Of a stretch of 64,000 bases of DNA, positions 1-64,000 are shown piece by piece. Under the pieces are notes generated by a model that was given only the letters and a program-made list of their open reading frames with translations, did not search any database and was not told where the DNA came from. Each line of letters begins with the position of its first letter. Positions within the stretch are counted from its first letter, which is position 1. Position numbers and translations under genes: made by a program. Source of the stretch: Rosistilla carotiformis (GTDB lineage: Bacteria; Planctomycetota; Planctomycetia; Pirellulales; Pirellulaceae); assembly GCF_007753095.1 (NCBI RefSeq), contig NZ_CP036348.1, positions 6,735,411 through 6,799,410 of the forward strand, in the 5' to 3' direction.

Positions 1-794
1 GTCGTCCCCGAAGAGAACAGGATGTTCATCGGATCCGAGGGCTCGCAAACGGCAACCGTCGCGTCCTCGTCATCGCCAAGAAAATCGCTCCAGTGACAAT
101 CGCCATCGCGCAGGTCGGCTGTCGAGCCTTCGGAGACGACGATCGCCGCCGGCGCCCCGGCTTGCTTGACGCCAGCGAACAACGGATGCGATTTCCCACC
201 GCGGGGGAAGACATCTTGAGTGAAGATTCCGACGGCGCCAGACAGTTTCAGCCGCGTCGCGATTTCTTTGGGTTGGAAGCTGTCGGCGATACTGACAGCG
301 ACACAGCCAGCCCACGCGATGCCGAGATAGATCGCAACGCATTCGACAGTCATCGGCATCAAGATCGCAATCGCATCGCCCGGCTTGTATCCGCGTTGTC
401 GCAGCCCATCGGCGACTCGCGACGCAAGCGCCCGCAATTCACGAACGGTCAACGTTTCCAATTCGCCCGCTTCGTGCTGATAGATGATCGCCGTCGAATC
501 GGCAGCCGCGTTAAAGCAGCTCTCGACAATGTTCAACTTCCCACCGGGGAACCACTTCGGCGAGGCGACTCCTTCGGAAACATCGACGATCCGATCGAAC
601 GGCGTTTGGAAAGGAATCGCCAATCGTTCGACGACCGACTCCCAAAACAGTTCGCGACGCTGGATCGACCAATCGTGCAAGGCTTCGTAATTGTCGACGC
701 CGGCGCGCTGCATCAGCCAAGCCACGTTGGTGGCGTCGATCGTTTCCTGGGTTGGTTCCCAGATCCCACATTGCTTCACTTCGACAGCTTTCAC
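1..794 (-). CDS. AMP-binding acyl-CoA / acetoacetyl-CoA ligase, N-terminal part (cut by window edge)
   Basis: About 264 N-terminal residues of an adenylate-forming acyl-CoA ligase, which activates a short carboxylic acid with ATP and loads it on CoA. The first 110 residues resemble the N-terminal cap of acetyl-/acetoacetyl-CoA synthetases (WFPGGKLNIVE near 80-90). They are followed by the AMP-binding core, and the visible protein ends inside the phosphate-binding loop (LFSSGTT). The start is GTG, overlapping the thiolase stop as GTGA, so translation is probably coupled. With the thiolase upstream, acetoacetate or another short acid is a reasonable substrate, but that is inference. The remainder lies outside the window. 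Confidence 0.88.
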   Translation of the reverse strand, partial: MKAVEVKQCGIWEPTQETIDATNVAWLMQRAGVDNYEALHDWSIQRRELFWESVVERLAIPFQTPFDRIVDVSEGVASPKWFPGGKLNIVESCFNAAADSTAIIYQHEAGELETLTVRELRALASRVADGLRQRGYKPGDAIAILMPMTVECVAIYLGIAWAGCVAVSIADSFQPKEIATRLKLSGAVGIFTQDVFPRGGKSHPLFAGVKQAGAPAAIVVSEGSTADLRDGDCHWSDFLGDDEDATVAVCEPSDPMNILFSSGT

Positions 795-1930
795 TCTGGT
801 TTATCCAAAACAACGGCACATCCCATCCCACCACCGACACACAGCGTCGCCAGCCCGCGTCGGGGCCGGCGGTGTGCCAGATGGACGATCAACCGCGCTC
901 CGCTGGCACCAATCGGATGCCCCAATGCGATCGCGCCGCCGTCACAGTTGACCTGGGCTTCATCTAGTTTCAATTCACGCATACAAGCCAGCGACTGCGC
1001 CGCAAAAGCTTCATTTAATTCGATCGCATCAAACGACTGCGGATCGACGCCCAGTTTTCGCACCGCGTGAACCGGGCCGAGCCCCATCAATTCAGGCTCG
1101 CAGCCCGCGACGGCGCTGGCTGTCAGAACCATCATCGGTTCCAAGCCGCACTGGCGTCCCCAGTCTTCGTCGCACAACAGCAACATCGCCGCGCCGTCGT
1201 TGATTCCCGAAGCGTTTCCCGCCGTCACGGTGCCATCGCTTTGGAACGCGGGCGACATTTTGGCCAGCTGTTCCACAGTCGTTCCCGGCCGCGGATGCTC
1301 GTCTTCGACACAGCCGTCAACAGCGACGATCTCGTTGGCAAATCGTCCCGCCTGCTGCGCCGCGGCGTACAGCGTTTGGCTGCGAACCGCAAACGCGTCT
1401 TGCGCCGCGCGGGAGATCTCGTACTTGGCCGCCAACCGCTCGGCGGTTTGGCCCATGTGATCGCCGCTGAACGCGTCGGTCAGCCCGTCGCGCAACACCG
1501 AATCGACAAGCACCGCGTCGCCCAACTTGTATCCCCTGCGGGCCCGCTGCATCAAGTGGGGTGCATTGGACATCGATTCGGTCCCGCCGCACAAAACCAT
1601 TTTGGCCGATCCGTTCTGGATCGCTTGAGCCGCCAGGATCACCGCCTGCATCCCCGAACCGCACATCATATTGACGGTGAAGGCGGGCGTGCTGACTGGC
1701 AGGTCCAACCGCACGCCAACTTGCCGCGCGACGTTCATCCCCAGTCCTGCACTCAGCACGTTGCCAACGATCACCGAATCGATCCAACCGGGATCGACCG
1801 ATGCGACGACCTCGCGTCCGGCCGCGACAGCCAGATCGACCGCCGATTGTTTTGCCAACGCGCCGAGCAAGCGTCCCTGAGGAGTTCGCTTCGCTGCGAC
1901 GATCCATACCGTTTTTTCAGACTTCGCCAT
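791..1930 (-). CDS. acetyl-CoA acetyltransferase (thiolase)
   Basis: A 379-residue thiolase, normal length for the family, joining or cleaving acyl-CoA units such as two acetyl-CoA to acetoacetyl-CoA in the cytoplasm. The acylated nucleophile is Cys90 in NMMCGSGMQ. The conserved His is near 338 in GHPIGASG, and the second catalytic Cys is Cys364 in CVGGGMG. NEAFAAQ is also present. The gene begins four bases after the esterase stop and overlaps the downstream ligase start by GTGA, giving a three-gene minus-strand operon. Biosynthetic (AtoB/PhaA) versus degradative (FadA) use cannot be settled from sequence; a CoA ligase beside it suggests ketoacid or short-chain fatty-acid metabolism. Confidence 0.93.
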   Translation of the reverse strand: MAKSEKTVWIVAAKRTPQGRLLGALAKQSAVDLAVAAGREVVASVDPGWIDSVIVGNVLSAGLGMNVARQVGVRLDLPVSTPAFTVNMMCGSGMQAVILAAQAIQNGSAKMVLCGGTESMSNAPHLMQRARRGYKLGDAVLVDSVLRDGLTDAFSGDHMGQTAERLAAKYEISRAAQDAFAVRSQTLYAAAQQAGRFANEIVAVDGCVEDEHPRPGTTVEQLAKMSPAFQSDGTVTAGNASGINDGAAMLLLCDEDWGRQCGLEPMMVLTASAVAGCEPELMGLGPVHAVRKLGVDPQSFDAIELNEAFAAQSLACMRELKLDEAQVNCDGGAIALGHPIGASGARLIVHLAHRRPRRGLATLCVGGGMGCAVVLDKPE

Positions 1931-1934
1931 CCGA

Positions 1935-2825
1935 CTACTTCTTCCCTATTGTTTCACGTACGAATTCGGAGGCTCGCTTGCCAGCATCTCCACCGGCTCC
2001 CGCAACTCCATGATTGGCTCCCGGCACCACAACAAGTTCCGCTGTGACACCTGCTTCTTGCAATTGTTTGTCCATCCGCCGGGCATGTTTGATCGGCACG
2101 ATATCGTCTGCGTCGCCGTGGACCTGCATGATCGGCGGATCGTCGCTGCTGACAAAGCTGATCGGCGAGACGTCTTTCATTTTGTCGGCATCCATTTCGG
2201 CAACCGCCGTTCCCGGTTGATAGCCCAGCAATTGTCGGTAGGCGGGATGCTTGTGTTCGATATCGGACAACAGCGACCAATCGGTGGGGCCAGCAAAACT
2301 GACAGCGCACGCCACGCGTGACGACTGTTTTTTAATCGGATCGGTCGCCTGGGCATCGGCCACATCGTCGTGCAATGCAACCCACAGCGAAAGGTGTCCG
2401 CCAGCCGATCCGCCGGTCACGCCGATCCGATCGGGATCGATGTTCCACGCCGCGGCGTTGCTGCGGACAAACTGAATCGCTCGCAAGCAGTCGTCGGTCT
2501 GCGCCGGATGCGGCGCGACGTCGGTGAATCGGTATTCGATCGAGACGACCGAAAGCCAGCCCTGCGCGACTGCGTTGCTGAGCCATTGAGGCAAGCGATT
2601 CTTCGAACCTCCCCGCCAACCGCCGCCATGGATGTAGACCATCGCCGGGACCGGCGTTTCCGACTTCGCCAGATAGACATCCAACCGCTGCGACGCGTGC
2701 TGGTCGTCGTAGGCGAGATCGCGATGCGTCGGCGGAATCTGCTGGCAACTGGCCGTCATCGGCACGAGGACCAACAGCAACAACGGTAAACCAATCGACA
2801 GCGAGAGTCTCTGGAATCGACGCAT
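1935..2825 (-). CDS. secreted alpha/beta hydrolase, esterase/lipase family
   Basis: A 296-residue esterase-type alpha/beta hydrolase. I chose the ATG giving MRRFQRLSLSIGL because it begins a clean signal peptide with a long Leu/Val core; the frame stays open about 130 bases further upstream without a convincing start. The oxyanion motif HGGGW lies near 70, the nucleophile motif GGSAGGH near 140, an acid in HGDADDIVP, and the His in GANHG near the C terminus, so the triad is complete. A Cys just after the hydrophobic core (MTASC) could be a weak lipobox. Likely cleaves carboxyl esters in the periplasm or outside; substrate unknown. It leads the operon with the thiolase. Confidence 0.85.
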   Translation of the reverse strand: MRRFQRLSLSIGLPLLLLVLVPMTASCQQIPPTHRDLAYDDQHASQRLDVYLAKSETPVPAMVYIHGGGWRGGSKNRLPQWLSNAVAQGWLSVVSIEYRFTDVAPHPAQTDDCLRAIQFVRSNAAAWNIDPDRIGVTGGSAGGHLSLWVALHDDVADAQATDPIKKQSSRVACAVSFAGPTDWSLLSDIEHKHPAYRQLLGYQPGTAVAEMDADKMKDVSPISFVSSDDPPIMQVHGDADDIVPIKHARRMDKQLQEAGVTAELVVVPGANHGVAGAGGDAGKRASEFVRETIGKK

Positions 2826-3094
2826 CGTTTTCGCCTTGAGGGAGGTGGGGTGGAGAGAGTGGACGGATGATTGTAGCTGGAGGGAGGGGAACAAGAAACG
2901 CGTCGGTCGCACCGCATACCAGGCCGACTGACAAACAATGGTTCCCTTGCCCAACGTCGCTCATTATTATGACGGGTCCTCAACTTGCGATCCTCCACCA
3001 CGGCGACTGCTGTCCAGGCGATGCCGCCTACGTGGAGGATCCCATCCGTTCCCCTTCACTCCGCCGCACGCAGCGGTGGCAACCGAAACAAACC

Positions 3095-3469
3095 ATGACC
3101 AAAAAGCAGCGGATCCCGCACAAATTCCAACCGTGGATCGCCGTCCGCAAAAAGTATCGGCTGACCGACGCGCAGGTCCAGATGGCCCGCGAACTGGGGC
3201 TGAGTCCGAAGCGATTCAGCAACTACGCCGACCGCAAGGATCAGCCTTGGAAGCTGCCGTTGCCCGAATTCATTGAATCCCTGTACGAAAAGCAGTTCGG
3301 CCGCGTCGCCCCCGAAGTCGTGCTGACGATCGAAGCGATGGCCGCCGAACACCAAGCCCGCCGCGAAGCCAAGAAGCTGGCAAAACAGGAAGCCTTGGCG
3401 CAAGAAGAATCGCGAACGGAAGAAGCCGCCACGGACGAGCCGGCATCACCTGAAGCCGACGATCAATAA
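3095..3469 (+). CDS. conserved small protein, unknown function
   Basis: A 124-residue protein starting at the ATG of MTKKQRIPHKFQPW; the frame is open upstream but without protein-like composition. The first 75 residues are well ordered and basic (RKKYRL, ELGLSPKRFSNYADRK) and look like a small helical, possibly nucleic-acid-binding fold. The last 45 residues are Ala/Glu/Lys-rich and probably disordered or coiled-coil (EAKKLAKQEALAQEE). No signal peptide. It is transcribed away from the esterase operon, and the 270 bases between should hold both promoters. I recognise it only as a conserved hypothetical type. Confidence 0.75.
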   Translation: MTKKQRIPHKFQPWIAVRKKYRLTDAQVQMARELGLSPKRFSNYADRKDQPWKLPLPEFIESLYEKQFGRVAPEVVLTIEAMAAEHQARREAKKLAKQEALAQEESRTEEAATDEPASPEADDQ

Positions 3470-3585
3470 AGGCACTCAGGCGAAAACGGAAAAGTGGTCA
3501 AATCACAACTCGCCCCTACAACGATCGTTAGGTCGCTTCCGTATGCTTCCGGCAGCTTGATCGCAACGACCGATTCACATTGTAG

Positions 3586-4503
3586 ATGGGCGAGGAGAAG
3601 ATTTTGGAAACAGACATCGCGGAGCCACGGAAGCTCGAGTCGGAAGAGATCGCATGGGCTCGGTTGTTCGGACTGATCGCCATGCATCTCGGTTGTCTGG
3701 GCTTGGTCTGGGTCTCATGGAGCGTCTTTAACATTGCTGCAGCAATCGGGCTGTACCTGCTGCGAGCGTTTGCATTGACGGCGTTTTACCACCGCTACTT
3801 CGCCCACCGGGCATTTAAAACGTCGCGGCCCGTTCAATTTGCCGGGGCCCTGATCGGCCTGACCGCGTTGCAGAAGGGGCCGCTGTGGTGGGCTGCTCAC
3901 CATCGTCATCACCACCGCCAATCGGATCAGCCCGACGACGTCCATTCGCCGATCCCACGCGGCTTCATATGGTCTCACTTCGGATGGATCCTCGCCGATC
4001 GCAGCAGCGAGGTCCGGGAGAATCTGATCCGCGACTGGCTCCGCTTCCCCGAACTGCGATGGCTCGAACGACTGTCGATGCCGATCGGCGTCGCTTTTGC
4101 ATTGCTAGTCTACGTCACCGGCGAGGTCTTAAACGCCGTGGCACCAACGCTGCAAACCAGTGGGCTTTCACTGCTCATCTGGGTCTTCTTCGTTTCCACC
4201 GTCGCCCTCTATCACGCCACCTATTCCGTCAACTCCTTCGCTCACATCTTCGGTCGGCGACGATTCGCAACGCGAGACAACAGCCGCAACAATCTGCCCG
4301 TGGCGCTGCTGACACTCGGCGAAGGATGGCACAACAACCACCATCACTACCAATCCTCCGCTCGCCAAGGTTTCGTCTGGTGGGAAATCGATATCTCGTA
4401 TTACACGTTGTGGATGATGTCCAAAATCGGCTTGGTCTGGGGGCTGCGCGGTGTTCCCAAACACATCATGCAGCGGTCGCTGCAATCAACGGCCAAGGCG
4501 TAA
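3586..4503 (+). CDS. acyl-CoA/fatty-acid desaturase (di-iron, membrane)
   Basis: A 305-residue integral-membrane desaturase that introduces a cis double bond in acyl chains using O2 and a di-iron centre. The three histidine boxes are present: HRYFAHR (69-75), HHRHHH (105-110) and EGWHNNHHHYQ near 245-255, with hydrophobic spans at about 28-65, 165-185 and 195-215. This is the delta-9 stearoyl-CoA desaturase-like class. GAGGAG inside codons 3-4 is well placed for a TTG at codon 7, so the true start may be 18 bases downstream. It lies next to the cyclopropane-synthase cluster; unsaturated chains are the substrate of those enzymes. Confidence 0.92.
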   Translation: MGEEKILETDIAEPRKLESEEIAWARLFGLIAMHLGCLGLVWVSWSVFNIAAAIGLYLLRAFALTAFYHRYFAHRAFKTSRPVQFAGALIGLTALQKGPLWWAAHHRHHHRQSDQPDDVHSPIPRGFIWSHFGWILADRSSEVRENLIRDWLRFPELRWLERLSMPIGVAFALLVYVTGEVLNAVAPTLQTSGLSLLIWVFFVSTVALYHATYSVNSFAHIFGRRRFATRDNSRNNLPVALLTLGEGWHNNHHHYQSSARQGFVWWEIDISYYTLWMMSKIGLVWGLRGVPKHIMQRSLQSTAKA

Positions 4504-4540
4504 ACGGGAAACGGTGTTGCCGCTCCATCGATCTGCCAAC

Positions 4541-5308
4541 TTAGCCGTCGCCAATATTCACAGGGCCAGGGAAAAAGGCATTCGTTCGGGCGACGTATTC
4601 CGCATAGCCTGGCTTCGACGTCGACAACTTCGTCTCTAATAATGTCACGCCCGAGACACGCATCAGCAGCACTGACATCAACAACGGAGCGATGATCGTC
4701 CACCAAGCGGCGGTCAGAGAGAGGCTGACAAGAAACAAGCCCCACCAAACTAGGAAGTCGCCGAAATAGTTGGGGTGACGCGTGTAACGCCACAAGCCGC
4801 TGTCGAGCACTTGCCCCTTGTTGTCCGAAGCGGCTTTAAAACGAGCCAACTGCCAATCGCCCACCGATTCGAAACACAACCCCGCAGCCCAAACGATCAC
4901 ACCCACGACTTTAATCCAGACTAGATCTCGGTCGGCCAACGCCGTTCCGATTTGAATCGGCAACGCGACGACAAACATCACCACGCCCTGCAATCCAAAG
5001 ACGGTCAGCAGACTGATCCACGCGAAGGCCGAGCCCCACTTCGCCCGCATCTCTCGATAGCGATAGTCTTCGGGTTGACCATGGTTCCGCCAGAACAAGT
5101 AGCCGCTGAGTCGCACGCCCCAGATTGTTGTCAGCACGGGCAACAACCAATCGGCCGAATCGCGATCGGCGATGCAATACGCCGTCCATGCGACCAGCAC
5201 AAACCCGAGGCCCCAGCCGATGTCGACGATGCTGGCGTCGCGTTTCCACAGACTCAGCAGCCAGATCGCGAGCATCAGACAGGCGATCGCAGCGGTACTG
5301 GCGAGCAT
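4541..5308 (-). CDS. DUF1295 membrane protein, steroid 5-alpha-reductase/isoprenylcysteine-methyltransferase-like
   Basis: A 255-residue polytopic protein with several hydrophobic helices. The C-terminal half carries the family signature: SGLWRYTRHPNYFGDF with GLF following, and a final GYAEYVARTNAFFPG. The superfamily includes NAD(P)H-dependent reductases and methyltransferases acting on lipids in the membrane. I place the start at MLASTAAIACL so that it begins 22 bases after the upstream methyltransferase; an earlier start would overlap that gene by 56 bases. It is the last gene of the lipid operon, consistent with modification of the modified acyl chains, but its exact reaction is unknown. 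Confidence 0.85.
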   Translation of the reverse strand: MLASTAAIACLMLAIWLLSLWKRDASIVDIGWGLGFVLVAWTAYCIADRDSADWLLPVLTTIWGVRLSGYLFWRNHGQPEDYRYREMRAKWGSAFAWISLLTVFGLQGVVMFVVALPIQIGTALADRDLVWIKVVGVIVWAAGLCFESVGDWQLARFKAASDNKGQVLDSGLWRYTRHPNYFGDFLVWWGLFLVSLSLTAAWWTIIAPLLMSVLLMRVSGVTLLETKLSTSKPGYAEYVARTNAFFPGPVNIGDG

Positions 5309-5330
5309 GACATTTAACAATGGATTGTGC

Positions 5331-6407
5331 TCATCGTTCGAACAGATAATGGGAAACGAACCACTCGTTGCCGCCGTTGAAAGCAAACAACTCCTCGCAC
5401 GCCATAAAGAACATTCGCCAGCGATTCTGCCACATGATCGCGTGGTCCTCGCCGTAGGTCTGTTTCAGAATCGGTAATAGCGATTCGCTGCAGCGGTCGT
5501 GATTCTCCAGCCACGCCCGGCTGGTCTTCGCATAATGCATGCCGCTCCATCGCCACTTCTGGGCCAAGGTCAATCGTGACCCGACGCTTTCCAATAGGTT
5601 CTCGCTGGGCATCATTCCACCGGTGAAGAAGTAGCGTCCCATCCAATTCTGCTCGCCGTCGGAGCGGAAAAGGTAAGGCGTTTGCTTGTGACAGAAAATA
5701 TGCACAAACAGCTTCCCGTCGGGGGCCAGCCAATCGTGGATCCGGTCCATCAACTTGCGGTGGTTCCGCATGTGTTCGAACATCTCGACCGAGACGACGC
5801 GGTCGAAGGTGTCGGATGGTTGGAAGTGATTGATGTCGACGGTAAGCACTTGCAAATTCGTGAGCCCCGCGTCGCGAGCTCGTGCGGTGATGAACTCCCG
5901 CTGGGAATGGGAATTCGAAACTGCGGTGATCTGGCTGTTCGGGTAATGTTCCGCCATCCACAGCGACAGCGATCCCCATCCGCACCCGAGTTCTAAAATG
6001 CGCATGTCATCTTCCAGTTGCGCGTTCTCACACGTTTCGCGCAGGGCCTGCTCCTCCGCCTGTTGCAGCGATCCGATGCCTTCGGTCCAGCGGCAGCAAC
6101 TGTACTTCAGCCGTGGTCCCAGCACCTCTCGAAAGAACTCCGCCGGGACTTCATAATGCTGATCGTTTGCCTTCTCCGGCACGACGGCGATCGGTTGCGG
6201 ACGCGTCGCTCGCAGAAAGGCTTCGCAATCGTTGTCGTCGGCCAGTTCGTGAAGGTCGCGCAGCCGCGAACGCAGCAACCGCCGGATGCCAGCCCGCAGC
6301 AGCGGATCGGGCAACCAACCGGCTTCCGCCTTCCGCGTCAGGAACCCAAAAAACGATTGCAGCGTGCTCTCATGGATCGCTGGATCTACCGCTTCGGTTT
6401 GTCCCAC
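5331..6407 (-). CDS. second cyclopropane-fatty-acid-synthase-like SAM methyltransferase
   Basis: About 358 residues. A helical N-terminal segment of some 80 residues precedes a CFA-type methyltransferase domain: QHYEVPAEFF, LKYSCCRW, the SAM-binding loop LELGCGWGSLSLW, VSVEMFEHMRNH, and a C-terminal FFMACEELFAFNGG. Such enzymes use S-adenosylmethionine to methylate unsaturated lipid acyl chains. It is only distantly similar to the CFA synthase immediately upstream, so the pair are paralogues with probably different products. Start uncertain: a GTG overlapping the previous gene by 22 bases is preferred over a GTG at 6476, which would overlap by 91. It resembles the UfaM-like methylases of furan fatty-acid synthesis, but I cannot prove that. 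Confidence 0.83.
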   Translation of the reverse strand: MGQTEAVDPAIHESTLQSFFGFLTRKAEAGWLPDPLLRAGIRRLLRSRLRDLHELADDNDCEAFLRATRPQPIAVVPEKANDQHYEVPAEFFREVLGPRLKYSCCRWTEGIGSLQQAEEQALRETCENAQLEDDMRILELGCGWGSLSLWMAEHYPNSQITAVSNSHSQREFITARARDAGLTNLQVLTVDINHFQPSDTFDRVVSVEMFEHMRNHRKLMDRIHDWLAPDGKLFVHIFCHKQTPYLFRSDGEQNWMGRYFFTGGMMPSENLLESVGSRLTLAQKWRWSGMHYAKTSRAWLENHDRCSESLLPILKQTYGEDHAIMWQNRWRMFFMACEELFAFNGGNEWFVSHYLFER

Positions 6408-7627
6408 ACAACTTGAACAACTCGAACCGCCTGTTCGCTGAACGCCGCTTCGCAATAACACAAATAGTACTCCCACATCCGAATAAAACGATCATCGAAG
6501 CCAAGTCGCCGCACATCATCCAGCCGCCGCATGAACCTCTGCCGCCAGGCGTACAGCGTGCGTGCGTAATGCGGCGAGAGATCTTCGATGGTATGCAGCC
6601 GCAGATCGGTCGTCTGGCCAACCGCCTGTTGCATCGCAGCGACCGACGGCAGGAAGCCGCCCGGAAAGATGTACTTCTGAATAAAGTCGACGCCCTGGCG
6701 ATAGGCGTCGTATCGCGATTCGGGCATCACGATCCCCTGCAGCACAAACCGACCGCCGGGCTTCAACAGTCTGCCGCATCGCTCGAAAAAGGTCTTCAGG
6801 AATCGCTCGCCCACCGCTTCGATCATCTCGATCGAAACCAGTTTGTCGTAGCGGCCGACGAGATCGCGATAGTCGCTGTCGAGCAGTTCGACGCGATCGG
6901 CGATCCCGGCCGCTTCAAATCGCTGGCCAGCTTTTTGGTACTGAGCCGACGAGATCGTTGTCGTCGTCAATCGAACGTCATAGTTCTGGGCCGCATGCAA
7001 GGCGAAGCCGCCCCATCCGGTGCCGATCTCCAGCACATGATCCTGCGGCTGCAGATCCAATTTCTCGCAGATCCGCTGCAGCTTCGCCTCGGACGCCTCG
7101 CGGAGCGAAAACGTATCCTCGGCGAAGTAGGCCGAGGAATACATCCCCGTCGAGTCGAGGAACAAGTCGAAGAATTCGTTGCTCAGATCGTAGTGCGCCG
7201 CGATGTTGCGGCGACTGCCTCGCAACGTGTTGCTCGCCAGTTGGTGAGAATACCGAGCAGCGCGACGCGTCAGCTTGGCGATCCACGACGTATCGCCAGA
7301 CGCCTGGCGATCGTTGCGATACAGGATCCGCAGCAACGTCGTTAGGTCGTCGGTCTGCCAGTGATTGCGAAGATAAGATTCCGCGAACCCCAGCGATCCG
7401 CCGGTTGCCAATTGAGAATAGAAGTCGGGCTCGCGGACGTTCAGGCTGGCCTGCAAACCATCCTCCGCCATCGTTCCGAGTGTGCGTTGTTGGTGGCTGT
7501 CGGAAAAACGGACGACGCCCCCGTCGGCGGTCGCTAACCAGTCGAGCATCTTGCCGCGAGCCGAGCGTTGCAGCCAGGAGAGCGACGGAGCCGCGGGGTG
7601 TGGAAGCGTGGTTGCAGTCGTACTCAT
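6386..7627 (-). CDS. cfa: cyclopropane-fatty-acyl-phospholipid synthase
   Basis: A 413-residue SAM-dependent enzyme that adds a methylene bridge across cis double bonds of membrane phospholipids. It has an N-terminal lipid-binding domain, then AHYDLSNEFFDLFLD, SSAYF, the SAM loop LEIGTGWGGFALHAA, and VSIEMIEAVGERFL. The later part has FIQKYIFPGGFLPS and a final FRRLGFDDRFIRMWEYYLCYCEAAF-type helix region. Length matches the family. The ATG overlaps the DUF1365 stop as ATGA with GAGGG upstream, so the start is firm. It follows the FAD oxidoreductase and DUF1365 genes, the order seen in many stress-controlled proteobacterial lipid operons. Confidence 0.93.
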   Translation of the reverse strand: MSTTATTLPHPAAPSLSWLQRSARGKMLDWLATADGGVVRFSDSHQQRTLGTMAEDGLQASLNVREPDFYSQLATGGSLGFAESYLRNHWQTDDLTTLLRILYRNDRQASGDTSWIAKLTRRAARYSHQLASNTLRGSRRNIAAHYDLSNEFFDLFLDSTGMYSSAYFAEDTFSLREASEAKLQRICEKLDLQPQDHVLEIGTGWGGFALHAAQNYDVRLTTTTISSAQYQKAGQRFEAAGIADRVELLDSDYRDLVGRYDKLVSIEMIEAVGERFLKTFFERCGRLLKPGGRFVLQGIVMPESRYDAYRQGVDFIQKYIFPGGFLPSVAAMQQAVGQTTDLRLHTIEDLSPHYARTLYAWRQRFMRRLDDVRRLGFDDRFIRMWEYYLCYCEAAFSEQAVRVVQVVWDKPKR

Positions 7628-8481
7628 CGAGATCCCTCGCGTTGGCGGCCTGGATGCGGGACAAACGGAACTTTCTTCCACCACAATCGCAACGCTTGCC
7701 AATAGATCGCTGCGACCACTTGGAAGGTCATCAAAGGAAAACGGACGACGACCCAGACCAACCGGCGGTAGGAAAACGGTTGGCGTTTCAGTTGCAGTGT
7801 CGCATCAAAAACTTGCGTCGCTTCGTCGAAGTTTTCGATCTGCACCGACAACTGCTGGGCCGGCGTGGAGATTCGCCAGCGATACATCATCTGCATCGGC
7901 ATGAACGGCGAGACGTGGAACACTTTGCGGCATTGATGGCGATGGATTCGTGAATCCCCATAGCACGGAATCACATAACAATGACGCTCGCCCCACGGCG
8001 TGTTGGTGACTTCGGCAACGATCGCTTGCAACCGTCGACCATCGGCGTGATAGCAGAAGTAGAACGAGGCGGGATTAAACGACAGACCGAAGAATCGCAG
8101 ATGGGTCAGCAGACGGATCGGCCCGGTGATCGTCAAGCCGATCTGCTGTTGAACCAAATCGCGGATGCAATCGGCCAGCGGACGTTCGGGATCGCCCCAG
8201 TAGTCGCTGCGGCGAAAACGGAGCAGACTGAATCGTGAAGTGCTGCAGAACAAGGGGAAGCGAAACAGCGAATTGACTTCGTCCAGATCGATCATCGCTA
8301 GGAACAACGAATAACAGAACTGGTGTCCGACGGGGACGAAGCGGCGGTGCCGGATCGTACCGAAATACAGACAGCTCGATCGAGCTGGCGGCGACAAGTC
8401 GCTCGTCACCTCCGCGGCCGATTCAACTTCGAGTTCACTGATCAGCGAGGCGTCGCTTGGAATGGCGGCCGATGCGTTCAC
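7624..8481 (-). CDS. DUF1365 family protein
   Basis: A 285-residue protein of the DUF1365 family: SCLYFGTIRHRRFVPVGHQF near 36-55, FFGLSFNPASFYFCYH near 130, EVTNTPWGERHCYV, and HVSPFMPM about two-thirds in. The molecular function is not established; genes of this family sit between an FAD amine-oxidase-like gene and a CFA synthase gene in many bacteria, which points to modification or sensing of acyl chains. Here both flanking genes overlap it by ATGA, so the three are almost certainly one translationally coupled unit. The last 60 residues contain a hydrophobic, possibly membrane-associated stretch. Confidence 0.88.
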   Translation of the reverse strand: MNASAAIPSDASLISELEVESAAEVTSDLSPPARSSCLYFGTIRHRRFVPVGHQFCYSLFLAMIDLDEVNSLFRFPLFCSTSRFSLLRFRRSDYWGDPERPLADCIRDLVQQQIGLTITGPIRLLTHLRFFGLSFNPASFYFCYHADGRRLQAIVAEVTNTPWGERHCYVIPCYGDSRIHRHQCRKVFHVSPFMPMQMMYRWRISTPAQQLSVQIENFDEATQVFDATLQLKRQPFSYRRLVWVVVRFPLMTFQVVAAIYWQALRLWWKKVPFVPHPGRQREGSR

Positions 8482-9854
8482 GATGACTTTCCTCCACTGG
8501 CCACCGCCGCGGCTGCTGGTTGCGATCGCAACGAGGCGCCAGGCTTTTCAGCCGCCGGTTGTTCCGGAAGAGAATGCTTGGTCTGCAGCGACCAATCGGG
8601 GATGCCAAACTCTCGGCAGACCGCCAAACCGCTGACCACTCCGTCCTCGTGAAACCCGTTGCGCCAATAGGCTCCGCAAAACGAGGTCCTACGGCGGCGA
8701 ATGACTTCGCGGTGCCGCTTCTGAACCGCCGAGCGTTGAACCGTAAACAGAGGATGCGAATACTTAAACCGAGCGATCACCTTCTCCTCTGCAATTCGCT
8801 GATCTTCGTTTAACGTGACACAAAACGTCTGCGGCGAATCGATCTGCTGCAACAGATTCATGTTGTAGGTCAGCGTCGGCCGATCGACTTGCGTTTTGGG
8901 AAGGTGGTAATTCCAACTGGCCCAAGCGCGGCGACGTTTGGGCAGCACGCGCTCATCGGTGTGCAGGACCGCTGAGTTATCGCTGTAGGGAAACGCCGAC
9001 AATAACTCCGTCTCCAGCGGATCGGCATCAGCCAGCAGTCGCAACGCTTGATCGCTGTGGCAAGCGAAAACGATCTCGTCGAAGATCTCCTCGCCCCCGC
9101 GAAAGCTCACTCGCACACCATCGGCTTGGCGGCTGACCGATTCGACAGGGCAAGCCATGCGGATGTTGTGGCGGAACGGTTCGACTAACCTCTCGACATA
9201 CCGCATCGATCCGCCGCGGATCACCTGCCACGTCGGCCGGTCTCGCAAACTCAACAGACCGTGATTGACATAAAACTCGAGAATGAAACGGATGGGAAAG
9301 TTGGCGAAGTCGGCGCAGGGACAGGACCAAATCGCCGCTCCCATCGGCAACAGATACTGCTGTGCAAATTCATTCGAGTAGCGATGTTGGGCGAGGAACT
9401 GGCCGACCGTCTCGTTTTCGGAGACCGTTTCGAGATGCTGAGGCCCCTCGCGATTGAACCGCAAAATGTCGCGAAGCATCCGCAGGAAGGAGGGCCGAAC
9501 AAGATTCCGCCGCTGGGCGAAGACTCCGTTGAGCGAGGTGCCGTTGTATTCCAGACCAGTCCGCTCGCAACAGACACTAAAACTCATCGACGTCGGATCG
9601 GTCGGGACGTCCAGATCGCGAAGGATGCGTGTGAAGTTGGGGTAGGTGCGGTCGTTGCAGACGATGAACCCGGTATCGATCTGGTAGCGTTGTCGGCCGG
9701 TTTCCGCCGTCCCGACCTCGACCTCGTGCGTGTTGACGTGACCGCCCAGTCGCCAATCGGCTTCGAAAACGACGACTTCGTGGATCGCGGAGAGCATTCG
9801 CGCTGCAACAAGTCCCGAGACTCCCGATCCGACGATGGCGATTCGCACATTCAA
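8478..9854 (-). CDS. FAD/NAD(P)-binding oxidoreductase, COG2907 type
   Basis: A 458-residue flavoprotein of the amine-oxidase/phytoene-desaturase superfamily. The dinucleotide-binding GSGVSGL is at 9-15, and the motif EADWRLGGHVNT follows near 35-46, where FAD ribose is held. The C-terminal part has GAYWRNGFHEDGVVSGL, the usual closing FAD contact. The COG2907 group is linked by genomic context to DUF1365 and CFA synthases and is thought to oxidise unsaturated or methylated acyl chains, although the reaction is not proven. First gene of a five-gene operon, divergent from the sigma-factor gene; its promoter must lie in the 145-base gap between them. Confidence 0.9.
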   Translation of the reverse strand: MNVRIAIVGSGVSGLVAARMLSAIHEVVVFEADWRLGGHVNTHEVEVGTAETGRQRYQIDTGFIVCNDRTYPNFTRILRDLDVPTDPTSMSFSVCCERTGLEYNGTSLNGVFAQRRNLVRPSFLRMLRDILRFNREGPQHLETVSENETVGQFLAQHRYSNEFAQQYLLPMGAAIWSCPCADFANFPIRFILEFYVNHGLLSLRDRPTWQVIRGGSMRYVERLVEPFRHNIRMACPVESVSRQADGVRVSFRGGEEIFDEIVFACHSDQALRLLADADPLETELLSAFPYSDNSAVLHTDERVLPKRRRAWASWNYHLPKTQVDRPTLTYNMNLLQQIDSPQTFCVTLNEDQRIAEEKVIARFKYSHPLFTVQRSAVQKRHREVIRRRRTSFCGAYWRNGFHEDGVVSGLAVCREFGIPDWSLQTKHSLPEQPAAEKPGASLRSQPAAAAVASGGKSS

Positions 9855-9925
9855 CTCCGCTGAAATTTGCTGGCGTCACGCGATGCTGCGGACACCCACT
9901 TCTTTGTAGAGCGAACTGCCGGATT

Positions 9926-9945
9926 GACCAACGAAATTCTTGGTC
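9926..9945. promoter_or_regulatory. inverted repeat in the divergent promoter region (possible operator)
   Basis: GACCAA and TTGGTC form a perfect 6-bp inverted repeat with an 8-base spacer. It sits midway between the starts of the FAD oxidoreductase (minus) and the sigma factor (plus), where a regulator could control both directions. No transcription start is known, so the role is a guess from position. Confidence 0.3.
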
Positions 9946-9999
9946 CCGCCGAGAATCACTTTAATTTTGTGGTCAATTCAACGCGTGCCGCTATAAAGG

Positions 10000-10923
10000 A
10001 TGCGGGGTCGAGAGTCGGCCGGCTCCCCCACTCCGTCAATCCACTTACTGGAAATCGACTTGGGCCGTTCAGAAATCGCTTACATTCCGAACGAAGACTT
10101 TGACACGGCGTCCGAACAAGACTTCGCCGAGATCGATGGTCAGTTGTATGCTGACGAAGAGGAGTCCGGACGCAGTCGCCGCGATGCCGAAGCGTTCTTG
10201 ATGGCGGTCGAAGCGTCGCGATTGTTGACGGTCGAAGGCGAACGTTTTTTATTCAAGCGTTTGAACTTCCTGCGGTTCCGAGCCAACGCCTTGCAAGCGT
10301 CGCTGGGGCGTGGGCGAGCCGCTAGGCGGAGTCAGCAGGAGATCGATCGGCTGCTTTGCGAAGCGAACCAGACTCGCGATCAGATCGCTTGTGCGAACCT
10401 GCGGTTAGCCGCTTCGATCGTTCGCAAGTATTCGAACTCGCAAGACGATTTCGACGAGTTCCTGGCCGAGGCGAATGCGATTTTGCTGAACGCTGTCGAC
10501 AAGTTCGATTACTCCCGAGGCTATCGCTTCAGCACGTACGCGACTCACGCGATCCAACGACATATTTACAGGTTGCTGCAGAAGACGCGGAAGGTTCGCG
10601 ATCGCCAAACGGCCGACGGCAACGACCAGATCCTGCAGATCGAAGCGTCGCCCTATGTCGGCGAAGCGGCTTGCGAAGACGCAGCCAAAGCGATGAAGAA
10701 GCTGATCGCTAGTTTTGATCGCGTGCTGGACGATCGCGAACAGGAAATTGTCCGCCGCCGATTTGGGCTGAATGCATCGGGCAAAGGGGCGTCGATGCGA
10801 GCCATCGGCGACGATTTAGGGATCAGTAAAGAACGCGTCCGACAGCTCCTGAACAGTAGTATCGAAAAGCTGGCCAAAATTGCTGAGCCGCTGGAATCCA
10901 TTCTTCAACAAGACCGTCCATGA
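10000..10923 (+). CDS. sigma-70 family RNA polymerase sigma factor with reduced region 3
   Basis: A 307-residue sigma factor. Region 1.2/2.1-like helices precede a clear region 2 at about 143-200: DKFDYSRGYRFSTYATHAIQ is the core/-10 recognition segment, where housekeeping sigmas have WWIRQAI. Region 4 lies at about 247-296 (LDDREQEIVRRRFGL, then the helix-turn-helix ISKERVRQL). Only some 43 residues separate the two, too few for a full sigma-3 domain. The first 50 residues are acidic and unlike known sigmas. The start is uncertain; the ATG used lies close behind AAGG. Its stop overlaps the next ATG (ATGA), tying it to the redoxin, and it is divergent from the lipid operon, a plausible target. 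Confidence 0.9.
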   Translation: MRGRESAGSPTPSIHLLEIDLGRSEIAYIPNEDFDTASEQDFAEIDGQLYADEEESGRSRRDAEAFLMAVEASRLLTVEGERFLFKRLNFLRFRANALQASLGRGRAARRSQQEIDRLLCEANQTRDQIACANLRLAASIVRKYSNSQDDFDEFLAEANAILLNAVDKFDYSRGYRFSTYATHAIQRHIYRLLQKTRKVRDRQTADGNDQILQIEASPYVGEAACEDAAKAMKKLIASFDRVLDDREQEIVRRRFGLNASGKGASMRAIGDDLGISKERVRQLLNSSIEKLAKIAEPLESILQQDRP

Positions 10924-11927
10924 CATACGCAGACGTTCCTATCGATCGGGATTCCATCAATCCCGCCTACAAGCCACGAAGTTGGATGCGGTACGCGCTG
11001 CGCGGTGCGGCCGTCTACCATCTCGCCTGGGGTGCGTTGGCGATCGCCATGCCCGCGACGATGCTCGGCTGGTTGGGTGCCGACGGCGACGGATTAGCCC
11101 TCACCCTCTGGCAATACATCGGCTTGCTTGTCGGGCTGTTTGGAATCGGGTGCGGGATCGCATCGCGAAACCCGACCGGGCACTGGCTGCTGCTGACGAT
11201 CGGGTTGATTGGAAAGATCTTCACAGCCACAGGATTCGCGCTGGCGTTTTCCGCCGGGGCGGTCCCTATGGCGATCGGTTGGACTGTGCTCACCAACGAT
11301 CTGATATGGATGGTTCCATTGGCGTTGATTCTTTGGGAATCGGCGCACACCGCCCATGCCGTCGATTCGGCTCACAGCGAACCGGAAGCCGACGATCCGA
11401 TGAACGATCTGCGGACCAACACCGGCAAAAGCTTAAACGAACTGGCCAACGCCCACCCGCAAATGATCGTCTTCCTGCGCCATGCCGGCTGTACATTTTG
11501 CCGTCAGACGCTGGCCGACATCTCGCTGCAACGGGCGTTGATCGAAGCGACGGGATGCCGTTTGCTGTTCGTTCACCTGGGCCCCGAAGACGCTCAAGCG
11601 ACCGAAGTCTTTCGCCGCTACGACGTCGACGACGTCCCCCGAATCTCCGATCCGAAGTGTCGGCTGTACCGTCAGTTTGGCCTGGAGCTCGGCGGCTTCT
11701 CGCAACTGTTTGGTCTGCGAGTCTGGCTGCGAGGCTTGATCTATGGAGTCGTCAACGGACATGGGATCGGCGCGATCCAAGGCAACAGTTTTCAGATGCC
11801 GGGAGTCTATCTGTATCACTGCGGCATGATCCTCGACGGCATCCGCCACGAACTCGCATCGGATCGCACCAACTACGTCGACTTCGCCCGCCAGATCGAA
11901 CAATCGCCCCCCGCAGTCTCCGCATAG
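10920..11927 (+). CDS. membrane protein fused to a peroxiredoxin-like (SelL/PRXL2-like) thiol domain
   Basis: A 335-residue protein in two parts. Residues about 25-145 form four hydrophobic helices. Residues about 160-330 form a thioredoxin-fold, AhpC/TSA-like domain with a CxxC centre, C191-T-F-C194, then VFRRYDVDDVPRISDPK and a C-terminal GVYLYHCGMILDG. In the related SelL proteins the same two positions can be selenocysteine; here both are ordinary Cys codons (TGT, TGC). Likely a membrane-anchored thiol reductase or peroxidase; topology unknown. Coupled by ATGA to the sigma-factor gene and divergent to the lipid operon, it fits an oxidative-membrane-stress unit. Confidence 0.85.
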   Translation: MTYADVPIDRDSINPAYKPRSWMRYALRGAAVYHLAWGALAIAMPATMLGWLGADGDGLALTLWQYIGLLVGLFGIGCGIASRNPTGHWLLLTIGLIGKIFTATGFALAFSAGAVPMAIGWTVLTNDLIWMVPLALILWESAHTAHAVDSAHSEPEADDPMNDLRTNTGKSLNELANAHPQMIVFLRHAGCTFCRQTLADISLQRALIEATGCRLLFVHLGPEDAQATEVFRRYDVDDVPRISDPKCRLYRQFGLELGGFSQLFGLRVWLRGLIYGVVNGHGIGAIQGNSFQMPGVYLYHCGMILDGIRHELASDRTNYVDFARQIEQSPPAVSA

Positions 11928-12148
11928 AGGCGAAGCAGGTGGGCGGTTTCTCAAGCGATTCACGGAAAAGATTTGCATTGCGTCCTTCCGGCATCCGGGG
12001 ATGCATCGATGACACGACGGTATCGAACCAACGAATAGTCGCTTGCCTGCGCAGGTCCAACGCACGACAATTGTTAACAGAGGCTTTTCACTGCGCTCCC
12101 GATCGCCCCGCACAGCGCACACCTGAATCCCCGTTCGAAGGAATTTGC

Positions 12149-12364
12149 ATGCTGACTCCCAACTTCAATGCAGTAATTCGCCGTGATGGCCAATGGTGGA
12201 TCGGCTGGATCGAGGAGATTCCAGGCGTCTATTCACAAGGTGCAACTCGCGATGAGCTGATAGCGAACCTACGCGATGCGTTGGCGGAGGCGATCGAATT
12301 GAATCGCGAAGACGCTCGAAGAGCTGCAGGCGAAGCATATGAAGAGGTGGCGATTCAACCGTGA
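12149..12364 (+). CDS. HicB-family antitoxin-like protein (orphan)
   Basis: A 71-residue protein: FNAVIRRDGQWWIGWIEEIPG is the partly degraded RNase-H-like fold of HicB antitoxins, followed by GATRDELIANLRDALAEAI. HicB proteins neutralise the HicA mRNA interferase. GAAGGA lies ahead of the ATG. No hicA is recognisable on either side: the downstream frame beginning GTG at 12361 gives only about 22 residues without the HicA His motif, and then convergent genes begin. It is therefore an orphan, or acts with a distant partner. A small palindrome (ACAATTGT at 12067-12074) upstream could be an operator. Confidence 0.82.
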   Translation: MLTPNFNAVIRRDGQWWIGWIEEIPGVYSQGATRDELIANLRDALAEAIELNREDARRAAGEAYEEVAIQP

Positions 12365-12391
12365 AATGCCCGCTCTTAACAGTGAACGAGA

Positions 12392-12736
12392 TCAAATCGA
12401 CCGACCCAATAGTTTGCTCAACTCATTGAAAACGGCTTCGCAACCGGCATCGCCGATGTGCCCCATCTTCTCGCGGATACGGCCTCGGTCGATCGCTCGC
12501 AATTGAAACACCAACGCAACGGAAGCCTTGCCCAACCCGCTTTCTGACGATGCGGCAATCGTCGTGGTTCCTGCGAACCGCAACGCTCGAATTGCCGTGC
12601 TCAGCGGCACCACCAGCGCTGTAGGTAGACCTCCCGCATATCGATCTTCCTGCATGATGATGGCGGGGCGACGGCCATGTTGTTCCCGACCATTGGCCCG
12701 CGGAAAATCGACCCAATGAATGTCGCCGACATTCAT
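12392..12736 (-). CDS. MazF/PemK-like mRNA interferase toxin
   Basis: A 114-residue toxin of the PemK/MazF fold, endoribonucleases that cleave mRNA. GDIHWVDFP at 3-11 is the usual opening strand, GRRPAIIMQ near 22 is the conserved catalytic-region strand, and VVPLST near 46 the next one. It ends in helices (MGHIGDAGCEAVFNELSKLL). The ATG overlaps the stop of the antitoxin gene upstream as ATGA, which fixes the start and gives the typical antitoxin-first order. Convergent with the HicB-like gene. Confidence 0.88.
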   Translation of the reverse strand: MNVGDIHWVDFPRANGREQHGRRPAIIMQEDRYAGGLPTALVVPLSTAIRALRFAGTTTIAASSESGLGKASVALVFQLRAIDRGRIREKMGHIGDAGCEAVFNELSKLLGRSI

Positions 12737-12948
12737 TGCTCCTCTGCCTCCCATTTTTCGATCATCGCCCACGCTTCATCGCTAGCTTGATCCCATGCCT
12801 GCATCTCGGCACGCAGTTCGGCCGGAATCGATTCTGGCTCGACCACGATCTCGACATGCGTCCCTTCAGCCAACTGCTGGGTTGCTTGCGGAACAATCAC
12901 GCCATCTTTCACGATCCCAGGAATGCTCGCTCGACTATCTGTGGACAT
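12733..12948 (-). CDS. antitoxin partner of the MazF-like toxin
   Basis: A 71-residue protein. The first 40 residues (IPGIVKDGVIVPQ, GTHVEIVVEP) resemble the beta-strand DNA-binding part of AF2212-like/DUF104 antitoxins, and the acidic, Trp-rich C-terminal helix (MQAWDQASDEAWAMIEKWEAEE) would wrap the toxin. It directly precedes the toxin and overlaps it by ATGA. Such antitoxins usually repress their own operon; no obvious operator palindrome is visible. Assignment rests on length, order and composition rather than on a strong family motif. Confidence 0.78.
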   Translation of the reverse strand: MSTDSRASIPGIVKDGVIVPQATQQLAEGTHVEIVVEPESIPAELRAEMQAWDQASDEAWAMIEKWEAEEQ

Positions 12949-13077
12949 CTTTTCACTCCGATCAGCTATCTGTTCCGTCTCCGCCGACCAAACTTGAATT
13001 ACTCAAGCCTGATGATTCCCTACCGGAACCTTTTAACCTAGCATAACTGGACGTCCGCCCTTAAGTCCACAAAGAAA

Positions 13078-13302
13078 TCAGGACTGCGGACGTTGGTCGA
13101 GATCGGCAAACACTTCGTCGCCGTTTATGCCCAACCCCGCATCCAGTTCAGCAATCCCCTTCTGGATGTCGGATCGCAACTGTTGCCGGCCCATCAACAA
13201 TCGCACGCCGTCGACAACGGCCTCATTTGCCGAATCGTATTCGCCGGAGGCGACGAGCCCCTCAACAAACTGCATTGCTTCGCGTGGTAGTTCGATGTTC
13301 AT
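13078..13302 (-). CDS. ParD-like ribbon-helix-helix antitoxin (orphan)
   Basis: A 74-residue protein: MNIELPREAMQFVEGLVASG is the ribbon and first helix of ParD/CC2985 antitoxins, followed by YDSANEAVVDGVRLL and a C-terminal toxin-binding tail (IQKGIAELDAGLGI). These bind ParE toxins and autorepress. No ParE gene follows: the next 130 bases hold no frame of the right type before the MazF-type antitoxin. It may be a leftover of a decayed pair, or regulate in trans. Confidence 0.8.
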   Translation of the reverse strand: MNIELPREAMQFVEGLVASGEYDSANEAVVDGVRLLMGRQQLRSDIQKGIAELDAGLGINGDEVFADLDQRPQS

Positions 13303-13421
13303 CCCATACCTCTGCTGTTGAGACCAGGAGACTGAATGCGGTGTCTCACTCGGTCTCCTTGATTCTACGCCACCGAGATTCGATTTGACAGAATCCGCTT
13401 GGTATTACCCAAACCTCAAGC

Positions 13422-14951
13422 CTATTTGTCGACGCGGCCTGGCGGGCGGGCACCGGTGGCGGGGCGTTTGGTCAGTTTGTCCCCCAGGTCGTTGCGAGCG
13501 GCTTCGGCGTGCTTCTGCAACATCGCCACGACTTCGGGATGTTGGTCGATCACATTCGTCGTTTCGTTGACGTCGTTGTCGAGGTCAAACAATTCGAGCC
13601 CGATCGTTGTGTGCTGATAGTTCGTCGGCAGACCATCGGTTCCCCCCGGCTTGCCAGCAAGCGTTCGGTAGCGATGTGGAAAGTGCAACTTCCAGCGATC
13701 GTTGCGAACCGCGTGCAGTTCGCCTCCGCTGTAGTAACAGTAAAACGCTTCGTGAGGCGATTTCGCTTGCCCCTCTTTGTCGAACATCAGCGGAGCGATA
13801 TCCTTGCCGTCGATCTTGTGCTTAGGCAACTCGGCACCAATCAAATGGGCGACCGTCGGCAGGATGTCGATCGTCGACGCCAATTGGTCACACGTCGTCC
13901 CGGCGGGAATTTTTCCAGGCCACTTCATTAACGTCGGCACGCGGTAGCCTCCCTCGAACATCGTTCCCTTCCCTTCGCGGAGGCTCGTCACGCCGGCGTG
14001 ATCGCCGTACGACAACCAGGGTCCGTTATCGGAGGTGAAGATCACGAGAGTATCGTCCTCGATGCCGTTCTTCTTCAGCGCCGCGTTGATCTGCCCAACC
14101 GACCAATCGACTTCCATCACAACATCGCCGAACAGCCCACGCTTGCTCTTCCCTTTGAACTTTTCCGAAACGTACAGCGGGACGTGAACCATGCTGTGAG
14201 GAACATACAAAAAGAAGGGCTTGTCTTTGTTGCGTTCGATAAACGAAACCGCTCGCTCGGTGTACTGAGTCGTCAGTTGCTCCTGATCCTCGCCGCTGAC
14301 CTGCGGATTGATCGTTTCGTTCCCTTCGATCAACGGCAGGTGTGGCCATCGTTTCACACGTTGTTCCATCGGCAGATGCAACACGTCGGGATGGTAGGGC
14401 CACATGTCGTTGCTGTAAGGCAAACCGAAGTATTCGTCGAAGCCATGCTGCAGCGGCAGGAAGGGTTTCAAGTGCCCCAGATGCCACTTGCCATAGATCG
14501 CTGTCGCGTAGTCTTTCTGTTTGCACAGTTCCGCGATCGTCATCTCATTGGGATTCAATCCCGCCTTGGACCCAGGTCCATACGCGCCACTGATCCCAAG
14601 CCGGCGGTTGTAACATCCGGTCATCAGCGCAGCTCGCGACGCCGAACAGACGGCCGACGAGACGACAAAATCGGTAAACCGACGCCCCTGCTGGGCCATC
14701 GCATCAAGGTTCGGCGTCTCGATCCCCTCGGCACCAAACGGGCCGATGTCTTCGTATCCCATGTCGTCGATAAAGATCAACACCACGTTGGGCAAGCGCT
14801 CCGCTGCGGCGGCGCGTTGCGATGCCGATCCGCCGACCAACAGACAGATCAACAAACTCAGCGGTGTTGCGATCGCTGCCGTCCATGTTCGGATCGCCCG
14901 CGGTCGGCGATGAATTCCCGACGACTGGATTGGAGGGTGGCTAGAGAGCAT
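13422..14951 (-). CDS. secreted arylsulfatase-type sulfatase
   Basis: A 509-residue family-S1 sulfatase hydrolysing sulfate esters, probably of marine polysaccharides. The start at [10 protein letters not shown] gives a basic N-region, a hydrophobic segment (about 24-45) and Ala-rich cleavage area, i.e. a signal peptide; a longer open frame upstream lacks one. Metal ligands lie in [10 protein letters not shown] (59-68). The formylglycine site is C102-S-A-S-R, the Cys-type motif needing the FGE enzyme. GKWHLGH and FTSDNGP follow in order. No sulfatase-maturation gene is nearby, so the maturase must be encoded elsewhere. Sulfatase abundance is a hallmark of this group of planctomycetes. Confidence 0.94.
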
Positions 14952-15149
14952 GGAAATCCCGGGTGGCTGAAGGTCTTGGGGGTGAGGTGGGAACCAAAAT
15001 CGGCAGCCCCCAGTTTTATTGCTCAGCCGTCCCCGGTCAATTCCCGGCCGTAATGGAGGCGATTGGGTTGCGAGTTGCCACGTTGACAATCATGGTTTAA
15101 TCTCAGTGATCCCTCCCAAACCTGTGTTGAATTCCCACCGAGGTGCCCT

Positions 15150-16388
15150 GTGAAGTCTATTGCTGCGTTGATCATTCTGTTGCTGGCCAGCGCCGCGGTC
15201 GCCGAACAACCGTACTGGAACCAGTTCCGCGGCCCCGATGGCGACGGCAAAACCGCGGCGACAGGGCTGCCGGTCACCTGGAGCGATACCGAAAACGTCG
15301 CCTGGAAGACGCCCGTTCACGGCAAGGGATGGTCCTCGCCCGTCGTTTGGGACGACCAGATCTGGATGACGACGGCATCCGAAGATGGCAAGCAGATGTC
15401 GGCGGTCTGCGTCGATTTCAACAGTGGCAAAGTCGTGCACGATGTGCCGCTGTTCGAAAACGCCGAACCGCGATACTGCCACCCGCAGAACAGCTACGCC
15501 TCGCCAACCCCGGTCGTCGAAGCGGGCCGATTGTACGTCCACTTTGGCAGCTACGGAACCGCGTGTGTCGATACGACCAAAGGTGCCAAGATCTGGGAGC
15601 GACGCGATCTGGTCTGCAACCACTGGCGTGCTCCCGGATCGTCGCCGGTCCTACACGGCAACCTATTGATCGTCGCCTACGACGGATACGACAACCAATT
15701 TGTGATCGCGTTCGATAAACAGACCGGCGAGACCGCGTGGCAGGTCGACCGAAACATCGAATACGGAACCGACAACGGCGATCACAAGAAGGCGTACAGC
15801 ACGGCAAAGATCATCCAACACGAAGGCCGATCGGAAATGATCAGCCCCGGCGCTGTCGCCACGATCGCGTACGATCCCGAAACCGGCAAAGAACTGTGGA
15901 AGGTTTACCACGGCGGAATGAACGCGGCCCCACGTCCGCTGTTCGCCAACGGTTTGGTCTACATCACTGGCGGCGCGAATGACCTGGGTTTGATCGCCGT
16001 CCGTCCCGGCGGCACCGGCGACGTCACCGACTCCCACATCGTCTGGGGCAAGGGGCGTGGAATGCCCAAACGCGGATCGCAGATCATCGTCGACGACCTG
16101 ATGTTTGCGATCACCGACGACGGGATCGCGATCTGCTTGGACGCCAAGACGGGCGATCAGATCTGGAAGCATCGACTAGGCGGCGACTTCTGGGCCTCGC
16201 CGCTGTACGCCGAAGGTCGCATCTACGGCTTCAACAAAGATGGCGACTGCCCCGTGTTCGAAGCGAGCGACAAGTTCAAACTGCTGGCCGACAACAAGCT
16301 ACCCGAGACGATCTGCGCGTCGCCCGCGGTCGTCGGCAACAGCTTGATCATCCGCACGCAGTCGCACCTGTACCGGATCGAAAAATAG
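15150..16388 (+). CDS. secreted PQQ-like beta-propeller (BamB-like) protein
   Basis: A 412-residue protein starting MKSIAALIILLLASAAVAEQ, a good signal peptide. The mature part has repeated propeller blades with the motif DxxTGxxxW or its variants: AWKTPVHG, AKIWERRDL, GETAWQVDR, GKELWKVYHGG, GDQIWKHRLGG. The opening PYWNQFRGPDGDG is typical of planctomycete propeller proteins. Folds of this type bind PQQ or act as scaffolds such as BamB; enzyme residues cannot be named here, so the function is open. Divergent from the sulfatase, with about 200 bases between; convergent with the DUF4870 gene, 14 bases apart. Confidence 0.85.
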   Translation: MKSIAALIILLLASAAVAEQPYWNQFRGPDGDGKTAATGLPVTWSDTENVAWKTPVHGKGWSSPVVWDDQIWMTTASEDGKQMSAVCVDFNSGKVVHDVPLFENAEPRYCHPQNSYASPTPVVEAGRLYVHFGSYGTACVDTTKGAKIWERRDLVCNHWRAPGSSPVLHGNLLIVAYDGYDNQFVIAFDKQTGETAWQVDRNIEYGTDNGDHKKAYSTAKIIQHEGRSEMISPGAVATIAYDPETGKELWKVYHGGMNAAPRPLFANGLVYITGGANDLGLIAVRPGGTGDVTDSHIVWGKGRGMPKRGSQIIVDDLMFAITDDGIAICLDAKTGDQIWKHRLGGDFWASPLYAEGRIYGFNKDGDCPVFEASDKFKLLADNKLPETICASPAVVGNSLIIRTQSHLYRIEK

Positions 16389-16402
16389 CGGTGGCGCTGC
16401 GG

Positions 16403-16756
16403 TTACTTCAACAGTCGCAGCGTGAAGGGATAGCGATACATCTCTCCTTCGTTCGCAGCCAGGGCGGCCCGGATTGCGAAGTAGACATGGAAGACGACCA
16501 GCCCCAGGCCCAACGGAGCTGTCAAAAAGATCCCAAAACCAAAGGTCAGGAAGGTGGCGGCGACCAGCGCGATACCATACAGCATCACCGAGATGTTGAA
16601 GTTCAGCGCCTCCTTGCCGTGCGCGTCGACAAACGGCATCTCATCCTTCTTTAGGATCCAAACGATCAACGGCCCAAAGATGCTGCCCAGACCATTGGCC
16701 AGGTAGCCCAAAAGGCCGCACAAATGGCAAGCCATGGCAATCGTGTTCGCATTCAT
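16403..16756 (-). CDS. DUF4870 (Tic20-like) small membrane protein
   Basis: A 117-residue membrane protein. It begins MNANTIAMACHLCGLLGYL, with GGAGGAAT well placed before the ATG, which decides the start. Hydrophobic helices run at about 6-35 and 52-90, separated by the family signature WILKKDEMPFVDAHGKEALNFN. The fold resembles Tic20/YccF-type channels, but no function has been shown for bacterial members. It is the last gene before the riboswitch region and is transcribed away from it. Confidence 0.87.
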   Translation of the reverse strand: MNANTIAMACHLCGLLGYLANGLGSIFGPLIVWILKKDEMPFVDAHGKEALNFNISVMLYGIALVAATFLTFGFGIFLTAPLGLGLVVFHVYFAIRAALAANEGEMYRYPFTLRLLK

Positions 16757-16963
16757 GCTGTGATTCCTCCGTCTGATTCCGTCACCCAAACACCCGACAA
16801 TCCCGCCGCACCGTGCGGTGCTTCTAATGACAATTCGCCATTGCAGCGACAATCTTGGATGATTGCAGGAAACGGAGCGCTCGCCAACTACTAATAGCAA
16901 TCTGGCACACCCTCCGACAAATCAGCGATTGACGGACACAGGCCCGCTGTTAGAATCGAGCCC

Positions 16964-17160
16964 GACATGGGTGCCGAGCGTCGACTTGTGGTCCGTTCGG
17001 AGAATAGGGAAAACGGTGCAAATCCGTTGCGGTCCCGCCGCTGTAACCGGGGACGAGGCTTAAATCACTGCCACTGTGACCGATGCGATCACGATGATCG
17101 CGGTTGCGGGAAGGCATAAGCCAAGGCTGAACCGGGAGCCAGAAGACCTGCCCAGCTGTC
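16964..17160 (+). promoter_or_regulatory. cobalamin (B12) riboswitch
   Basis: All conserved parts of the class are present in order: GGTGCC at the 5' side (16970), AGGGAAAACGGTGCAAATCC at about 17006, GCCGCTGTAACCGGGGACGA, GCCACTG, GGGAAGGC at about 17108, and a perfect B12 box, GAGCCAGAAGACCTGCC, ending at 17152. The closing stem pairs GACATGGG (16964-16971) with CCCA-GC-TGTC (17151-17160). Adenosyl- or other cobalamin binding normally shuts off the downstream gene. About 190 bases of leader lie between it and the first good start, the DUF1559 gene, so that gene and the lipoprotein after it are the apparent targets. Confidence 0.95.
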
Positions 17161-17253
17161 ATCGCACAATAGCGTCGTACCCTCGGGGAACAGGGAGCGG
17201 ACGTGATTTTTTGGTTGCGCTCGCGTTGCAACGGCACTGGCCGGCAATCGTGC

Positions 17254-17281
17254 GAGCGACGAAAGATCTCGATCTTCGCTC
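17254..17281 (+). promoter_or_regulatory. hairpin in the riboswitch leader (possible expression platform)
   Basis: GAGCGA...AAGATC pairs with GATCTTCGCTC across a two-base turn, with three unpaired bases on the left arm. It lies between the B12 aptamer and the DUF1559 start and has no run of T after it, so it is not a textbook terminator. A role in ribosome access or anti-termination is possible but unproven. Confidence 0.35.
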
Positions 17282-17351
17282 CTGTTCTGCGCCGTAGGGA
17301 CCGCGAACCGTAGAGCCACCGTGGCAGTCGGCTCGAAAGATCTTTCCATCC

Positions 17352-18245
17352 ATGAAAATGAACAATACGCGCAGCGCCGGCTTCACGCTGGTCGAACTGC
17401 TGGTCGTGATCGCAATCATTGGCATCCTCGTCGGATTGCTATTGCCCGCCGTACAACAAGCCCGCGAGGCAGCTCGCCGCATGCAGTGCAAGAACCGGCT
17501 GAAACAGATCACTCTGGCACTGCATAATTATGCCGACACCTACCGCGAAACGATGATTCCCTACGTCGTCGAAGATCAAGCGCGGATCAATTACCTGGCG
17601 ACCTATTCGGGATCGCAAGGCAAGGCGCAGTTCTGGTTCGGAACCGTCGACTACGATCAACCCGATCCGAATCAACAACTCGATTACACCCTAGGCCCCT
17701 TGGCTCCGTTCATCGAGACCAGTTACACGTCGTTCCAGTGTCCCGATTTTGGCCCCGGACAGATGGACACGGTGAAATACGGTTTTCCCGCATCGGGCTT
17801 TGGCTTCAACGGCCACTACCTTTCGCGATCCTCCGGGATCGATTGGTTGCCGCCGACATACGCCGCGGCCCCCAATCCCGAACCGATGGTCCGTCGTTTT
17901 GCTGAAGTCCGTTCGATGAGTGCAACAGTCGCTTTTGCCGACAGCGCCCAAGTCAAACTTGTCTCCTTCTCGCCGCCAGCTTACAGCTTTGAAGAGAACT
18001 GGCTGCTGGAGCCTCCCAGCCACAACTTTCCCTCCGTCCACTTCCGTCATCACGGCGCTGCGAACGTTGCCTTCCTGGACGGACACGTCGAATCGCGAGA
18101 GCGACACTTTAGGATCGACGTTCCTGGCACCAACTATATGTCAGCAGAACAAGCTGCATTGATCGACGAGAAAAAGCTGGGCTACGTCAGTGAGGGTCAC
18201 CTGGACGACCCTGCGTTGCAAGACGAACTGTACGACCGCGAGTAG
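17352..18245 (+). CDS. DUF1559 prepilin-like protein under B12 riboswitch
   Basis: A 297-residue type II pseudopilin-like protein. [19 protein letters not shown] (residues 10-28) is the prepilin cleavage site plus N-terminal helix; [19 protein letters not shown] continues the helix as in all DUF1559 proteins. The rest is a secreted domain ending in the H-x9-DG motif ([12 protein letters not shown]). Such proteins are hugely expanded in planctomycetes, with unknown role, possibly surface or appendage components. Compared with the other three copies here the middle domain is different and shorter, so it is a separate subgroup. The cobalamin riboswitch upstream makes it B12-responsive. A lipoprotein gene follows 58 bases later. 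Confidence 0.93.
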
Positions 18246-18303
18246 GCGATCCAGTCCGCTGAGTTCCTATTCGCACCCAACGCCTTCCCTGGAAGTTCGA
18301 TCG

Positions 18304-18639
18304 ATGTTCGCCAAAGTAAAAATCCGCCAAGCTGCCGCCTGCCTATTGCTGCTAACTGCCATCGGCTGCGGCGAGACCGCACCGCCGGTCGCCGAGGTCA
18401 CTCAATCGGTCTACGTCGACATCGACACGATGCAAGCGGTTGTCGCCGACACCGTCACGCAGACTCCCGCCATCCACCCGGTCACCGGCAAACGGACGCT
18501 GCAACCAGCACTCTATTGCCCCAAGTGCGAGCGTTGGCACGCGATCCCATCGGTCGAACAGATCAACCGACAACCCGGCGCCACCCGCTGCCCCAAGACC
18601 GGCGCCGAAATGACCGCCGACGGCCCTTTGCCCGAATAG
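18304..18639 (+). CDS. small lipoprotein with a Cys-rich (zinc-ribbon-like) motif
   Basis: A 111-residue protein starting MFAKVKIRQAAACLLLLTAIGC; Cys22 is a likely lipid-attachment site. The mature part has YCPKCERWH (Cys72, Cys75) and RCPKTGAEM (Cys96), which looks like a metal-binding ribbon lacking one of four Cys, or using His79. No known family is recognised. As the second gene after the cobalamin riboswitch it should be B12-controlled too. It could hold a metal or cobalt corrinoid at the membrane, but this is speculation. The gene ends about 48 bases before the dispersed repeat. Confidence 0.75.
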   Translation: MFAKVKIRQAAACLLLLTAIGCGETAPPVAEVTQSVYVDIDTMQAVVADTVTQTPAIHPVTGKRTLQPALYCPKCERWHAIPSVEQINRQPGATRCPKTGAEMTADGPLPE

Positions 18640-18968
18640 CGTTCGGCGGCCAATGGGCCGCAAAGCGGTCGCATTCGTTCCGCAGGCCGGGCCGAAGGCC
18701 AGGCGATTTGCATAGCCCAGGCCAGCGGCCTGGGAACACATCGCGCCCCGGGCACCGCGAGGGCCAACGGCCCGGCGATTTGTTCGCCGATCGATCCGAA
18801 CGCAGCAAATTGCCGGGCCGTTGGCCCTACCGATCAAATGCTGCGATTGCCATTCCCAGGCCGTTGGCCTGGGCTAGGCAAATTGCTGGAGCTTCGCCCC
18901 GCCATACCCAAACCAGGCTCCAAACCCAACCGGACTCCAAACGTTCCGACGGCCATTGGACCGGAGCT
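18640..18968. other. non-coding gap holding a dispersed repeat
   Basis: No gene is supported here. The centre is repeat A (described separately). The right 65 bases (CTCCAAAC twice, GGACC) continue to match the flank of the other copy at 52.38-52.41 kb, so the repeated unit is probably longer than the core. The gap separates the lipoprotein gene from the convergent 3' end of the DUF58 gene. Confidence 0.7.
18687..18903 (+). repeat. dispersed palindromic repeat A, copy 1
   Basis: A 217-base element made of several hairpins: CCCAGGCC/GGCCTGGG twice and GGGCC/GGCCC twice, each around GGCCGTTGGCC or its complement. It matches the reverse complement of 52412-52627 almost base for base (about a dozen differences seen by eye). 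It sits between two convergent genes, a typical site for REP/BIME-like elements, and no transposase is inside. Confidence 0.85.
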
Positions 18969-19862
18969 CTAGAACCGCGATTGACGGCTGGAGAGGTATT
19001 CCGTGAGTGCTTTGTCGAAGGGCATGCTGGTGTCCAGCGGCACGTAATCGACTCGCAACTTGCTGCACCGCTCGCGGTAGCCTTCGCGAAACTCTTCGAT
19101 CGCTTCCAGGTAATCCTGGCGGATCTCGGTCGCGTCGACGGGCATCTTCTGTCCCGTTTCGGGATCCTCGAATTCGACAGGCCCATCGTAGGGAAAATGG
19201 ACTTCCGATTCGTCCAAGATGTGAAACAGAATCACATCGTGGCCGGCGTGTCGCAGTTGCGCCAGAGCTCGATAGACCGGTTCGGGATCGCCCAGCAGAT
19301 CGGAAAAGATCATCAACAGACTGCGGTGCGGCAACATCGCCGCGACGCGGTGCAAGCTGTCGCCGAGGTCGGTCTCTCCTTCGGGCTTCAGCCGCGACAA
19401 CTGGGCCAACAGATCGGTCACCTGGCTGCGACGACTGCGGGCCGGCAGATTCGCTCGCAACTTGTCGCTGAACGTCAGCAGCCCCACCGGATCCTGCTGC
19501 ATGATCATTAGATAACAGAGCGAGGCGGCTAGGCAGATCGAATATTCAAACTTCGAAAACTGCTGGCGATGCGTAAACCCCATCGATCGACTAAGGTCCA
19601 TCATCAGATAGCCGGTCAGATTCGTTTCCGATTCGTATCGTTTGACGTAATACTTGTCGGTCTTGGCGTAGACCAGCCAATCGATCGTCTTGGGGTCGTC
19701 CCCTTTGCTGTAGCGGCGATGCTCGCTGAACTCGACCGAAAACCCGTGGTACGGGCTAGCGTGCAGGCCCTGCAAAAAACCGCGAACGACCATCTGAGCG
19801 CGTAGATCCAGACGCTTGATCTGGTTCAGAACTTCCGGCTTCAGATAGCTTTCGGCGGACAT
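18969..19862 (-). CDS. DUF58 domain protein (vWA-like), partner of MoxR
   Basis: A 297-residue cytoplasmic protein. The DUF58 core HRRYSKGDDPKTIDW is at about 48-62, followed by a von Willebrand-A-like part with a MIDAS motif, MMDLSRSMG near 88-96, and LLTFSDKLR. DUF58 proteins work with MoxR ATPases, which lies 23 bases upstream, in chaperone-like maturation of enzymes or envelope functions. The vWA and BatA-type membrane genes that often follow are absent; the operon instead ends at repeat A. Confidence 0.92.
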   Translation of the reverse strand: MSAESYLKPEVLNQIKRLDLRAQMVVRGFLQGLHASPYHGFSVEFSEHRRYSKGDDPKTIDWLVYAKTDKYYVKRYESETNLTGYLMMDLSRSMGFTHRQQFSKFEYSICLAASLCYLMIMQQDPVGLLTFSDKLRANLPARSRRSQVTDLLAQLSRLKPEGETDLGDSLHRVAAMLPHRSLLMIFSDLLGDPEPVYRALAQLRHAGHDVILFHILDESEVHFPYDGPVEFEDPETGQKMPVDATEIRQDYLEAIEEFREGYRERCSKLRVDYVPLDTSMPFDKALTEYLSSRQSRF

Positions 19863-19885
19863 TGGGTTTCGAACCTAACGGTGGA

Positions 19886-20914
19886 TCATTGAGCGAACTT
19901 GGGGGCTTCGGGAACGGGGACGTCTTTGATCAGTCGAGCGACCAAGTCGTCGGTCGTCACCCCTTCGGCCTGGGCCTGGAAGTTCGTGCTGACGCGATGC
20001 CGCAGGATCGGAACTGCCACGTGCCGCATATCGTCGATGTCGACGCTGAAGCGTCCATCCATCGCGGCGATCGCTTTGCCACCGTTGATCAGAAACTGAC
20101 CAGCTCGCGGACCAGCACCCCAGTCGACCATCTCCTTGATGTAATCGGGAGCCGACGGATCGCGAGGCCGCGTGGCGCGGACCAACATCGATGCGTATTT
20201 GATCGCATAGGGGCTGACCGCCACGCTTTGAACCAACTTCTGCACATTCAGAATCGCCCGCCCCGACAGGACCTTGTTCGGTACCACGATCTCGCCGCGG
20301 GTGGAGTTGGTCAGGATCTGCTCCTCTTCAGCCGCCGACGGATAGTCGACTTTGATGTTGAACATGAAGCGATCCAGTTGAGCTTCGGGCAACGGATACG
20401 TTCCCTCTTGCTCGACAGGATTCTGCGTGGCGATCGTAAAAAACGGATCGGGCAGACTGTAAGTCGTATTGCCGACACTGACCTCGCGTTCCTGCATCGC
20501 TTGCAGCAGCGCCGCTTGGGTCTTGGGCGGAGTCCGGTTGATCTCGTCGGCCAACAAGACGTTGGTGAAGATCGGGCCTTCCATAAAGCGGAACTCGCGG
20601 CGGCCGTTGGGATCCTCTTCCATCACGTTGGTGCCGGTGATGTCCGACGGCATCAGGTCGGGAGTAAACTGGACCCGCTTGAAATCGACGTCCAAGATCT
20701 TCGCCAGCGTGCTGACCATCAACGTCTTGGCCAGGCCGGGGACACCTTCGAGCAGACAGTGGCCACGGGTGAAGATCGCCGCCAGCAATTGCTCGACAAC
20801 CTCGTTCTGCCCCACGATCACCTTGCTCAATTCCTGCCGCATCGTCTGTTGATGCTGAGCGAATTCTCGCAGCACGTCGCCCAGGTTGCGTGGCTTGTTG
20901 GTCGGAGTGTTCAT
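19886..20914 (-). CDS. MoxR family AAA+ ATPase
   Basis: A 342-residue AAA+ ATPase of the MoxR group. Walker A is GVPGLAKT (57-64), Walker [10 protein letters not shown] (about 117-125), followed by the sensor region [24 protein letters not shown]. MoxR proteins couple ATP hydrolysis to assembly or activation of target complexes together with vWA proteins. Located between a small unknown gene (33 bases upstream) and the DUF58 gene (23 bases downstream) in one operon. Confidence 0.95.
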
Positions 20915-20947
20915 GCGGCGTACCTGCCTGAGGGTTGGGTGGTTCCG

Positions 20948-21280
20948 TTACTCTTTCGCCAGCGACTTGACGAATTCCACAAAGATCTCGATCTGCTTGG
21001 GCGATTCGATCCGGTCGATCACGCGGTACAAATGTTTGGCGGTCCCAAGCTGCTTGCCGTCCAACGGAACTCCGCCAGCCAACAGGTCGCCGATCGTGCC
21101 GCCGCCGGTCGTCTTCAGCGTCCGCCCGATCTTGCCACCTTGAGTCATCGCCCAAAAAGTGGTCGCGGCGTTGGTGCTGTCGCGATCGGTCGCCACGTCG
21201 GATCGAACCGTGTCGCCTTGCAGCGGTCCGTCGCGGAAGTGAAAGATGATCACGCCACCTTCGATTTGATTCACAGTCAT
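20948..21280 (-). CDS. conserved hypothetical protein upstream of moxR
   Basis: A 110-residue protein starting MTVNQIEGGVIIFHFRDG; this ATG leaves only two bases to the end of the methyltransferase gene. The first 35 residues look like two beta strands with DGPLQGDTVRSD between. The centre is Gly-rich (TTGGGTIGDLLAGG), and the end is helical (PKQIEIFVEFVKSLAKE). No family motif with known function is seen. Tight spacing on both sides makes it part of the MoxR operon. Confidence 0.78.
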   Translation of the reverse strand: MTVNQIEGGVIIFHFRDGPLQGDTVRSDVATDRDSTNAATTFWAMTQGGKIGRTLKTTGGGTIGDLLAGGVPLDGKQLGTAKHLYRVIDRIESPKQIEIFVEFVKSLAKE

Positions 21281-21282
21281 AT

Positions 21283-21900
21283 TTATCTGGGCACTTTGCG
21301 AACGAGTCTCATGTCGTAGGGGCCGCAAAAGGTTAAAAAGCAGGCCCCGTTTTCGGCGTACTTTTCAAACACCGTCTCTAAAAAGTCGCCTTCTCCCGGC
21401 CAAGGGTAGGCGAAGATCAGATCGAAGTCATCCACATACAAACCAATTTCCGGATACACACTATCCTCGGAATGTCCCAGCGAGGGTAGCCCCAGGTCGT
21501 CGGCCAGTCGCTCGCTGCCATCGGGCAGAAAGTTTCCGTGCCACAATTCGACCGATGCCTGCAAGTCGGCGATCGTACGCCGCGCTTCGACGATCAGATC
21601 GGCTTCGGCTTCGATCCCGATCACGTCCCAGCCCAGTTCGTCCGCCAAGCAGCTGACAACAGCAAATCCGCAGCCCCATTCGCAGAAGCGATTTCCCGAG
21701 ACGATCCGCTGGCTGCGGATCAGGTCGAGCGACTGGTGGACCAGTTCAAAATCGGAGGCGACAAACTGTTCGATCGGCGCGCGATCCCAACGATCTTGAA
21801 AACGCTGGATTCGATCGCTCGCTCGCTGCAGCCAATCGGTCGTCGCCTGCGGGGGCACGCGGTCCAGATCGATCGGCAGGTCGATTTCAATCAGAGGCAC
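21283..21900 (-). CDS. class I SAM-dependent methyltransferase
   Basis: A 205-residue protein starting at GTG. SAM-binding motif I is CEWGCGFAVVSCLAD near 82-96, with the acidic end of strand beta2 in IGIEAEADLIVEARR. The later DFDLIFAYPWPGEGDFLE replaces the usual motif IV. This is a small Rossmann methyltransferase of unknown substrate. It follows the isomerase-like gene by 27 bases and precedes the small unknown protein by two. Confidence 0.82.
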   Translation of the reverse strand: MPLIEIDLPIDLDRVPPQATTDWLQRASDRIQRFQDRWDRAPIEQFVASDFELVHQSLDLIRSQRIVSGNRFCEWGCGFAVVSCLADELGWDVIGIEAEADLIVEARRTIADLQASVELWHGNFLPDGSERLADDLGLPSLGHSEDSVYPEIGLYVDDFDLIFAYPWPGEGDFLETVFEKYAENGACFLTFCGPYDMRLVRKVPR

Positions 21901-21927
21901 AGAGGGGGACTTTCGAAGGTTGCCAGC

Positions 21928-22710
21928 TTACATATTGGCCAGATAACCGACTGCATCGGTGATCTCGGCGATCGGATCGGCAGCGCCGCTGCGTTGAACC
22001 ACGACCCAACCTTGATAGTGATGGTTTTCCATGTAGCCAAGGATGTCATGAAAATCGGCCAGTCCTTGCCCTAGCGGAACTTCGATCCCGCGGCCGGCTG
22101 CCAGATCTTGAACTCCATCTCGAGCGGTGATCAGACGAATCCGATCGCCCAAAGCACGAAGGGCTTCGCCGGCGGAGAAGCGGTTGATGATCAGATTGCC
22201 CGGATTAAAGGCGACCGGCGTAAACGATTCCTCGTTGGCGTCCAACAACCGCAACAGATCCGCCCCCTCTTCGGTTCCCGTTTCGGGAGTCAAGAAGGCG
22301 CCGATGTGTGCGCCATAACGATTGATATCATCCAACACACTGCGCAGATGATCCCAAGCGGCGCTTTCGGGATCGCTGGGAACTTGCCCGATTTGGTTGA
22401 CGACCACATCGGTCCCCAACTGGAACGCCATCCGCAGCGTCTGCTTGGTCGCTTCGACGCGGCGGTCCAGATCGTCGAGGACGTCGTAGCCGCGGCGGGT
22501 TTGAAAACGGATCGAACTAATCCGCAAATTCAGATCATCCAGCATCTTCCGGAACTGGCGAACGCCTGTATCGGTTAGTTCGGCTGGACGCAGCTCGGTT
22601 CTGGCGTCGATTTCGACAGCACGGGCGCCCATCTTTGCCGCCATAAGCAAAGCTTTCTTAAAGGGCAGGTTCAGAGATCCCAGTCGGACGGCGATACGAG
22701 TTTGAGACAC
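21928..22710 (-). CDS. sugar phosphate isomerase/epimerase-like TIM barrel protein
   Basis: A 260-residue protein starting at GTG. The pattern fits the xylose-isomerase-like TIM barrel superfamily: MGARAVEIDARTEL early, LRISSIRFQTRRG, DVVVNQIGQVP, IGAFLTPETG, PVAFNPGNLIIN, and VPLGQGLADFHDIL. Metal-ligand positions are partly replaced, e.g. by Asn in FNPGN, so activity is uncertain. It begins the operon leading to MoxR/DUF58; the promoter must be in the 110 bases shared with the divergent secreted-protein gene. Confidence 0.8.
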   Translation of the reverse strand: MSQTRIAVRLGSLNLPFKKALLMAAKMGARAVEIDARTELRPAELTDTGVRQFRKMLDDLNLRISSIRFQTRRGYDVLDDLDRRVEATKQTLRMAFQLGTDVVVNQIGQVPSDPESAAWDHLRSVLDDINRYGAHIGAFLTPETGTEEGADLLRLLDANEESFTPVAFNPGNLIINRFSAGEALRALGDRIRLITARDGVQDLAAGRGIEVPLGQGLADFHDILGYMENHHYQGWVVVQRSGAADPIAEITDAVGYLANM

Positions 22711-22819
22711 GTGTTTTCGTTAGACTCCGCGTGGTGAGGCCCGCCCCAAAGGTGCCAGGCCGAAACAAGAAGGCGCCACTTTAAGCCGCAGCTGAGCTAA
22801 TAGAAAGTGGATTGAGATT

Positions 22820-25597
22820 TTGAAACGAAAATCGCACCGAAACGCATCGATCGCCCGCTTGTCGATCGGCGGGTTCGTTCCGCCGCTGGCGGCACGATGG
22901 GTCGCGATTTTCGTCACCGCAATTTTACTCCCCACACCCTTCGCTGCGAAGGGAGCCCCCTCGAGCGCGGAAACGGTCACCCAATGGTCGTTTGAACAAA
23001 GCAACGACGTCAACTACGACAACTGGCCCGATAATTGGCGGCGCCGCCAAGGGCCGCAGTATCCGGCTTATCTGTCGATCGAAATCGTTCCCAAATCGAC
23101 CGAACTGATGGAAGCCGCGATCCGCGCGGACCATCAATTTGCCCCCTACCGAAAACTCGCCGAGCAGTTGGGGATGCCTCGCGATTGGCTGTTTGCCGAA
23201 CGGATGGTCGACCGCTATCTGAGAGTCCAGTTGAACGGTGGCGCTGCGGTCGTCCAGAGCCCACCGATTGCTGTCGATTCAATTTACAGCTATCGCTTCG
23301 TCGGTTCGATCTTCACCCAAGGCTTGCAACACGATTCGGCTTGGATTGAATTCCTGTTCGTCGACGCCAGTGGTGAGGTGTTGGCAACGCACGCGACCCC
23401 AAAATTCAGCGGCGACACCGAATGGACTCAGATCGCACTACCGACGGTTCCGCCGCCTCAGGACGCCGCGAACATTCTGGTTCGATTGCACGTCCAGCCG
23501 CGCGGCGAAGCGGACATCTACGGCGAAGCGGGCTTCGATAACATTCGCATCGAACGCCTGCCGCAATTGCAGGTCACCACCGACCAGCCGCGCGGGCTGT
23601 ACGCGGTCGGACAATCGGCGACCGCGACCTGCCACGTTTCGGGTTTGGCGGAAGTCGTGACGCGACTGCGATTCCGTTTGCAAGGCCCGCAAGGGGAAGC
23701 GTTGTCAGAATACGAAGCACCGCTGGACGACGCGACGGCAAAGCACTTGCATGGCCCGATGCCTGCGACCGACGGAAGTGCCGCGAAACAGACGCTTACC
23801 CAATCGTGGCAATTGCCGAAACTGGGGCCTGGATTTTATCGCGTCTATGTCGACCTGTACGCGCAGGAAACGCAAACCCACACCGCGACCGCGACCCTTG
23901 CGGTCTTGGAAGAGCTGACGGGGCAGAGTGGACCGTTCGGGTGGACGCTCGGTTCGGGACACGACCCGATCTCACGCCGCGAACTGCCGCAATGGTTACA
24001 TTCGTGTGGCGTCGGCTGGGTGAAATATCCTTGCTGGCTGGATCCAACCGACACGCAAGGAGCCGACGATTTGGCGTGGATGATGGAGCGGTTGCAGGAA
24101 CGGGGCATGAAAAGTGTGGGGATGTTGGATCAACCGCCCCACGAACTGCGGACCCACAACGACCCGCGCACGCGGAAACCGCTTGCGCCACTGCTGCGCG
24201 ATCCGACCGACTGGCAGCCACAACTGGAGGCTTTGCTGACACGACTCTCGATGCGGACTACGTGGTGGCAGATCGGGGGCGAAGGTGATCACAGCTTCTT
24301 GCGACACCCGAATCTCGCCGATACGGTCGACGAGATCCGACGCGAGCTGCAAGGATTCGGCCAACCGATCCGTGTGGCGTTGTCATGGCCCTGGTTGGAT
24401 CCGAGCCCTAACGATTCCACCGGTGGCTGGAAAGCAATTTGCCTGACCGAAAATGAACCCTACACGACAGCTGAATTGGATGCGAACCTGCAGGCGATGA
24501 AATCGGATGCGTTGGAAAAGTGGATCACGTTGGATCCACTGGACGCGGGACGTTATCGCCTGGAAGATCGGATTCGCGATCTGGTCGGACGGATGCTCAC
24601 GGTGCGCCGGCATCAAGTGCCGGTCGCGTTTATTTCCGATCCCTTCGATTCAAAACTGGGCGTCTTGAATCCCGATGCGACCCCCGGTGAAATGCTGCTG
24701 CCGTGGCGTACGACCGCGACCCTGATCGGCGGACTGCAACACGAAGGTTCACTGCAGATGCCCAACCGCAGCGAGAACGTCGTGATGTCCGATGGCGAGC
24801 GGGCGGTGATGGTGGTTTGGAACACGACCCCAACAGAAGAACGAATCTATCTTGGCGAAGGCGTTAAACAAGTCGATGTCTGGGGCCGATCGAAAGACGT
24901 GGCGACCGACGAAGACGGTCGACAGATCGTTTCGGTGGAAACGCTCCCCACCTTTTTGGTCAACGTCCATCCCGCGGTTGCCAAATTCCGCCTGGCCGCT
25001 GATCTGCAACCGACCCGTTTGGAAAGTCTGCCCGGCCGACAACAAACACTCCAATTGCGGTTGAGAAACACCTTCGATTCGGCGCTCACGGGGCGGTTTA
25101 CGGTGCAAACGCCCATCACCTGGGATTCTCCACCCCAACCGACAACCGTCAACGTCGCGGAGGATGCGATCGTCGATGCCACCGTCGACGTGGCGCTTCG
25201 CAGCAACGCGGCGATCGGCCGCGAGCGAGTCCGCTTCGACTTCCTGATCGATGTCGAAAAACGGTTGCGATTTAGCATCTGGCGTGATCTGGACGTCGGC
25301 CCTGAAGACATCCAAATCGATCCCAGCATTCGCTTCGATCCGTCGGGCGCCTTGGTGGTCTCCGTCAATTTGATCAATTTGTCCGACCGCCAACAGGACT
25401 ACAATTGCTATATGTTGACCCAGTCGCAGACGCGGCGACATCAGCGAAACCAATTGACCGTGGGTCCCCAGCAGCAAGTTTCCAAAGACTTTGTCTGGGA
25501 TAATGGCAAGGAATTGCTGGGAACCACGATGACCCTGCAAGCTGAAGATCGCAACAGTAAACGGGTCCTCATCTACCCGATCGTGATCGAGCATTGA
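22820..25597 (+). CDS. large secreted protein of unknown function with a TIM-barrel-like region
   Basis: A 925-residue protein, TTG start with a long basic N-region and hydrophobic segment at about 26-42 ending PFAAKGAPS, i.e. a signal peptide. Residues 50-250 look like a carbohydrate-binding-type beta sandwich (WSFEQSNDVNYDNWPDNW, IYSYRFVGSIF, GFDNIRIERL). About 250-360 is another beta domain. About 370-630 resembles a glycosidase barrel (GVGWVKYPCWLDPTD, TTWWQIGGEGDHSFL). The C-terminal third is beta-rich. I cannot name a catalytic pair, so enzymatic action on glycans is only a guess. Divergent from the isomerase operon. Confidence 0.72.
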   Translation: MKRKSHRNASIARLSIGGFVPPLAARWVAIFVTAILLPTPFAAKGAPSSAETVTQWSFEQSNDVNYDNWPDNWRRRQGPQYPAYLSIEIVPKSTELMEAAIRADHQFAPYRKLAEQLGMPRDWLFAERMVDRYLRVQLNGGAAVVQSPPIAVDSIYSYRFVGSIFTQGLQHDSAWIEFLFVDASGEVLATHATPKFSGDTEWTQIALPTVPPPQDAANILVRLHVQPRGEADIYGEAGFDNIRIERLPQLQVTTDQPRGLYAVGQSATATCHVSGLAEVVTRLRFRLQGPQGEALSEYEAPLDDATAKHLHGPMPATDGSAAKQTLTQSWQLPKLGPGFYRVYVDLYAQETQTHTATATLAVLEELTGQSGPFGWTLGSGHDPISRRELPQWLHSCGVGWVKYPCWLDPTDTQGADDLAWMMERLQERGMKSVGMLDQPPHELRTHNDPRTRKPLAPLLRDPTDWQPQLEALLTRLSMRTTWWQIGGEGDHSFLRHPNLADTVDEIRRELQGFGQPIRVALSWPWLDPSPNDSTGGWKAICLTENEPYTTAELDANLQAMKSDALEKWITLDPLDAGRYRLEDRIRDLVGRMLTVRRHQVPVAFISDPFDSKLGVLNPDATPGEMLLPWRTTATLIGGLQHEGSLQMPNRSENVVMSDGERAVMVVWNTTPTEERIYLGEGVKQVDVWGRSKDVATDEDGRQIVSVETLPTFLVNVHPAVAKFRLAADLQPTRLESLPGRQQTLQLRLRNTFDSALTGRFTVQTPITWDSPPQPTTVNVAEDAIVDATVDVALRSNAAIGRERVRFDFLIDVEKRLRFSIWRDLDVGPEDIQIDPSIRFDPSGALVVSVNLINLSDRQQDYNCYMLTQSQTRRHQRNQLTVGPQQQVSKDFVWDNGKELLGTTMTLQAEDRNSKRVLIYPIVIEH

Positions 25598-25636
25598 TAT
25601 CCAGTGGCTGGCAGGGGTCGGGCGACCCGGTATGCT

Positions 25637-25650
25637 GAAGCGAACGCTTC
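25637..25650. other. perfect short palindrome in an intergenic gap
   Basis: GAAGCGAACGCTTC is a perfect 6-bp inverted repeat around AA, 40 bases after the secreted-protein stop and 80 before the protease start. No T-run follows. Could be a weak terminator or an operator. Confidence 0.25.
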
Positions 25651-25731
25651 AAGTGCCCTCACACGGCTCGATCCGCTAGTCTGCGAACGAAAGTTCCCAT
25701 CCCTCAAGTCCCAGTAATTTAGAACTCATCC

Positions 25732-26871
25732 ATGATGTCTCGCCGCTTCAAGCTGGGAACCTTTTTCGGAATCGCACTGTTCATCCATTGGAGCTTTTTC
25801 CTGATGCCCGCGCTGGTGGCGTACAGCGAATGGAGCAATGGAGGTCGCTTGATCGATGTCCTGCTGACCCTTGGCTTTGTCGTGCTGTTGTTCGCCTGTG
25901 TGATCCTTCACGAATACGGTCACGTGCTCGCCGCCCGCGCCTTTGGCGTCGGCACCCGCGACATCACGATGCTGCCGATCGGCGGCGTCGCCCGTTTGGA
26001 ACGGATGCCCGAGGAACCTTGGCAAGAGCTGGTCGTGGCGGTCGCCGGTCCCGCGGTCAACGTAGTGATTGCGACAACGTTGGGGATTGGGATCATCGCG
26101 GTCTACGGTTTTGATCTAAGCGGCAACGGCGAAAGTAATATGTTCGCCCATCGGTTGTTCGCGGTGAACATCGCGTTGATCGTGTTCAACATGATCCCCG
26201 CATTCCCGATGGATGGCGGACGCGTCTTTCGGTCGGTGGCATCGATGTTCACCAACCATCGCCGGGCAACATGGCTTGCGATGCGGCTGGGACAAGTGAT
26301 TGCGATCGCGCTGTTTGCATTGGGACTCACAAATTTATCCAGCATGCCATTTTTACCCTTCATCGCCGCCTTCATCTTTTGGGTGGGGATGATGGAATAT
26401 CGTCAGGTCGACATCGCTTCGCAGGTCAAAGATCTCCGCGTCCGCGACGCAATGCTGCGACAGTTCTGTGTTGCGTCGATCGACAGCACCGTGGCGGAAT
26501 TCGCGCAGCGCGCCGCCGATGAATTGCAACGCGCCTTCCCCGTGGTCGACAACGGCGTCTACCGCGGCTTATTGCCGATGGAACCACTGGCCATCGCGAT
26601 GCAGACCGCCGCGGGGCAACAGCGGACGGTGGGTGAGATCATGCGTTGGGAATCGATCACCGTCGACGAAAACGATCTCCTGGAAGAGGTCTTGGTCGGC
26701 ATGCCTCGCGACGCCACGCAAGTTCCCGTTCTCGATTCGCAAAACAAAGTTGTCGGCCTGCTGGACACCGACAGCTGCTTACGCCGCGTCGCGTTGCGCT
26801 CGGGAGCGTCGAACCAACCTGCAGCCCCCGTCAGTATCGACTATTATTCACCTCCTGGAGACGAACGTTAG
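25732..26871 (+). CDS. site-2 protease (M50) with CBS domain pair
   Basis: A 379-residue intramembrane zinc metalloprotease. HEYGH (about 60-64) gives the zinc ligands and Glu; the third ligand is the Asp of FPMDGGR near 158-163. Around these are several hydrophobic helices. Residues 230-360 form a pair of CBS domains (VRDAMLRQFCVAS, VGEIMRWESITVDEND, VPVLDSQNKVVGLLDTDSC), which usually sense adenine nucleotides. This matches the SpoIVFB-like CBS subgroup; substrates are typically membrane-bound anti-sigma or precursor proteins. The substrate is unknown here. Confidence 0.93.
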   Translation: MMSRRFKLGTFFGIALFIHWSFFLMPALVAYSEWSNGGRLIDVLLTLGFVVLLFACVILHEYGHVLAARAFGVGTRDITMLPIGGVARLERMPEEPWQELVVAVAGPAVNVVIATTLGIGIIAVYGFDLSGNGESNMFAHRLFAVNIALIVFNMIPAFPMDGGRVFRSVASMFTNHRRATWLAMRLGQVIAIALFALGLTNLSSMPFLPFIAAFIFWVGMMEYRQVDIASQVKDLRVRDAMLRQFCVASIDSTVAEFAQRAADELQRAFPVVDNGVYRGLLPMEPLAIAMQTAAGQQRTVGEIMRWESITVDENDLLEEVLVGMPRDATQVPVLDSQNKVVGLLDTDSCLRRVALRSGASNQPAAPVSIDYYSPPGDER

Positions 26872-26895
26872 CCCACCCACCTCACGAGCCCACCC

Positions 26896-29331
26896 ATGAG
26901 CCAACGCCCCGCCGCGCTTCTCATCCTGTTGTCGTTGTTCGGCCACGCTGTTGCCGACGATTCCATCCAAACCCGCCCTCTGAAGCCGACCCCGCAAGAT
27001 TCCGACGACGCCACAACGAAAGGGCAATGGTCCGATGACGGGCCGCCGCGATTGCTGTCGTTGCCCGCAGATCCCGCTGCGGCGATGGCTGCCGGGATCG
27101 ACCGCTTCTTGCTGGAAAAGCTATCGGCCGCCGATAACGCCCGGCACCAGTATTGGCGAGATGCCGATGCGGTCGCCAAGAACGTTCCTTTTCTGAGCCG
27201 ACAACTGGGGCTAGAACCCGAGCGATACCCAACCGATCTTCAATGGGAATCGCCACCGTTGCGAACCAGCGACCGCTTCGAAGTCCATGCTGTCCGCTGG
27301 CCCGTCCTCTCCCATCCCGCCCCTCCGAGCGTCACCGAACCGGGCACGCCCGCCGGATTGCAATTGCAGCCATCGCTGTGGGGCGAGGGGCTGCTGTGGC
27401 TGCCTCGCAAAGCCAATGGATCCTCCGTCGTAATGCTCTCCCACGACGGCGAACCGTCCTTCTGGTCCGAACCGATCGCCGAGGATCAACGCGTGCGATG
27501 CGAGACGCTCGCCGCCCAAGGCTTTACGGTCCTCGAAGTCGCCACGACCGGTCACGACCGGATCCAACATGGCGGGGCCAAATTGCCGCGCCGCGAATAC
27601 CTCAACCGCGCCGCCTTTGAACTCGGCCGGACTTTGGTCGGCTACGAAATTCAAACCGTCCAATCGGCGATCGATTGGCTGGCCCAGCAACCTGCGGCAT
27701 CCAAAGCCGACGACGCCCAAGTCATCGTGGCAGGATGGGGCGAAGGAGGCCGCACGGCGCTGATCAGCGCCGCACTCGAACCGCGAATCGACCTGACGAT
27801 CGTCGCCGGCTACTTCGGCCCGCGTGACCAAGTCTGGCAAGAACCGGCCGACCGCAACGTCTTCGGTCTGCAGAACCGCTTTGCCGACGCAGAACTTGCC
27901 GCCGCGATCGCGCCGCGAAAACTGGTCATCCAAACCGAGCCCCGCTTCGCGCTCGAAGAATCGGGGGATGCCGGAGCGAGCCCCGCCTCTTGGCATTCGC
28001 CGAGCCAGGCCGAAGCACAACAAGAGTTCGACCGAATCGCAAGCGTGCTGTCGGGAATCGGCCAACCGCTCGAGACGCCAGCACACGCCAAACTGATCTC
28101 CGACGAAAAGTCCGATCTACTGAACGACATCATCTGCCCGGCGCTGGACATGCCGGTGGCGCCAGCGGTTGCTGTGAAGTACGCAAAGACCGAGGCCAGC
28201 GAAGCGGCGGCGACCGGGAAACGGAGCGCGATCGATCGGCGCGCCCGTCGGTTGGCGATGATCGATCGCCACACCCAAGCGTTGCTGGAGGAGAGCGAAT
28301 ACGAGCGGGGCAAGTTCATGAACTTGGGGCACTCGCGAACGATTGCCAACAATGCTCACAACCAGCTCGACACCTCCTCACCCGCCGCCTATGAAAAGTC
28401 GGTGGAGCGGTTCCGCAAGATCTTTCGCGAGCAAGTGGTTGGATGGTACGACCAACCGAAACTGCCCGCCAACCCGCGGTCGCTGAAATCGTATCAAGGA
28501 ACCGGTTGGACGGGGCACGACGTCGTCTTGGATGTCTTTCCCAACGTGTTTGCCTACGGCGTGCTGTTGGTCCCCAACGACATCCCCGCCGGTGAGCAGC
28601 GGCCCGTCGTCGTCTGCCAACATGGACTGGAAGGGCAACCGAGCGATACCTTCGCCAACGACCATCGCGCCTATCACGACTACGCAGCCAAACTGGCCGA
28701 AGCCGGCTACATCGTCTTCGCCCCACAGAACCCCTACAAAGGCAAAGACGCATTCCGCACGCTGCAACGCAAATCGTACCCCGTCGGCAAGACGCTGTTT
28801 TCGATCATCGCGGCGCAGCATCAACAGATCCTCGACTGGCTGAAAACGATCCCCAGCGTCGATCCCCAGCGGATCGCATTCTACGGATTGTCGTATGGGG
28901 GCAAATCGGCGATGCGTTTGCCAGCCCTGCTGCCCGATTATTGCCTGTCGATCTGCAGCGCCGACTTTAACGACTGGGTCTGGAAAAACGCTTCGACGCG
29001 CGCCCGGTACAGCTACATCGGAACCGGCGAATACGAGATCTATGAGTTTGGCCTTGGGAAGACCTTTAACTATGCCGAGATGGCGGCACTGATCGCGCCG
29101 CGTCCGTTTATGGTCGAACGAGGACACTACGATGGCGTGGGGCCCGACGATCGCGTGGCCAAGGAGTTCGCCAAGGCGAGGTTCCTGTACGCGGCGCGAT
29201 TGAAATTGCCCGAGCGATGCGAAATCGAATGGTTCGACGGGCCTCACATGATTAATGCCGTTGGCAGCTTTGAATTTCTCGATCGCCATCTACGCAGCGG
29301 CGACGTGAAGCCTCCGTCGGCAAACGATTAA
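26896..29331 (+). CDS. secreted protein with two alpha/beta-hydrolase domains, the first degenerate
   Basis: An 811-residue protein with a signal peptide (ALLILLSLFGHAVADD). The N-terminal half (about 130-370) is an alpha/beta-hydrolase-like domain whose nucleophile elbow reads GWGEGG near 281-286, so Ser is replaced by Glu. The C-terminal half (about 520-800) has VVCQHGLEG, a normal elbow GLSYGG near 663-668, and a His in DGPHMIN near 780, as in acetyl-xylan-esterase/dienelactone-type hydrolases. Only the second half should be catalytic. It starts 24 bases after the protease, so the two may be cotranscribed. Its stop shares four bases with the convergent kinase gene. Confidence 0.83.
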   Translation: MSQRPAALLILLSLFGHAVADDSIQTRPLKPTPQDSDDATTKGQWSDDGPPRLLSLPADPAAAMAAGIDRFLLEKLSAADNARHQYWRDADAVAKNVPFLSRQLGLEPERYPTDLQWESPPLRTSDRFEVHAVRWPVLSHPAPPSVTEPGTPAGLQLQPSLWGEGLLWLPRKANGSSVVMLSHDGEPSFWSEPIAEDQRVRCETLAAQGFTVLEVATTGHDRIQHGGAKLPRREYLNRAAFELGRTLVGYEIQTVQSAIDWLAQQPAASKADDAQVIVAGWGEGGRTALISAALEPRIDLTIVAGYFGPRDQVWQEPADRNVFGLQNRFADAELAAAIAPRKLVIQTEPRFALEESGDAGASPASWHSPSQAEAQQEFDRIASVLSGIGQPLETPAHAKLISDEKSDLLNDIICPALDMPVAPAVAVKYAKTEASEAAATGKRSAIDRRARRLAMIDRHTQALLEESEYERGKFMNLGHSRTIANNAHNQLDTSSPAAYEKSVERFRKIFREQVVGWYDQPKLPANPRSLKSYQGTGWTGHDVVLDVFPNVFAYGVLLVPNDIPAGEQRPVVVCQHGLEGQPSDTFANDHRAYHDYAAKLAEAGYIVFAPQNPYKGKDAFRTLQRKSYPVGKTLFSIIAAQHQQILDWLKTIPSVDPQRIAFYGLSYGGKSAMRLPALLPDYCLSICSADFNDWVWKNASTRARYSYIGTGEYEIYEFGLGKTFNYAEMAALIAPRPFMVERGHYDGVGPDDRVAKEFAKARFLYAARLKLPERCEIEWFDGPHMINAVGSFEFLDRHLRSGDVKPPSAND

Positions 29332-31034
29332 CTTGGCTCGCGATCGCGTGATGTTTCCAGCAGACGTTCGTTCCGGCGGCGTTGGCGATAGTACTTCAGC
29401 CCCGGAAAGAAGAACGATGCGGCGGCGACGACACCGAAGATCAGGTGGGCTTGCGCCGGCCAAACCGCCATCGCGACAGCCGATAATAACAACGCGACGA
29501 CTTGGATGTAGAATGCCCCGCTGAGCATCGCGGCTTTGACGACAAAGACCATCGCTGCGATCACACCCAGCAGCGGAGTCAGGCTGAGCACGGGCAAGCC
29601 CAACTGAGCCTCCATCGGAAAGAGCGCAGCGATTCCCAGCATGCTTGCCGCCCAGACGTGTGCGATCTGGCGTTCGACAAAGGTGACCGGCCCCATCCGT
29701 CGCCGCAGGATCCAAAACACCGTGGCCCAAGCGATCCAGCCAGCGGTCCACAGCGCGGCGAAAGCCAGCTGGTTGGTGATTCCGAGGGCTTGCAGACGCC
29801 ATGTGAGTGCACAGGCGATCAACAACACCAAACTGTGCCACATCCACAACACGCCCCAATTTTCAAGCACCGCCGCATGATGCGTCTCCCGCAACGCGCG
29901 GCCAATGACTTGGGCAAATCGGCCACTGCGAGCGGTCACCGGCTCGCTATTCAAGAAGGCGTCCAGATCGTCCGCCAATTCGGCTGCGGTGGAATAGCGG
30001 AGATCGGCAGGCTTCTGAAGGCATTTGATCACGATCATTTCTAAATCGCGATCGAGCCCCTGACGCAAGGTGCGCGGGGGCAACGGCTCTTGCTCCAATA
30101 CCATCATCACCATTTCGACCGCCGAATCGGAGACCAACGGAGGCCGTCCGACCAAGGCGTGGTACAAAACACACCCGAGGCTGTAGACATCGCTGGCTGG
30201 CCCGATCGTGCCCCGCCGACCCGCCGCCTGTTCGGGGGACATGTAACACGGAGTGCCCAGGACCGCTCCGCTGCGCGTCACATCGGAGTCGTTGGAGAGT
30301 TGTTTCGCCAGCCCAAAATCGCTGACCAACGGTTGACCATGCGAATCGATCAAGATGTTCGAAGGCTTGAGATCGCGATGCAAGACGCCGCGGGAATGGG
30401 CAAATTCAACGGCCCGAGCGACCTGGCTGACGATCCGCGCCGCTTCGCGCTGCGGCAGCAAACCGTCGTGGATCCGGTCGGCCAAGGTAGGTCCCGGAAC
30501 ATATTGCATGCTGAAAAACGAACGTCCATCGAATTCATCGACGTCGTAAACCGCAACGATTCCGGGATGTTCCAACTGGGCCGCCGAGAGCGCTTCGGAA
30601 TCGAACCGAGCTTGATCGGTCTCGCTGGCCAAGCGTCCCTGGGCGATCATCTTGACGGCAACCTCGCGATTCAGGCTGATCTGCCGTGCCCGAAAAACGA
30701 CTCCCATCCCGCCGCGCCCCACCTCCTGCTGCAATTCATAATCGCCCCATCGCTGCGGCAATTGAAACATTCGCTCGTTGACGACCGCCGCTACGTCCTC
30801 GACTGCCGCATCTCGCTGGTACGTTTCCCCGACCGCACCCGCCACGACAATCGCCCCCCAGAGCCGCCGAAGTTCGCTCGCTAGCAAAGGGTGCTGGCGA
30901 CAAACCTGTTCCAGATCGACGGGGACGTTGCGCGCAACGCGATCGGCTAACTCCGACAATAACTCGGCGAGTTGTTGTTCGCGATCGTCCGACTTTTCGT
31001 CCACCGGCTCTGGCACCAAAGCACTTCTCCACAC
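29328..31034 (-). CDS. membrane Ser/Thr protein kinase (Hanks type)
   Basis: A 568-residue eukaryotic-like kinase. An N-terminal helical part of about 95 residues (SELADRVARNVPVDLEQVC) precedes the kinase domain: GRGGMGVV (107-114), AVKMI with Lys128, HRDLKPSN near 213, DFGLAKQ near 231, GTPCYMSPEQ. After about 385 there are six or so hydrophobic helices to residue 545, so the kinase is cytoplasmic and membrane-anchored. All catalytic residues are present. The start (GTG) is uncertain; TTG or GTG codons 15-18 bases downstream are better spaced from a GGAG. Divergent from the large kinase gene. Confidence 0.92.
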   Translation of the reverse strand: MWRSALVPEPVDEKSDDREQQLAELLSELADRVARNVPVDLEQVCRQHPLLASELRRLWGAIVVAGAVGETYQRDAAVEDVAAVVNERMFQLPQRWGDYELQQEVGRGGMGVVFRARQISLNREVAVKMIAQGRLASETDQARFDSEALSAAQLEHPGIVAVYDVDEFDGRSFFSMQYVPGPTLADRIHDGLLPQREAARIVSQVARAVEFAHSRGVLHRDLKPSNILIDSHGQPLVSDFGLAKQLSNDSDVTRSGAVLGTPCYMSPEQAAGRRGTIGPASDVYSLGCVLYHALVGRPPLVSDSAVEMVMMVLEQEPLPPRTLRQGLDRDLEMIVIKCLQKPADLRYSTAAELADDLDAFLNSEPVTARSGRFAQVIGRALRETHHAAVLENWGVLWMWHSLVLLIACALTWRLQALGITNQLAFAALWTAGWIAWATVFWILRRRMGPVTFVERQIAHVWAASMLGIAALFPMEAQLGLPVLSLTPLLGVIAAMVFVVKAAMLSGAFYIQVVALLLSAVAMAVWPAQAHLIFGVVAAASFFFPGLKYYRQRRRNERLLETSRDREPS

Positions 31035-31065
31035 CCCAGGCAGGATTCACGAGCTGCCACCGCAT

Positions 31066-31109
31066 CCCTAATGTAAGGGGGACCCGACTGCCAGTCGAGC
31101 ACATTAGGG
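31066..31109. promoter_or_regulatory. inverted repeat between divergent kinase genes
   Basis: CCCTAATGT and ACATTAGGG form a 9-bp perfect inverted repeat whose interior again contains CGACT/AGTCG. It is the only clear structure in the gap between two divergent kinase genes and could be an operator for both, or a cruciform/terminator. Confidence 0.4.
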
Positions 31110-31227
31110 TGGCTGCATCGATTGCTACTAGCGATTGGATCGATGGCGACCTAAAATAACGGCAACGTCCTTTGCGGTTGGACAGCATCCTAATGGGTGG
31201 AGGTGTAGAACTCTCAGGAATGTGATC

Positions 31228-34200
31228 GTGAGTCTTGGAAATATCACCCAACGCGCAAGAGTCGCTTTAACCACGATCCTGACTCAGGTCGATGATGTCA
31301 GCGCGACCAATGCCGACCTGCCGGTCATCAGTCCTTCCAATGATGCGATCTCTCAAGTTCTAAGCGAATACCAGGAAGAGACCGACGACGATCAATTGGA
31401 CTTGCTGACCGATTTGATCATCCAAGACATGAAGCTGGGTTGGCGAAGCGGATGCCGCAAGGACCTGGAATCGTATCTGGTGACTTGGCCCCAGTTGCTG
31501 GAACATGCGATCAACATGCAGCGGATGCTTGCTGCGGAGGTAACGTTTCGAGCAGCGTTTGCGGAACCGATCGATCTGGAGTCGGTGAACCAGCGGTTTC
31601 CTGACTTTGCCTTCGACAAGGTGGAATTCGAGAGACTCTTGCAATCCGGAAGGTCTCTCGGGAGCGAAGAGAGCTATCAGCGAACGGGCCGATTTTTCCT
31701 GTTGCGTGAAATCGGATCGGGTGGAATGGGGGTCGTTTACATGGCGTTCGACCGTCAACGGCGCCAGCGGGTGGCGCTCAAGGTTCTGCCGACGGCCAGT
31801 AGTCGCGCGCTGCATTACTTCAAACGTGAATTCCGGTCGTTGTCCGATTTGGTCCATCCCAACTTGGTCGTGCTGTACGAACTGTTCGCCGAAGCGAACA
31901 GCTGGTTCTACACGATGGAGTTGATCGACGGACGCGATCTCTGGAAACATCTGGGCGCATCGAAGTTCTTGCCCTTGAATTGTGCACTCGTGTCGACCGA
32001 TTCGGTAAATCAAACCAAGTCGGAACCCAGCAGCACGCAAGGTCAGGTTTTGCCCCAACCTCGATTTCCCAAAGAGAACGTGGCGCCAACGCCGCCGGCC
32101 CCCGCTCGACCACCGCTGGACTACGCGATGTTGCGTCGACTGTTTGCGCAAATTGCCGACGGCGTTGTGGCGCTGCATGCGACGCGAAAACTACACCGCG
32201 ACCTGAAGCCTTCGAATATCGTCGTCCGGGGCGATGGCAGCTTGGTAATCGTCGATTTTGGACTGGCGATCGCGCTGGACGCTGCGGATGAATTGCAACC
32301 CGATGCGTCCGGTACTCGCCCACGGATCGCATCGGCAAATGAAGTCTCCGACCTCCATGCTGCCGGAACGGTCCCCTACATGTCGCCCGAGCAAACGCGC
32401 AGCGACAAACTGACTCCGGCAAGCGATTGGTTTTCGGTCGGTGTGATGTTGTGCGAGGCACTCTCGGGACAGACACTTTTCCGCGGGCTGCGGGCCGTAG
32501 TTTTGCAGCACAAACGCGAGGCCTATGCAGTTCCGGAGATCCAGTTTCCCGAGGATGTTCCCGAGGATTTGATCCAGCTGGGACTTGCGATGCTCAGCAG
32601 CGATCCCGACGCGCGCCCCGACGGCAGCAAAATTCAAGCGGTGCTCAGTGGCAAGGATGTCCAACCAGGCACCGACGCCGCCGAAATCCCGGCACAGCGT
32701 CCGTTCGTGGGTCGCAGCGACGACTTGGCAAAACTGGGCAACGGACTCCAGTGGATGTTGCAGGGGAACGCCGTAGTCGCGCACGTCCAGGGAAATTCGG
32801 GGTCGGGCAAAAGCCGATTGATCAATTACTTCCTCGAACACACGCAACTGGATGCCGAAGCATGCATCCTCAGCGGCCGCTGTTACGAAGGGGAATCGGT
32901 ACCTTTTAAAGCGATCGATGCCTTGATCGATGCATTGTGTCGCTATTTAAACCGGCTGCCCGAACATCAGGTGGACGCGTTGTTGCCAAAAAACATCGCG
33001 ACGCTGTCTCGCATCTTCCCGGCGCTCAATGGTGTTCCGTCGATTGCCCGATCCACGCAACACAACGCGTTTAAATTGGAGGCCCAGGAACAGCGTCGGA
33101 TCGCGTTCGCCGCGTTTCGCAAACTGTTGGATGCGATCGGCAAAAAATGCCCTTTAGTACTGCATGTCGACGATCTTCATTGGTGCGATCTCGATAGCGC
33201 CACGACGTTGACGGAACTGGTCGCTGCCCCCAATCCACCACGTTTGATGCTGCTGATGGGCTATCGCAACGAACGTGTCGAGCACAATCCTTGCTTGCGA
33301 ATGTTGCGTGAAGTGGGGGATGCCAAGCATCGAATTTCGATTCATGTGAGTGCGTTGTCGCGAGAGGAATCGCTGCAATTGGCGACCGAATTGATGCCTC
33401 GGGGGATCTCCGATGCAGCGTCGATTGCCGAAACCATCGTCCGCGAATCACAAGGAATCCCGTTCTTCATTTCGGAACTAGCGCAAAGTCTCGACAACAC
33501 CAGCACGCGGATCGAAGCCGATTTGGATCAAGTCTTGTTCCAGCGAATCGCTCGTCTCCCCGAGCAGGCACGGACGTTGCTGGAGATCATATCCGTTGCC
33601 GCCCAACCGGTCCGAACGCGGGTCGCGCTACAATCGTCGGGCTTGGATAGTTCCCGGGAAAGCCTGCTCGGCCTGCTGCGTTCCGAACGTTTGATTCGAA
33701 CCACCGGCCGAGACATCGGGGATGACGTCTGCGCCTACCACGATCGGATCCGAGAAGCCGTTGTGGGGAAATTGCCGGCACAGGATCGCATTGGACATCA
33801 CCTGCGTTTGGCGGAGGCCTTGCGACAGGAATTTGATGCCGATCCCGAACGGATCGGCAATCACTTCGAAGCCGCCGGCCAACCCGCCCAGGCAGGCAGC
33901 TACTACGGCGTCGCAGCCGATTTGGCAGCCGACAAATTGGCCTTCAATCGCGCCGTACGTCTGTATCAAAGCAGCATCGCATTGCAAGATTTGTCCCCCG
34001 CAGAGGCACGCCCCATCGGGATTCGTTTGGCCGACGCGCTGGCCAACGCGGGACGCGGTGCCGAAGCGGCGCAACAATATCAAGCGGCAATCGATCCCAC
34101 GGATACGGACGAAGCATTGCAACTGGAACGCAAAGCGGCCTATCAATACTGCATCAGCGGGCACATCCCCGAAGGCCGCGCTGCGCTCGCCAGCGTATTG

Positions 34201-35496
34201 CAACAAAATGGCATGCGGCTGTCCAAATCGCCGCAACGCGCACTGCTGTCGATGCTCAGCCAGCAAGCCCTGCTACGGATCCGCGGATTGAAATTTCGAA
34301 CCCGTAACGAAGATCAAATCGATCCCGCCGAACTCACCCAGATCGACGTCGCTTGGGCCGCATCGGCCGGTTTAAGCATGTTTGATGTCGTTGAAGGGGC
34401 CAGCTTTCAAACGCGCAATCTACGGATGGCGTTGCGTGTCGGCGAACGCACCCGCCTGGCTCGCGCCTTGGCGTGGGAAGCGGCGCATGTTTCCAATGCC
34501 GGGGGACACACCCAAGGCCGCGTCAACAAACTGCTGGGGCTGGCGAAACAACTGGCCTCGGGATCCGACGAGCCCTACGTGCACGTGATCACGGCACTTT
34601 CCGACGGTGTCCAGCATTGGACCAACGGGCGTTGGCAAAAATCGTTCGACGCTTTGATCGATGCGGAACATCGTCTGCGAAACGAATGCGCAGGCGTCGC
34701 TTGGGAACTAGACACCGCCCACACCTTCATTCTCTGGGGGCAGTTTTATCTAGGACAACTGGACGAACTCTGCACGCGTTCGGACGCCTGGATGACGCAG
34801 GCCAAGCAGCGTGGAGACCTGTACGCTGAAACAACCCACGGTTCATTCAGTGTGGCGATGGCGAAACTAGTGCACGACGATCCGGCGGCTGGGCGGATGG
34901 CGATCGACGATGCGTTAAACAAATGGGTCTACCCAGGCTTCCATGTCCAGCACAGCATCGCATTGATGGCCAACACCTACATCGACCTCTACTGCGGAAA
35001 CGGCATCGATGCATGGAACCGTTACCAAAAGCAGTGGCCACAGCTGAAGGCTTCCAATCTACTGCATTTGCAAACCATCCGGATGTTTAACCTGCAACTG
35101 CGAGGGCGAGCGATACTCGCGGCGGTGATGCAGCCTAGCAACCGCTTCGCTTGGAACCAAGCCAACGCGATGCTGGCTCGCGTCGAACGCGATGCCTCCA
35201 AGATCATCCGGTCGAAGATGCCTTACTGCATCCCGCACGGCAAGCATCTGTTGGCGGGAGTTGCCGCGGCGCGAGGCCACCGAGAGGCTGTAGGCAGATT
35301 GCTGGAAGAAGCCGAACGCGGGTATTCGTCGGTCGACATGCGCATGTTTGCCGCGGCAACCCGCTGGCGTCGTGGACAGTTAATCGGCGGCACGCAAGGC
35401 GACGATCTGATCCGCACGGCGCAACAGACGATGCAAGCACAGAAGGTTCGAAATCCGGCGGCGTTTTGCGATGCCCTAGCGGTTCGCGTAACCTAA
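31228..35496 (+). CDS. Ser/Thr kinase fused to STAND-like AAA ATPase and TPR-like repeats
   Basis: About 1,422 residues. Start GTG with AGGA eight bases upstream; the frame is open to a TTG at 31135. A helical N terminus is followed by a Hanks kinase: GSGGMGVV near 163, Lys185, HRDLKPSN near 322, DFGLAI, PYMSPEQ. A Pro-rich insert of about 52 residues (246-297) splits the lobe before the catalytic loop. Next comes an AAA_16/STAND ATPase: Walker A GNSGSGKS near 521, Walker B VLHVDDLHW near 645. About 870-1422 is all-helical TPR-like. Architecture recalls PknK-type signalling kinases, without a C-terminal DNA-binding domain. No membrane segment is seen, so it is probably a cytoplasmic signal hub. 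Confidence 0.92.
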   Translation: MSLGNITQRARVALTTILTQVDDVSATNADLPVISPSNDAISQVLSEYQEETDDDQLDLLTDLIIQDMKLGWRSGCRKDLESYLVTWPQLLEHAINMQRMLAAEVTFRAAFAEPIDLESVNQRFPDFAFDKVEFERLLQSGRSLGSEESYQRTGRFFLLREIGSGGMGVVYMAFDRQRRQRVALKVLPTASSRALHYFKREFRSLSDLVHPNLVVLYELFAEANSWFYTMELIDGRDLWKHLGASKFLPLNCALVSTDSVNQTKSEPSSTQGQVLPQPRFPKENVAPTPPAPARPPLDYAMLRRLFAQIADGVVALHATRKLHRDLKPSNIVVRGDGSLVIVDFGLAIALDAADELQPDASGTRPRIASANEVSDLHAAGTVPYMSPEQTRSDKLTPASDWFSVGVMLCEALSGQTLFRGLRAVVLQHKREAYAVPEIQFPEDVPEDLIQLGLAMLSSDPDARPDGSKIQAVLSGKDVQPGTDAAEIPAQRPFVGRSDDLAKLGNGLQWMLQGNAVVAHVQGNSGSGKSRLINYFLEHTQLDAEACILSGRCYEGESVPFKAIDALIDALCRYLNRLPEHQVDALLPKNIATLSRIFPALNGVPSIARSTQHNAFKLEAQEQRRIAFAAFRKLLDAIGKKCPLVLHVDDLHWCDLDSATTLTELVAAPNPPRLMLLMGYRNERVEHNPCLRMLREVGDAKHRISIHVSALSREESLQLATELMPRGISDAASIAETIVRESQGIPFFISELAQSLDNTSTRIEADLDQVLFQRIARLPEQARTLLEIISVAAQPVRTRVALQSSGLDSSRESLLGLLRSERLIRTTGRDIGDDVCAYHDRIREAVVGKLPAQDRIGHHLRLAEALRQEFDADPERIGNHFEAAGQPAQAGSYYGVAADLAADKLAFNRAVRLYQSSIALQDLSPAEARPIGIRLADALANAGRGAEAAQQYQAAIDPTDTDEALQLERKAAYQYCISGHIPEGRAALASVLQQNGMRLSKSPQRALLSMLSQQALLRIRGLKFRTRNEDQIDPAELTQIDVAWAASAGLSMFDVVEGASFQTRNLRMALRVGERTRLARALAWEAAHVSNAGGHTQGRVNKLLGLAKQLASGSDEPYVHVITALSDGVQHWTNGRWQKSFDALIDAEHRLRNECAGVAWELDTAHTFILWGQFYLGQLDELCTRSDAWMTQAKQRGDLYAETTHGSFSVAMAKLVHDDPAAGRMAIDDALNKWVYPGFHVQHSIALMANTYIDLYCGNGIDAWNRYQKQWPQLKASNLLHLQTIRMFNLQLRGRAILAAVMQPSNRFAWNQANAMLARVERDASKIIRSKMPYCIPHGKHLLAGVAAARGHREAVGRLLEEAERGYSSVDMRMFAAATRWRRGQLIGGTQGDDLIRTAQQTMQAQKVRNPAAFCDALAVRVT

Positions 35497-35502
35497 CCGC
35501 CC

Positions 35503-38500
35503 TCACGCGCGCCAGACTTCGCGCCCCGCTTGCATTGTGAAGTTGAACTTCACATGCCACGCATTGGCAACATCGCGAGGGAAACTGCCCCAACCAAAAT
35601 TGGCGAGAAACGGATGCGTGATCGTGTCGATCCCTTCGACTTGATACGAATCCGACAACGAACTGCCTCCCAAAAAGGAAGGCTTTGCGTCGGCTTCCAC
35701 GATCGCTTGATAACACGCCTGATTGCCCATCCCGGCGTCGCGAAACTGCTTTAAGAAGACGCCGGTCAAATCGGTTAGGCTCAATAACGTGTCGACATCC
35801 AACACGAACGCACCGTCGTTGCAGTTGAGCGTTTCGGAATCGCCAAGCACCTTCCGCTTCATGTCGTCCACCAGGTCGGCGGCTTGAGTCTTATCGAACT
35901 GCTGGCCCGCAGGGAGCGCCGCCCCTGAGGCCGGGCGAATTTTCAACAGCTCCAAACGACGGACCTCCGCGGCAGGGTCGGCGGCTTCGACGGCTAATGT
36001 CTTGACGCCGAAAGCCGTCTGATCGGTCCCGAAGCCGGGAATCGTCACGTCGGCCAAGGCTTTGGGGTAGCCATAGACCTCACGTCCGCTGGTCAACGCC
36101 CAAGCCTGGTCGACCATGATGTAGGGTTGATACCAGACGATCGCGCGCGGCCAAGGGATTCCGGTGGAGGTGCTTTCCATGGCGATCAACGGAATCCAGA
36201 TCGAGAAGTTTTTCTCCGGCAACCAACCGTATTCGCTCGCTGGCGGCACCGAGGGCCGCGATCGCGCGATGTTCGAAAAGACCATCATGACGCTCGAAAA
36301 CGGTGCGACATAAGAGAGTCGCCCACCGGTCGGATCATTCAAGTGCGCATCGCATAACCGCTGCAATGCGGACGCAGGAGCTGACAGATGAAACGCAAAC
36401 GCGTCGACGGTTTTGAATTCGAATGGAGCGGGAAACGATTGATCCCCGCCGCGCTCGACATACAACGGCAGCGACGGCGTTGGCAGCGGAGCAGGGGGAG
36501 GCGGTGGGCAACAGATCCGACACAACTTGCGAACCCAAGCCAGCAGGGGCGAGAAGATCGCCATCAGCGTCATAAAACATCCGCTGGTCCGCGAACAGAA
36601 ATCGAACTCCCCCGAGATCTCCACCGGATGCCCGCAGATCGCGCGCGCCGCCATCAGCCCGCCATTGGTTGCACTTTCGATGCAGCCGACATTCAGGCCG
36701 GTACGAATCCAATCCCCCGCTAACACGACGTTGCCAAAGCCCGAATCTCCGGCACCGACGCGGTACTGTGTCGTTCCGGCTAACGATTGAATGTAGCGAT
36801 CGGTCGGATTGACGTTGGCACACCAGAACTGAGCGTCGAAACGGTCCTTGCCGACCGAATCGGGAGACTGCAGATCGACCAACCGATCCCAACGGAACTC
36901 ACCCTCGGCGGTATAGCTGTCGGTCCAGATCGGTTTCATTCCCGTCTTCCCGCCGAGAAATTCGTCGCGCCGCGAACGCTTCACCCACTCGGTTCGATCG
37001 ACCGGATACGCAGGATTCGGACCAACCGGTGGCGGATCAACCGGTTCGGGTAGCGTCCGCGAGAAATACGCGATCGATTTGACCGTCTGCGGTGGGAAAC
37101 TTTCGACCGCTTCGAGATGGCTGAAATCGGCCCAACTGTCGAGATAAGAATCGAGGATCGTGGCGTCCCCCTGCCAACCCAGCCCATGCCGATCCTCGGA
37201 CATCCACAACTGGAACGACTGGGTCCCAATGGTCGGCATCCCCAGCACCATCTTCCGCAGGTTGGGGCTGTTTTCGATCAGCTCTTGGCAATGCAGTGGC
37301 AGGGCCCCCAGCGCGACAGCCAGCACAACCTTGTCAAAATCGGTGCCATGCCGCAGCTGCAACTTCTCCTGGCTGGCCCATGGCGAATAAGCTGACTCCA
37401 GCGGTTCAAGCCCCGGATGCTCTTCAGCCAACGCCTGGATCGCTTGCTGTTGCGACAGCGGAATCTGCCGCGTTCCATCGTCGCGCTGATACATCGGTTC
37501 AGACGGCCAACAGGGAACGCCTTTGACCCAGGTCAGCGGATCGTATTGCGGCACCTCGAGATCGACCTGGCGATCGACCGAGATCGAAGCGACGTGCGAC
37601 TTGTCCGACGATAGCGACATCGTGTCCAAGCGATGGAAGAACTTGAACTCCACGCCGCGGTTCTTGAGCATCAGATACAGCGGGGAAAAGATGATATCCC
37701 CCATCCCCGCTCGCATCTTGTAGATCAGCGACCCTTCATAGGTCAGCACCCAACGCAACATAAACCGCGTGGCGACGCCGGCGGCATAACTGGGCTTATC
37801 GTCCTCGCCGCGGTGGTACCCAAACACGATCTCGTAGGCCGCCCGAACCGGCGCCGAATCGCAGGCCTGGCGACTGGCACCGTGCTGTCGCAGCCAGCCT
37901 CGAAAGTCGTGCTGATCGAGGACGTCAAACGACGTATGGCCTTCCAACAGAACATCGCGCAACACGCCTTTGGCTAGCGTGATCGCCAATTCGATCAGGA
38001 TCGCTCGCCGTCGCTGCTCCGGCGTCTGATCCTCCGCGATCCAACTGCGTTTACTATCGATCTGCAGCGATTCGAGTGACTGCAAAACCGCTCGATAATC
38101 CTGTTTACAGTTCTGGCACTCCGAATCGTTCAGCCGCTCTTTCACCTGGCGAACCTGGTCCAGTCGTTCCGGCGACATCCGATCCAACGGCACCTGTTGC
38201 AGTTTGTCCATCAATTCCAACAACCGGCGAACCGCTCCGGCAACGCTGATGCATTGCGATTGCTGGCCCGGAAACTTGTCGGTCGACGGCATCGTAATCG
38301 ACCATGGATCCCAGCTGCCCGCCCCGTCGGGCTCCATCATCGTGATCAGGTCTTGAGGATCAAACGCATCTTCGACAGTTTGAAACGGCGATTCGGGAGT
38401 TAGATTCGCGCTGCGGCATTCGTCGTAACAGGTCCGCATGACGCGGAAGGCGTTCTCGTAGCAGCCCAGCCAAATGTGCAGCCCATGCTCCTCGATGCGA

Positions 38501-38670
38501 TCATGCTGTTGGCGGTTGCGACCGCTCGCTCCCTTCCCCCCCAGACGCCACCCCATCTGGTAGACAGTCACCTCATAGCGGGTGGAAAGCGAAGGGTCGG
38601 TCAACGCATAGGCGGCGGTAAGCCCCGCGATCCCACCACCAAAAACGGCAATCTTTTCCGATTGTGACAT
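35503..38670 (-). CDS. FAD-dependent oxidoreductase fused to an acetoacetate-decarboxylase-like domain
   Basis: A 1,055-residue fusion. The N-terminal 710 residues are a flavoprotein of the amine-oxidase/phytoene-desaturase type: GGGIAGL (11-17), GWRLGGKG, EHGLHIWLGCYENAF, and a closing GNVVLAGDWIRTGLN with GGLMAARAI near 650-690. A Pro-rich linker (CCPPPPPAPLP) follows. From about 737 the protein matches the acetoacetate decarboxylase fold, including GREVYGYPKALADV near 861, where the Lys is the expected Schiff-base residue; the neighbouring Lys of classical ADC is Ala here. Both activities are inferred. It might oxidise a lipid or polyketide and decarboxylate or bind the ketoacid product. 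Transcribed divergently from fadL. Confidence 0.88.
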   Translation of the reverse strand: MSQSEKIAVFGGGIAGLTAAYALTDPSLSTRYEVTVYQMGWRLGGKGASGRNRQQHDRIEEHGLHIWLGCYENAFRVMRTCYDECRSANLTPESPFQTVEDAFDPQDLITMMEPDGAGSWDPWSITMPSTDKFPGQQSQCISVAGAVRRLLELMDKLQQVPLDRMSPERLDQVRQVKERLNDSECQNCKQDYRAVLQSLESLQIDSKRSWIAEDQTPEQRRRAILIELAITLAKGVLRDVLLEGHTSFDVLDQHDFRGWLRQHGASRQACDSAPVRAAYEIVFGYHRGEDDKPSYAAGVATRFMLRWVLTYEGSLIYKMRAGMGDIIFSPLYLMLKNRGVEFKFFHRLDTMSLSSDKSHVASISVDRQVDLEVPQYDPLTWVKGVPCWPSEPMYQRDDGTRQIPLSQQQAIQALAEEHPGLEPLESAYSPWASQEKLQLRHGTDFDKVVLAVALGALPLHCQELIENSPNLRKMVLGMPTIGTQSFQLWMSEDRHGLGWQGDATILDSYLDSWADFSHLEAVESFPPQTVKSIAYFSRTLPEPVDPPPVGPNPAYPVDRTEWVKRSRRDEFLGGKTGMKPIWTDSYTAEGEFRWDRLVDLQSPDSVGKDRFDAQFWCANVNPTDRYIQSLAGTTQYRVGAGDSGFGNVVLAGDWIRTGLNVGCIESATNGGLMAARAICGHPVEISGEFDFCSRTSGCFMTLMAIFSPLLAWVRKLCRICCPPPPPAPLPTPSLPLYVERGGDQSFPAPFEFKTVDAFAFHLSAPASALQRLCDAHLNDPTGGRLSYVAPFSSVMMVFSNIARSRPSVPPASEYGWLPEKNFSIWIPLIAMESTSTGIPWPRAIVWYQPYIMVDQAWALTSGREVYGYPKALADVTIPGFGTDQTAFGVKTLAVEAADPAAEVRRLELLKIRPASGAALPAGQQFDKTQAADLVDDMKRKVLGDSETLNCNDGAFVLDVDTLLSLTDLTGVFLKQFRDAGMGNQACYQAIVEADAKPSFLGGSSLSDSYQVEGIDTITHPFLANFGWGSFPRDVANAWHVKFNFTMQAGREVWRA

Positions 38671-38758
38671 GCTTTAATCCTAAAAAGGCAACGTTTCCAT
38701 GCCATCGCGCCAATAGCGATCATCGAACCAAGCGCTGCTACCGAAACAACCAGAGGAA

Positions 38759-38776
38759 GGGGATGGGAACATCCCC
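38759..38776. promoter_or_regulatory. short hairpin between FAD-fusion gene and fadL
   Basis: GGGGATG and CATCCCC form a perfect 7-bp stem around a GGAA loop, 36 bases before the porin start and 88 from the divergent start. It may be a 5' UTR hairpin of the porin mRNA. Confidence 0.3.
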
Positions 38777-38812
38777 CCCGCAATAGGCTCCGCTTTTTAT
38801 AGTAGGCATTCG

Positions 38813-40132
38813 ATGCAAAATCAAATTACTTCTCGGATACTTGCCACCGCCTTGGCATGCCTCGTCACGGGTTCGAGCTTCGCTCAAGGGATCGTGCTAC
38901 CGGGTGCCGGCCCGATAAACCGCTCGATGGGAGGTGCATCAACAGCAGCCCCGATCGATGCAGCCGGAGCCTTGTTATGGAATCCAGGCTCGATCACTGG
39001 CTTGGGCGGTTCGCAGATGATGTTTGGAGCGGAATTCCTGTACACGCGGACGACACTCGATTCGTCGCTGCCCGCCGATGCATTCGGCCCCGGCGTTCCT
39101 GGAGGTCCCGTGTCAGGATCCAGCGACAGCCATTCGGGAGTCCCGGTGCTGCCGACGATCGCTCTGGTGTATTCGAATCCTGATTCGGATTTCGCCTACG
39201 GCTTAGGTGTTTTCACCATCGGCGGCTTCGGAGTGAACTATGCTGCCAGCGGAACCAATCCATTACTGACAGCTCAGCCCCCCAACGGCTTTGGAATCGG
39301 CAACGCGTATTCGCGGCTGAACCTGTTGCAGATCGCACCCACCGTTGCGGTCCAATTGGTCGATGGGTTATCGATCGGTTTTGCTCCCACCGTCACGATG
39401 GGCGATCTCGCCTTGGCCCCCGCTCTGTTCGCCGCTCCCGACAACGCCGACGGTGGCCTGCCGACCTATTCCGACGCCCAGAACGGCCGCTGGCGGTACG
39501 CGCTCGGCTTCCAAGTCGGCGTTTATCTGGAAACAATGTCGGGCTGGAACTTTGGCCTCTCTTTCAAGAGCAAGCAATGGTTTGAAGAATTTGAATTCCA
39601 ATCGGCCGGAGAGACCGGGGCGCCGCGGACACTCACCGCCAACCCGGAATATCCGATGATCATCAGCCTCGGAACCTCGTTTACCGGATTTGAAGGTTGG
39701 GTCAGCGCGGTCGACGTCCGCTACATCGACTACGCCAACGCATCGGTCTTCGGCGACGATGCGGCATTCCAAGCCGATGGCTCGGTGCCGGGCCTTGGTT
39801 GGGACAGCACCGTCGGGGTCGCTCTTGGCCTGCAACGCGAGTTCCAAAACGGCGTCAGCTTGCGAGCCGGATACGACTTTGGCCAGTCGCCGATCTCCAA
39901 CGATAAGACCGGATTCAACGTCCTGTCGTCAGCGCTTTGGAATCACGCAGTCACCACCGGAGCGACGCTGCCGGTCAACCACGCGTTATCGATGTCGCTG
40001 GCTTATGTTCACGTCTTCGAGGCTTCCAGCAGCGGCGCGATCCAAACTCCTGCGGGTCCGGTCCCTGGATCTTCGGTTGAGATCACCCAGGTCAGCGATA
40101 CGCTGTCGATGGGCTTTGACGTGAAATTTTAA
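38813..40132 (+). CDS. FadL/OmpP1/TodX-family outer-membrane transporter
   Basis: A 439-residue protein with a signal peptide (ATALACLVTGSSFAQG). The mature N terminus GAGPINRSMGGASTAAPIDAAGALLWNPGSI is the plug-like region that marks FadL/TodX channels, followed by a strand-rich barrel of about 390 residues ending in a typical aromatic tail, SMGFDVKF. FadL proteins pass long-chain fatty acids or hydrophobic compounds across the outer membrane. Neighbouring a lipid-type flavoprotein gene suggests lipid or hydrocarbon uptake. Not the same subtype as E. coli FadL. Confidence 0.92.
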   Translation: MQNQITSRILATALACLVTGSSFAQGIVLPGAGPINRSMGGASTAAPIDAAGALLWNPGSITGLGGSQMMFGAEFLYTRTTLDSSLPADAFGPGVPGGPVSGSSDSHSGVPVLPTIALVYSNPDSDFAYGLGVFTIGGFGVNYAASGTNPLLTAQPPNGFGIGNAYSRLNLLQIAPTVAVQLVDGLSIGFAPTVTMGDLALAPALFAAPDNADGGLPTYSDAQNGRWRYALGFQVGVYLETMSGWNFGLSFKSKQWFEEFEFQSAGETGAPRTLTANPEYPMIISLGTSFTGFEGWVSAVDVRYIDYANASVFGDDAAFQADGSVPGLGWDSTVGVALGLQREFQNGVSLRAGYDFGQSPISNDKTGFNVLSSALWNHAVTTGATLPVNHALSMSLAYVHVFEASSSGAIQTPAGPVPGSSVEITQVSDTLSMGFDVKF

Positions 40133-40228
40133 GCGACTGCCGTAACGTGGCCCCAAACATCGAGCGGGTTCTCGACAAGCGGAACGCCATTCCCGTGGAT
40201 GCGGCGGCACGAGTTCGTGTCAGCCGAT

Positions 40229-41128
40229 TCAGGGGCGACGCGGGACAAACTTTTCCGCTTTCACACGAATCGCCATCTGCTGCCGCTCGTGCAACTCAAT
40301 GACGATGTCGGTGCCCAGCACGTTCGCCGTCACGGTTCCCTTCGCCGAAAACCACTCGTGCGCGGTGGTAACGCGGTCGCTTCGCGTATCAAAAACGATC
40401 TGTCCGTCCGCTCGTTCGGTAGCAAATTTGGCGTCGCGAACTTGCAACGCCGTCGCCGGCTTTGCGTCGTTCGCAGCATTGCCGGGTGGTAGATATTGCA
40501 ACTGACGAACAAAACCGAAGCCCTGCAGGTTCCCTCTCCGCTTGCCACGCTGGAACCGCGTATCGCCATACCAACTGCCTAAGCTTCCCCAATCGTGCCG
40601 CGTCGGTTGGTCGAAAGGCTTCGCCCCCGGAGAATCCTTGGGGGGCTGAAAAAGAGTCAACTGAGCCAACTCTTTCCATCCATCTTCATCGATCACGTTG
40701 GAAACCAACATTCCCGTGATGTCCTCCGCGGCGACGTTCACAGGATCCTGCCTGTTAACATATCCGGTGAATTGAAAGATCGAGCCGTCGGCCGCTACAC
40801 GATACTTCAACTGACGTCCTTTCAGTTGTGCAAGGGCGTCGGCAAAAACCGTATGCGACAACGGGTCAGCCGCAATCAGTGTTGCATCGCGGATCTCTTG
40901 CACGACCGACTGATTCCCTGCTGCGTCGGGTTCATACAGCTGAAACCAGGAAACGATTTGATAGTGCAGTTGCTGGGAGATCTCGATTCCCTGCATCCGA
41001 AACTGCGGTTGCCGCTGGACTTCCAACTCTTGATAAAAGGCCTCGCGCACTTTGCCTTCGGTCTCGTCGGCCGCATCGATCCGAAAGGCAAGCAAGAGAA
41101 CCAACATCGTGGTGAAGAAGCGAAGCAT
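40229..41128 (-). CDS. secreted protein, unknown function
   Basis: A 299-residue protein starting at MLRFFTTMLVLLLAFRIDAADE, a signal peptide; an open frame upstream to 41317 overlaps the response-regulator gene and is not used. The body is mixed alpha/beta with QFRMQGIEISQQLHYQ near the N terminus and a C-terminal HEWFSAKGTVTANVLGTDIVIELHERQQMAIRVK, which looks like a beta-sandwich end. No family motif is recognised. The gap to the porin gene, convergent, is about 95 bases. Confidence 0.78.
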   Translation of the reverse strand: MLRFFTTMLVLLLAFRIDAADETEGKVREAFYQELEVQRQPQFRMQGIEISQQLHYQIVSWFQLYEPDAAGNQSVVQEIRDATLIAADPLSHTVFADALAQLKGRQLKYRVAADGSIFQFTGYVNRQDPVNVAAEDITGMLVSNVIDEDGWKELAQLTLFQPPKDSPGAKPFDQPTRHDWGSLGSWYGDTRFQRGKRRGNLQGFGFVRQLQYLPPGNAANDAKPATALQVRDAKFATERADGQIVFDTRSDRVTTAHEWFSAKGTVTANVLGTDIVIELHERQQMAIRVKAEKFVPRRP

Positions 41129-41304
41129 CGCGCGGTCCCAGCAGAGAGAAGAAATGGCCCCGCATCCAAGTCTACCCGATGCCGCGGCGATCTCGTTAAC
41201 GAATTCCAAGACAATCGGGCGGCGAAACGCACCAAGCCGTACCCCGGTCTCACGGAACTCCATCTGCGGCTTCGGTCCAACGCAATGACCAGCGTCCGGC
41301 GCGA

Positions 41305-42252
41305 TCAGTCGTCGCATTCGTCGTCGTCATCATCATCGTCGTCGATCGCATCGGGATCGACACGACACTTGACCATCGTGATCTGATTGCCCACCTCGTT
41401 GTGTTCCACTTCATCCATAAACGAACGAATCAGCAGCAGGCCGCGCCCACTGACCGCTTCCCAGTTTTCAGGGTCGGTGGGATCGGGAAGCTTGCTGACG
41501 TCGAACCCTGGCCCTTGGTCGGTGATCACGAAAACCGCCTGTTCGGGGTTTGCCGTCAACTTCACAAAGACACGACGCGACGCGTAGTGCTCCTCTTTCA
41601 AGCGGGCTTGAATCATATCGATGTACGCTTGGCCGCAATCTTGATCGCGAAGCGAGCTGGGAACTTCCAAGTTTCCATGGATCATGGCGTTCCGCAACGC
41701 TTCATCAAGCGCGATGCCAATGTGCATCCGCGTTGCTTCGGTGACGATCCCCAGTTCCACTAACGGAGCCTCCAGCCGCGACAGGATCTGCGACAGCAGC
41801 GAATCGTCGTTGTTCAATTCCAGTTCGATCGCCACGGTACGGATGTACTTGGCGAACGACAGTCGCTGCCGCTCCGAATCGGCGACTGCCAGGGTGCGTT
41901 CGATCGTGTCGGCGAGATCTTTGGCGAGATTTCGTTTGGGGACATAGCTAGCCGCCCCCGCTTGCAACGCTTCGACCGCCAGTTCTTCGCTTCCGCGCGA
42001 CGTCGTCAGCACGACGGGCAACTGCGGCGACTCCAGATTCAACATCATCACCAGATCCAGCCCCGACATCCCGGGCATCTCGAGATCGGTGACGACCAGA
42101 TCAGGCGTATGTTCGCGGGCGATCGTAAGGGCGTGTTCGCCATCGTCGGCGGTCAGCGTTCGATAGCCCGCCTTCTCCAGCAGCATCCGCATCTGAGCCA
42201 ATTGGGTCGCGCTGTCGTCAACGACCAAAATTAGGCGAGGTTCATCGGACAT
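41305..42252 (-). CDS. response regulator fused to an anti-sigma-type HATPase, with polyaspartate tail
   Basis: A 315-residue signalling protein. Residues 5-125 are a receiver domain: VVDDSATQ, DLVVTDLEMPGMSG with the phospho-acceptor Asp, LTTSRG, and the switch Lys in YVPKR. From about 180 is a GHKL ATPase of the RsbW/anti-sigma type: ALDEALRNAMIHGN (N box), ITDQGPGFD, GRGLLLIRSF. The tail ends DAIDDDDDDDDECDD, about 15 acidic residues. Such proteins bind or phosphorylate a sigma-factor regulator when the receiver is modified. The start is the ATG of MSDEPRLILV; the frame upstream is not coding. Confidence 0.92.
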   Translation of the reverse strand: MSDEPRLILVVDDSATQLAQMRMLLEKAGYRTLTADDGEHALTIAREHTPDLVVTDLEMPGMSGLDLVMMLNLESPQLPVVLTTSRGSEELAVEALQAGAASYVPKRNLAKDLADTIERTLAVADSERQRLSFAKYIRTVAIELELNNDDSLLSQILSRLEAPLVELGIVTEATRMHIGIALDEALRNAMIHGNLEVPSSLRDQDCGQAYIDMIQARLKEEHYASRRVFVKLTANPEQAVFVITDQGPGFDVSKLPDPTDPENWEAVSGRGLLLIRSFMDEVEHNEVGNQITMVKCRVDPDAIDDDDDDDDECDD

Positions 42253-42334
42253 AGGGTCTGCTGTGGTCGGGGTGTTACGAAAAGGGAGCCGACAAGATAC
42301 GCGTCGCGGCCGACGCGGGAACTGCCAATTTGAA

Positions 42335-43132
42335 CTAGACGGACTGCGGAGTTTCTTCGACGCGGAACATATCCCGCCACGGTAGCTGGATGCCACCGTC
42401 GATCGTCAGCGTGCTGCCGGTGATGTATTCGCTGGCCGGATCGCTCAAGAAGACGACGCCGCGGCCGATCTCTTGAGGTTGCCCCAAGCGGCCCCACGGC
42501 AGCTCGGCCCCTTTTTCTTCGAGCGTCTGCTCGCTGAAGAACTTTCGTTCCCCCGGCGTATCGATCCAGCCGGGATGCAGGATGTTGACCCGGATCCGGT
42601 ATTGGGCCAATTCGACAGCCGCGGTTCGCGCCATTTGATCGATCGCGGCTTTGGCCATGTTGTACGCCATCGCGCCGGGCATCGCCTGGACCGCGTGCGG
42701 CGAACTGACGATGACGATGCTCCCCTGCGTGCCGGCATCGATCATCTTCAAACTGGCAGCCCGAAGCAGGTAGAACGGGCCCCACATTGTGACATCGATC
42801 GTTCGTCGGAAACCATCCAGGTTGGCGCGATAGAAAAGTTCGCGATCGCTGTACGCGGCATTGGAAACCACGATCTCCAGTCCGCCCATCCGATCCCAAG
42901 CTTCGGCGACCAGCCGTTCACAATCGGCTTGTTCGCCGGTGTCCGCTTGAACGCTTTCGGCGCGGACGCCAAATTCGCGACAGCGTTTGCATATCGTTTC
43001 GGCCTCGTCGGCGTTGCTGAAGTAGTTGATCACGACATCCGCCCCAGCCCGCGCTAGTTCGATGGCCGCTCCCGCCCCAATGCCACGACTCGCTCCGCTG
43101 ATCAATGCACGTTTGCCAGACAAATTACTCAA
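42335..43132 (-). CDS. short-chain dehydrogenase/reductase
   Basis: About 265 residues. The classical SDR pattern is complete: SGASRGIG (NAD(P)-binding), NAAYSD, IVIVSSPHAV with the catalytic Ser, YNMAKAAI with Tyr and Lys, and GSTLTIDGGIQLPW at the C terminus. There is no ATG. A TTG (giving LSNLSGKRALISG) preceded by AAGGA with good spacing is chosen; another TTG lies 15 bases upstream. Cofactor preference and substrate are not clear; Asn at N-YFSNADE suggests NADP. It stands alone between the response regulator and the CoA ligase. Confidence 0.88.
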   Translation of the reverse strand: MSNLSGKRALISGASRGIGAGAAIELARAGADVVINYFSNADEAETICKRCREFGVRAESVQADTGEQADCERLVAEAWDRMGGLEIVVSNAAYSDRELFYRANLDGFRRTIDVTMWGPFYLLRAASLKMIDAGTQGSIVIVSSPHAVQAMPGAMAYNMAKAAIDQMARTAAVELAQYRIRVNILHPGWIDTPGERKFFSEQTLEEKGAELPWGRLGQPQEIGRGVVFLSDPASEYITGSTLTIDGGIQLPWRDMFRVEETPQSV

Positions 43133-43376
43133 CGCTGTTTCCTTCAATGGATCGATAGTGATCGGTAAATCCAGGCTCCGCGGCGATGCAAAACATGCCG
43201 ACCGAGAGCCAAGTGCCTGATTGAAATCATGTCGAATCGAATCGCTCGTGAAAAGAGAGCTACCCGTTCAGCGACCCTGAATCGACCAAAGACTTTAGAT
43301 TCCACACACTATTATGCCCCAATTGGGCTATATCACAAGCTTGTTCAACGCCAACTTTACTTGTATCGTTGCGATC

Positions 43377-44660
43377 ATGCTTACCTACGACGCACACGAT
43401 CGGTTTTCGTTTACGCAGCTCCCTCGGGACCTCTTGGAAGCGGTTCAGCTGGAGCGGTTCAACCGTCTGGTCGAGACCATTCTACCGCACAATGCGTTTC
43501 ATGCCGAACGATTGGTCGACATCCCATTCCCACTGCGGTCACTCGGCGAACTGCGGCAACTGCCGACGCTTACCAAAGCCGACCTGATCGCGGCGGGAGA
43601 CACCTTTCCGCCGCGGTTCCATACCTTCGATGCATCGCGTTACATCCGCCTGCACCGAACCAGCGGAACGACCGGTCGACCGCTGCCGCTGTTGGATACC
43701 GCCGACGATTGGCAGTGGTGGATCGACACCTGGCAGTTCGTGCTCGATGCTGCCGATGTGACGTCCGACGACCGAGCGTTCATGGCGTTTTCTTTTGGCC
43801 CCTTCATCGGTTTCTGGAGTGCCAACGACGCGCTGGCGGCCCGCGGCGCGATGGTGATTCCCGGCGGTGGGCTTTCGACGGCAGCGCGGTTGACGTTGCT
43901 GCAAGATTCCGATGCCACGATCCTCTGCTGCACGCCGACCTACGCGCTCCACATGGCCGATGTGGCGAAAGCCGAAGAGATCCCCATCGAATCATCTTCG
44001 ATCCGTTGCGTGATCGTGGCCGGCGAACCGGGAGGATCGATTCCCGAGGTCCGCCAGCGGATCGAAGCGGCTTGGGGCGCCAAGGTGATCGACCACAGCG
44101 GGGCGACGGAAATCGGTCCCTGGGGCGTCGGGACGACCGACGGTACTTCGTTACAAGTGATCGAATCAGAATTCATCGCCGAGTTTCTTTTGAAAGATGG
44201 AACTCCGGCGGACGAGGGCCAGCTGAGCGAATTGGTGCTGACCAATCTGGGCCGCATCGGCGCGCCGATGATCCGCTACCGAACCGGCGATCTCGTGCGG
44301 CCGCACTGGGAGCACCAGGACACGTGTCGGTTCATCCGCCTGCAAGGTGGCGTGTTGGGACGGGCCGACGACATGGTGGTCGTCCGCGGCGTGAATGTCT
44401 TCCCCAGCAGCATCGAACGAGTGATCCGCAGCTTCCCCGAACTTGGCGAATTTCGGATCCTGCTGAGCAAACAAGGACAGATGGATCAGGTGCGTGTCGA
44501 GGTCGAAGACCCGCAGAACGATCCCCAGCGGATCGGCAAACAATTCGAAGCGACGATCGGATTGCGGATCGACGTGAAAATTGTCCCACCCGATTCGCTG
44601 CCCCGCTTCGAAGCCAAGGCGAGGCGGGTGATCGACAACCGCAAAAGCTTGCAGTCTTAA
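43377..44660 (+). CDS. phenylacetate-CoA ligase-like AMP-binding enzyme
   Basis: About 427 residues of the PaaK-type adenylate-forming family: RTSGTTGRPLPLLDT (phosphate loop), FSFGPFIGFWSANDAL, AGEPGGSIPEVR, HSGATEIGPWG, RYRTGDLV, and a C-terminal domain with GRADDMVVVRGVNVFPSSIE. It activates an aromatic or other acid as a CoA or carrier thioester. The ATG of MLTYDAHDR is used; an ATG 63 bases upstream is possible but gives a less typical N terminus. The last four bases overlap the convergent hydrolase gene. Confidence 0.88.
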   Translation: MLTYDAHDRFSFTQLPRDLLEAVQLERFNRLVETILPHNAFHAERLVDIPFPLRSLGELRQLPTLTKADLIAAGDTFPPRFHTFDASRYIRLHRTSGTTGRPLPLLDTADDWQWWIDTWQFVLDAADVTSDDRAFMAFSFGPFIGFWSANDALAARGAMVIPGGGLSTAARLTLLQDSDATILCCTPTYALHMADVAKAEEIPIESSSIRCVIVAGEPGGSIPEVRQRIEAAWGAKVIDHSGATEIGPWGVGTTDGTSLQVIESEFIAEFLLKDGTPADEGQLSELVLTNLGRIGAPMIRYRTGDLVRPHWEHQDTCRFIRLQGGVLGRADDMVVVRGVNVFPSSIERVIRSFPELGEFRILLSKQGQMDQVRVEVEDPQNDPQRIGKQFEATIGLRIDVKIVPPDSLPRFEAKARRVIDNRKSLQS

Positions 44661-45475
44661 TCCGCGTGGCGTTCAATCCAACCGGCGATCACGGTGGCGA
44701 CAAATTCCAAGTCGCGCGAATCCTTCAACAGCAAATGATCCGATCCGGGCAGCGTGATTAGGCTCCGCGACTTCGCCGGCCCGTCGGCCTCGCCGTCGTG
44801 TCGCGGCACGATACGCGAAGTGCTTTCGTAGCCCACCGTTTCGTCGTCCGGTGAATGTAGCGCGAGTATCGGCTTGCGGATCGCAGCGATGGTTGATTCC
44901 AGATCGTACCGACGCCATTGATCTAAAGTCGCTTTGCGGATCGTGAACGACCGCCCACCGATCGTCACTTGCCCCACGCCGTCGACGTCAATCGCAGGAT
45001 TCATCCGCAGCATCGTATCGGCCAGATGCCAGGTGTCGCTGGGAGCGGCGATGCTGACGGTCCCGCGAATGGAATCCAATGCATCGGTCAGTGCCAACGA
45101 TGCCGCCCCGCCAAAACTGTGCCCAATCAGAAACGCAGGTTGATCGAATTGAGTATCAAAATATGCGACGGCGGCTCGCAGGTCGGCAAGGTTGGTTTCG
45201 AAGTTGGTCTGGGCAAAGTCCCCTTGGCTGTCGCCAATCCCCGTCATATCGAACCGCAACACGATGATCCCACGCTGCGCCAACAGACGACTTAACCGGA
45301 CGATCGTCTTGAGATCCTTACCGCAGGTGAAACAGTGCGAGAACGTGGCCCGAGCGATCGCCGGAACCGTAGGCATCTCGATGATCCCGGCCAGCGGGAA
45401 GCCGCTGCCGCCGGGAAATTCGACGCGTTGGCTGCGCCGGGTCGCGACGTGGTCCGCAGGCTCAGACACGACCAT
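44657..45475 (-). CDS. cytoplasmic alpha/beta hydrolase
   Basis: A 272-residue alpha/beta hydrolase without a signal peptide. The fold markers are [12 protein letters not shown] (oxyanion strand), [12 protein letters not shown], the nucleophile elbow GHSFGG near 120-125, the acid in [12 protein letters not shown], and the His in LPGSDHLLL. This matches the bacterial acyl-peptidase/esterase group that sits beside OsmC proteins elsewhere. The ATG at MVVSEPADH gives a 14-base overlap with floA upstream, consistent with an operon. Its 3' end overlaps the CoA-ligase gene by four bases in convergent orientation. Confidence 0.85.
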
Positions 45476-46454
45476 TACTCTCGTTGACGTTGATCCGGCC
45501 ACCGCGGAACGCTTCGGCCATCGCCTGCGGCACTTCGGCTTCGGAGAGGACCAAGCGGGCACGATTTTCGGCGACCTTCGCCTTGTTCTCCTGCTCGACC
45601 GCTACCGCCTCGGCGCGGCGACGTTCCGCGTTAGCACGCGCCACACGCGTGTCGGCTTCCGCCTGATCGGCCTGCAAGCGAGCGCCGATGTTCTCGCCGA
45701 CGTCGATGTCGGCGATATCGATCGAGACGATTTCGAACGCGGTGTGCGCGTCGAGACCACGGCTGAGCACAGCCCGTGTGATCAGATCGGGATTCTCCAA
45801 AACCATCGAGTGCGACTTGGACGATCCCAACGAACTGATGATGCTTTCGCCCACCCGCGCGATGATCGTCTCTTCGGTCGCACCGCCGATCAACTGTTCC
45901 AGATTGGTCCGGACGGTGACGCGCGCTCGAACTCGCAATTCGACCCCGTCCATCGAGATCGCACTCAGGGTGGTCTTGCCACTGCGCTTGGGATCGGGGC
46001 AATCGATAACCTTCGGGTAGACGCTGGTGCGAACCGCATCCAAGACGTCACGGCCGGCCAAGTCGATTGCCGCCGCTTGATCGAAGACCAACGGGATGTT
46101 CGCCCGGTGAGCGGCGATGATCGCATTGATGATGTTCATCACATTGCCGCCGGCCAGATAATGTGCCTCCAAACGACGGGTGCTGATGCCGCTGCGAGGG
46201 CTGATATCGAGGCCTGCCTGAGCTGCCATCACCTTGGCGGTAACAATTGTCGATGCATGGACCTTGCAGAAATGCATCCGCAACAGCGAGGTGATGCTGA
46301 CGTCGGCACCACTCATCCACGCCTGGAACCACAGCTTGCCGTACCGCAACCCAAAAAAGGCGGCGATTAGACCGAAGAACATGCAAAAGACGACGAAACC
46401 GAGGAACAATGCAGCTTCGGTTGTGATGCCTAGCAGGTCGAAATGTGAAAACAC
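45462..46454 (-). CDS. floA: flotillin-like protein FloA
   Basis: A 330-residue FloA (YqfA/UPF0365) protein that organises membrane microdomains. It starts at GTG with AAGGTG seven bases upstream, giving exactly the family length. An N-terminal hydrophobic hairpin (about 11-38) is followed by [16 protein letters not shown], the SPFH-like part with [28 protein letters not shown], and the flotillin coiled-coil rich in Ala/Glu ([33 protein letters not shown] region). Downstream the hydrolase gene overlaps by 14 bases; no NfeD gene is present nearby. Confidence 0.95.
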
Positions 46455-46646
46455 GGTTAAACACCTTGGTTTTATAGCGTATTGCCTTTGCCAAAACTCA
46501 TTATCCACAACATCATAGAGGTATGTCAGGTCGACGCAACCGTTTTCACTGGACGCGGACTGACGGGCAGCCCGTGGCAATCGAAGAAAATCTCCTCCAT
46601 TCAAGCCTTCGATTCCTCCCTGCCCACAATCTACGGAGCAAGGTCA

Positions 46647-46985
46647 ATGATACGTCCCACTTATATGGCGGGCGACTGGGTTGTCTATCGCAAAAGCAAG
46701 ACCGGACCATTACCGGGACCGCGTGCCCAACAGGTCCATCCGTCTCCTAAAGGGGAACAGTACTCCTATGTCGTGGAAAAATACTGGATTGTGGAGCGGG
46801 TTTTGAATGACGGTCGGCTGCTGCTAAAGACTCGCCGGGGGAAGGAACACATTATCGATTCCGCCGATCCGGGCCTGCGATTGGCGGGATTCCTGCGTCG
46901 CTGGATGTACCGCGACCGCTACACGATCATCGAACAACTTGGCCAAGATGCGAACCAACCGCAAGTTTTTTCCAACCATGGATAA
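46647..46985 (+). CDS. conserved small protein with a DWVVYRK N-terminal motif
   Basis: A 112-residue protein. The ATG of MIRPTYMAGDWVVYRK is preceded by GGAG/AAGG; the frame is open further upstream but not convincing. It is basic, with a repeated small beta pattern (YMAGDWVVYRKSKTGPLPGPRAQ, then RLLLKTRRGKEHIID) reminiscent of an SH3-like or PilZ-like barrel. No known motif. It is divergent from floA, with about 190 bases between. Confidence 0.68.
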   Translation: MIRPTYMAGDWVVYRKSKTGPLPGPRAQQVHPSPKGEQYSYVVEKYWIVERVLNDGRLLLKTRRGKEHIIDSADPGLRLAGFLRRWMYRDRYTIIEQLGQDANQPQVFSNHG

Positions 46986-47192
46986 TTGCCCCGTTGCCAA
47001 GCGGCGACTTACCTCGGCCGAGCCGTCCCTTTAAGATGTTCATCAATTGCTTCCGACGCGCTCCATCGTGGGGCCCAACCAGCTCCGCAACCGTCGGGCG
47101 TTTAACGAAACAACATCGCGCGACACCGCAGTCCACGAACGCCACGGGATTGCTGTCAATATAAGTGCCGCCCCCCGGAACCGCCTCTATCC

Positions 47193-48362
47193 ATGCCCTC
47201 ACGCGCCGTCGTCCTCTCCGTCGATGGGCTTGCCCCGGCCAGCCTGCAACCCTACGGCTGCTCCTGGCAACCGACTCCCAACTTGAATCAACTGGCCGCA
47301 AAGTCGCTCGTCTTTGAACGCTGCTACGCCGACTCGCTCGACCCGATCGAATCGCTAGGCGCATTGCTTTCCGGAACGCACGCCGCCCAGGGGCCTAAGA
47401 CCGCCGAACCGCTTTACCAATCGGGAGCCGTCCTGGTCGTCGACGATTCCCGGATCGCCGACCTGCCGCTGGCCAAGCAGTTCGAAAACCAAGTCGTCGT
47501 CCCCTACGCAATCCCCGCGACGCCGCGAGAAGAAGTCGAACAGACTGCGTTGGCACAGCTGTTTGCCTCCGGCATCGATGCGATCAACGATCCCGACTGT
47601 CGACTCTGTTGGCTGCATGCTTCCAGTTTGCCCCGGTGCTGGGATGTGCCACGTGCGTTGTGCCATGCCGACGATGAGATGATGCTGCCAGAGCAGACGA
47701 CGCCACCGGAACTTTGCCAACACGACGCGCTGGAACCCGACGAGATGTTGGCGTGGATGGCGGTTTACGGTGGGCAAGTGCGTTTGCTAGATATCCTGAT
47801 CGGCATCGTCGCCGACGCGATCGAATCCAGCCCCGAATGCGAAGAAACCTTGCTGATCGTGATCGGTACCAGCGGCATGGCACTCGGGGAGAATGATCGC
47901 TTTGGTTTTGCCAACGGGGACCACCGCAGCGTTTCTTCACACGTCCCCTTGATCGTTCGCATCCCCCGCCAAGATCCATTGCGTTCGTTGCGGATCTGCC
48001 AGCCGTGGGAAGTCGCCCCCACGCTTCGTGGGTGGCTGGAGCAGGGCCCGACCGGCTTGCTGCACGATGCCACTCCGATCGGTTGGACCGATGCTCAAGC
48101 GGCTACCAACTGGGCACTTACCGTCGATTCCCACGGTGCCGTCGCAAGCTTCCAAACTCCGTGGTGGAACCTCTGCCGCTCCGGGACCGACTTCGGGCTG
48201 TTCCGCAAACCGGACGACCGTTTTGATAGCAATGACATCGCCTCCCGCGTTCCCGACATGGTGGATCTGCTGAGACAGCAGGCAGAACAGGCGATGGAAT
48301 CGCTGAAGCAGTCAACCCCGCGACATGCATTGACCCGCGGTGTGATGACCGGCCAGTGGTAG
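47193..48362 (+). CDS. sulfatase-fold (alkaline phosphatase superfamily) protein lacking the catalytic Cys
   Basis: A 389-residue protein of the sulfatase/phosphatase fold: it begins RAVVLSVDGLAPASLQPYG, as sulfatases begin with a metal-binding Asp, followed by PTPNLNQLAAKSLVFERCYADS. Where an active sulfatase has C/S-x-P/A-S-R this protein has DPIESLGALLSGTHA, so no formylglycine can form. The later IVIGTSGMALGEND replaces the usual TSDHG. No signal peptide is seen. It is probably non-sulfatase, perhaps a phosphoester hydrolase or a pseudo-enzyme. Confidence 0.75.
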   Translation: MPSRAVVLSVDGLAPASLQPYGCSWQPTPNLNQLAAKSLVFERCYADSLDPIESLGALLSGTHAAQGPKTAEPLYQSGAVLVVDDSRIADLPLAKQFENQVVVPYAIPATPREEVEQTALAQLFASGIDAINDPDCRLCWLHASSLPRCWDVPRALCHADDEMMLPEQTTPPELCQHDALEPDEMLAWMAVYGGQVRLLDILIGIVADAIESSPECEETLLIVIGTSGMALGENDRFGFANGDHRSVSSHVPLIVRIPRQDPLRSLRICQPWEVAPTLRGWLEQGPTGLLHDATPIGWTDAQAATNWALTVDSHGAVASFQTPWWNLCRSGTDFGLFRKPDDRFDSNDIASRVPDMVDLLRQQAEQAMESLKQSTPRHALTRGVMTGQW

Positions 48363-48580
48363 CTCGCTCCAAGACTGCCGGAAACGGATCAACCGCGCGC
48401 AGCAACGTAATGCCTTCAGCCCGGCGGCACTCTCTCCACGTGAGGCGACGACGGTAAAGTTTGCGGACTAGGCAACCTTTGCATATTTTCCGGATTCTGT
48501 CGATTGCCGCGACTTTGCCGCCGATATCAGATCTAGCCAGCCAACCGCTGCTGGTATCGAAAAGGTGGGGGGACAATCCA

Positions 48581-49966
48581 TTGAATAGCACAATCCTAAA
48601 GCAGGCCGCGCGCCTATTGCAGACGTCGCTACTGGCGATGCTTCTAGTCAACCCGTTGCTTGCAGCGGATGAGCGAGTCGTCTTTGCGACGCACGAACCG
48701 TTTGCCGATGACGCGGCGATCGACGTGGTCGATTACAACGAAACCGAACGCTTCGAGTCTCAACTGTTTGGCTCCGGCTGCGATCTCTGCGGCGAGACCT
48801 CATGTGGCTGCGAAGGCACGATCGGATGTGACAGCCTGATTGGCCCGACGTGCGGCACCGATGGTTGGAATGCGGGCAACGCGGCGGGCTGCGGAAACCT
48901 TTGGTTACAGGCAGAGTATTTGATGTGGTGGTCGGCGGGCATGCCAACACCTGCTCTGCTGGCCCGGGCGAGCGAACAGAACCCAGAAATCGGCACCCCG
49001 TTGGTTGGCGGATCGGCTGGCGATTTGCTGGAAGGAATGCGTTCGGGATTGCGAGTCCGCGGTGGCACCTGGTTGGACAACTGCCAAACCGTGGGGATCG
49101 AATTCGAGTACCTGTTCCTCGACACGATCAACGAATTCCACAGCGTGGGTGACGACGGCACAGCGGGCTCCACCGTTTACACCCGCCCGTTTTTCAACGT
49201 CCTGACGAATCAGCCCGATGCCGAACTGGTCTCCTTCCCCGGCGTGCTTCGCGGCACCGCCAGCGTTCAAGCCGAAGGGGACTTCCAATCGGCCGGAGTA
49301 CGCTTGGTTTGGAATCAGTGCCAGCAATGCTGCGAAGATTGTGGCCCCTGCAGTCCGATCATCAACAAGTCTCGTTTCGATCTGTTGGTCGGATACCGCT
49401 ACGCCTCGCTGGACGAAAACCTGCTGATCCGCGAGGACTTGCAAGAGGTGACGCCGCCGGAAACAACGTTCGACATCTTCGATCAATTCACCACGACCAA
49501 CCGCTTTAACGGTGGCGAACTGGGCGTTCGCTGGCAGGAGCAATACCGACGCCTCAGCCTGGAAATGCTGGGCAAAGTTGCTTTCGGCAACAATCGCCAA
49601 ACCGTTCAAATCTCCGGCCGCACCGTGGCGACCGACGGCATCGATGTCGTCGATGCCCCTGGCGGCCTGCTAGCCCAAACGTCGAACATCGGCACCTACA
49701 CACGGAACCGATTCGCATTGATTCCCGAACTGGGAGCCACGGTCGGATACGCCTTCCGTCCCAATTGGCGAGCCACCCTCGGATATTCGATCATCTACTG
49801 GGACCGCGTCGTCCGTCCGGGCGACCAGATCGATACCTCCGTCAACCCGAACCTACTGCCACCAGCGACCAACACAGCGACCGAACCGCTGCGTCCGGAG
49901 TTCCAGTGGCAAGAGAACGGTTTCTGGACCCAAGGCATCAGCTTCGGCCTAGCGTACAACCGTTAA
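48581..49966 (+). CDS. BBP7-family outer-membrane beta-barrel protein
   Basis: About 461 residues. No ATG fits: a TTG preceded by GGTGGGGGGA is chosen, giving a signal peptide (LLQTSLLAMLLVNPLLAADE). A Cys-rich segment follows at about 55-100 (CDLCGETSCGCEG and similar), then WLQAEYLMWWSAGMPTP, which is the signature of planctomycete BBP7 proteins, and a strand-rich barrel with NKSRFDLLVGYRYASLDENL and a C-terminal WTQGISFGLAYNR. A second Cys cluster (CQQCCEDCGPC) is in the middle. Probably a surface barrel of this phylum; role unknown. An earlier TTG at 48461 is also open. Confidence 0.88.
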   Translation: MNSTILKQAARLLQTSLLAMLLVNPLLAADERVVFATHEPFADDAAIDVVDYNETERFESQLFGSGCDLCGETSCGCEGTIGCDSLIGPTCGTDGWNAGNAAGCGNLWLQAEYLMWWSAGMPTPALLARASEQNPEIGTPLVGGSAGDLLEGMRSGLRVRGGTWLDNCQTVGIEFEYLFLDTINEFHSVGDDGTAGSTVYTRPFFNVLTNQPDAELVSFPGVLRGTASVQAEGDFQSAGVRLVWNQCQQCCEDCGPCSPIINKSRFDLLVGYRYASLDENLLIREDLQEVTPPETTFDIFDQFTTTNRFNGGELGVRWQEQYRRLSLEMLGKVAFGNNRQTVQISGRTVATDGIDVVDAPGGLLAQTSNIGTYTRNRFALIPELGATVGYAFRPNWRATLGYSIIYWDRVVRPGDQIDTSVNPNLLPPATNTATEPLRPEFQWQENGFWTQGISFGLAYNR

Positions 49967-49977
49967 ACGGGCGTCGG

Positions 49978-50403
49978 CTATTCCAGTGCGATGTTGAAGG
50001 TGTTCTCCCCCTCGGTAACTTCAAACTCCAATTCACTGGTACCAAATGCCTGGTATTTAGCGGGGATCGTGCTTTTAGGTGCTGCGGCAGGCTGCCCGCT
50101 TGTCATCATGGCTTCGTAGTCGGCTCCTTCGCTGGAGACCGACGAAGAAACATCGGTCACGCTAACACGATACTTGCCGATCGGTACGGTCGCATTGGGG
50201 CCGGACATCATCTGGAAGTTACCCGACGCGTCGCTCGTTCCACTTGCAGCAGCGTTATCACCCTTGAACGAGATCTGCGCTGCAACGGGCTTACCCTCCA
50301 TTGTCACGGTGCCGGCCACTGTGCCACTTGGCCCTTCTCCACCGCATCCTACTAATGAGACTGTTAGACACAGACAGCCCACCCAACTAAACAGATTATT
50401 CAT
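49978..50403 (-). CDS. small lipoprotein, carboxypeptidase-regulatory-like domain
   Basis: A 141-residue lipoprotein: MNNLFSWVGCLCLTVSLVGC with the lipobox LVGC. The mature part has GTVTMEGKPVAAQISF and SGTSDASGNFQM, the beta-sandwich pattern of transthyretin/carboxypeptidase-regulatory-like domains, and ends with ELEFEVTEGENTFNIAL. It follows the DUF1559 gene by 115 bases on the same strand, the pairing seen elsewhere in this window. Function unknown; perhaps an envelope partner of the prepilin-like protein. Confidence 0.87.
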   Translation of the reverse strand: MNNLFSWVGCLCLTVSLVGCGGEGPSGTVAGTVTMEGKPVAAQISFKGDNAAASGTSDASGNFQMMSGPNATVPIGKYRVSVTDVSSSVSSEGADYEAMMTSGQPAAAPKSTIPAKYQAFGTSELEFEVTEGENTFNIALE

Positions 50404-50518
50404 CGATCAAAATCCCTCGCGCGAAAAAACAAATGACGAAAACTAAAGAGGGCACTGCAAGCGAGATTGTTTGCAGCGCCCCGTGTTTACCAATGGAGAC
50501 GGTCGAGTTCGCCCCTAC

Positions 50519-51541
50519 TTAGAACCCATTGACGACCTCTCCGTCATCTCGAGTCGCCAAGTACTTAACGATAGGCATCGCGATCGTCTCAGCGATAAAG
50601 TGAACGCTACCGTCTCCGAAGACGGCCTGAACGCCTCCAGGGTGCGCCGAGAGCAAGGGGTTGTTCGGCCCATAATTGCTGCCTACGCCTGGAAGTGCCC
50701 AAGTATCGGTGCCAATCGGGTAACGGATCGACGTGACATTAAACTGGCGAGAATTGGGACCATTCCAGTTAGTTGTGGTCCCCGACCCGTCGGTTCCCAT
50801 CGTCCATCCATGGGTCGTTCGGCTGTCCATTTGGATCCCATTGTCGTACATCCACGAGGAGGTTTCACCGATCATCATGACGTTCGATGTCCCGTCGGTC
50901 AGCTTTGCAAACGACAGCCATTTGTTCGTAGGAAACACGCCGCCAGCTGACATCTGCCCAGCCATTTCTTGAGCATTACAGCAATTGGAACCATTTCGGT
51001 TGCGCTGCTCCTGGAAACCGTCGGTGTCCCCAGTCGCACCTGCCTGTGGCGGAGTGGCGCTGCTCGTTTTGTCTTCGTCAATCGCTCCAGCGATTCCAAC
51101 GTAAGACGGCCTTGTCGTTATCGCTCCTCCGCCAACATCCTTGTTGGGATCCATTGGATTTGAAGGACAGATGAACCCGCTCAACGTGACGCCATTAACG
51201 GCATCCCTATTCTGAGCGTTTGCACCGGTGTATCCAGGATGATCACCCGACGATGTCATCGAGTCATAAAGTGCTCCCTGCTCAATATATGGCAAGACGC
51301 TGTAGTAGAACGAAAAACCCCAACCTTGAAGTCTCCAGGTTCCCGCAGGCAAGGTGTTGTGCGTGTCATGGTAATTGTGCAATGCCAATCCCAATTGCTT
51401 CATGTTATTCCCGCACTGCATTCTTCTGGCCGCTTCGCGAGCTGCCTGCACGGCTGGCAACAAGAGGCCAACCAAAATTCCGATGATTGCAATCACCACA
51501 AGTAGTTCCACCAGAGTGAACGCCCTTCTCTTGATTTGCAT
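50519..51541 (-). CDS. DUF1559 prepilin-like protein
   Basis: A 340-residue protein starting at ATG behind a GAGGAG Shine-Dalgarno. [21 protein letters not shown] is the prepilin signal and helix, then [30 protein letters not shown]. The globular part holds four or so disulfide-type Cys pairs and ends with the H-x9-DG motif, HPGGVQAVFGDG. Such proteins are probably cleaved by a prepilin peptidase and sit in the envelope; no pilus genes are nearby. A lipoprotein gene follows. Confidence 0.94.
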   Translation of the reverse strand: MQIKRRAFTLVELLVVIAIIGILVGLLLPAVQAAREAARRMQCGNNMKQLGLALHNYHDTHNTLPAGTWRLQGWGFSFYYSVLPYIEQGALYDSMTSSGDHPGYTGANAQNRDAVNGVTLSGFICPSNPMDPNKDVGGGAITTRPSYVGIAGAIDEDKTSSATPPQAGATGDTDGFQEQRNRNGSNCCNAQEMAGQMSAGGVFPTNKWLSFAKLTDGTSNVMMIGETSSWMYDNGIQMDSRTTHGWTMGTDGSGTTTNWNGPNSRQFNVTSIRYPIGTDTWALPGVGSNYGPNNPLLSAHPGGVQAVFGDGSVHFIAETIAMPIVKYLATRDDGEVVNGF

Positions 51542-52142
51542 CAATCAACTCCTCACAAAAAGAACAAAAAGTGAACGGAAAACCGCGAATCGCTGCGTAA
51601 TGCCTAAGACTCAACATCGCTGTTTGCAAACTTACTGAACCCAGGCTCGGGCGGCTCCCCAAAACAACGCACGCCAAAATTAAACGGCGATCCCCGCAAC
51701 AACGGGGGGCCACAACAACACGCTGCGGGAGATCAATATACCAGCCCTCAGGGGGGCTTAAAATCACAATCACCCCCTAAAAAAGGATTGCTATCCAACT
51801 TTAACCCCACCACAAAGAACACCTCCGACCGCCGAATCAACGACACCACTCAAGAGAATCAACTTATTGCAATGGTTTACCGCCCCCCCGGCGCGAAATT
51901 GCGTACGGCGACTTGCACGACAGGCGACCCCGCCCACCGTAAGCTCAACAGTCTTTTCACGGTCTCCGCTTGAAACCGTCAGCTGTCCGCTAATCGCACC
52001 ATTGCCAAGGAAATAAGAGGGAGGATGATTTTCTCCCTGCGCTCAGCGACCTCCGTGACACGACTGAAGAATCCTCCAAAGGATTCGGGCCGATGTATTC
52101 GCTGCGCTATCGTCTTCGATCCGTTCGGATGATTGGCCGTTG

Positions 52143-52206
52143 ATGCCACAGAGGATCGGTGTTTGTGGCTGACTCTTCTCTGTGAACTCTGAGCCCTCTG
52201 TGGCAT
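52143..52206. repeat. inverted repeat, 11-bp arms
   Basis: ATGCCACAGAG and CTCTGTGGCAT are perfect inverted arms 42 bases apart; CTCTGTG recurs inside. It lies beside repeat B and may be a terminal structure of the same mobile or amplified unit. Confidence 0.55.
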
Positions 52207-52230
52207 GTTGTTGTCGCTGGGGGGAATAAA

Positions 52231-52375
52231 GCCCACACCACGCGCGATGCTCCCGAAGGGAGCGCAGACCGATGTGCGCCCCCGTCGGGGGCGGCGTTCG
52301 ATTTCACGATTCGGTTACCGGTGGCGTTCGCTGCGCTCAAACCACCGGCTACCGTCTGGGGCCGCTTCGCGGTCC
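52231..52375 (+). repeat. repeat B, copy 1
   Basis: About 145 bases, matching 52641-52785 in direct orientation: shared blocks include CCACGC, GGGAGCGCAGA, GTTCGCTGCGCTCAAACC and GGGCCGCTTCGCGG. Contains small palindromes (CCCCCGTCGGGGG). With copy 2 it flanks repeat A. Confidence 0.75.
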
Positions 52376-52411
52376 ATGGGCTGCCGGAATGTTTGGAGCC
52401 CCGTTTTGTTT

Positions 52412-52627
52412 GGCGGGGCGAAGCTCCAGCAATTTGCCTAGCCCAGGCCAACGGCCTGGGAATGGCGATCGCAGCATCCGATCGGTAGGGCTAACGGCCC
52501 GGCAATTTGCTGCATTAGGATCGATCGGCGAACAAATCGCTGGGCCGTTGGCCCTCGCGGCGCCTGGGGGCGATGTGTTCCCAGGCCGTTGGCCTGGGCT
52601 AGGCAAATCGCCTGGCCTTCGGCCCGG
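52412..52627 (-). repeat. dispersed palindromic repeat A, copy 2 (inverted)
   Basis: A 216-base copy of the element at 18687-18903, in reverse orientation, with the same four hairpin arms built on GGCCGTTGGCC. The homology continues past the core toward the DUF1559 side (GGAGCC, GTTTGGAG, CCATGG). It is enclosed by the two direct copies of repeat B. Confidence 0.85.
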
Positions 52628-52640
52628 CATCCGGAGCAGG

Positions 52641-52785
52641 ACGCCCACCACGCACGACGTTCCCACAGGGAGCGCAGATCGATATGCGCCCCTTTGGGGG
52701 TGGCGTCCGACTTCACGCTCGGGTCCGGTGGTGTTCGCTGCGCTCAAACCTCCGGCTACCCCCTCGGGCCGCTTCGCGGCCCCGA
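52641..52785 (+). repeat. repeat B, copy 2
   Basis: Direct repeat of 52231-52375, with roughly 80% matching bases by eye; the palindromic core here is CCCCTTTGGGGG. It ends about 210 bases before the start of the cytochrome-type gene. Confidence 0.75.
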
Positions 52786-52992
52786 TCGATGCGAGAGGCG
52801 GTCGATCGACTCGCGCGATTCGGCTGAAACATCTACTCCAGCCTCGCCACCAGATGCATGACATCTGACCGTTCGCCGACGCAGACAGACCGGCATCCTC
52901 GGGAAAAGATTGGGGTTCAGATCCCCCATCGACCTGGTATAATGTCCATCCAGCATCCCCACCTTCACACCTCGCGCCCCCAACGATGCGAT

Positions 52993-55900
52993 ATGCGATT
53001 CTCCCACAGCTGCCTGCCTTGGCTCGCTTCCTTAACCCTGCTTTTGTCGGTCGCGATCCAGCCGACGGGCAAAGCCGCCGACAATAGTGGGCAACCGATC
53101 CTCGGATGGTCCTTCGATCAACAGCCTCCCGGCACGATCGTCGGCGAAGCGAACCTGGAACCATGGGGCCCCGCGGCTCCCGAGTTCCCCGACTTTACGA
53201 AGGAGAACCAGGCGCTGTCGTTGAACGCTCCGGCCTACATCCGCCTTGAAGATACTAAGGAGGATGACCGCTACGATTTTGACAACGGCGATTGGATCTC
53301 GGTCGAAGCGTGGGTGAATCTGTATTCGATCGTGCAGCACGCCTACATCATCGGCAAAGGACGAACCGGGCGCAGCGGTTTCGAATCCGACAACCAGAAC
53401 TGGGCCGTGCGGTTGAGCAATCACCGTGGCGAAGCCTGCGTGAACTTCTTGTTCCGCAGCCGCGCCGACGAAGCTGGCCCCGCCGATTGGCATCGCTGGA
53501 CTTCGTCCAAAGGCTTCGCTCCGGGAAGCGGCTGGCATCACATCGCAGTCTCCTACCAATTTGGCAAGCCAGAGACGATCCAAGGTTTCGTCGATGGCAA
53601 GCCGGTCAAAGGCGCCTGGGATATGGGAGGTCCAACCAAACGAGCCCCCGTCGTCGATGAAGACGAGGTCTGGATCGGGTCGTCGATGAAGGGAGCCCGC
53701 AGCTGTTCGTTCAACGGCGAGATCGATGAACTGAAGCTGTACCGAAACGAACTGCCCAGCGAACTGATCGCGTCGCGTTACAAATACGTTCCGCAACCGA
53801 TCAAAAAGCCAGAGGTCCCCGAAGGCAAGGTCCTCGTCCAACTGTTGGGCCCCACGGCGACCTTCGATTCGATCCCGCGACGAATGGACGAACCGCAACT
53901 GGAATGGCACCAGGACTCGCTCGCGTTCTCCCAGCTTCCCTACAAATACGATGACTGGGGCATCCGCGACGATTGGACTGAAGGCAACCAAAAGTCGATG
54001 GTCGTCCGCGCATGGACCGAATTGACACTGCCGCCGGGCGACTACCAACTGCTGGTTCGATCGCGCGGCTACTCGCGACTGAAGATCGACGACCAGGACG
54101 TCGTCACGACGCCGCGGCAACCGAACCGAGCCGGTGCTCACCACGTGGTCGATCCGCTGCCGAAGGTTCCCGTGCCGGGAATGCGTCCGCACTTCATGAG
54201 CGATTCCGAACGGATCGTCGACTTCCACAGCGACGGCAAAACGCACCAGATCCTGTTTGAAGCGATCGTTGGCGGGCCGCGATATCGCCTGGAGTTTGGC
54301 GAATCGTGCATCGCGATCGCTCGTCCCGGCGAGATGTTTGAAATCATTGGTCCAGGCAAATCGTACCCGCTGACCGACGAGGGCTGGCTGGCCTTTGCCG
54401 CCGACCACAAGCAACTGGTGGGCGAAATGAACCGCGAGCGACGGCGAGCTGCCAACAAGATCCAATCCGATTATTGGCAGCAGCGACACGAATACGCGCG
54501 GCAGCATCTGTTGGAAGAACCCGCGTCGCGGGAGATCGACCGTCTGATCGCCGCGAAGATCGACGCCGTCAATACAGAACGCCAAGCTGCCGCTACGGCG
54601 ACCGCATCGGATACCTTCTATCGCGAGCGGATCGAACCGATCTTGGCATCTCACTGCGCCCGCTGTCACAGCGAAAAGCGGCAGGGAGAACTGAGCGTTG
54701 TCGATCGCCAATCGCTTTTAGAAGGGGGTGAATCGGGCGATCCCGCCGTCGTGCCGGGCGATCCCGACGCCAGCTATCTGATGGACCTGATCTCCGCCGA
54801 TGCCGACGACTACCGCATGCCTCCCAAGGGCGACGGGCTGAGCAAAGAGGAGATTGCAGCGGTTCGCCAATGGATCGCCGACGGCGCCGCGATGACTCAG
54901 ACCTCCAAGCCGCCGGTCGAACTTACCGACAACGTCGACGACTACACCTTCTTACGCCGAGTCTCGATCGACACCATCGGCCTCGCGCCAACGCTCGAAG
55001 AGATCGACCAGTTCTTCAACGACGATCCCGCCACCCGCCGCGATAACGCGATCGATCGCTTGTTGAACGATCCCCGTTGGGCCGAAAACTGGGTCGGCTA
55101 CTGGCAGGACGTATTCGCTGAAAACCCGAACCTGCTGAAACCAACACTTAACAACACCGGACCGTTCCGGTTCTGGATCCTCGAGGCGTTGCAGGACAAC
55201 AAACCGATCGATCGCTTTGCGACCGAGTTGATGATGATGCGGGGCAGCCAATGGTACGGCGGCTCGGCTGGATTTTCGATCGCTTCGCAAAACGATGTGC
55301 CGATGGCTGCCAAAGCCCACGTGATCGGCACCGCCTTCATGGGCGTCGAAATGAAATGCGCCCGATGCCACGACGCCCCTTACCACTCGTGGAAGCAGGG
55401 CGATCTGTTCCAGATGGCTGCGATGCTCAGTCGCAATTCGATCAAGCTGCCCGAGAGCAGCACGGTACCGGCGGCCTTCTTCGAAAAGCAAGCCCGCAAA
55501 TCGTTGATCGAAGTCACCCTGAAACCGGGATCGACCGTCCGACCGGAATGGCCTTTCGCCAGCCTGTCGTCCGAAAGCGCAACGGACATCGTTCAAGATC
55601 CCTCCGATTCGCGGCAGGTCCTGGCGGCGCAAATCACTGCATCGCGACGGTTCAGCGAAGTGATCGCCAACCGAATCTGGACGCGTCTGATGGGAGCCGG
55701 AATCGTGCAACCGGTCGACGACTGGGAAGGCAATCCGCCCAGCGATCCCGCACTGCTGGCGGCGATTGCCGATATCCTGATCCAATCGGGCTACGACCAG
55801 AAAGAACTGCAACGGGCGATCCTTTCCAGCGACGCTTACCAACGCGTTGCGATCCCAGTCGATGGCGAACAACGCCTGTTCGCGGGCCCCTATCGCCGCC

Positions 55901-56619
55901 GCATGTCGGCTGAACAGATCGTCGATTCGTCGCTGCACGCCGTTGGCCAAACGATGCGTACCGAACAATTGACAATGGACATCGAAGGAACGTTGCCACC
56001 GAACACGTTTGTCAATTTCGGATTCCCCAAACGGTCGTGGGAATTCACAACGTTGGCGAACGAACGCGATCGCCCCAGCCTGGCACTGCCGCGTGCCCAA
56101 GCGATCATCGACGTTTTGAAGGCCTTCGGATGGCGGAACTCCCGCCCCGAACCGATCAGCCAACGCGAAGAGACGCCCAACCTGATCCAGCCGGGCGTAC
56201 TGGCCAACGCGACCTTCGGCACCTGGCTGACGCGACTGAGCGACCACAGCGAACTGACGCAATTGGCGCTGCAGGATCAAGACCTCGACGCCTTCATCGA
56301 CGCGTTGTATCTGCGGATGTTGACTCGCAAAGCGACCGATCCCGAACGGGCCCAGTTCCGCGAACTGCTGGAACCTGGCTACGCCGATCGATTGGTCAGC
56401 GACATCGACGCCTTTGCTCCGCAGCCTCCCAAACGGTTCCGTTATGTCTCGTGGTCGAACCACCTGAATTCGGAAGCCAATGTGATCAAGGTCGAGATGG
56501 AAGCCTACGCACGCCAAGGTGATCCACCGACACGAATGTTGACCGAAGCCTGGCGATTGCGAGCTGAAGATGCGATCTGGTCGCTGTTGAACAGCCCCGA
56601 AATGATCATGGTCCCATAA
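52993..56619 (+). CDS. secreted LamG/cytochrome c/DUF1549/DUF1553 protein
   Basis: A 1,208-residue planctomycete cytochrome-type protein. The ATG gives MRFSHSCLPWLASLTLLLSVA, a signal peptide. Residues about 30-260 are a LamG/concanavalin-like sandwich (NGDWISVEAWVNL, GSGWHHIAVSY, FNGEIDELKLYRNEL). Residue ~553 has HCARCHSE, the haem motif CxxCH of the Planctomycete cytochrome-c domain. DUF1549 (DYTFLRRVSIDTIGLAPTLEEI) runs from ~650, with a second CxxCH (KCARCHDAP) near 786. DUF1553 (~870-1190) closes the protein. Multi-haem proteins of this kind are thought to handle electrons in the periplasm; the substrate is unknown. The DUF1501 gene follows 66 bases later. Confidence 0.93.
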   Translation: MRFSHSCLPWLASLTLLLSVAIQPTGKAADNSGQPILGWSFDQQPPGTIVGEANLEPWGPAAPEFPDFTKENQALSLNAPAYIRLEDTKEDDRYDFDNGDWISVEAWVNLYSIVQHAYIIGKGRTGRSGFESDNQNWAVRLSNHRGEACVNFLFRSRADEAGPADWHRWTSSKGFAPGSGWHHIAVSYQFGKPETIQGFVDGKPVKGAWDMGGPTKRAPVVDEDEVWIGSSMKGARSCSFNGEIDELKLYRNELPSELIASRYKYVPQPIKKPEVPEGKVLVQLLGPTATFDSIPRRMDEPQLEWHQDSLAFSQLPYKYDDWGIRDDWTEGNQKSMVVRAWTELTLPPGDYQLLVRSRGYSRLKIDDQDVVTTPRQPNRAGAHHVVDPLPKVPVPGMRPHFMSDSERIVDFHSDGKTHQILFEAIVGGPRYRLEFGESCIAIARPGEMFEIIGPGKSYPLTDEGWLAFAADHKQLVGEMNRERRRAANKIQSDYWQQRHEYARQHLLEEPASREIDRLIAAKIDAVNTERQAAATATASDTFYRERIEPILASHCARCHSEKRQGELSVVDRQSLLEGGESGDPAVVPGDPDASYLMDLISADADDYRMPPKGDGLSKEEIAAVRQWIADGAAMTQTSKPPVELTDNVDDYTFLRRVSIDTIGLAPTLEEIDQFFNDDPATRRDNAIDRLLNDPRWAENWVGYWQDVFAENPNLLKPTLNNTGPFRFWILEALQDNKPIDRFATELMMMRGSQWYGGSAGFSIASQNDVPMAAKAHVIGTAFMGVEMKCARCHDAPYHSWKQGDLFQMAAMLSRNSIKLPESSTVPAAFFEKQARKSLIEVTLKPGSTVRPEWPFASLSSESATDIVQDPSDSRQVLAAQITASRRFSEVIANRIWTRLMGAGIVQPVDDWEGNPPSDPALLAAIADILIQSGYDQKELQRAILSSDAYQRVAIPVDGEQRLFAGPYRRRMSAEQIVDSSLHAVGQTMRTEQLTMDIEGTLPPNTFVNFGFPKRSWEFTTLANERDRPSLALPRAQAIIDVLKAFGWRNSRPEPISQREETPNLIQPGVLANATFGTWLTRLSDHSELTQLALQDQDLDAFIDALYLRMLTRKATDPERAQFRELLEPGYADRLVSDIDAFAPQPPKRFRYVSWSNHLNSEANVIKVEMEAYARQGDPPTRMLTEAWRLRAEDAIWSLLNSPEMIMVP

Positions 56620-56685
56620 CGGATCTTTCAATCGCCCAGGAAACTTCCCCTCTGACACATTCCCACGCAACCCAACGATCTTGCC

Positions 56686-57954
56686 ATGAAACGACGACAC
56701 TTTTTGCAATCGACCGCCGCTGCTGCAGCTGCCACTCCACTGCTCGCTTCGCAAACCAACGCGATGCCGATGGGCAAAGCGGAACATTGCGTGATGATCT
56801 GGCTCGGCGGCGGCATGGCTCAGATCGACACCTTCGATCCCAAAGCGATGGGAGACGCGAAGGCGAAGAAGGCGGGCAGCTACTACAAAGCGATCGACAC
56901 CGCTGTCCCGGGCGTCCAGGTTTGCGAGCACCTGTCGGGAACCGCACGGATGATGGACCGCGTGACCGCGCTGCGAACGGTTCACCACGACGTCGTCGAT
57001 GAACACGCGGCGGCGACCAACCGGATGCACACCGGCCGGCCGACGACCGGCACCGTCCAATACCCATCGATCGGTTCGATCATCGCCGACCAACGCGGCG
57101 CCGCCGGCGAAGGCGTTCCCGCCTACATGCTGATCGGATATCCCAACCTCACCCGCGGCCCGGGCTTCCTGGGCCAGAAGGCTGGCTTTGTCTACCTGAC
57201 CGATATCAAATCGGGTCCGGCCGGACTGGCTCGTCCAGCGGAGATCACCGACGGTCGACAAGCTCGCCGCGAACAACTCCTCTCCGCCGTCCGAACCGCG
57301 GGCCGCAAGCGGTTTGCCGGCGACAAGCTGTACGCCGATTACGATTCGGCGGTTGCGGAGAGCCTGCGTTTGAGCGGCCCCGACTTTATGAAGTCGTTCG
57401 ATCTGAGCAACGAACCGGACGACTTGCGGAACCAATATGGCGACGGCTTCGGCCAGCGTCTGCTGATGACGCGGCGGTTGTTCCAATCGGGCGTCCGTTT
57501 CATCGAAGTCTCCCACAACATGAACTTCCGCAACGGAACCGGCTGGGACACGCACAACGACGGCCAATTGAACCAGCACGTGTTGATCCAAGAGCTAGAC
57601 CGGTCGATGTCGGCGCTGATGGCTGACCTCGAAGCCCACAAGATGCTCGACAAGACGCTGATCGTGATCAACAGCGAATTCGGTCGCCCGGCTCAGTTCG
57701 ATTCCGGCGGCGGCCGCGGTCACTACAGCAAGAACTTCTCGATGGTCCTGGCCGGCGGCGGCTTGCGACACCAAGGAGCCTACGGAGTCAGCGACGAACT
57801 GGCGATGAACGCTGTCGAAAACCCGATCTCCGTTCCCGATGCCTTTGCCACGATCATGGCGACGATGGGAATCGACACCAGCATCAATCTATACGATGGC
57901 GATCGCCCCGTTCCGATCACCGACGGCGGTGTACCGATCGCGAGCTTGTTCTAG
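56686..57954 (+). CDS. DUF1501 domain protein, Tat-type signal
   Basis: A 422-residue secreted protein starting [21 protein letters not shown], a twin-arginine-like signal, so it may fold before export. The body is the sulfatase-like DUF1501 fold: [53 protein letters not shown], and [29 protein letters not shown]1501 genes almost always follow a DUF1549/DUF1553 gene in planctomycetes; the pair probably acts together, e.g. in sulfated-polysaccharide degradation, though the reaction is not established. Confidence 0.93.
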
Positions 57955-57973
57955 GCAACCGCCACAGCGTCCC

Positions 57974-57992
57974 AAGCGGGATCATCCCGCTT
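57974..57992. terminator. bidirectional hairpin between DUF1501 and recQ
   Basis: AAGCGGGAT and ATCCCGCTT form a perfect 9-bp inverted repeat around one base, overlapping the last codons of recQ. It sits between two convergent genes and probably ends transcription from both, though no T-run is present. Confidence 0.5.
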
Positions 57993-60183
57993 CGCCTTGC
58001 CGGTTGCTCCAGCAACTGGCGACGATCCGAATCGAATCGTAATCGACCTTACCGTCGAGGGCGTCGAAGATCGGCCGCAGCCGCTCGAGCCCCGTTTCGG
58101 CAAGCACGGCTTCGATCTGCTGGATCACCTCGGTCTCGACCCACGGAGTTGGGTCGGTGACGCGTTCGTGCTTCAGGTAGTCGTTCAAATAACCGGCTAC
58201 TGTCGACCGGGCTCGCTTCAGTTCGACAACCGCATCGTCCAACGACATTCCGTTGCGGAACAGATCCATCGCGGCAAGGCTCGACGCAGCCAACGCCTTC
58301 GGTTTCTTAGCGACCGGTTTGACCGCTCGCGTCGCCACGGCGGCATCTTGCTGCAGATCATGCTGGGCGCAGTAGCTGGCGATTTCCGCGAGGAAGAACT
58401 CGCCAAAGTCCTGCTGCTTCTTCTCGCCGACTCCCGAGACCGTCATCAAGCGAGGAACGTCCGACGGACGGATGCGAGCCATGTCGCGAAGCGTCACGTC
58501 GCCGAAGACGACATAAGCCGGCACCTTCTTCTCCGCGGCGATCTTCCCGCGCAACTGACGCAAGTGTTCGAACAGCCCGCGATCGACACCCTCCCACGAT
58601 TCGGCCGACGCCGCCTTGGGCTGAGCCTCTTTATTGGCGGGGCGTAACAACCGTGGCTCCACCTCGCGGCGCAACAACTGGCGACCGCTTGGCGTCACGC
58701 TGATCGTGTTGTATTCGCCGCTACGCAACAAGAAACCTTGCTCCACCAGTTGTTCGATCCAACCGCGGACCGTGTTGACGGTCTCGCTGGAGAGCAGCCC
58801 ATAGGTCGAAAGTTTGTCGTGCCCCATCTGCACGATCCGCTGCTCCTGCGATCCGACCAGGCACTTGGCGTTGTAGTCGGCTCCGAACCGCTCCTCGGTC
58901 CGCAACACATTCGACAAGATCTTTTGACCGATCGTCGTCGCATCGTCGACCAAATCGATCTCGTCCAGACAGACGTCACAGGCTCCGCATTTCTCCGCCT
59001 CGAGATCTTGGCCAAAGTAGCGGACGATCGATCGATGGCGGCAGGAGACCGACGCGCAGAAGTGGTTCATCGCTTCGAGCGACGCAACCGCGGAATCGAA
59101 GACCGACGGATCGCCGCCGCGCATGATCCGTTTCCACGTCACCAGATCGCCGCCGCTGTAGATCAGCACGCATTCGGCCTCCAGGCCATCGCGTCCGGCA
59201 CGCCCGCTCTCCTGTTGATAGTGCTCCAACGACTTCGGCATCCCAGCGTGGACCACGTACCGGACGTTCGATTTATCGATCCCCATCCCAAAGGCAACGG
59301 TTGCCACGATCACATCGACCTGCTCGCTGAGGAACGCTTCCTGGTTCTGCGCCCGCTGAGTATCACTCAATCCGGCGTGATAGGGAGCGGCCTTGAAGCC
59401 CAACCGGACCAGATTCTCCGTCGTCCGATCGACCTCCTTGCGGCTGATACAGTAGACGATTCCCGATTCACCGGCGTGCCGCTGGATGACTTCGCAGACC
59501 TGCCCGAACCGATTGTTCGCCGCCAAAACGCGATAAACCAGATTTGGACGATCGAAACCGCCGACCAGCATCTGCGGCGATTCCAATTGCAACTGCTGGG
59601 CGATGTCCTCGCGAACCTGCTGCGACGCGGTCGCCGTGTAGGCGTGCACGCCAACGCCGGGGAAGGCCTCTTTAAGGAACCGCAACTGCCGGAACTCGGG
59701 CCGGAAGTCGTGCCCCCACGCGCTGATACAGTGGGCTTCGTCGATCGCCACCATCGAAACCTTGGCAGACTTCAGGAACTCGATCATCCGCGCGTCGACA
59801 AGTCGCTCGGGGGCGACGTACAGCAGTTTCAGCTCTCCCGCCTGGATCTGGTCGGCGATCTCGCGACGCTCGTCAGCCGAGAGCGTGCTGTTGATATACG
59901 CCGCCGAAATACCGCAACTGCGGAGCGCATCGACTTGGTCTTTCATCAACGAGATCAACGGCGACACGACCACGCCCATCCCGTCGAGACAGGTCGCCGG
60001 GGCTTGGAAGCAGAGCGATTTCCCGCCACCAGTCGGCAGCACAACGACGCTGTCGCGATGCTGCATCACGCACTGCATCGCCTCGCGCTGCAGCGGGCGA
60101 AAGGCATCGTACCCCCAGCTTCTCTCCAGGGCGGCGAGCAGTTGCGATTCGATCGAAAATTCTTCAGGTTCTTGGGTTTCCAT
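57982..60183 (-). CDS. recQ: ATP-dependent DNA helicase RecQ
   Basis: A 733-residue 3'-5' helicase for recombination and fork repair. Motif I is TGGGKS (51-56, Lys55), then SPLISLMKDQVDAL, DEAHCISAWGHDFRPEF (motif II), YTATASQQVREDI, and motifs V/VI ATVAFGMGIDKSNVRYVVHAG and QESGRAGRDG. The zinc-binding RecQ C-terminal domain has CGACDVC near 405. An HRDC domain is near 530-600, and a helix-turn-helix-like tail closes the protein. Length exceeds E. coli RecQ (about 610) because of the tail. No partner genes lie beside it; it begins about 370 bases from the DUF1559 gene. Confidence 0.97.
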   Translation of the reverse strand: METQEPEEFSIESQLLAALERSWGYDAFRPLQREAMQCVMQHRDSVVVLPTGGGKSLCFQAPATCLDGMGVVVSPLISLMKDQVDALRSCGISAAYINSTLSADERREIADQIQAGELKLLYVAPERLVDARMIEFLKSAKVSMVAIDEAHCISAWGHDFRPEFRQLRFLKEAFPGVGVHAYTATASQQVREDIAQQLQLESPQMLVGGFDRPNLVYRVLAANNRFGQVCEVIQRHAGESGIVYCISRKEVDRTTENLVRLGFKAAPYHAGLSDTQRAQNQEAFLSEQVDVIVATVAFGMGIDKSNVRYVVHAGMPKSLEHYQQESGRAGRDGLEAECVLIYSGGDLVTWKRIMRGGDPSVFDSAVASLEAMNHFCASVSCRHRSIVRYFGQDLEAEKCGACDVCLDEIDLVDDATTIGQKILSNVLRTEERFGADYNAKCLVGSQEQRIVQMGHDKLSTYGLLSSETVNTVRGWIEQLVEQGFLLRSGEYNTISVTPSGRQLLRREVEPRLLRPANKEAQPKAASAESWEGVDRGLFEHLRQLRGKIAAEKKVPAYVVFGDVTLRDMARIRPSDVPRLMTVSGVGEKKQQDFGEFFLAEIASYCAQHDLQQDAAVATRAVKPVAKKPKALAASSLAAMDLFRNGMSLDDAVVELKRARSTVAGYLNDYLKHERVTDPTPWVETEVIQQIEAVLAETGLERLRPIFDALDGKVDYDSIRIVASCWSNRQGEAG

Positions 60184-60560
60184 GCACCGAGTTTATCAGA
60201 AAGCACCCCGAATCGACTGCCCGCCCAATCGACAATCAACGCACAATCGATAGGCGTCGACGGCACGCTTCCTAGGCAAGAAACCAGCAATTGCGTGTCT
60301 CTCGTCGAGAAACGTCAAAAACTCGGAGAACAAAAAACACAGCAAATCGCTGCGTAAAACGCCCCTCCTCGGACCTCCGCAACTAACACCGGCACACCTT
60401 TTGCTTATCGCTCGATTAGCCATCCAGCAACTTCAGTTGGATGGCTGATCCTCACATAACGTTTGTTATTCCTACGACTTTCGGTGCCGGTATTCCTGTA
60501 ACTCCAACAGACAGCTCCAGTTCCGAACCCACCTCAAAAATTACCTGGAGTTTATTCTCG
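60184..60560. other. intergenic leader of the DUF1559 gene
   Basis: Contains no supported gene. It must hold the recQ promoter (left) and the DUF1559 promoter plus a long 5' leader (right), the latter with the hairpin listed next. An in-frame extension from 60441 exists but lacks a Shine-Dalgarno and would bury the prepilin signal 40 residues in, so it is not used. Confidence 0.7.
60418..60446 (+). promoter_or_regulatory. hairpin in the DUF1559 leader
   Basis: AGCCATCCA and TGGATGGCT form a perfect 9-bp stem with an 11-base loop, 115 bases before the ATG. It could be an operator, or a 5' UTR structure that regulates or stabilises the transcript. Confidence 0.45.
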
Positions 60561-61565
60561 ATGCATCGCAGAAACGGATTTACGTTGGTTGAATTATTGG
60601 TCGTGATTGCGATCATTGGCATCTTGGTTGGCCTGTTGTTGCCAGCCGTTCAAGCCGCCCGCGAAGCAGCGCGGCGGATGCAGTGCAGCAACAACATGAA
60701 GCAGCTTGGCTTGGCTCTGCATAACTACGTCGACACTTACCAAAAGTTCCCCGCTTCGGCCCGCGGGTATGGTGGATGTGTTGGAAACGCGGTGAACGGT
60801 GAAATCAAGAATGCACACGGCCTCGTCGCACTGCTTCCTTACATCGAACTGCAAAACGTCTACGACCAGTTCAATCACGATGAAGCCTTTTCGGTAAACC
60901 CAGGCAGCTACCAACGGGCAACCGGCACCGTGGTCGGCGATCCGATCACCAACGGCAACGCAGCACTCGCCGAATTGGAACTCGATGTCTTCCTGTGTCC
61001 GTCCGACCCGAACCCAGCCAAGGGACGACTGGTAGGCGGTGCCTACGGTCCCGGCGGCAGCTTCTCGGGCGCCGCAACCAATTACGACTTTATCGTTAAG
61101 TGCGGTACTGAATTCGGCACATGCAACAGTTACGCAACTACGGCTAGCAATGAAAAACGGATGTTTGGTGGCGACGTGAACACTCGGATGGCCGAAGCAA
61201 CCGACGGACTTACCAACACGTTCATGATGGGTGAAACCACCAAGTACCACTCCAACGGCGCTGCCTTTGCCTGGTCGTACCGCGCTTGGGTGATGACCGG
61301 CATCGATCCCTATTACACGACCGCCAATGGTGGAATCAACGTCTGGCACCAACCGTGGGTCGCACCGACTTGGCAAAACCCACCCTACATTCCGCAACGC
61401 GGCCGACCTCGCAGCTGGTGGGTACCAGCAGCCAGCTTGCACCCGGGCGGATGTCACTTCGTGATGGGCGATGCTTCGGTCCAATTCATCAACGAAACGA
61501 TCGACAAGCCGACCCTATTGAACTTGACCGTCATGGCCGACGGACAAGTCGTTACATTACCGTAA
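60561..61565 (+). CDS. DUF1559 prepilin-like protein
   Basis: A 334-residue protein starting [20 protein letters not shown]. The prepilin signal is followed by [39 protein letters not shown]. The domain ends with HPGGCHFVMGDASVQF, an H-x9-DA variant of the usual H-x9-DG motif. It is a near-twin of the gene at 62927 (same length, almost identical over most of its length), and a lipoprotein gene follows. Probably an abundant envelope protein; function unknown. Confidence 0.95.
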   Translation: MHRRNGFTLVELLVVIAIIGILVGLLLPAVQAAREAARRMQCSNNMKQLGLALHNYVDTYQKFPASARGYGGCVGNAVNGEIKNAHGLVALLPYIELQNVYDQFNHDEAFSVNPGSYQRATGTVVGDPITNGNAALAELELDVFLCPSDPNPAKGRLVGGAYGPGGSFSGAATNYDFIVKCGTEFGTCNSYATTASNEKRMFGGDVNTRMAEATDGLTNTFMMGETTKYHSNGAAFAWSYRAWVMTGIDPYYTTANGGINVWHQPWVAPTWQNPPYIPQRGRPRSWWVPAASLHPGGCHFVMGDASVQFINETIDKPTLLNLTVMADGQVVTLP

Positions 61566-61579
61566 CTCCTACTGTTTTG

Positions 61580-61610
61580 TTGCGACCGGGCAACCGAGGC
61601 CCGGTCGCAA
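61580..61610 (+). terminator. strong hairpin between DUF1559 and lipoprotein genes
   Basis: TTGCGACCGGGC and GCCCGGTCGCAA form a perfect 12-bp GC-rich stem around a 7-base loop, just behind the DUF1559 stop. There is no T-run after it. It may be a partial terminator, or an mRNA-stabilising structure that sets different levels for the two genes. Confidence 0.6.
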
Positions 61611-61640
61611 ATTCACTTTCGCATGGGCAGATGCGTTCCA

Positions 61641-62240
61641 ATGTTTACGGACTTCAAAACAGGCCTGCTCATCACACTCGTCGCAATCTTGGGTTGTGGC
61701 AAAGAGCCTCTGGAGACAGGCCCCGCCCTGGTTGCTGTCCGGGGAACGCTGACGCTTGACGGTCAGCCATTACCCTTCAAGAGCGTAGTACTATCACCGG
61801 CCCCAGGCACGGCAGGTCGAGGTGCGGCAGCGTTCACCGATGGCCAAGGACGGTTCTTAATGAAAGCGATAACGTCCGATACCATCGAGGATGTTCCCGG
61901 ATGCCTCCCTGGACGCTATCACGTTGTCGTCACGGAACCATTGATTCCGATCTCCGATCGGGACTTTGAAGCAGTTCACCAAGAGATGACGGAGGAACCC
62001 CGCGAACCCGAAGTCGCGCTCTTGCTATCCGCCCCCAATCCAAACAGCACCATTCCCGACGCCTATCGAACCGACGACACTTCCCCACTAGAGATTGTGA
62101 TCGACCAACAAACCGAACCTCTGACGATCGAACTCGATTCAAAAGCTGCTCCACGCGCCATCCCCGAGCCAACTCCACCGACGGATAACACCCAAGAGAG
62201 TTCCGCAGGAGACCAACAAAACGAAAAAGACTCCGACTGA
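61641..62240 (+). CDS. small lipoprotein following the DUF1559 gene
   Basis: About 199 residues. MFTDFKTGLLITLVAILGC has a lipobox (ILGC); another ATG lies 18 bases upstream. The mature part resembles the carboxypeptidase-regulatory-like lipoproteins beside DUF1559 genes: VRGTLTLDGQPLPFKSVVL, FTDGQGRFLM, CLPGRYHVVVTEPL. The last 60 residues are Pro/Thr/Gln/Asp-rich and likely disordered. Likely anchored in the envelope near the prepilin-like protein. Confidence 0.85.
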   Translation: MFTDFKTGLLITLVAILGCGKEPLETGPALVAVRGTLTLDGQPLPFKSVVLSPAPGTAGRGAAAFTDGQGRFLMKAITSDTIEDVPGCLPGRYHVVVTEPLIPISDRDFEAVHQEMTEEPREPEVALLLSAPNPNSTIPDAYRTDDTSPLEIVIDQQTEPLTIELDSKAAPRAIPEPTPPTDNTQESSAGDQQNEKDSD

Positions 62241-62926
62241 AGAAGCAGCAACGCCCTTAGACGCGAACAAACACCCTAACACAAGGCACCGCCGCCACGA
62301 CCATCCAAAACTCACACCAACAAACACGGACACTCCACGCCAAACCAAACGCGGAAACATACTTGCATGGCATGCGGGCCCTTCGGCATGCGAAACATGC
62401 TTTCAGCACCTCACGAACAAAAACCACAACGGGAAAGCTCTACCGCAACGCGACCGTAAATCACATTGCAGCACCAACAACGCACATCAATGCAACATAG
62501 CGATTCCCGACGTTGCAATACGGCAAACCACAACACGATGGAATTTTGCAAACGCGACAGCAACGCCAAGCGACACGAACACATCCTAAGCCACACACTT
62601 TACACATCCCACCTTCCTCAATAGCCACTGATTCCCACGACACATGACCTTTCGTTCATGCATCGATTACGCTTCAAAAAAACATCGCCTTTCTTCGAAA
62701 GAAAAAGCTTTTACTCCGACTAGAGACTGCTAAATTCAGAAAGCCGCACATGTCTTACATTAAAACATTTGAGACATTTGCCTGTTCCATTTTCAATCCC
62801 ACTCCATCCCGTGCAGAGTCCTTTCATCCTCGAATTAATGTCCACTTAAATCGGCGCTGCACAGAATCGTAGGCGAATACTGCAAATCACGATCTGTTAA
62901 TTTCATGCCCTCTTAGGAGACGTCCG
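62241..62926. other. long intergenic region with strong strand asymmetry
   Basis: No gene is supported. Positions 62255-62640 are rich in A and C and poor in G and T on the plus strand; apparent frames on the minus strand are low-complexity (Cys/Val/Trp-rich) and not protein-like. From 62640 the base composition changes to AT-rich, with short A- and T-runs and direct repeats of ACATTTG near 62770. This part is probably the promoter and 5' UTR of the next DUF1559 gene. Confidence 0.65.
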
Positions 62927-63931
62927 ATGTTTGTCAAAAGAAGAGCGTTCACCCTTGTAGAACTACTTGTTGTGATCGCGATCATTGGGATCTTGGTGGG
63001 ACTGCTGCTGCCGGCAGTGCAAGCCGCTCGCGAAGCAGCGCGGCGAATGCAGTGCAGCAACAACATGAAGCAGCTTGGATTGGCCCTGCACAATTATGTA
63101 GACACCTACCAAAAGTTCCCCGCCTCAGCCCGAGGCTTTGGTGGATGTGCTGGAAACGCAGTCAACGGGGAGATTAAGAACGCCAACGGCCTTGTCGCCT
63201 TGCTCCCCTACATCGAATTGCAAAACGTCTACGATCAATTTAACCACGATGAGGCGTACGCGATTTGTAGTTCCGGCCAAAGAGCGACCGGCACGCTGGT
63301 TGGTGACCCGGTGGCAAACGGGAATGCGGCGCTTGCGGAACTCGAATTGGACGTTTTCGTGTGCCCTTCGGACAGCAATCCCGTTAAAGGACGCCTCGTG
63401 GGCGGACATTATGGGCCAGGCCCAGGATTGTCGGGAGCAGCAACCAACTACGACTTCATCGTCACCTGCGGCACGGAATACAGCACCTGCAACAGCTATG
63501 CGACGACCAGCAGCGCCACGAAGCGAATGTTTGGTGGCGACGTTAACACACGCATGGCCGAGGTAACCGACGGACTTAGCAACACCTTCATGGTCGGCGA
63601 GACGACCAAATACCATGTCAATGGAGCTGCTTTTGCGTGGTCTTATCGCGGACATGTGATGACAGGCATCGACCCTCATTACACAGCAACGAACGGTGGC
63701 ATCAACGTCTGGCATCAACCCTGGGTCCATCCGACATGGCAGAACCCACCTTATATCCCCATCCGTAGCCGCGCCCGCAGTTGGTGGGTTGCGTCGGCCA
63801 GCCTGCATCCCGGCGGATGCCACTTTGTCATGGGTGACGCTTCGGTCCAGTTCATTAACGAAACGATCGACAAGCCGACCCTGCTGAACCTGACCGTCAT
63901 GGCCGACGGACAAGTCGTCAAGCTCCCATAA
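62927..63931 (+). CDS. DUF1559 prepilin-like protein, tandem paralogue
   Basis: A 334-residue protein behind a good TTAGGAGA Shine-Dalgarno. [22 protein letters not shown] is the prepilin signal. Nearly all of the body is identical or similar to the gene at 60561, differing in patches (around 110-125, 155-165 and 195-205). It ends in the same H-x9-DA variant. The window stops 69 bases after its stop codon, so a following lipoprotein gene cannot be checked. Confidence 0.95.
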   Translation: MFVKRRAFTLVELLVVIAIIGILVGLLLPAVQAAREAARRMQCSNNMKQLGLALHNYVDTYQKFPASARGFGGCAGNAVNGEIKNANGLVALLPYIELQNVYDQFNHDEAYAICSSGQRATGTLVGDPVANGNAALAELELDVFVCPSDSNPVKGRLVGGHYGPGPGLSGAATNYDFIVTCGTEYSTCNSYATTSSATKRMFGGDVNTRMAEVTDGLSNTFMVGETTKYHVNGAAFAWSYRGHVMTGIDPHYTATNGGINVWHQPWVHPTWQNPPYIPIRSRARSWWVASASLHPGGCHFVMGDASVQFINETIDKPTLLNLTVMADGQVVKLP

Positions 63932-64000
63932 CCCTTTAAAACGCGTGACTGTTATCTAGCACGCCTATTCCTTTGCCTAATCTAAAAGTTCACAGGTGAG

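Follow-up and report, generated by a model that had tools for sequence, protein, structure and literature searches.

A cobalamin riboswitch in a 64 kb stretch of the Rosistilla carotiformis genome (hereafter, the window) precedes two genes, one encoding a DUF1559 pseudopilin and the other a small Cys-motif lipoprotein. On the strength of sequence comparisons, we consider it probable that this locus is a B12-repressed corrinoid-uptake operon of the envelope, in which the dedicated pseudopilin and the lipoprotein take the place of the outer-membrane receptor BtuB.

The riboswitch aptamer is complete. It spans positions 16952–17169 of the window on the forward strand and matches model positions 1–189 of 189 of RF00174 at 104.6 bits (cut-off 31.5; E = 3.9e-25), and cmscan at gathering scores gave no other Rfam match anywhere in the window. 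The match includes the B12 box region (AGCCAGAAGACCUGCC) as well as the closing stem. The full-model match thus confirms the intact aptamer, with B12 box and closing stem, described by the initial annotation, whose start at position 16964 falls 12 nt inside the match. In each of the two sister genomes, the same gene follows an RF00174 match of similar score, and conservation among the eight leaders aligned, the sisters' included, lies mainly within the aptamer. A promoter-like site, TTGACG-16-TAGAAT (16929–16956, forward strand; 10 of 12 matches in a consensus scan), overlaps the upstream edge of the aptamer match; two such sites were found where 0.6 are expected in 2 kb on both strands, which is not functional evidence by itself. 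The leader between the aptamer and the start codon (17170–17351, forward strand) is the putative expression platform. Scanning of its plus strand identified no terminator-like site, and it folds no better than shuffled sequences (z = −0.56). Neither result points to a recognizable expression platform, which counts against the uptake reading. Repression at plentiful corrinoid is the usual direction of control in the cobalamin riboswitch family. Accepting this direction, the leader would permit synthesis of the pseudopilin and the lipoprotein when corrinoid is scarce and would repress both when corrinoid is plentiful.

The first gene (17352–18245, forward strand) encodes a 297-residue pseudopilin belonging to a riboswitch-linked branch of the DUF1559 family. 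Its N-terminus matches PF07963 (N_methyl, 32.2 bits, Pfam) and PF07596 (60.7 bits, cut-off 23.3), the best stretch of the latter match covering profile positions 1–32 of 268 only. The protein has a class III signal peptide with the G-F-T-L-x-E motif and a hydrophobic helix, and its H-x9-DG tail gives a weak match (19.7 bits, cut-off 19). The pseudopilin profile matched 18 PDB sequences, mostly pilins (for example, 8pfb and 9egp), with all of the matches confined to the first 59 profile positions. The second gene (18304–18639, forward strand) encodes the 111-residue lipoprotein, in which C72-x2-C75...C96 are invariant in an alignment of 14 rows. The lipobox LLTAIGC, judged by eye, places the lipidation motif at C22, and G21 and C22 are at least 90% conserved in the same 14 rows. 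The lipoprotein has no Pfam or NCBIfam match at E 0.001, a search for relatives of solved structure yielded nothing useful (best E 0.4), and no known B12-binding domain was found by Pfam or NCBIfam in either protein. These reading frames agree with the prepilin-like protein and Cys-motif lipoprotein that the initial annotation had placed directly downstream of the aptamer. The nearest scanned neighbors carry no link to B12 by Pfam: genes for a PQQ-repeat and a DUF4870 protein lie upstream, and downstream is a DUF58 gene on the opposite strand. The window riboswitch is followed by no recognized B12 gene, which counts against the uptake reading. Elsewhere in the window, positions 12392–12772 on the reverse strand encode a PemK/MazF-like toxin family protein (PF02452).

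The scan of planctomycete genomes with RF00174 and the tabulation of downstream genes that had been proposed as a check were carried out. Within the family, 123 of 149 genomes contain an RF00174 match and 26 do not. The analysis used 150 listed matches in 112 of the 123 positive genomes, with weaker matches left out; the window riboswitch is one of these sites. Gene content was derived from open reading frames in all frames and BLAST clusters, whose representatives were named by Pfam or NCBIfam, without a gene caller, and DUF1559 was detected with a custom N-terminal HMM built from 67 seeds. A DUF1559 start lies on the same strand within 400 nt downstream of 74 of the 150 listed riboswitches, in 65 genomes. 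The chance expectation is about 0.4, calculated from the density in the R. carotiformis genome (about 97 DUF1559 genes, obtained by merging the fragments among 104 matches), and chance adjacency was therefore rejected. Oppositely oriented DUF1559 matches number 13 in the same flanks of the 150 sites, and only 2 matches lie upstream. A general tendency of riboswitches to precede DUF1559 genes was likewise rejected by a small control, in which all five TPP riboswitches found in 60 genomes precede ThiC and none precedes a pilin. The first recognized gene at the other 76 listed sites encodes a BtuB-like TonB receptor (35 sites), a DUF4465 protein (18), ribonucleotide reductase (11), MetE (4), a DUF6580 protein (2), BtuF (1) or a secreted protein without a name (1), and 4 sites are unassigned.

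The riboswitch-linked pseudopilins that were placed in trees are not drawn from the DUF1559 family at large. Eighty linked sites, taken with a limit of 1300 nt, were considered for tree building; a filter on length and motif retained 66 of them and removed 14, which counts against the uptake reading. The 30 top-scoring paralogs of R. carotiformis were included in a tree of 118 rows, and 12 of 20 low-scoring paralogs were added to give a tree of 130 rows; the other 8 lacked the N-terminal motif and were dropped, and the remaining paralogs of this genome stand outside the trees. In these quick trees, the 66 linked rows fall into one clade of 50 and another of 16, set against 64 unlinked rows, and the linkage label changes twice. 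The window protein belongs to the 16-row clade, all members of which are riboswitch-linked (SH-aLRT 100 in both trees), whereas the 50-row clade has SH-aLRT values of 93 and 98. Linkage as a general trait of DUF1559 was rejected, given that the linked rows placed in the trees fall in two branches only.

A search by sequence alone, with the N-terminus of the query removed, identified 26 relatives of the window protein in named genomes. RF00174 lies directly upstream of all 24 that can be tested; the matches of the other 2 start less than 200 nt from a contig end. The lipoprotein follows the DUF1559 gene in 19 of the 26 loci, 4 end too early, and 3 are without it. Among the 149 family genomes, where 29 lipoprotein candidates were scored per genome, 8 strong matches and 1 weak match elsewhere were found; 7 of the 8 stand behind a riboswitch and a DUF1559 gene, and the eighth lies at a contig end, with its upstream region out of view. 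The two genome sets overlap in part, at least in L241 = G119, L260 = G101, L244 = G422, L249 = G352 and L254 = G179; the locus L254 is that of a cultured planctomycete, Thalassoglobus neptunius KOR42. Further downstream, 8 of the 26 loci contain a gene for a BtuF-like protein, and 5 of these 8 also contain a DUF71 gene. The DUF71 proteins bear the ENGEFH signature in all five cases, and PF01902 was matched in the three that were scanned. This signature is that of the B12 subgroup of DUF71, for which a role in B12 salvage has been predicted (PMC3541065). The five loci resemble the DUF71-B12 salvage clusters in that each combines DUF71 with a BtuF-like gene, and differ from them in that here the genes form one run with the pseudopilin and lipoprotein behind a riboswitch; DUF71 is absent from the window. 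DUF6580 proteins are encoded between genes of these relatives' loci, with PF20221 matched in the three that were scanned. The initial annotation had named, as an outcome that would speak against its proposal, a B12 transport gene kept by relatives in this position and lost here. This is half the case: a BtuF-like gene does occur in relatives, but the DUF1559 and lipoprotein genes stand before it there too.

Other partners appear in the DUF1559 operons of the family, namely, DUF4465, CobQ, CobO, CobU, BtuFCD and CobD/CbiB; those in the relatives of the window locus are DUF71 with ENGEFH, DUF6580 and the BtuF-like protein. Among the 74 linked sites listed, DUF4465 follows in 30, a salvage and transport run led by CobQ in 12, and the small lipoprotein of the window type in 7. 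B12 binding by DUF4465 proteins has been published, including one from the planctomycete Mucisphaera (PMC13398666). Where CobQ or DUF4465 follows, these genes are therefore plain B12 targets of the switch, and the DUF1559 gene could be a passenger, its first place being accidental or reflecting a supporting structural role in the envelope, while the riboswitch serves the B12 genes downstream. We regard this explanation as quite unlikely. Many sites, including that of the window, have no recognized B12 gene downstream, the linked DUF1559 proteins placed in the trees make up two branches, and the window branch is found behind the switch at every testable locus. The same partner genes bear on cobalt. 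The three invariant cysteines of the lipoprotein could bind metal, so that the two proteins might handle cobalt rather than corrinoids and the lipoprotein might serve as a metal chaperone. However, the partners recognized in the operons belong to corrinoid binding, corrinoid salvage and BtuFCD, with no cobalt transporter among the neighbors named. The cobalt alternative raised by the initial annotation gains no support, and we consider it extremely improbable.

Several additional proteins were observed at these sites. Cobalamin-riboswitch loci repeatedly encode DUF6580 membrane proteins (L063:4500-5090 on the reverse strand, L248:7825-8460, L249:2981-3610 and L254:8041-8715). These are twice the product of the first recognized gene and are candidates for an inner-membrane corrinoid transporter. 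Two clusters of secreted-looking proteins, c22 (L111:3059-4198 and 5 other sites; in 6 DUF1559 sites) and c43 (L073:1504-2427 and 3 other sites; in 3 DUF1559 sites), are encoded near the riboswitch and DUF1559 where DUF4465 is missing. Their representatives lack any Pfam match, and they are possibly unrecognized B12 binders. Proteins of about 1900 residues that fall in the DUF4465 cluster are encoded behind a riboswitch and DUF1559 at L140:209-5920 and L141:2-5740, both on the reverse strand, with an N-terminus of the LEDRRLLA type. At L164 and L179, a single riboswitch is followed by DUF4465-DUF1559-DUF4465-DUF6580-NrdA-NrdB, such that one gene run holds both ribonucleotide reductase and uptake genes.

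BtuB-like receptors and the linked pseudopilins nearly exclude each other. Full-length BtuB-like receptors were found in 46 of the 149 family genomes at a threshold of at least 230 bits, which was chosen once the scores were seen to break off between 233 and 137 bits. In no case among the 149 genomes does such a receptor reach the NCBI cut-off, which counts against the uptake reading. Comparison with the DUF1559 linkage over the 149 genomes gives 4 with both, 42 with BtuB only, 61 with DUF1559 only and 42 with neither. Hence, 61 of the 65 genomes with the linkage have no full-length BtuB-like receptor, but the 4 genomes with both and the 42 with neither also count against the uptake reading. 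When linkage to either DUF1559 or DUF4465 is considered in the 112 genomes with listed sites, the respective numbers are 6, 32, 71 and 3 (p = 1.4e-18, Fisher test without correction for kinship). By genus (n = 53), they are 8, 12, 32 and 1 (p = 5e-6, Fisher test, kinship ignored). Four genera mix BtuB-positive and BtuB-negative genomes; three of these swap cleanly, and one holds a genome with both.

This near-exclusion also bears on the possibility that B12-starved cells make these pili in order to attach to algae or other organisms that produce B12, in which case the proteins would be parts for adhesion and not for uptake. Planctomycetes reportedly extend pili-like fibers out of their crateriform structures and also possess a holdfast (PMC5394234), and the linkage alone points only to a response to the corrinoid level. 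However, uptake fits better than attachment because BtuB-like receptors are nearly excluded and because the operons are shared with genes of B12 binding, transport and salvage. We therefore judge the attachment explanation unlikely. The envelope corrinoid capture or handling proposed by the initial annotation is supported by the same near-exclusion, together with the 24 of 24 linkage of the window branch and the B12-gene neighbors in its relatives.

The association extends beyond the family. RF00174 was found in 349 of 397 genomes of the class. DUF1559 follows 29 of 30 sites in three other families (28 identified by motif and 1 by eye); these sites are the best-scoring ones and not a random sample, and one of them (L278) ends after 14 pilin residues. 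Twenty further sites were hand-picked to cover other families, and DUF1559 follows 11 of them (10 identified by motif and 1 by BLAST and eye; L300 ends after 16 residues). The other nine lead to ribonucleotide reductase (5), MetE (1), BtuCDF (1), a small gene and then DUF1559 (1) and an unassigned gene (1). Altogether, the linkage was seen in seven families, the window's own included, whereas the single sites sampled in families f5, f14 and f16 each precede ribonucleotide reductase. None of the 40 genomes of other families with a riboswitch-DUF1559 pair carries a full-length BtuB-like receptor. The only one of 49 genomes of other families that does carry such a receptor has ribonucleotide reductase downstream of its sampled riboswitch. 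This pattern of gene content suggests that planctomycetes use a pilus-type surface device, not the usual outer-membrane receptor, for B12 uptake. In the open-licence PMC literature, searches found no paper on the cobalamin riboswitch in planctomycetes and, among the papers listed, no description of its linkage to DUF1559.

The R. carotiformis genome (7.44 Mb, single contig) contains two cobalamin riboswitches, each of which is followed by a DUF1559 gene. The second locus (L036:5845-6753, reverse strand, at about 2.77 Mb of C1) continues with a DUF4465 protein (161 bits) that contains the sequence NTPAY and ends, as judged by eye, in a PEP-CTERM-like manner. In both sister genomes, these two loci are accompanied by a third, in which the riboswitch is followed by DUF1559-CobQ-CobO-CobU-BtuF-BtuC-BtuD-CobD (L038 and L040). 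In the R. carotiformis genome, a search for CobQ identified none (best score 30 bits, cut-off 273), and a BtuC like that of the sisters (288 bits) was not found. The only FecCD match, a weak one of 35.5 bits, is over the Pfam cut-off and is carried by the sisters too, which counts against the uptake reading. Without CobQ, R. carotiformis probably needs corrinoid from outside. B12-binding domains persist in its genome, in two reading frames of 165 and 1234 residues; by size alone, these would suit a mutase subunit and MetH, respectively. A full-length BtuB (TIGR01779) was not found in this genome; the best match has 99.5 bits over positions 50–203 of 614 (cut-off 599.7) and is located in the plug region of an 829-residue TonB-type receptor frame. 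This receptor, or a distant TonB receptor, could in principle carry B12, which counts against the uptake reading.

The absence from R. carotiformis of the CobQ and BtuC genes that both sisters carry in an operon raises the question of whether the window locus is a relic of a lineage that lost corrinoid salvage, with a riboswitch and two functionless genes left over. However, the sisters carry the CobQ-BtuC operon at a different locus. The genes of the window locus remain intact and have almost identical counterparts in both sisters, the DUF1559 protein being 96% identical to the copy in sister G001 over 208 columns, and the B12-binding domains have been retained. A relic is thus very unlikely.

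The proposed operon has features of several known systems. As in the BtuB-BtuFCD system of the E. coli type, a cobalamin riboswitch stands before a gene for capture at the envelope, an arrangement that the BtuB-like genes at 35 of the 150 listed sites display directly, and several DUF1559 operons contain BtuFCD; the first gene here, however, encodes a pseudopilin and not a TonB receptor. The DUF4465 partners resemble BtuG, BtuH and BtuJ (= DUF4465) of Bacteroides, riboswitch-controlled secreted proteins for B12 scavenging, and the NTPAY sequence of the R. carotiformis DUF4465 protein resembles the published MNTPSY loop (PMC12751083). The Bacteroides accessory binders colocate with BtuB (PMC13398666), whereas here DUF4465 pairs with DUF1559, mostly without BtuB. 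The main text of that paper contains none of the words DUF1559, planctomycet- or pili. The window protein shares the prepilin N-terminus and the weak H-x9-DG tail with the planctomycete DUF1559 paralogs (PF07596, SBP_bac_10), from which the riboswitch-linked proteins placed in the trees are set apart as two separate branches. Planctopirus has 68 DUF1559 paralogs, its biggest paralog group, two of which are essential (PMC10632474), and Rhodopirellula has 74 DUF1559 genes (PMC2754498).

In the uptake reading, the pseudopilin would be processed and then built up from the inner membrane by a pilin-type route. The pseudopilin and the lipoprotein, together with secreted DUF4465 in many genomes, would catch corrinoid, with the pseudopilin or the lipoprotein presumably binding it. 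Corrinoid would then be passed over the outer membrane and received by BtuF-type proteins, or perhaps by DUF6580 proteins, in genomes that encode them, so that the device would do what the TonB receptor BtuB does elsewhere. The planctomycete pili-like fibers bind dextran, and their uptake system has been described as still to be characterized (PMC5394234), a parallel to the proposed pilin-based capture. Assistance of iron acquisition by a type IV pilin is the subject of PMC13170364.

DUF1559 proteins form very large paralog families in planctomycetes, and an established function was not found for them in the literature. A broader interpretation, which we offer as tentative and rather doubtful, is that Planctomycetia import B12 by a TonB-independent, pseudopilin-based outer-membrane machine and that the DUF1559 family comprises substrate-specific capture pilins that replace the TonB receptor repertoire found in other Gram-negative species. 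In that interpretation, the B12 branches would be the first DUF1559 branches with a predicted cargo. Because the riboswitch provides two DUF1559 branches with a predicted cargo and with B12 as an on/off condition, the role of the family becomes testable. If the proposal is true, B12 would cross the outer membrane of these bacteria without BtuB.
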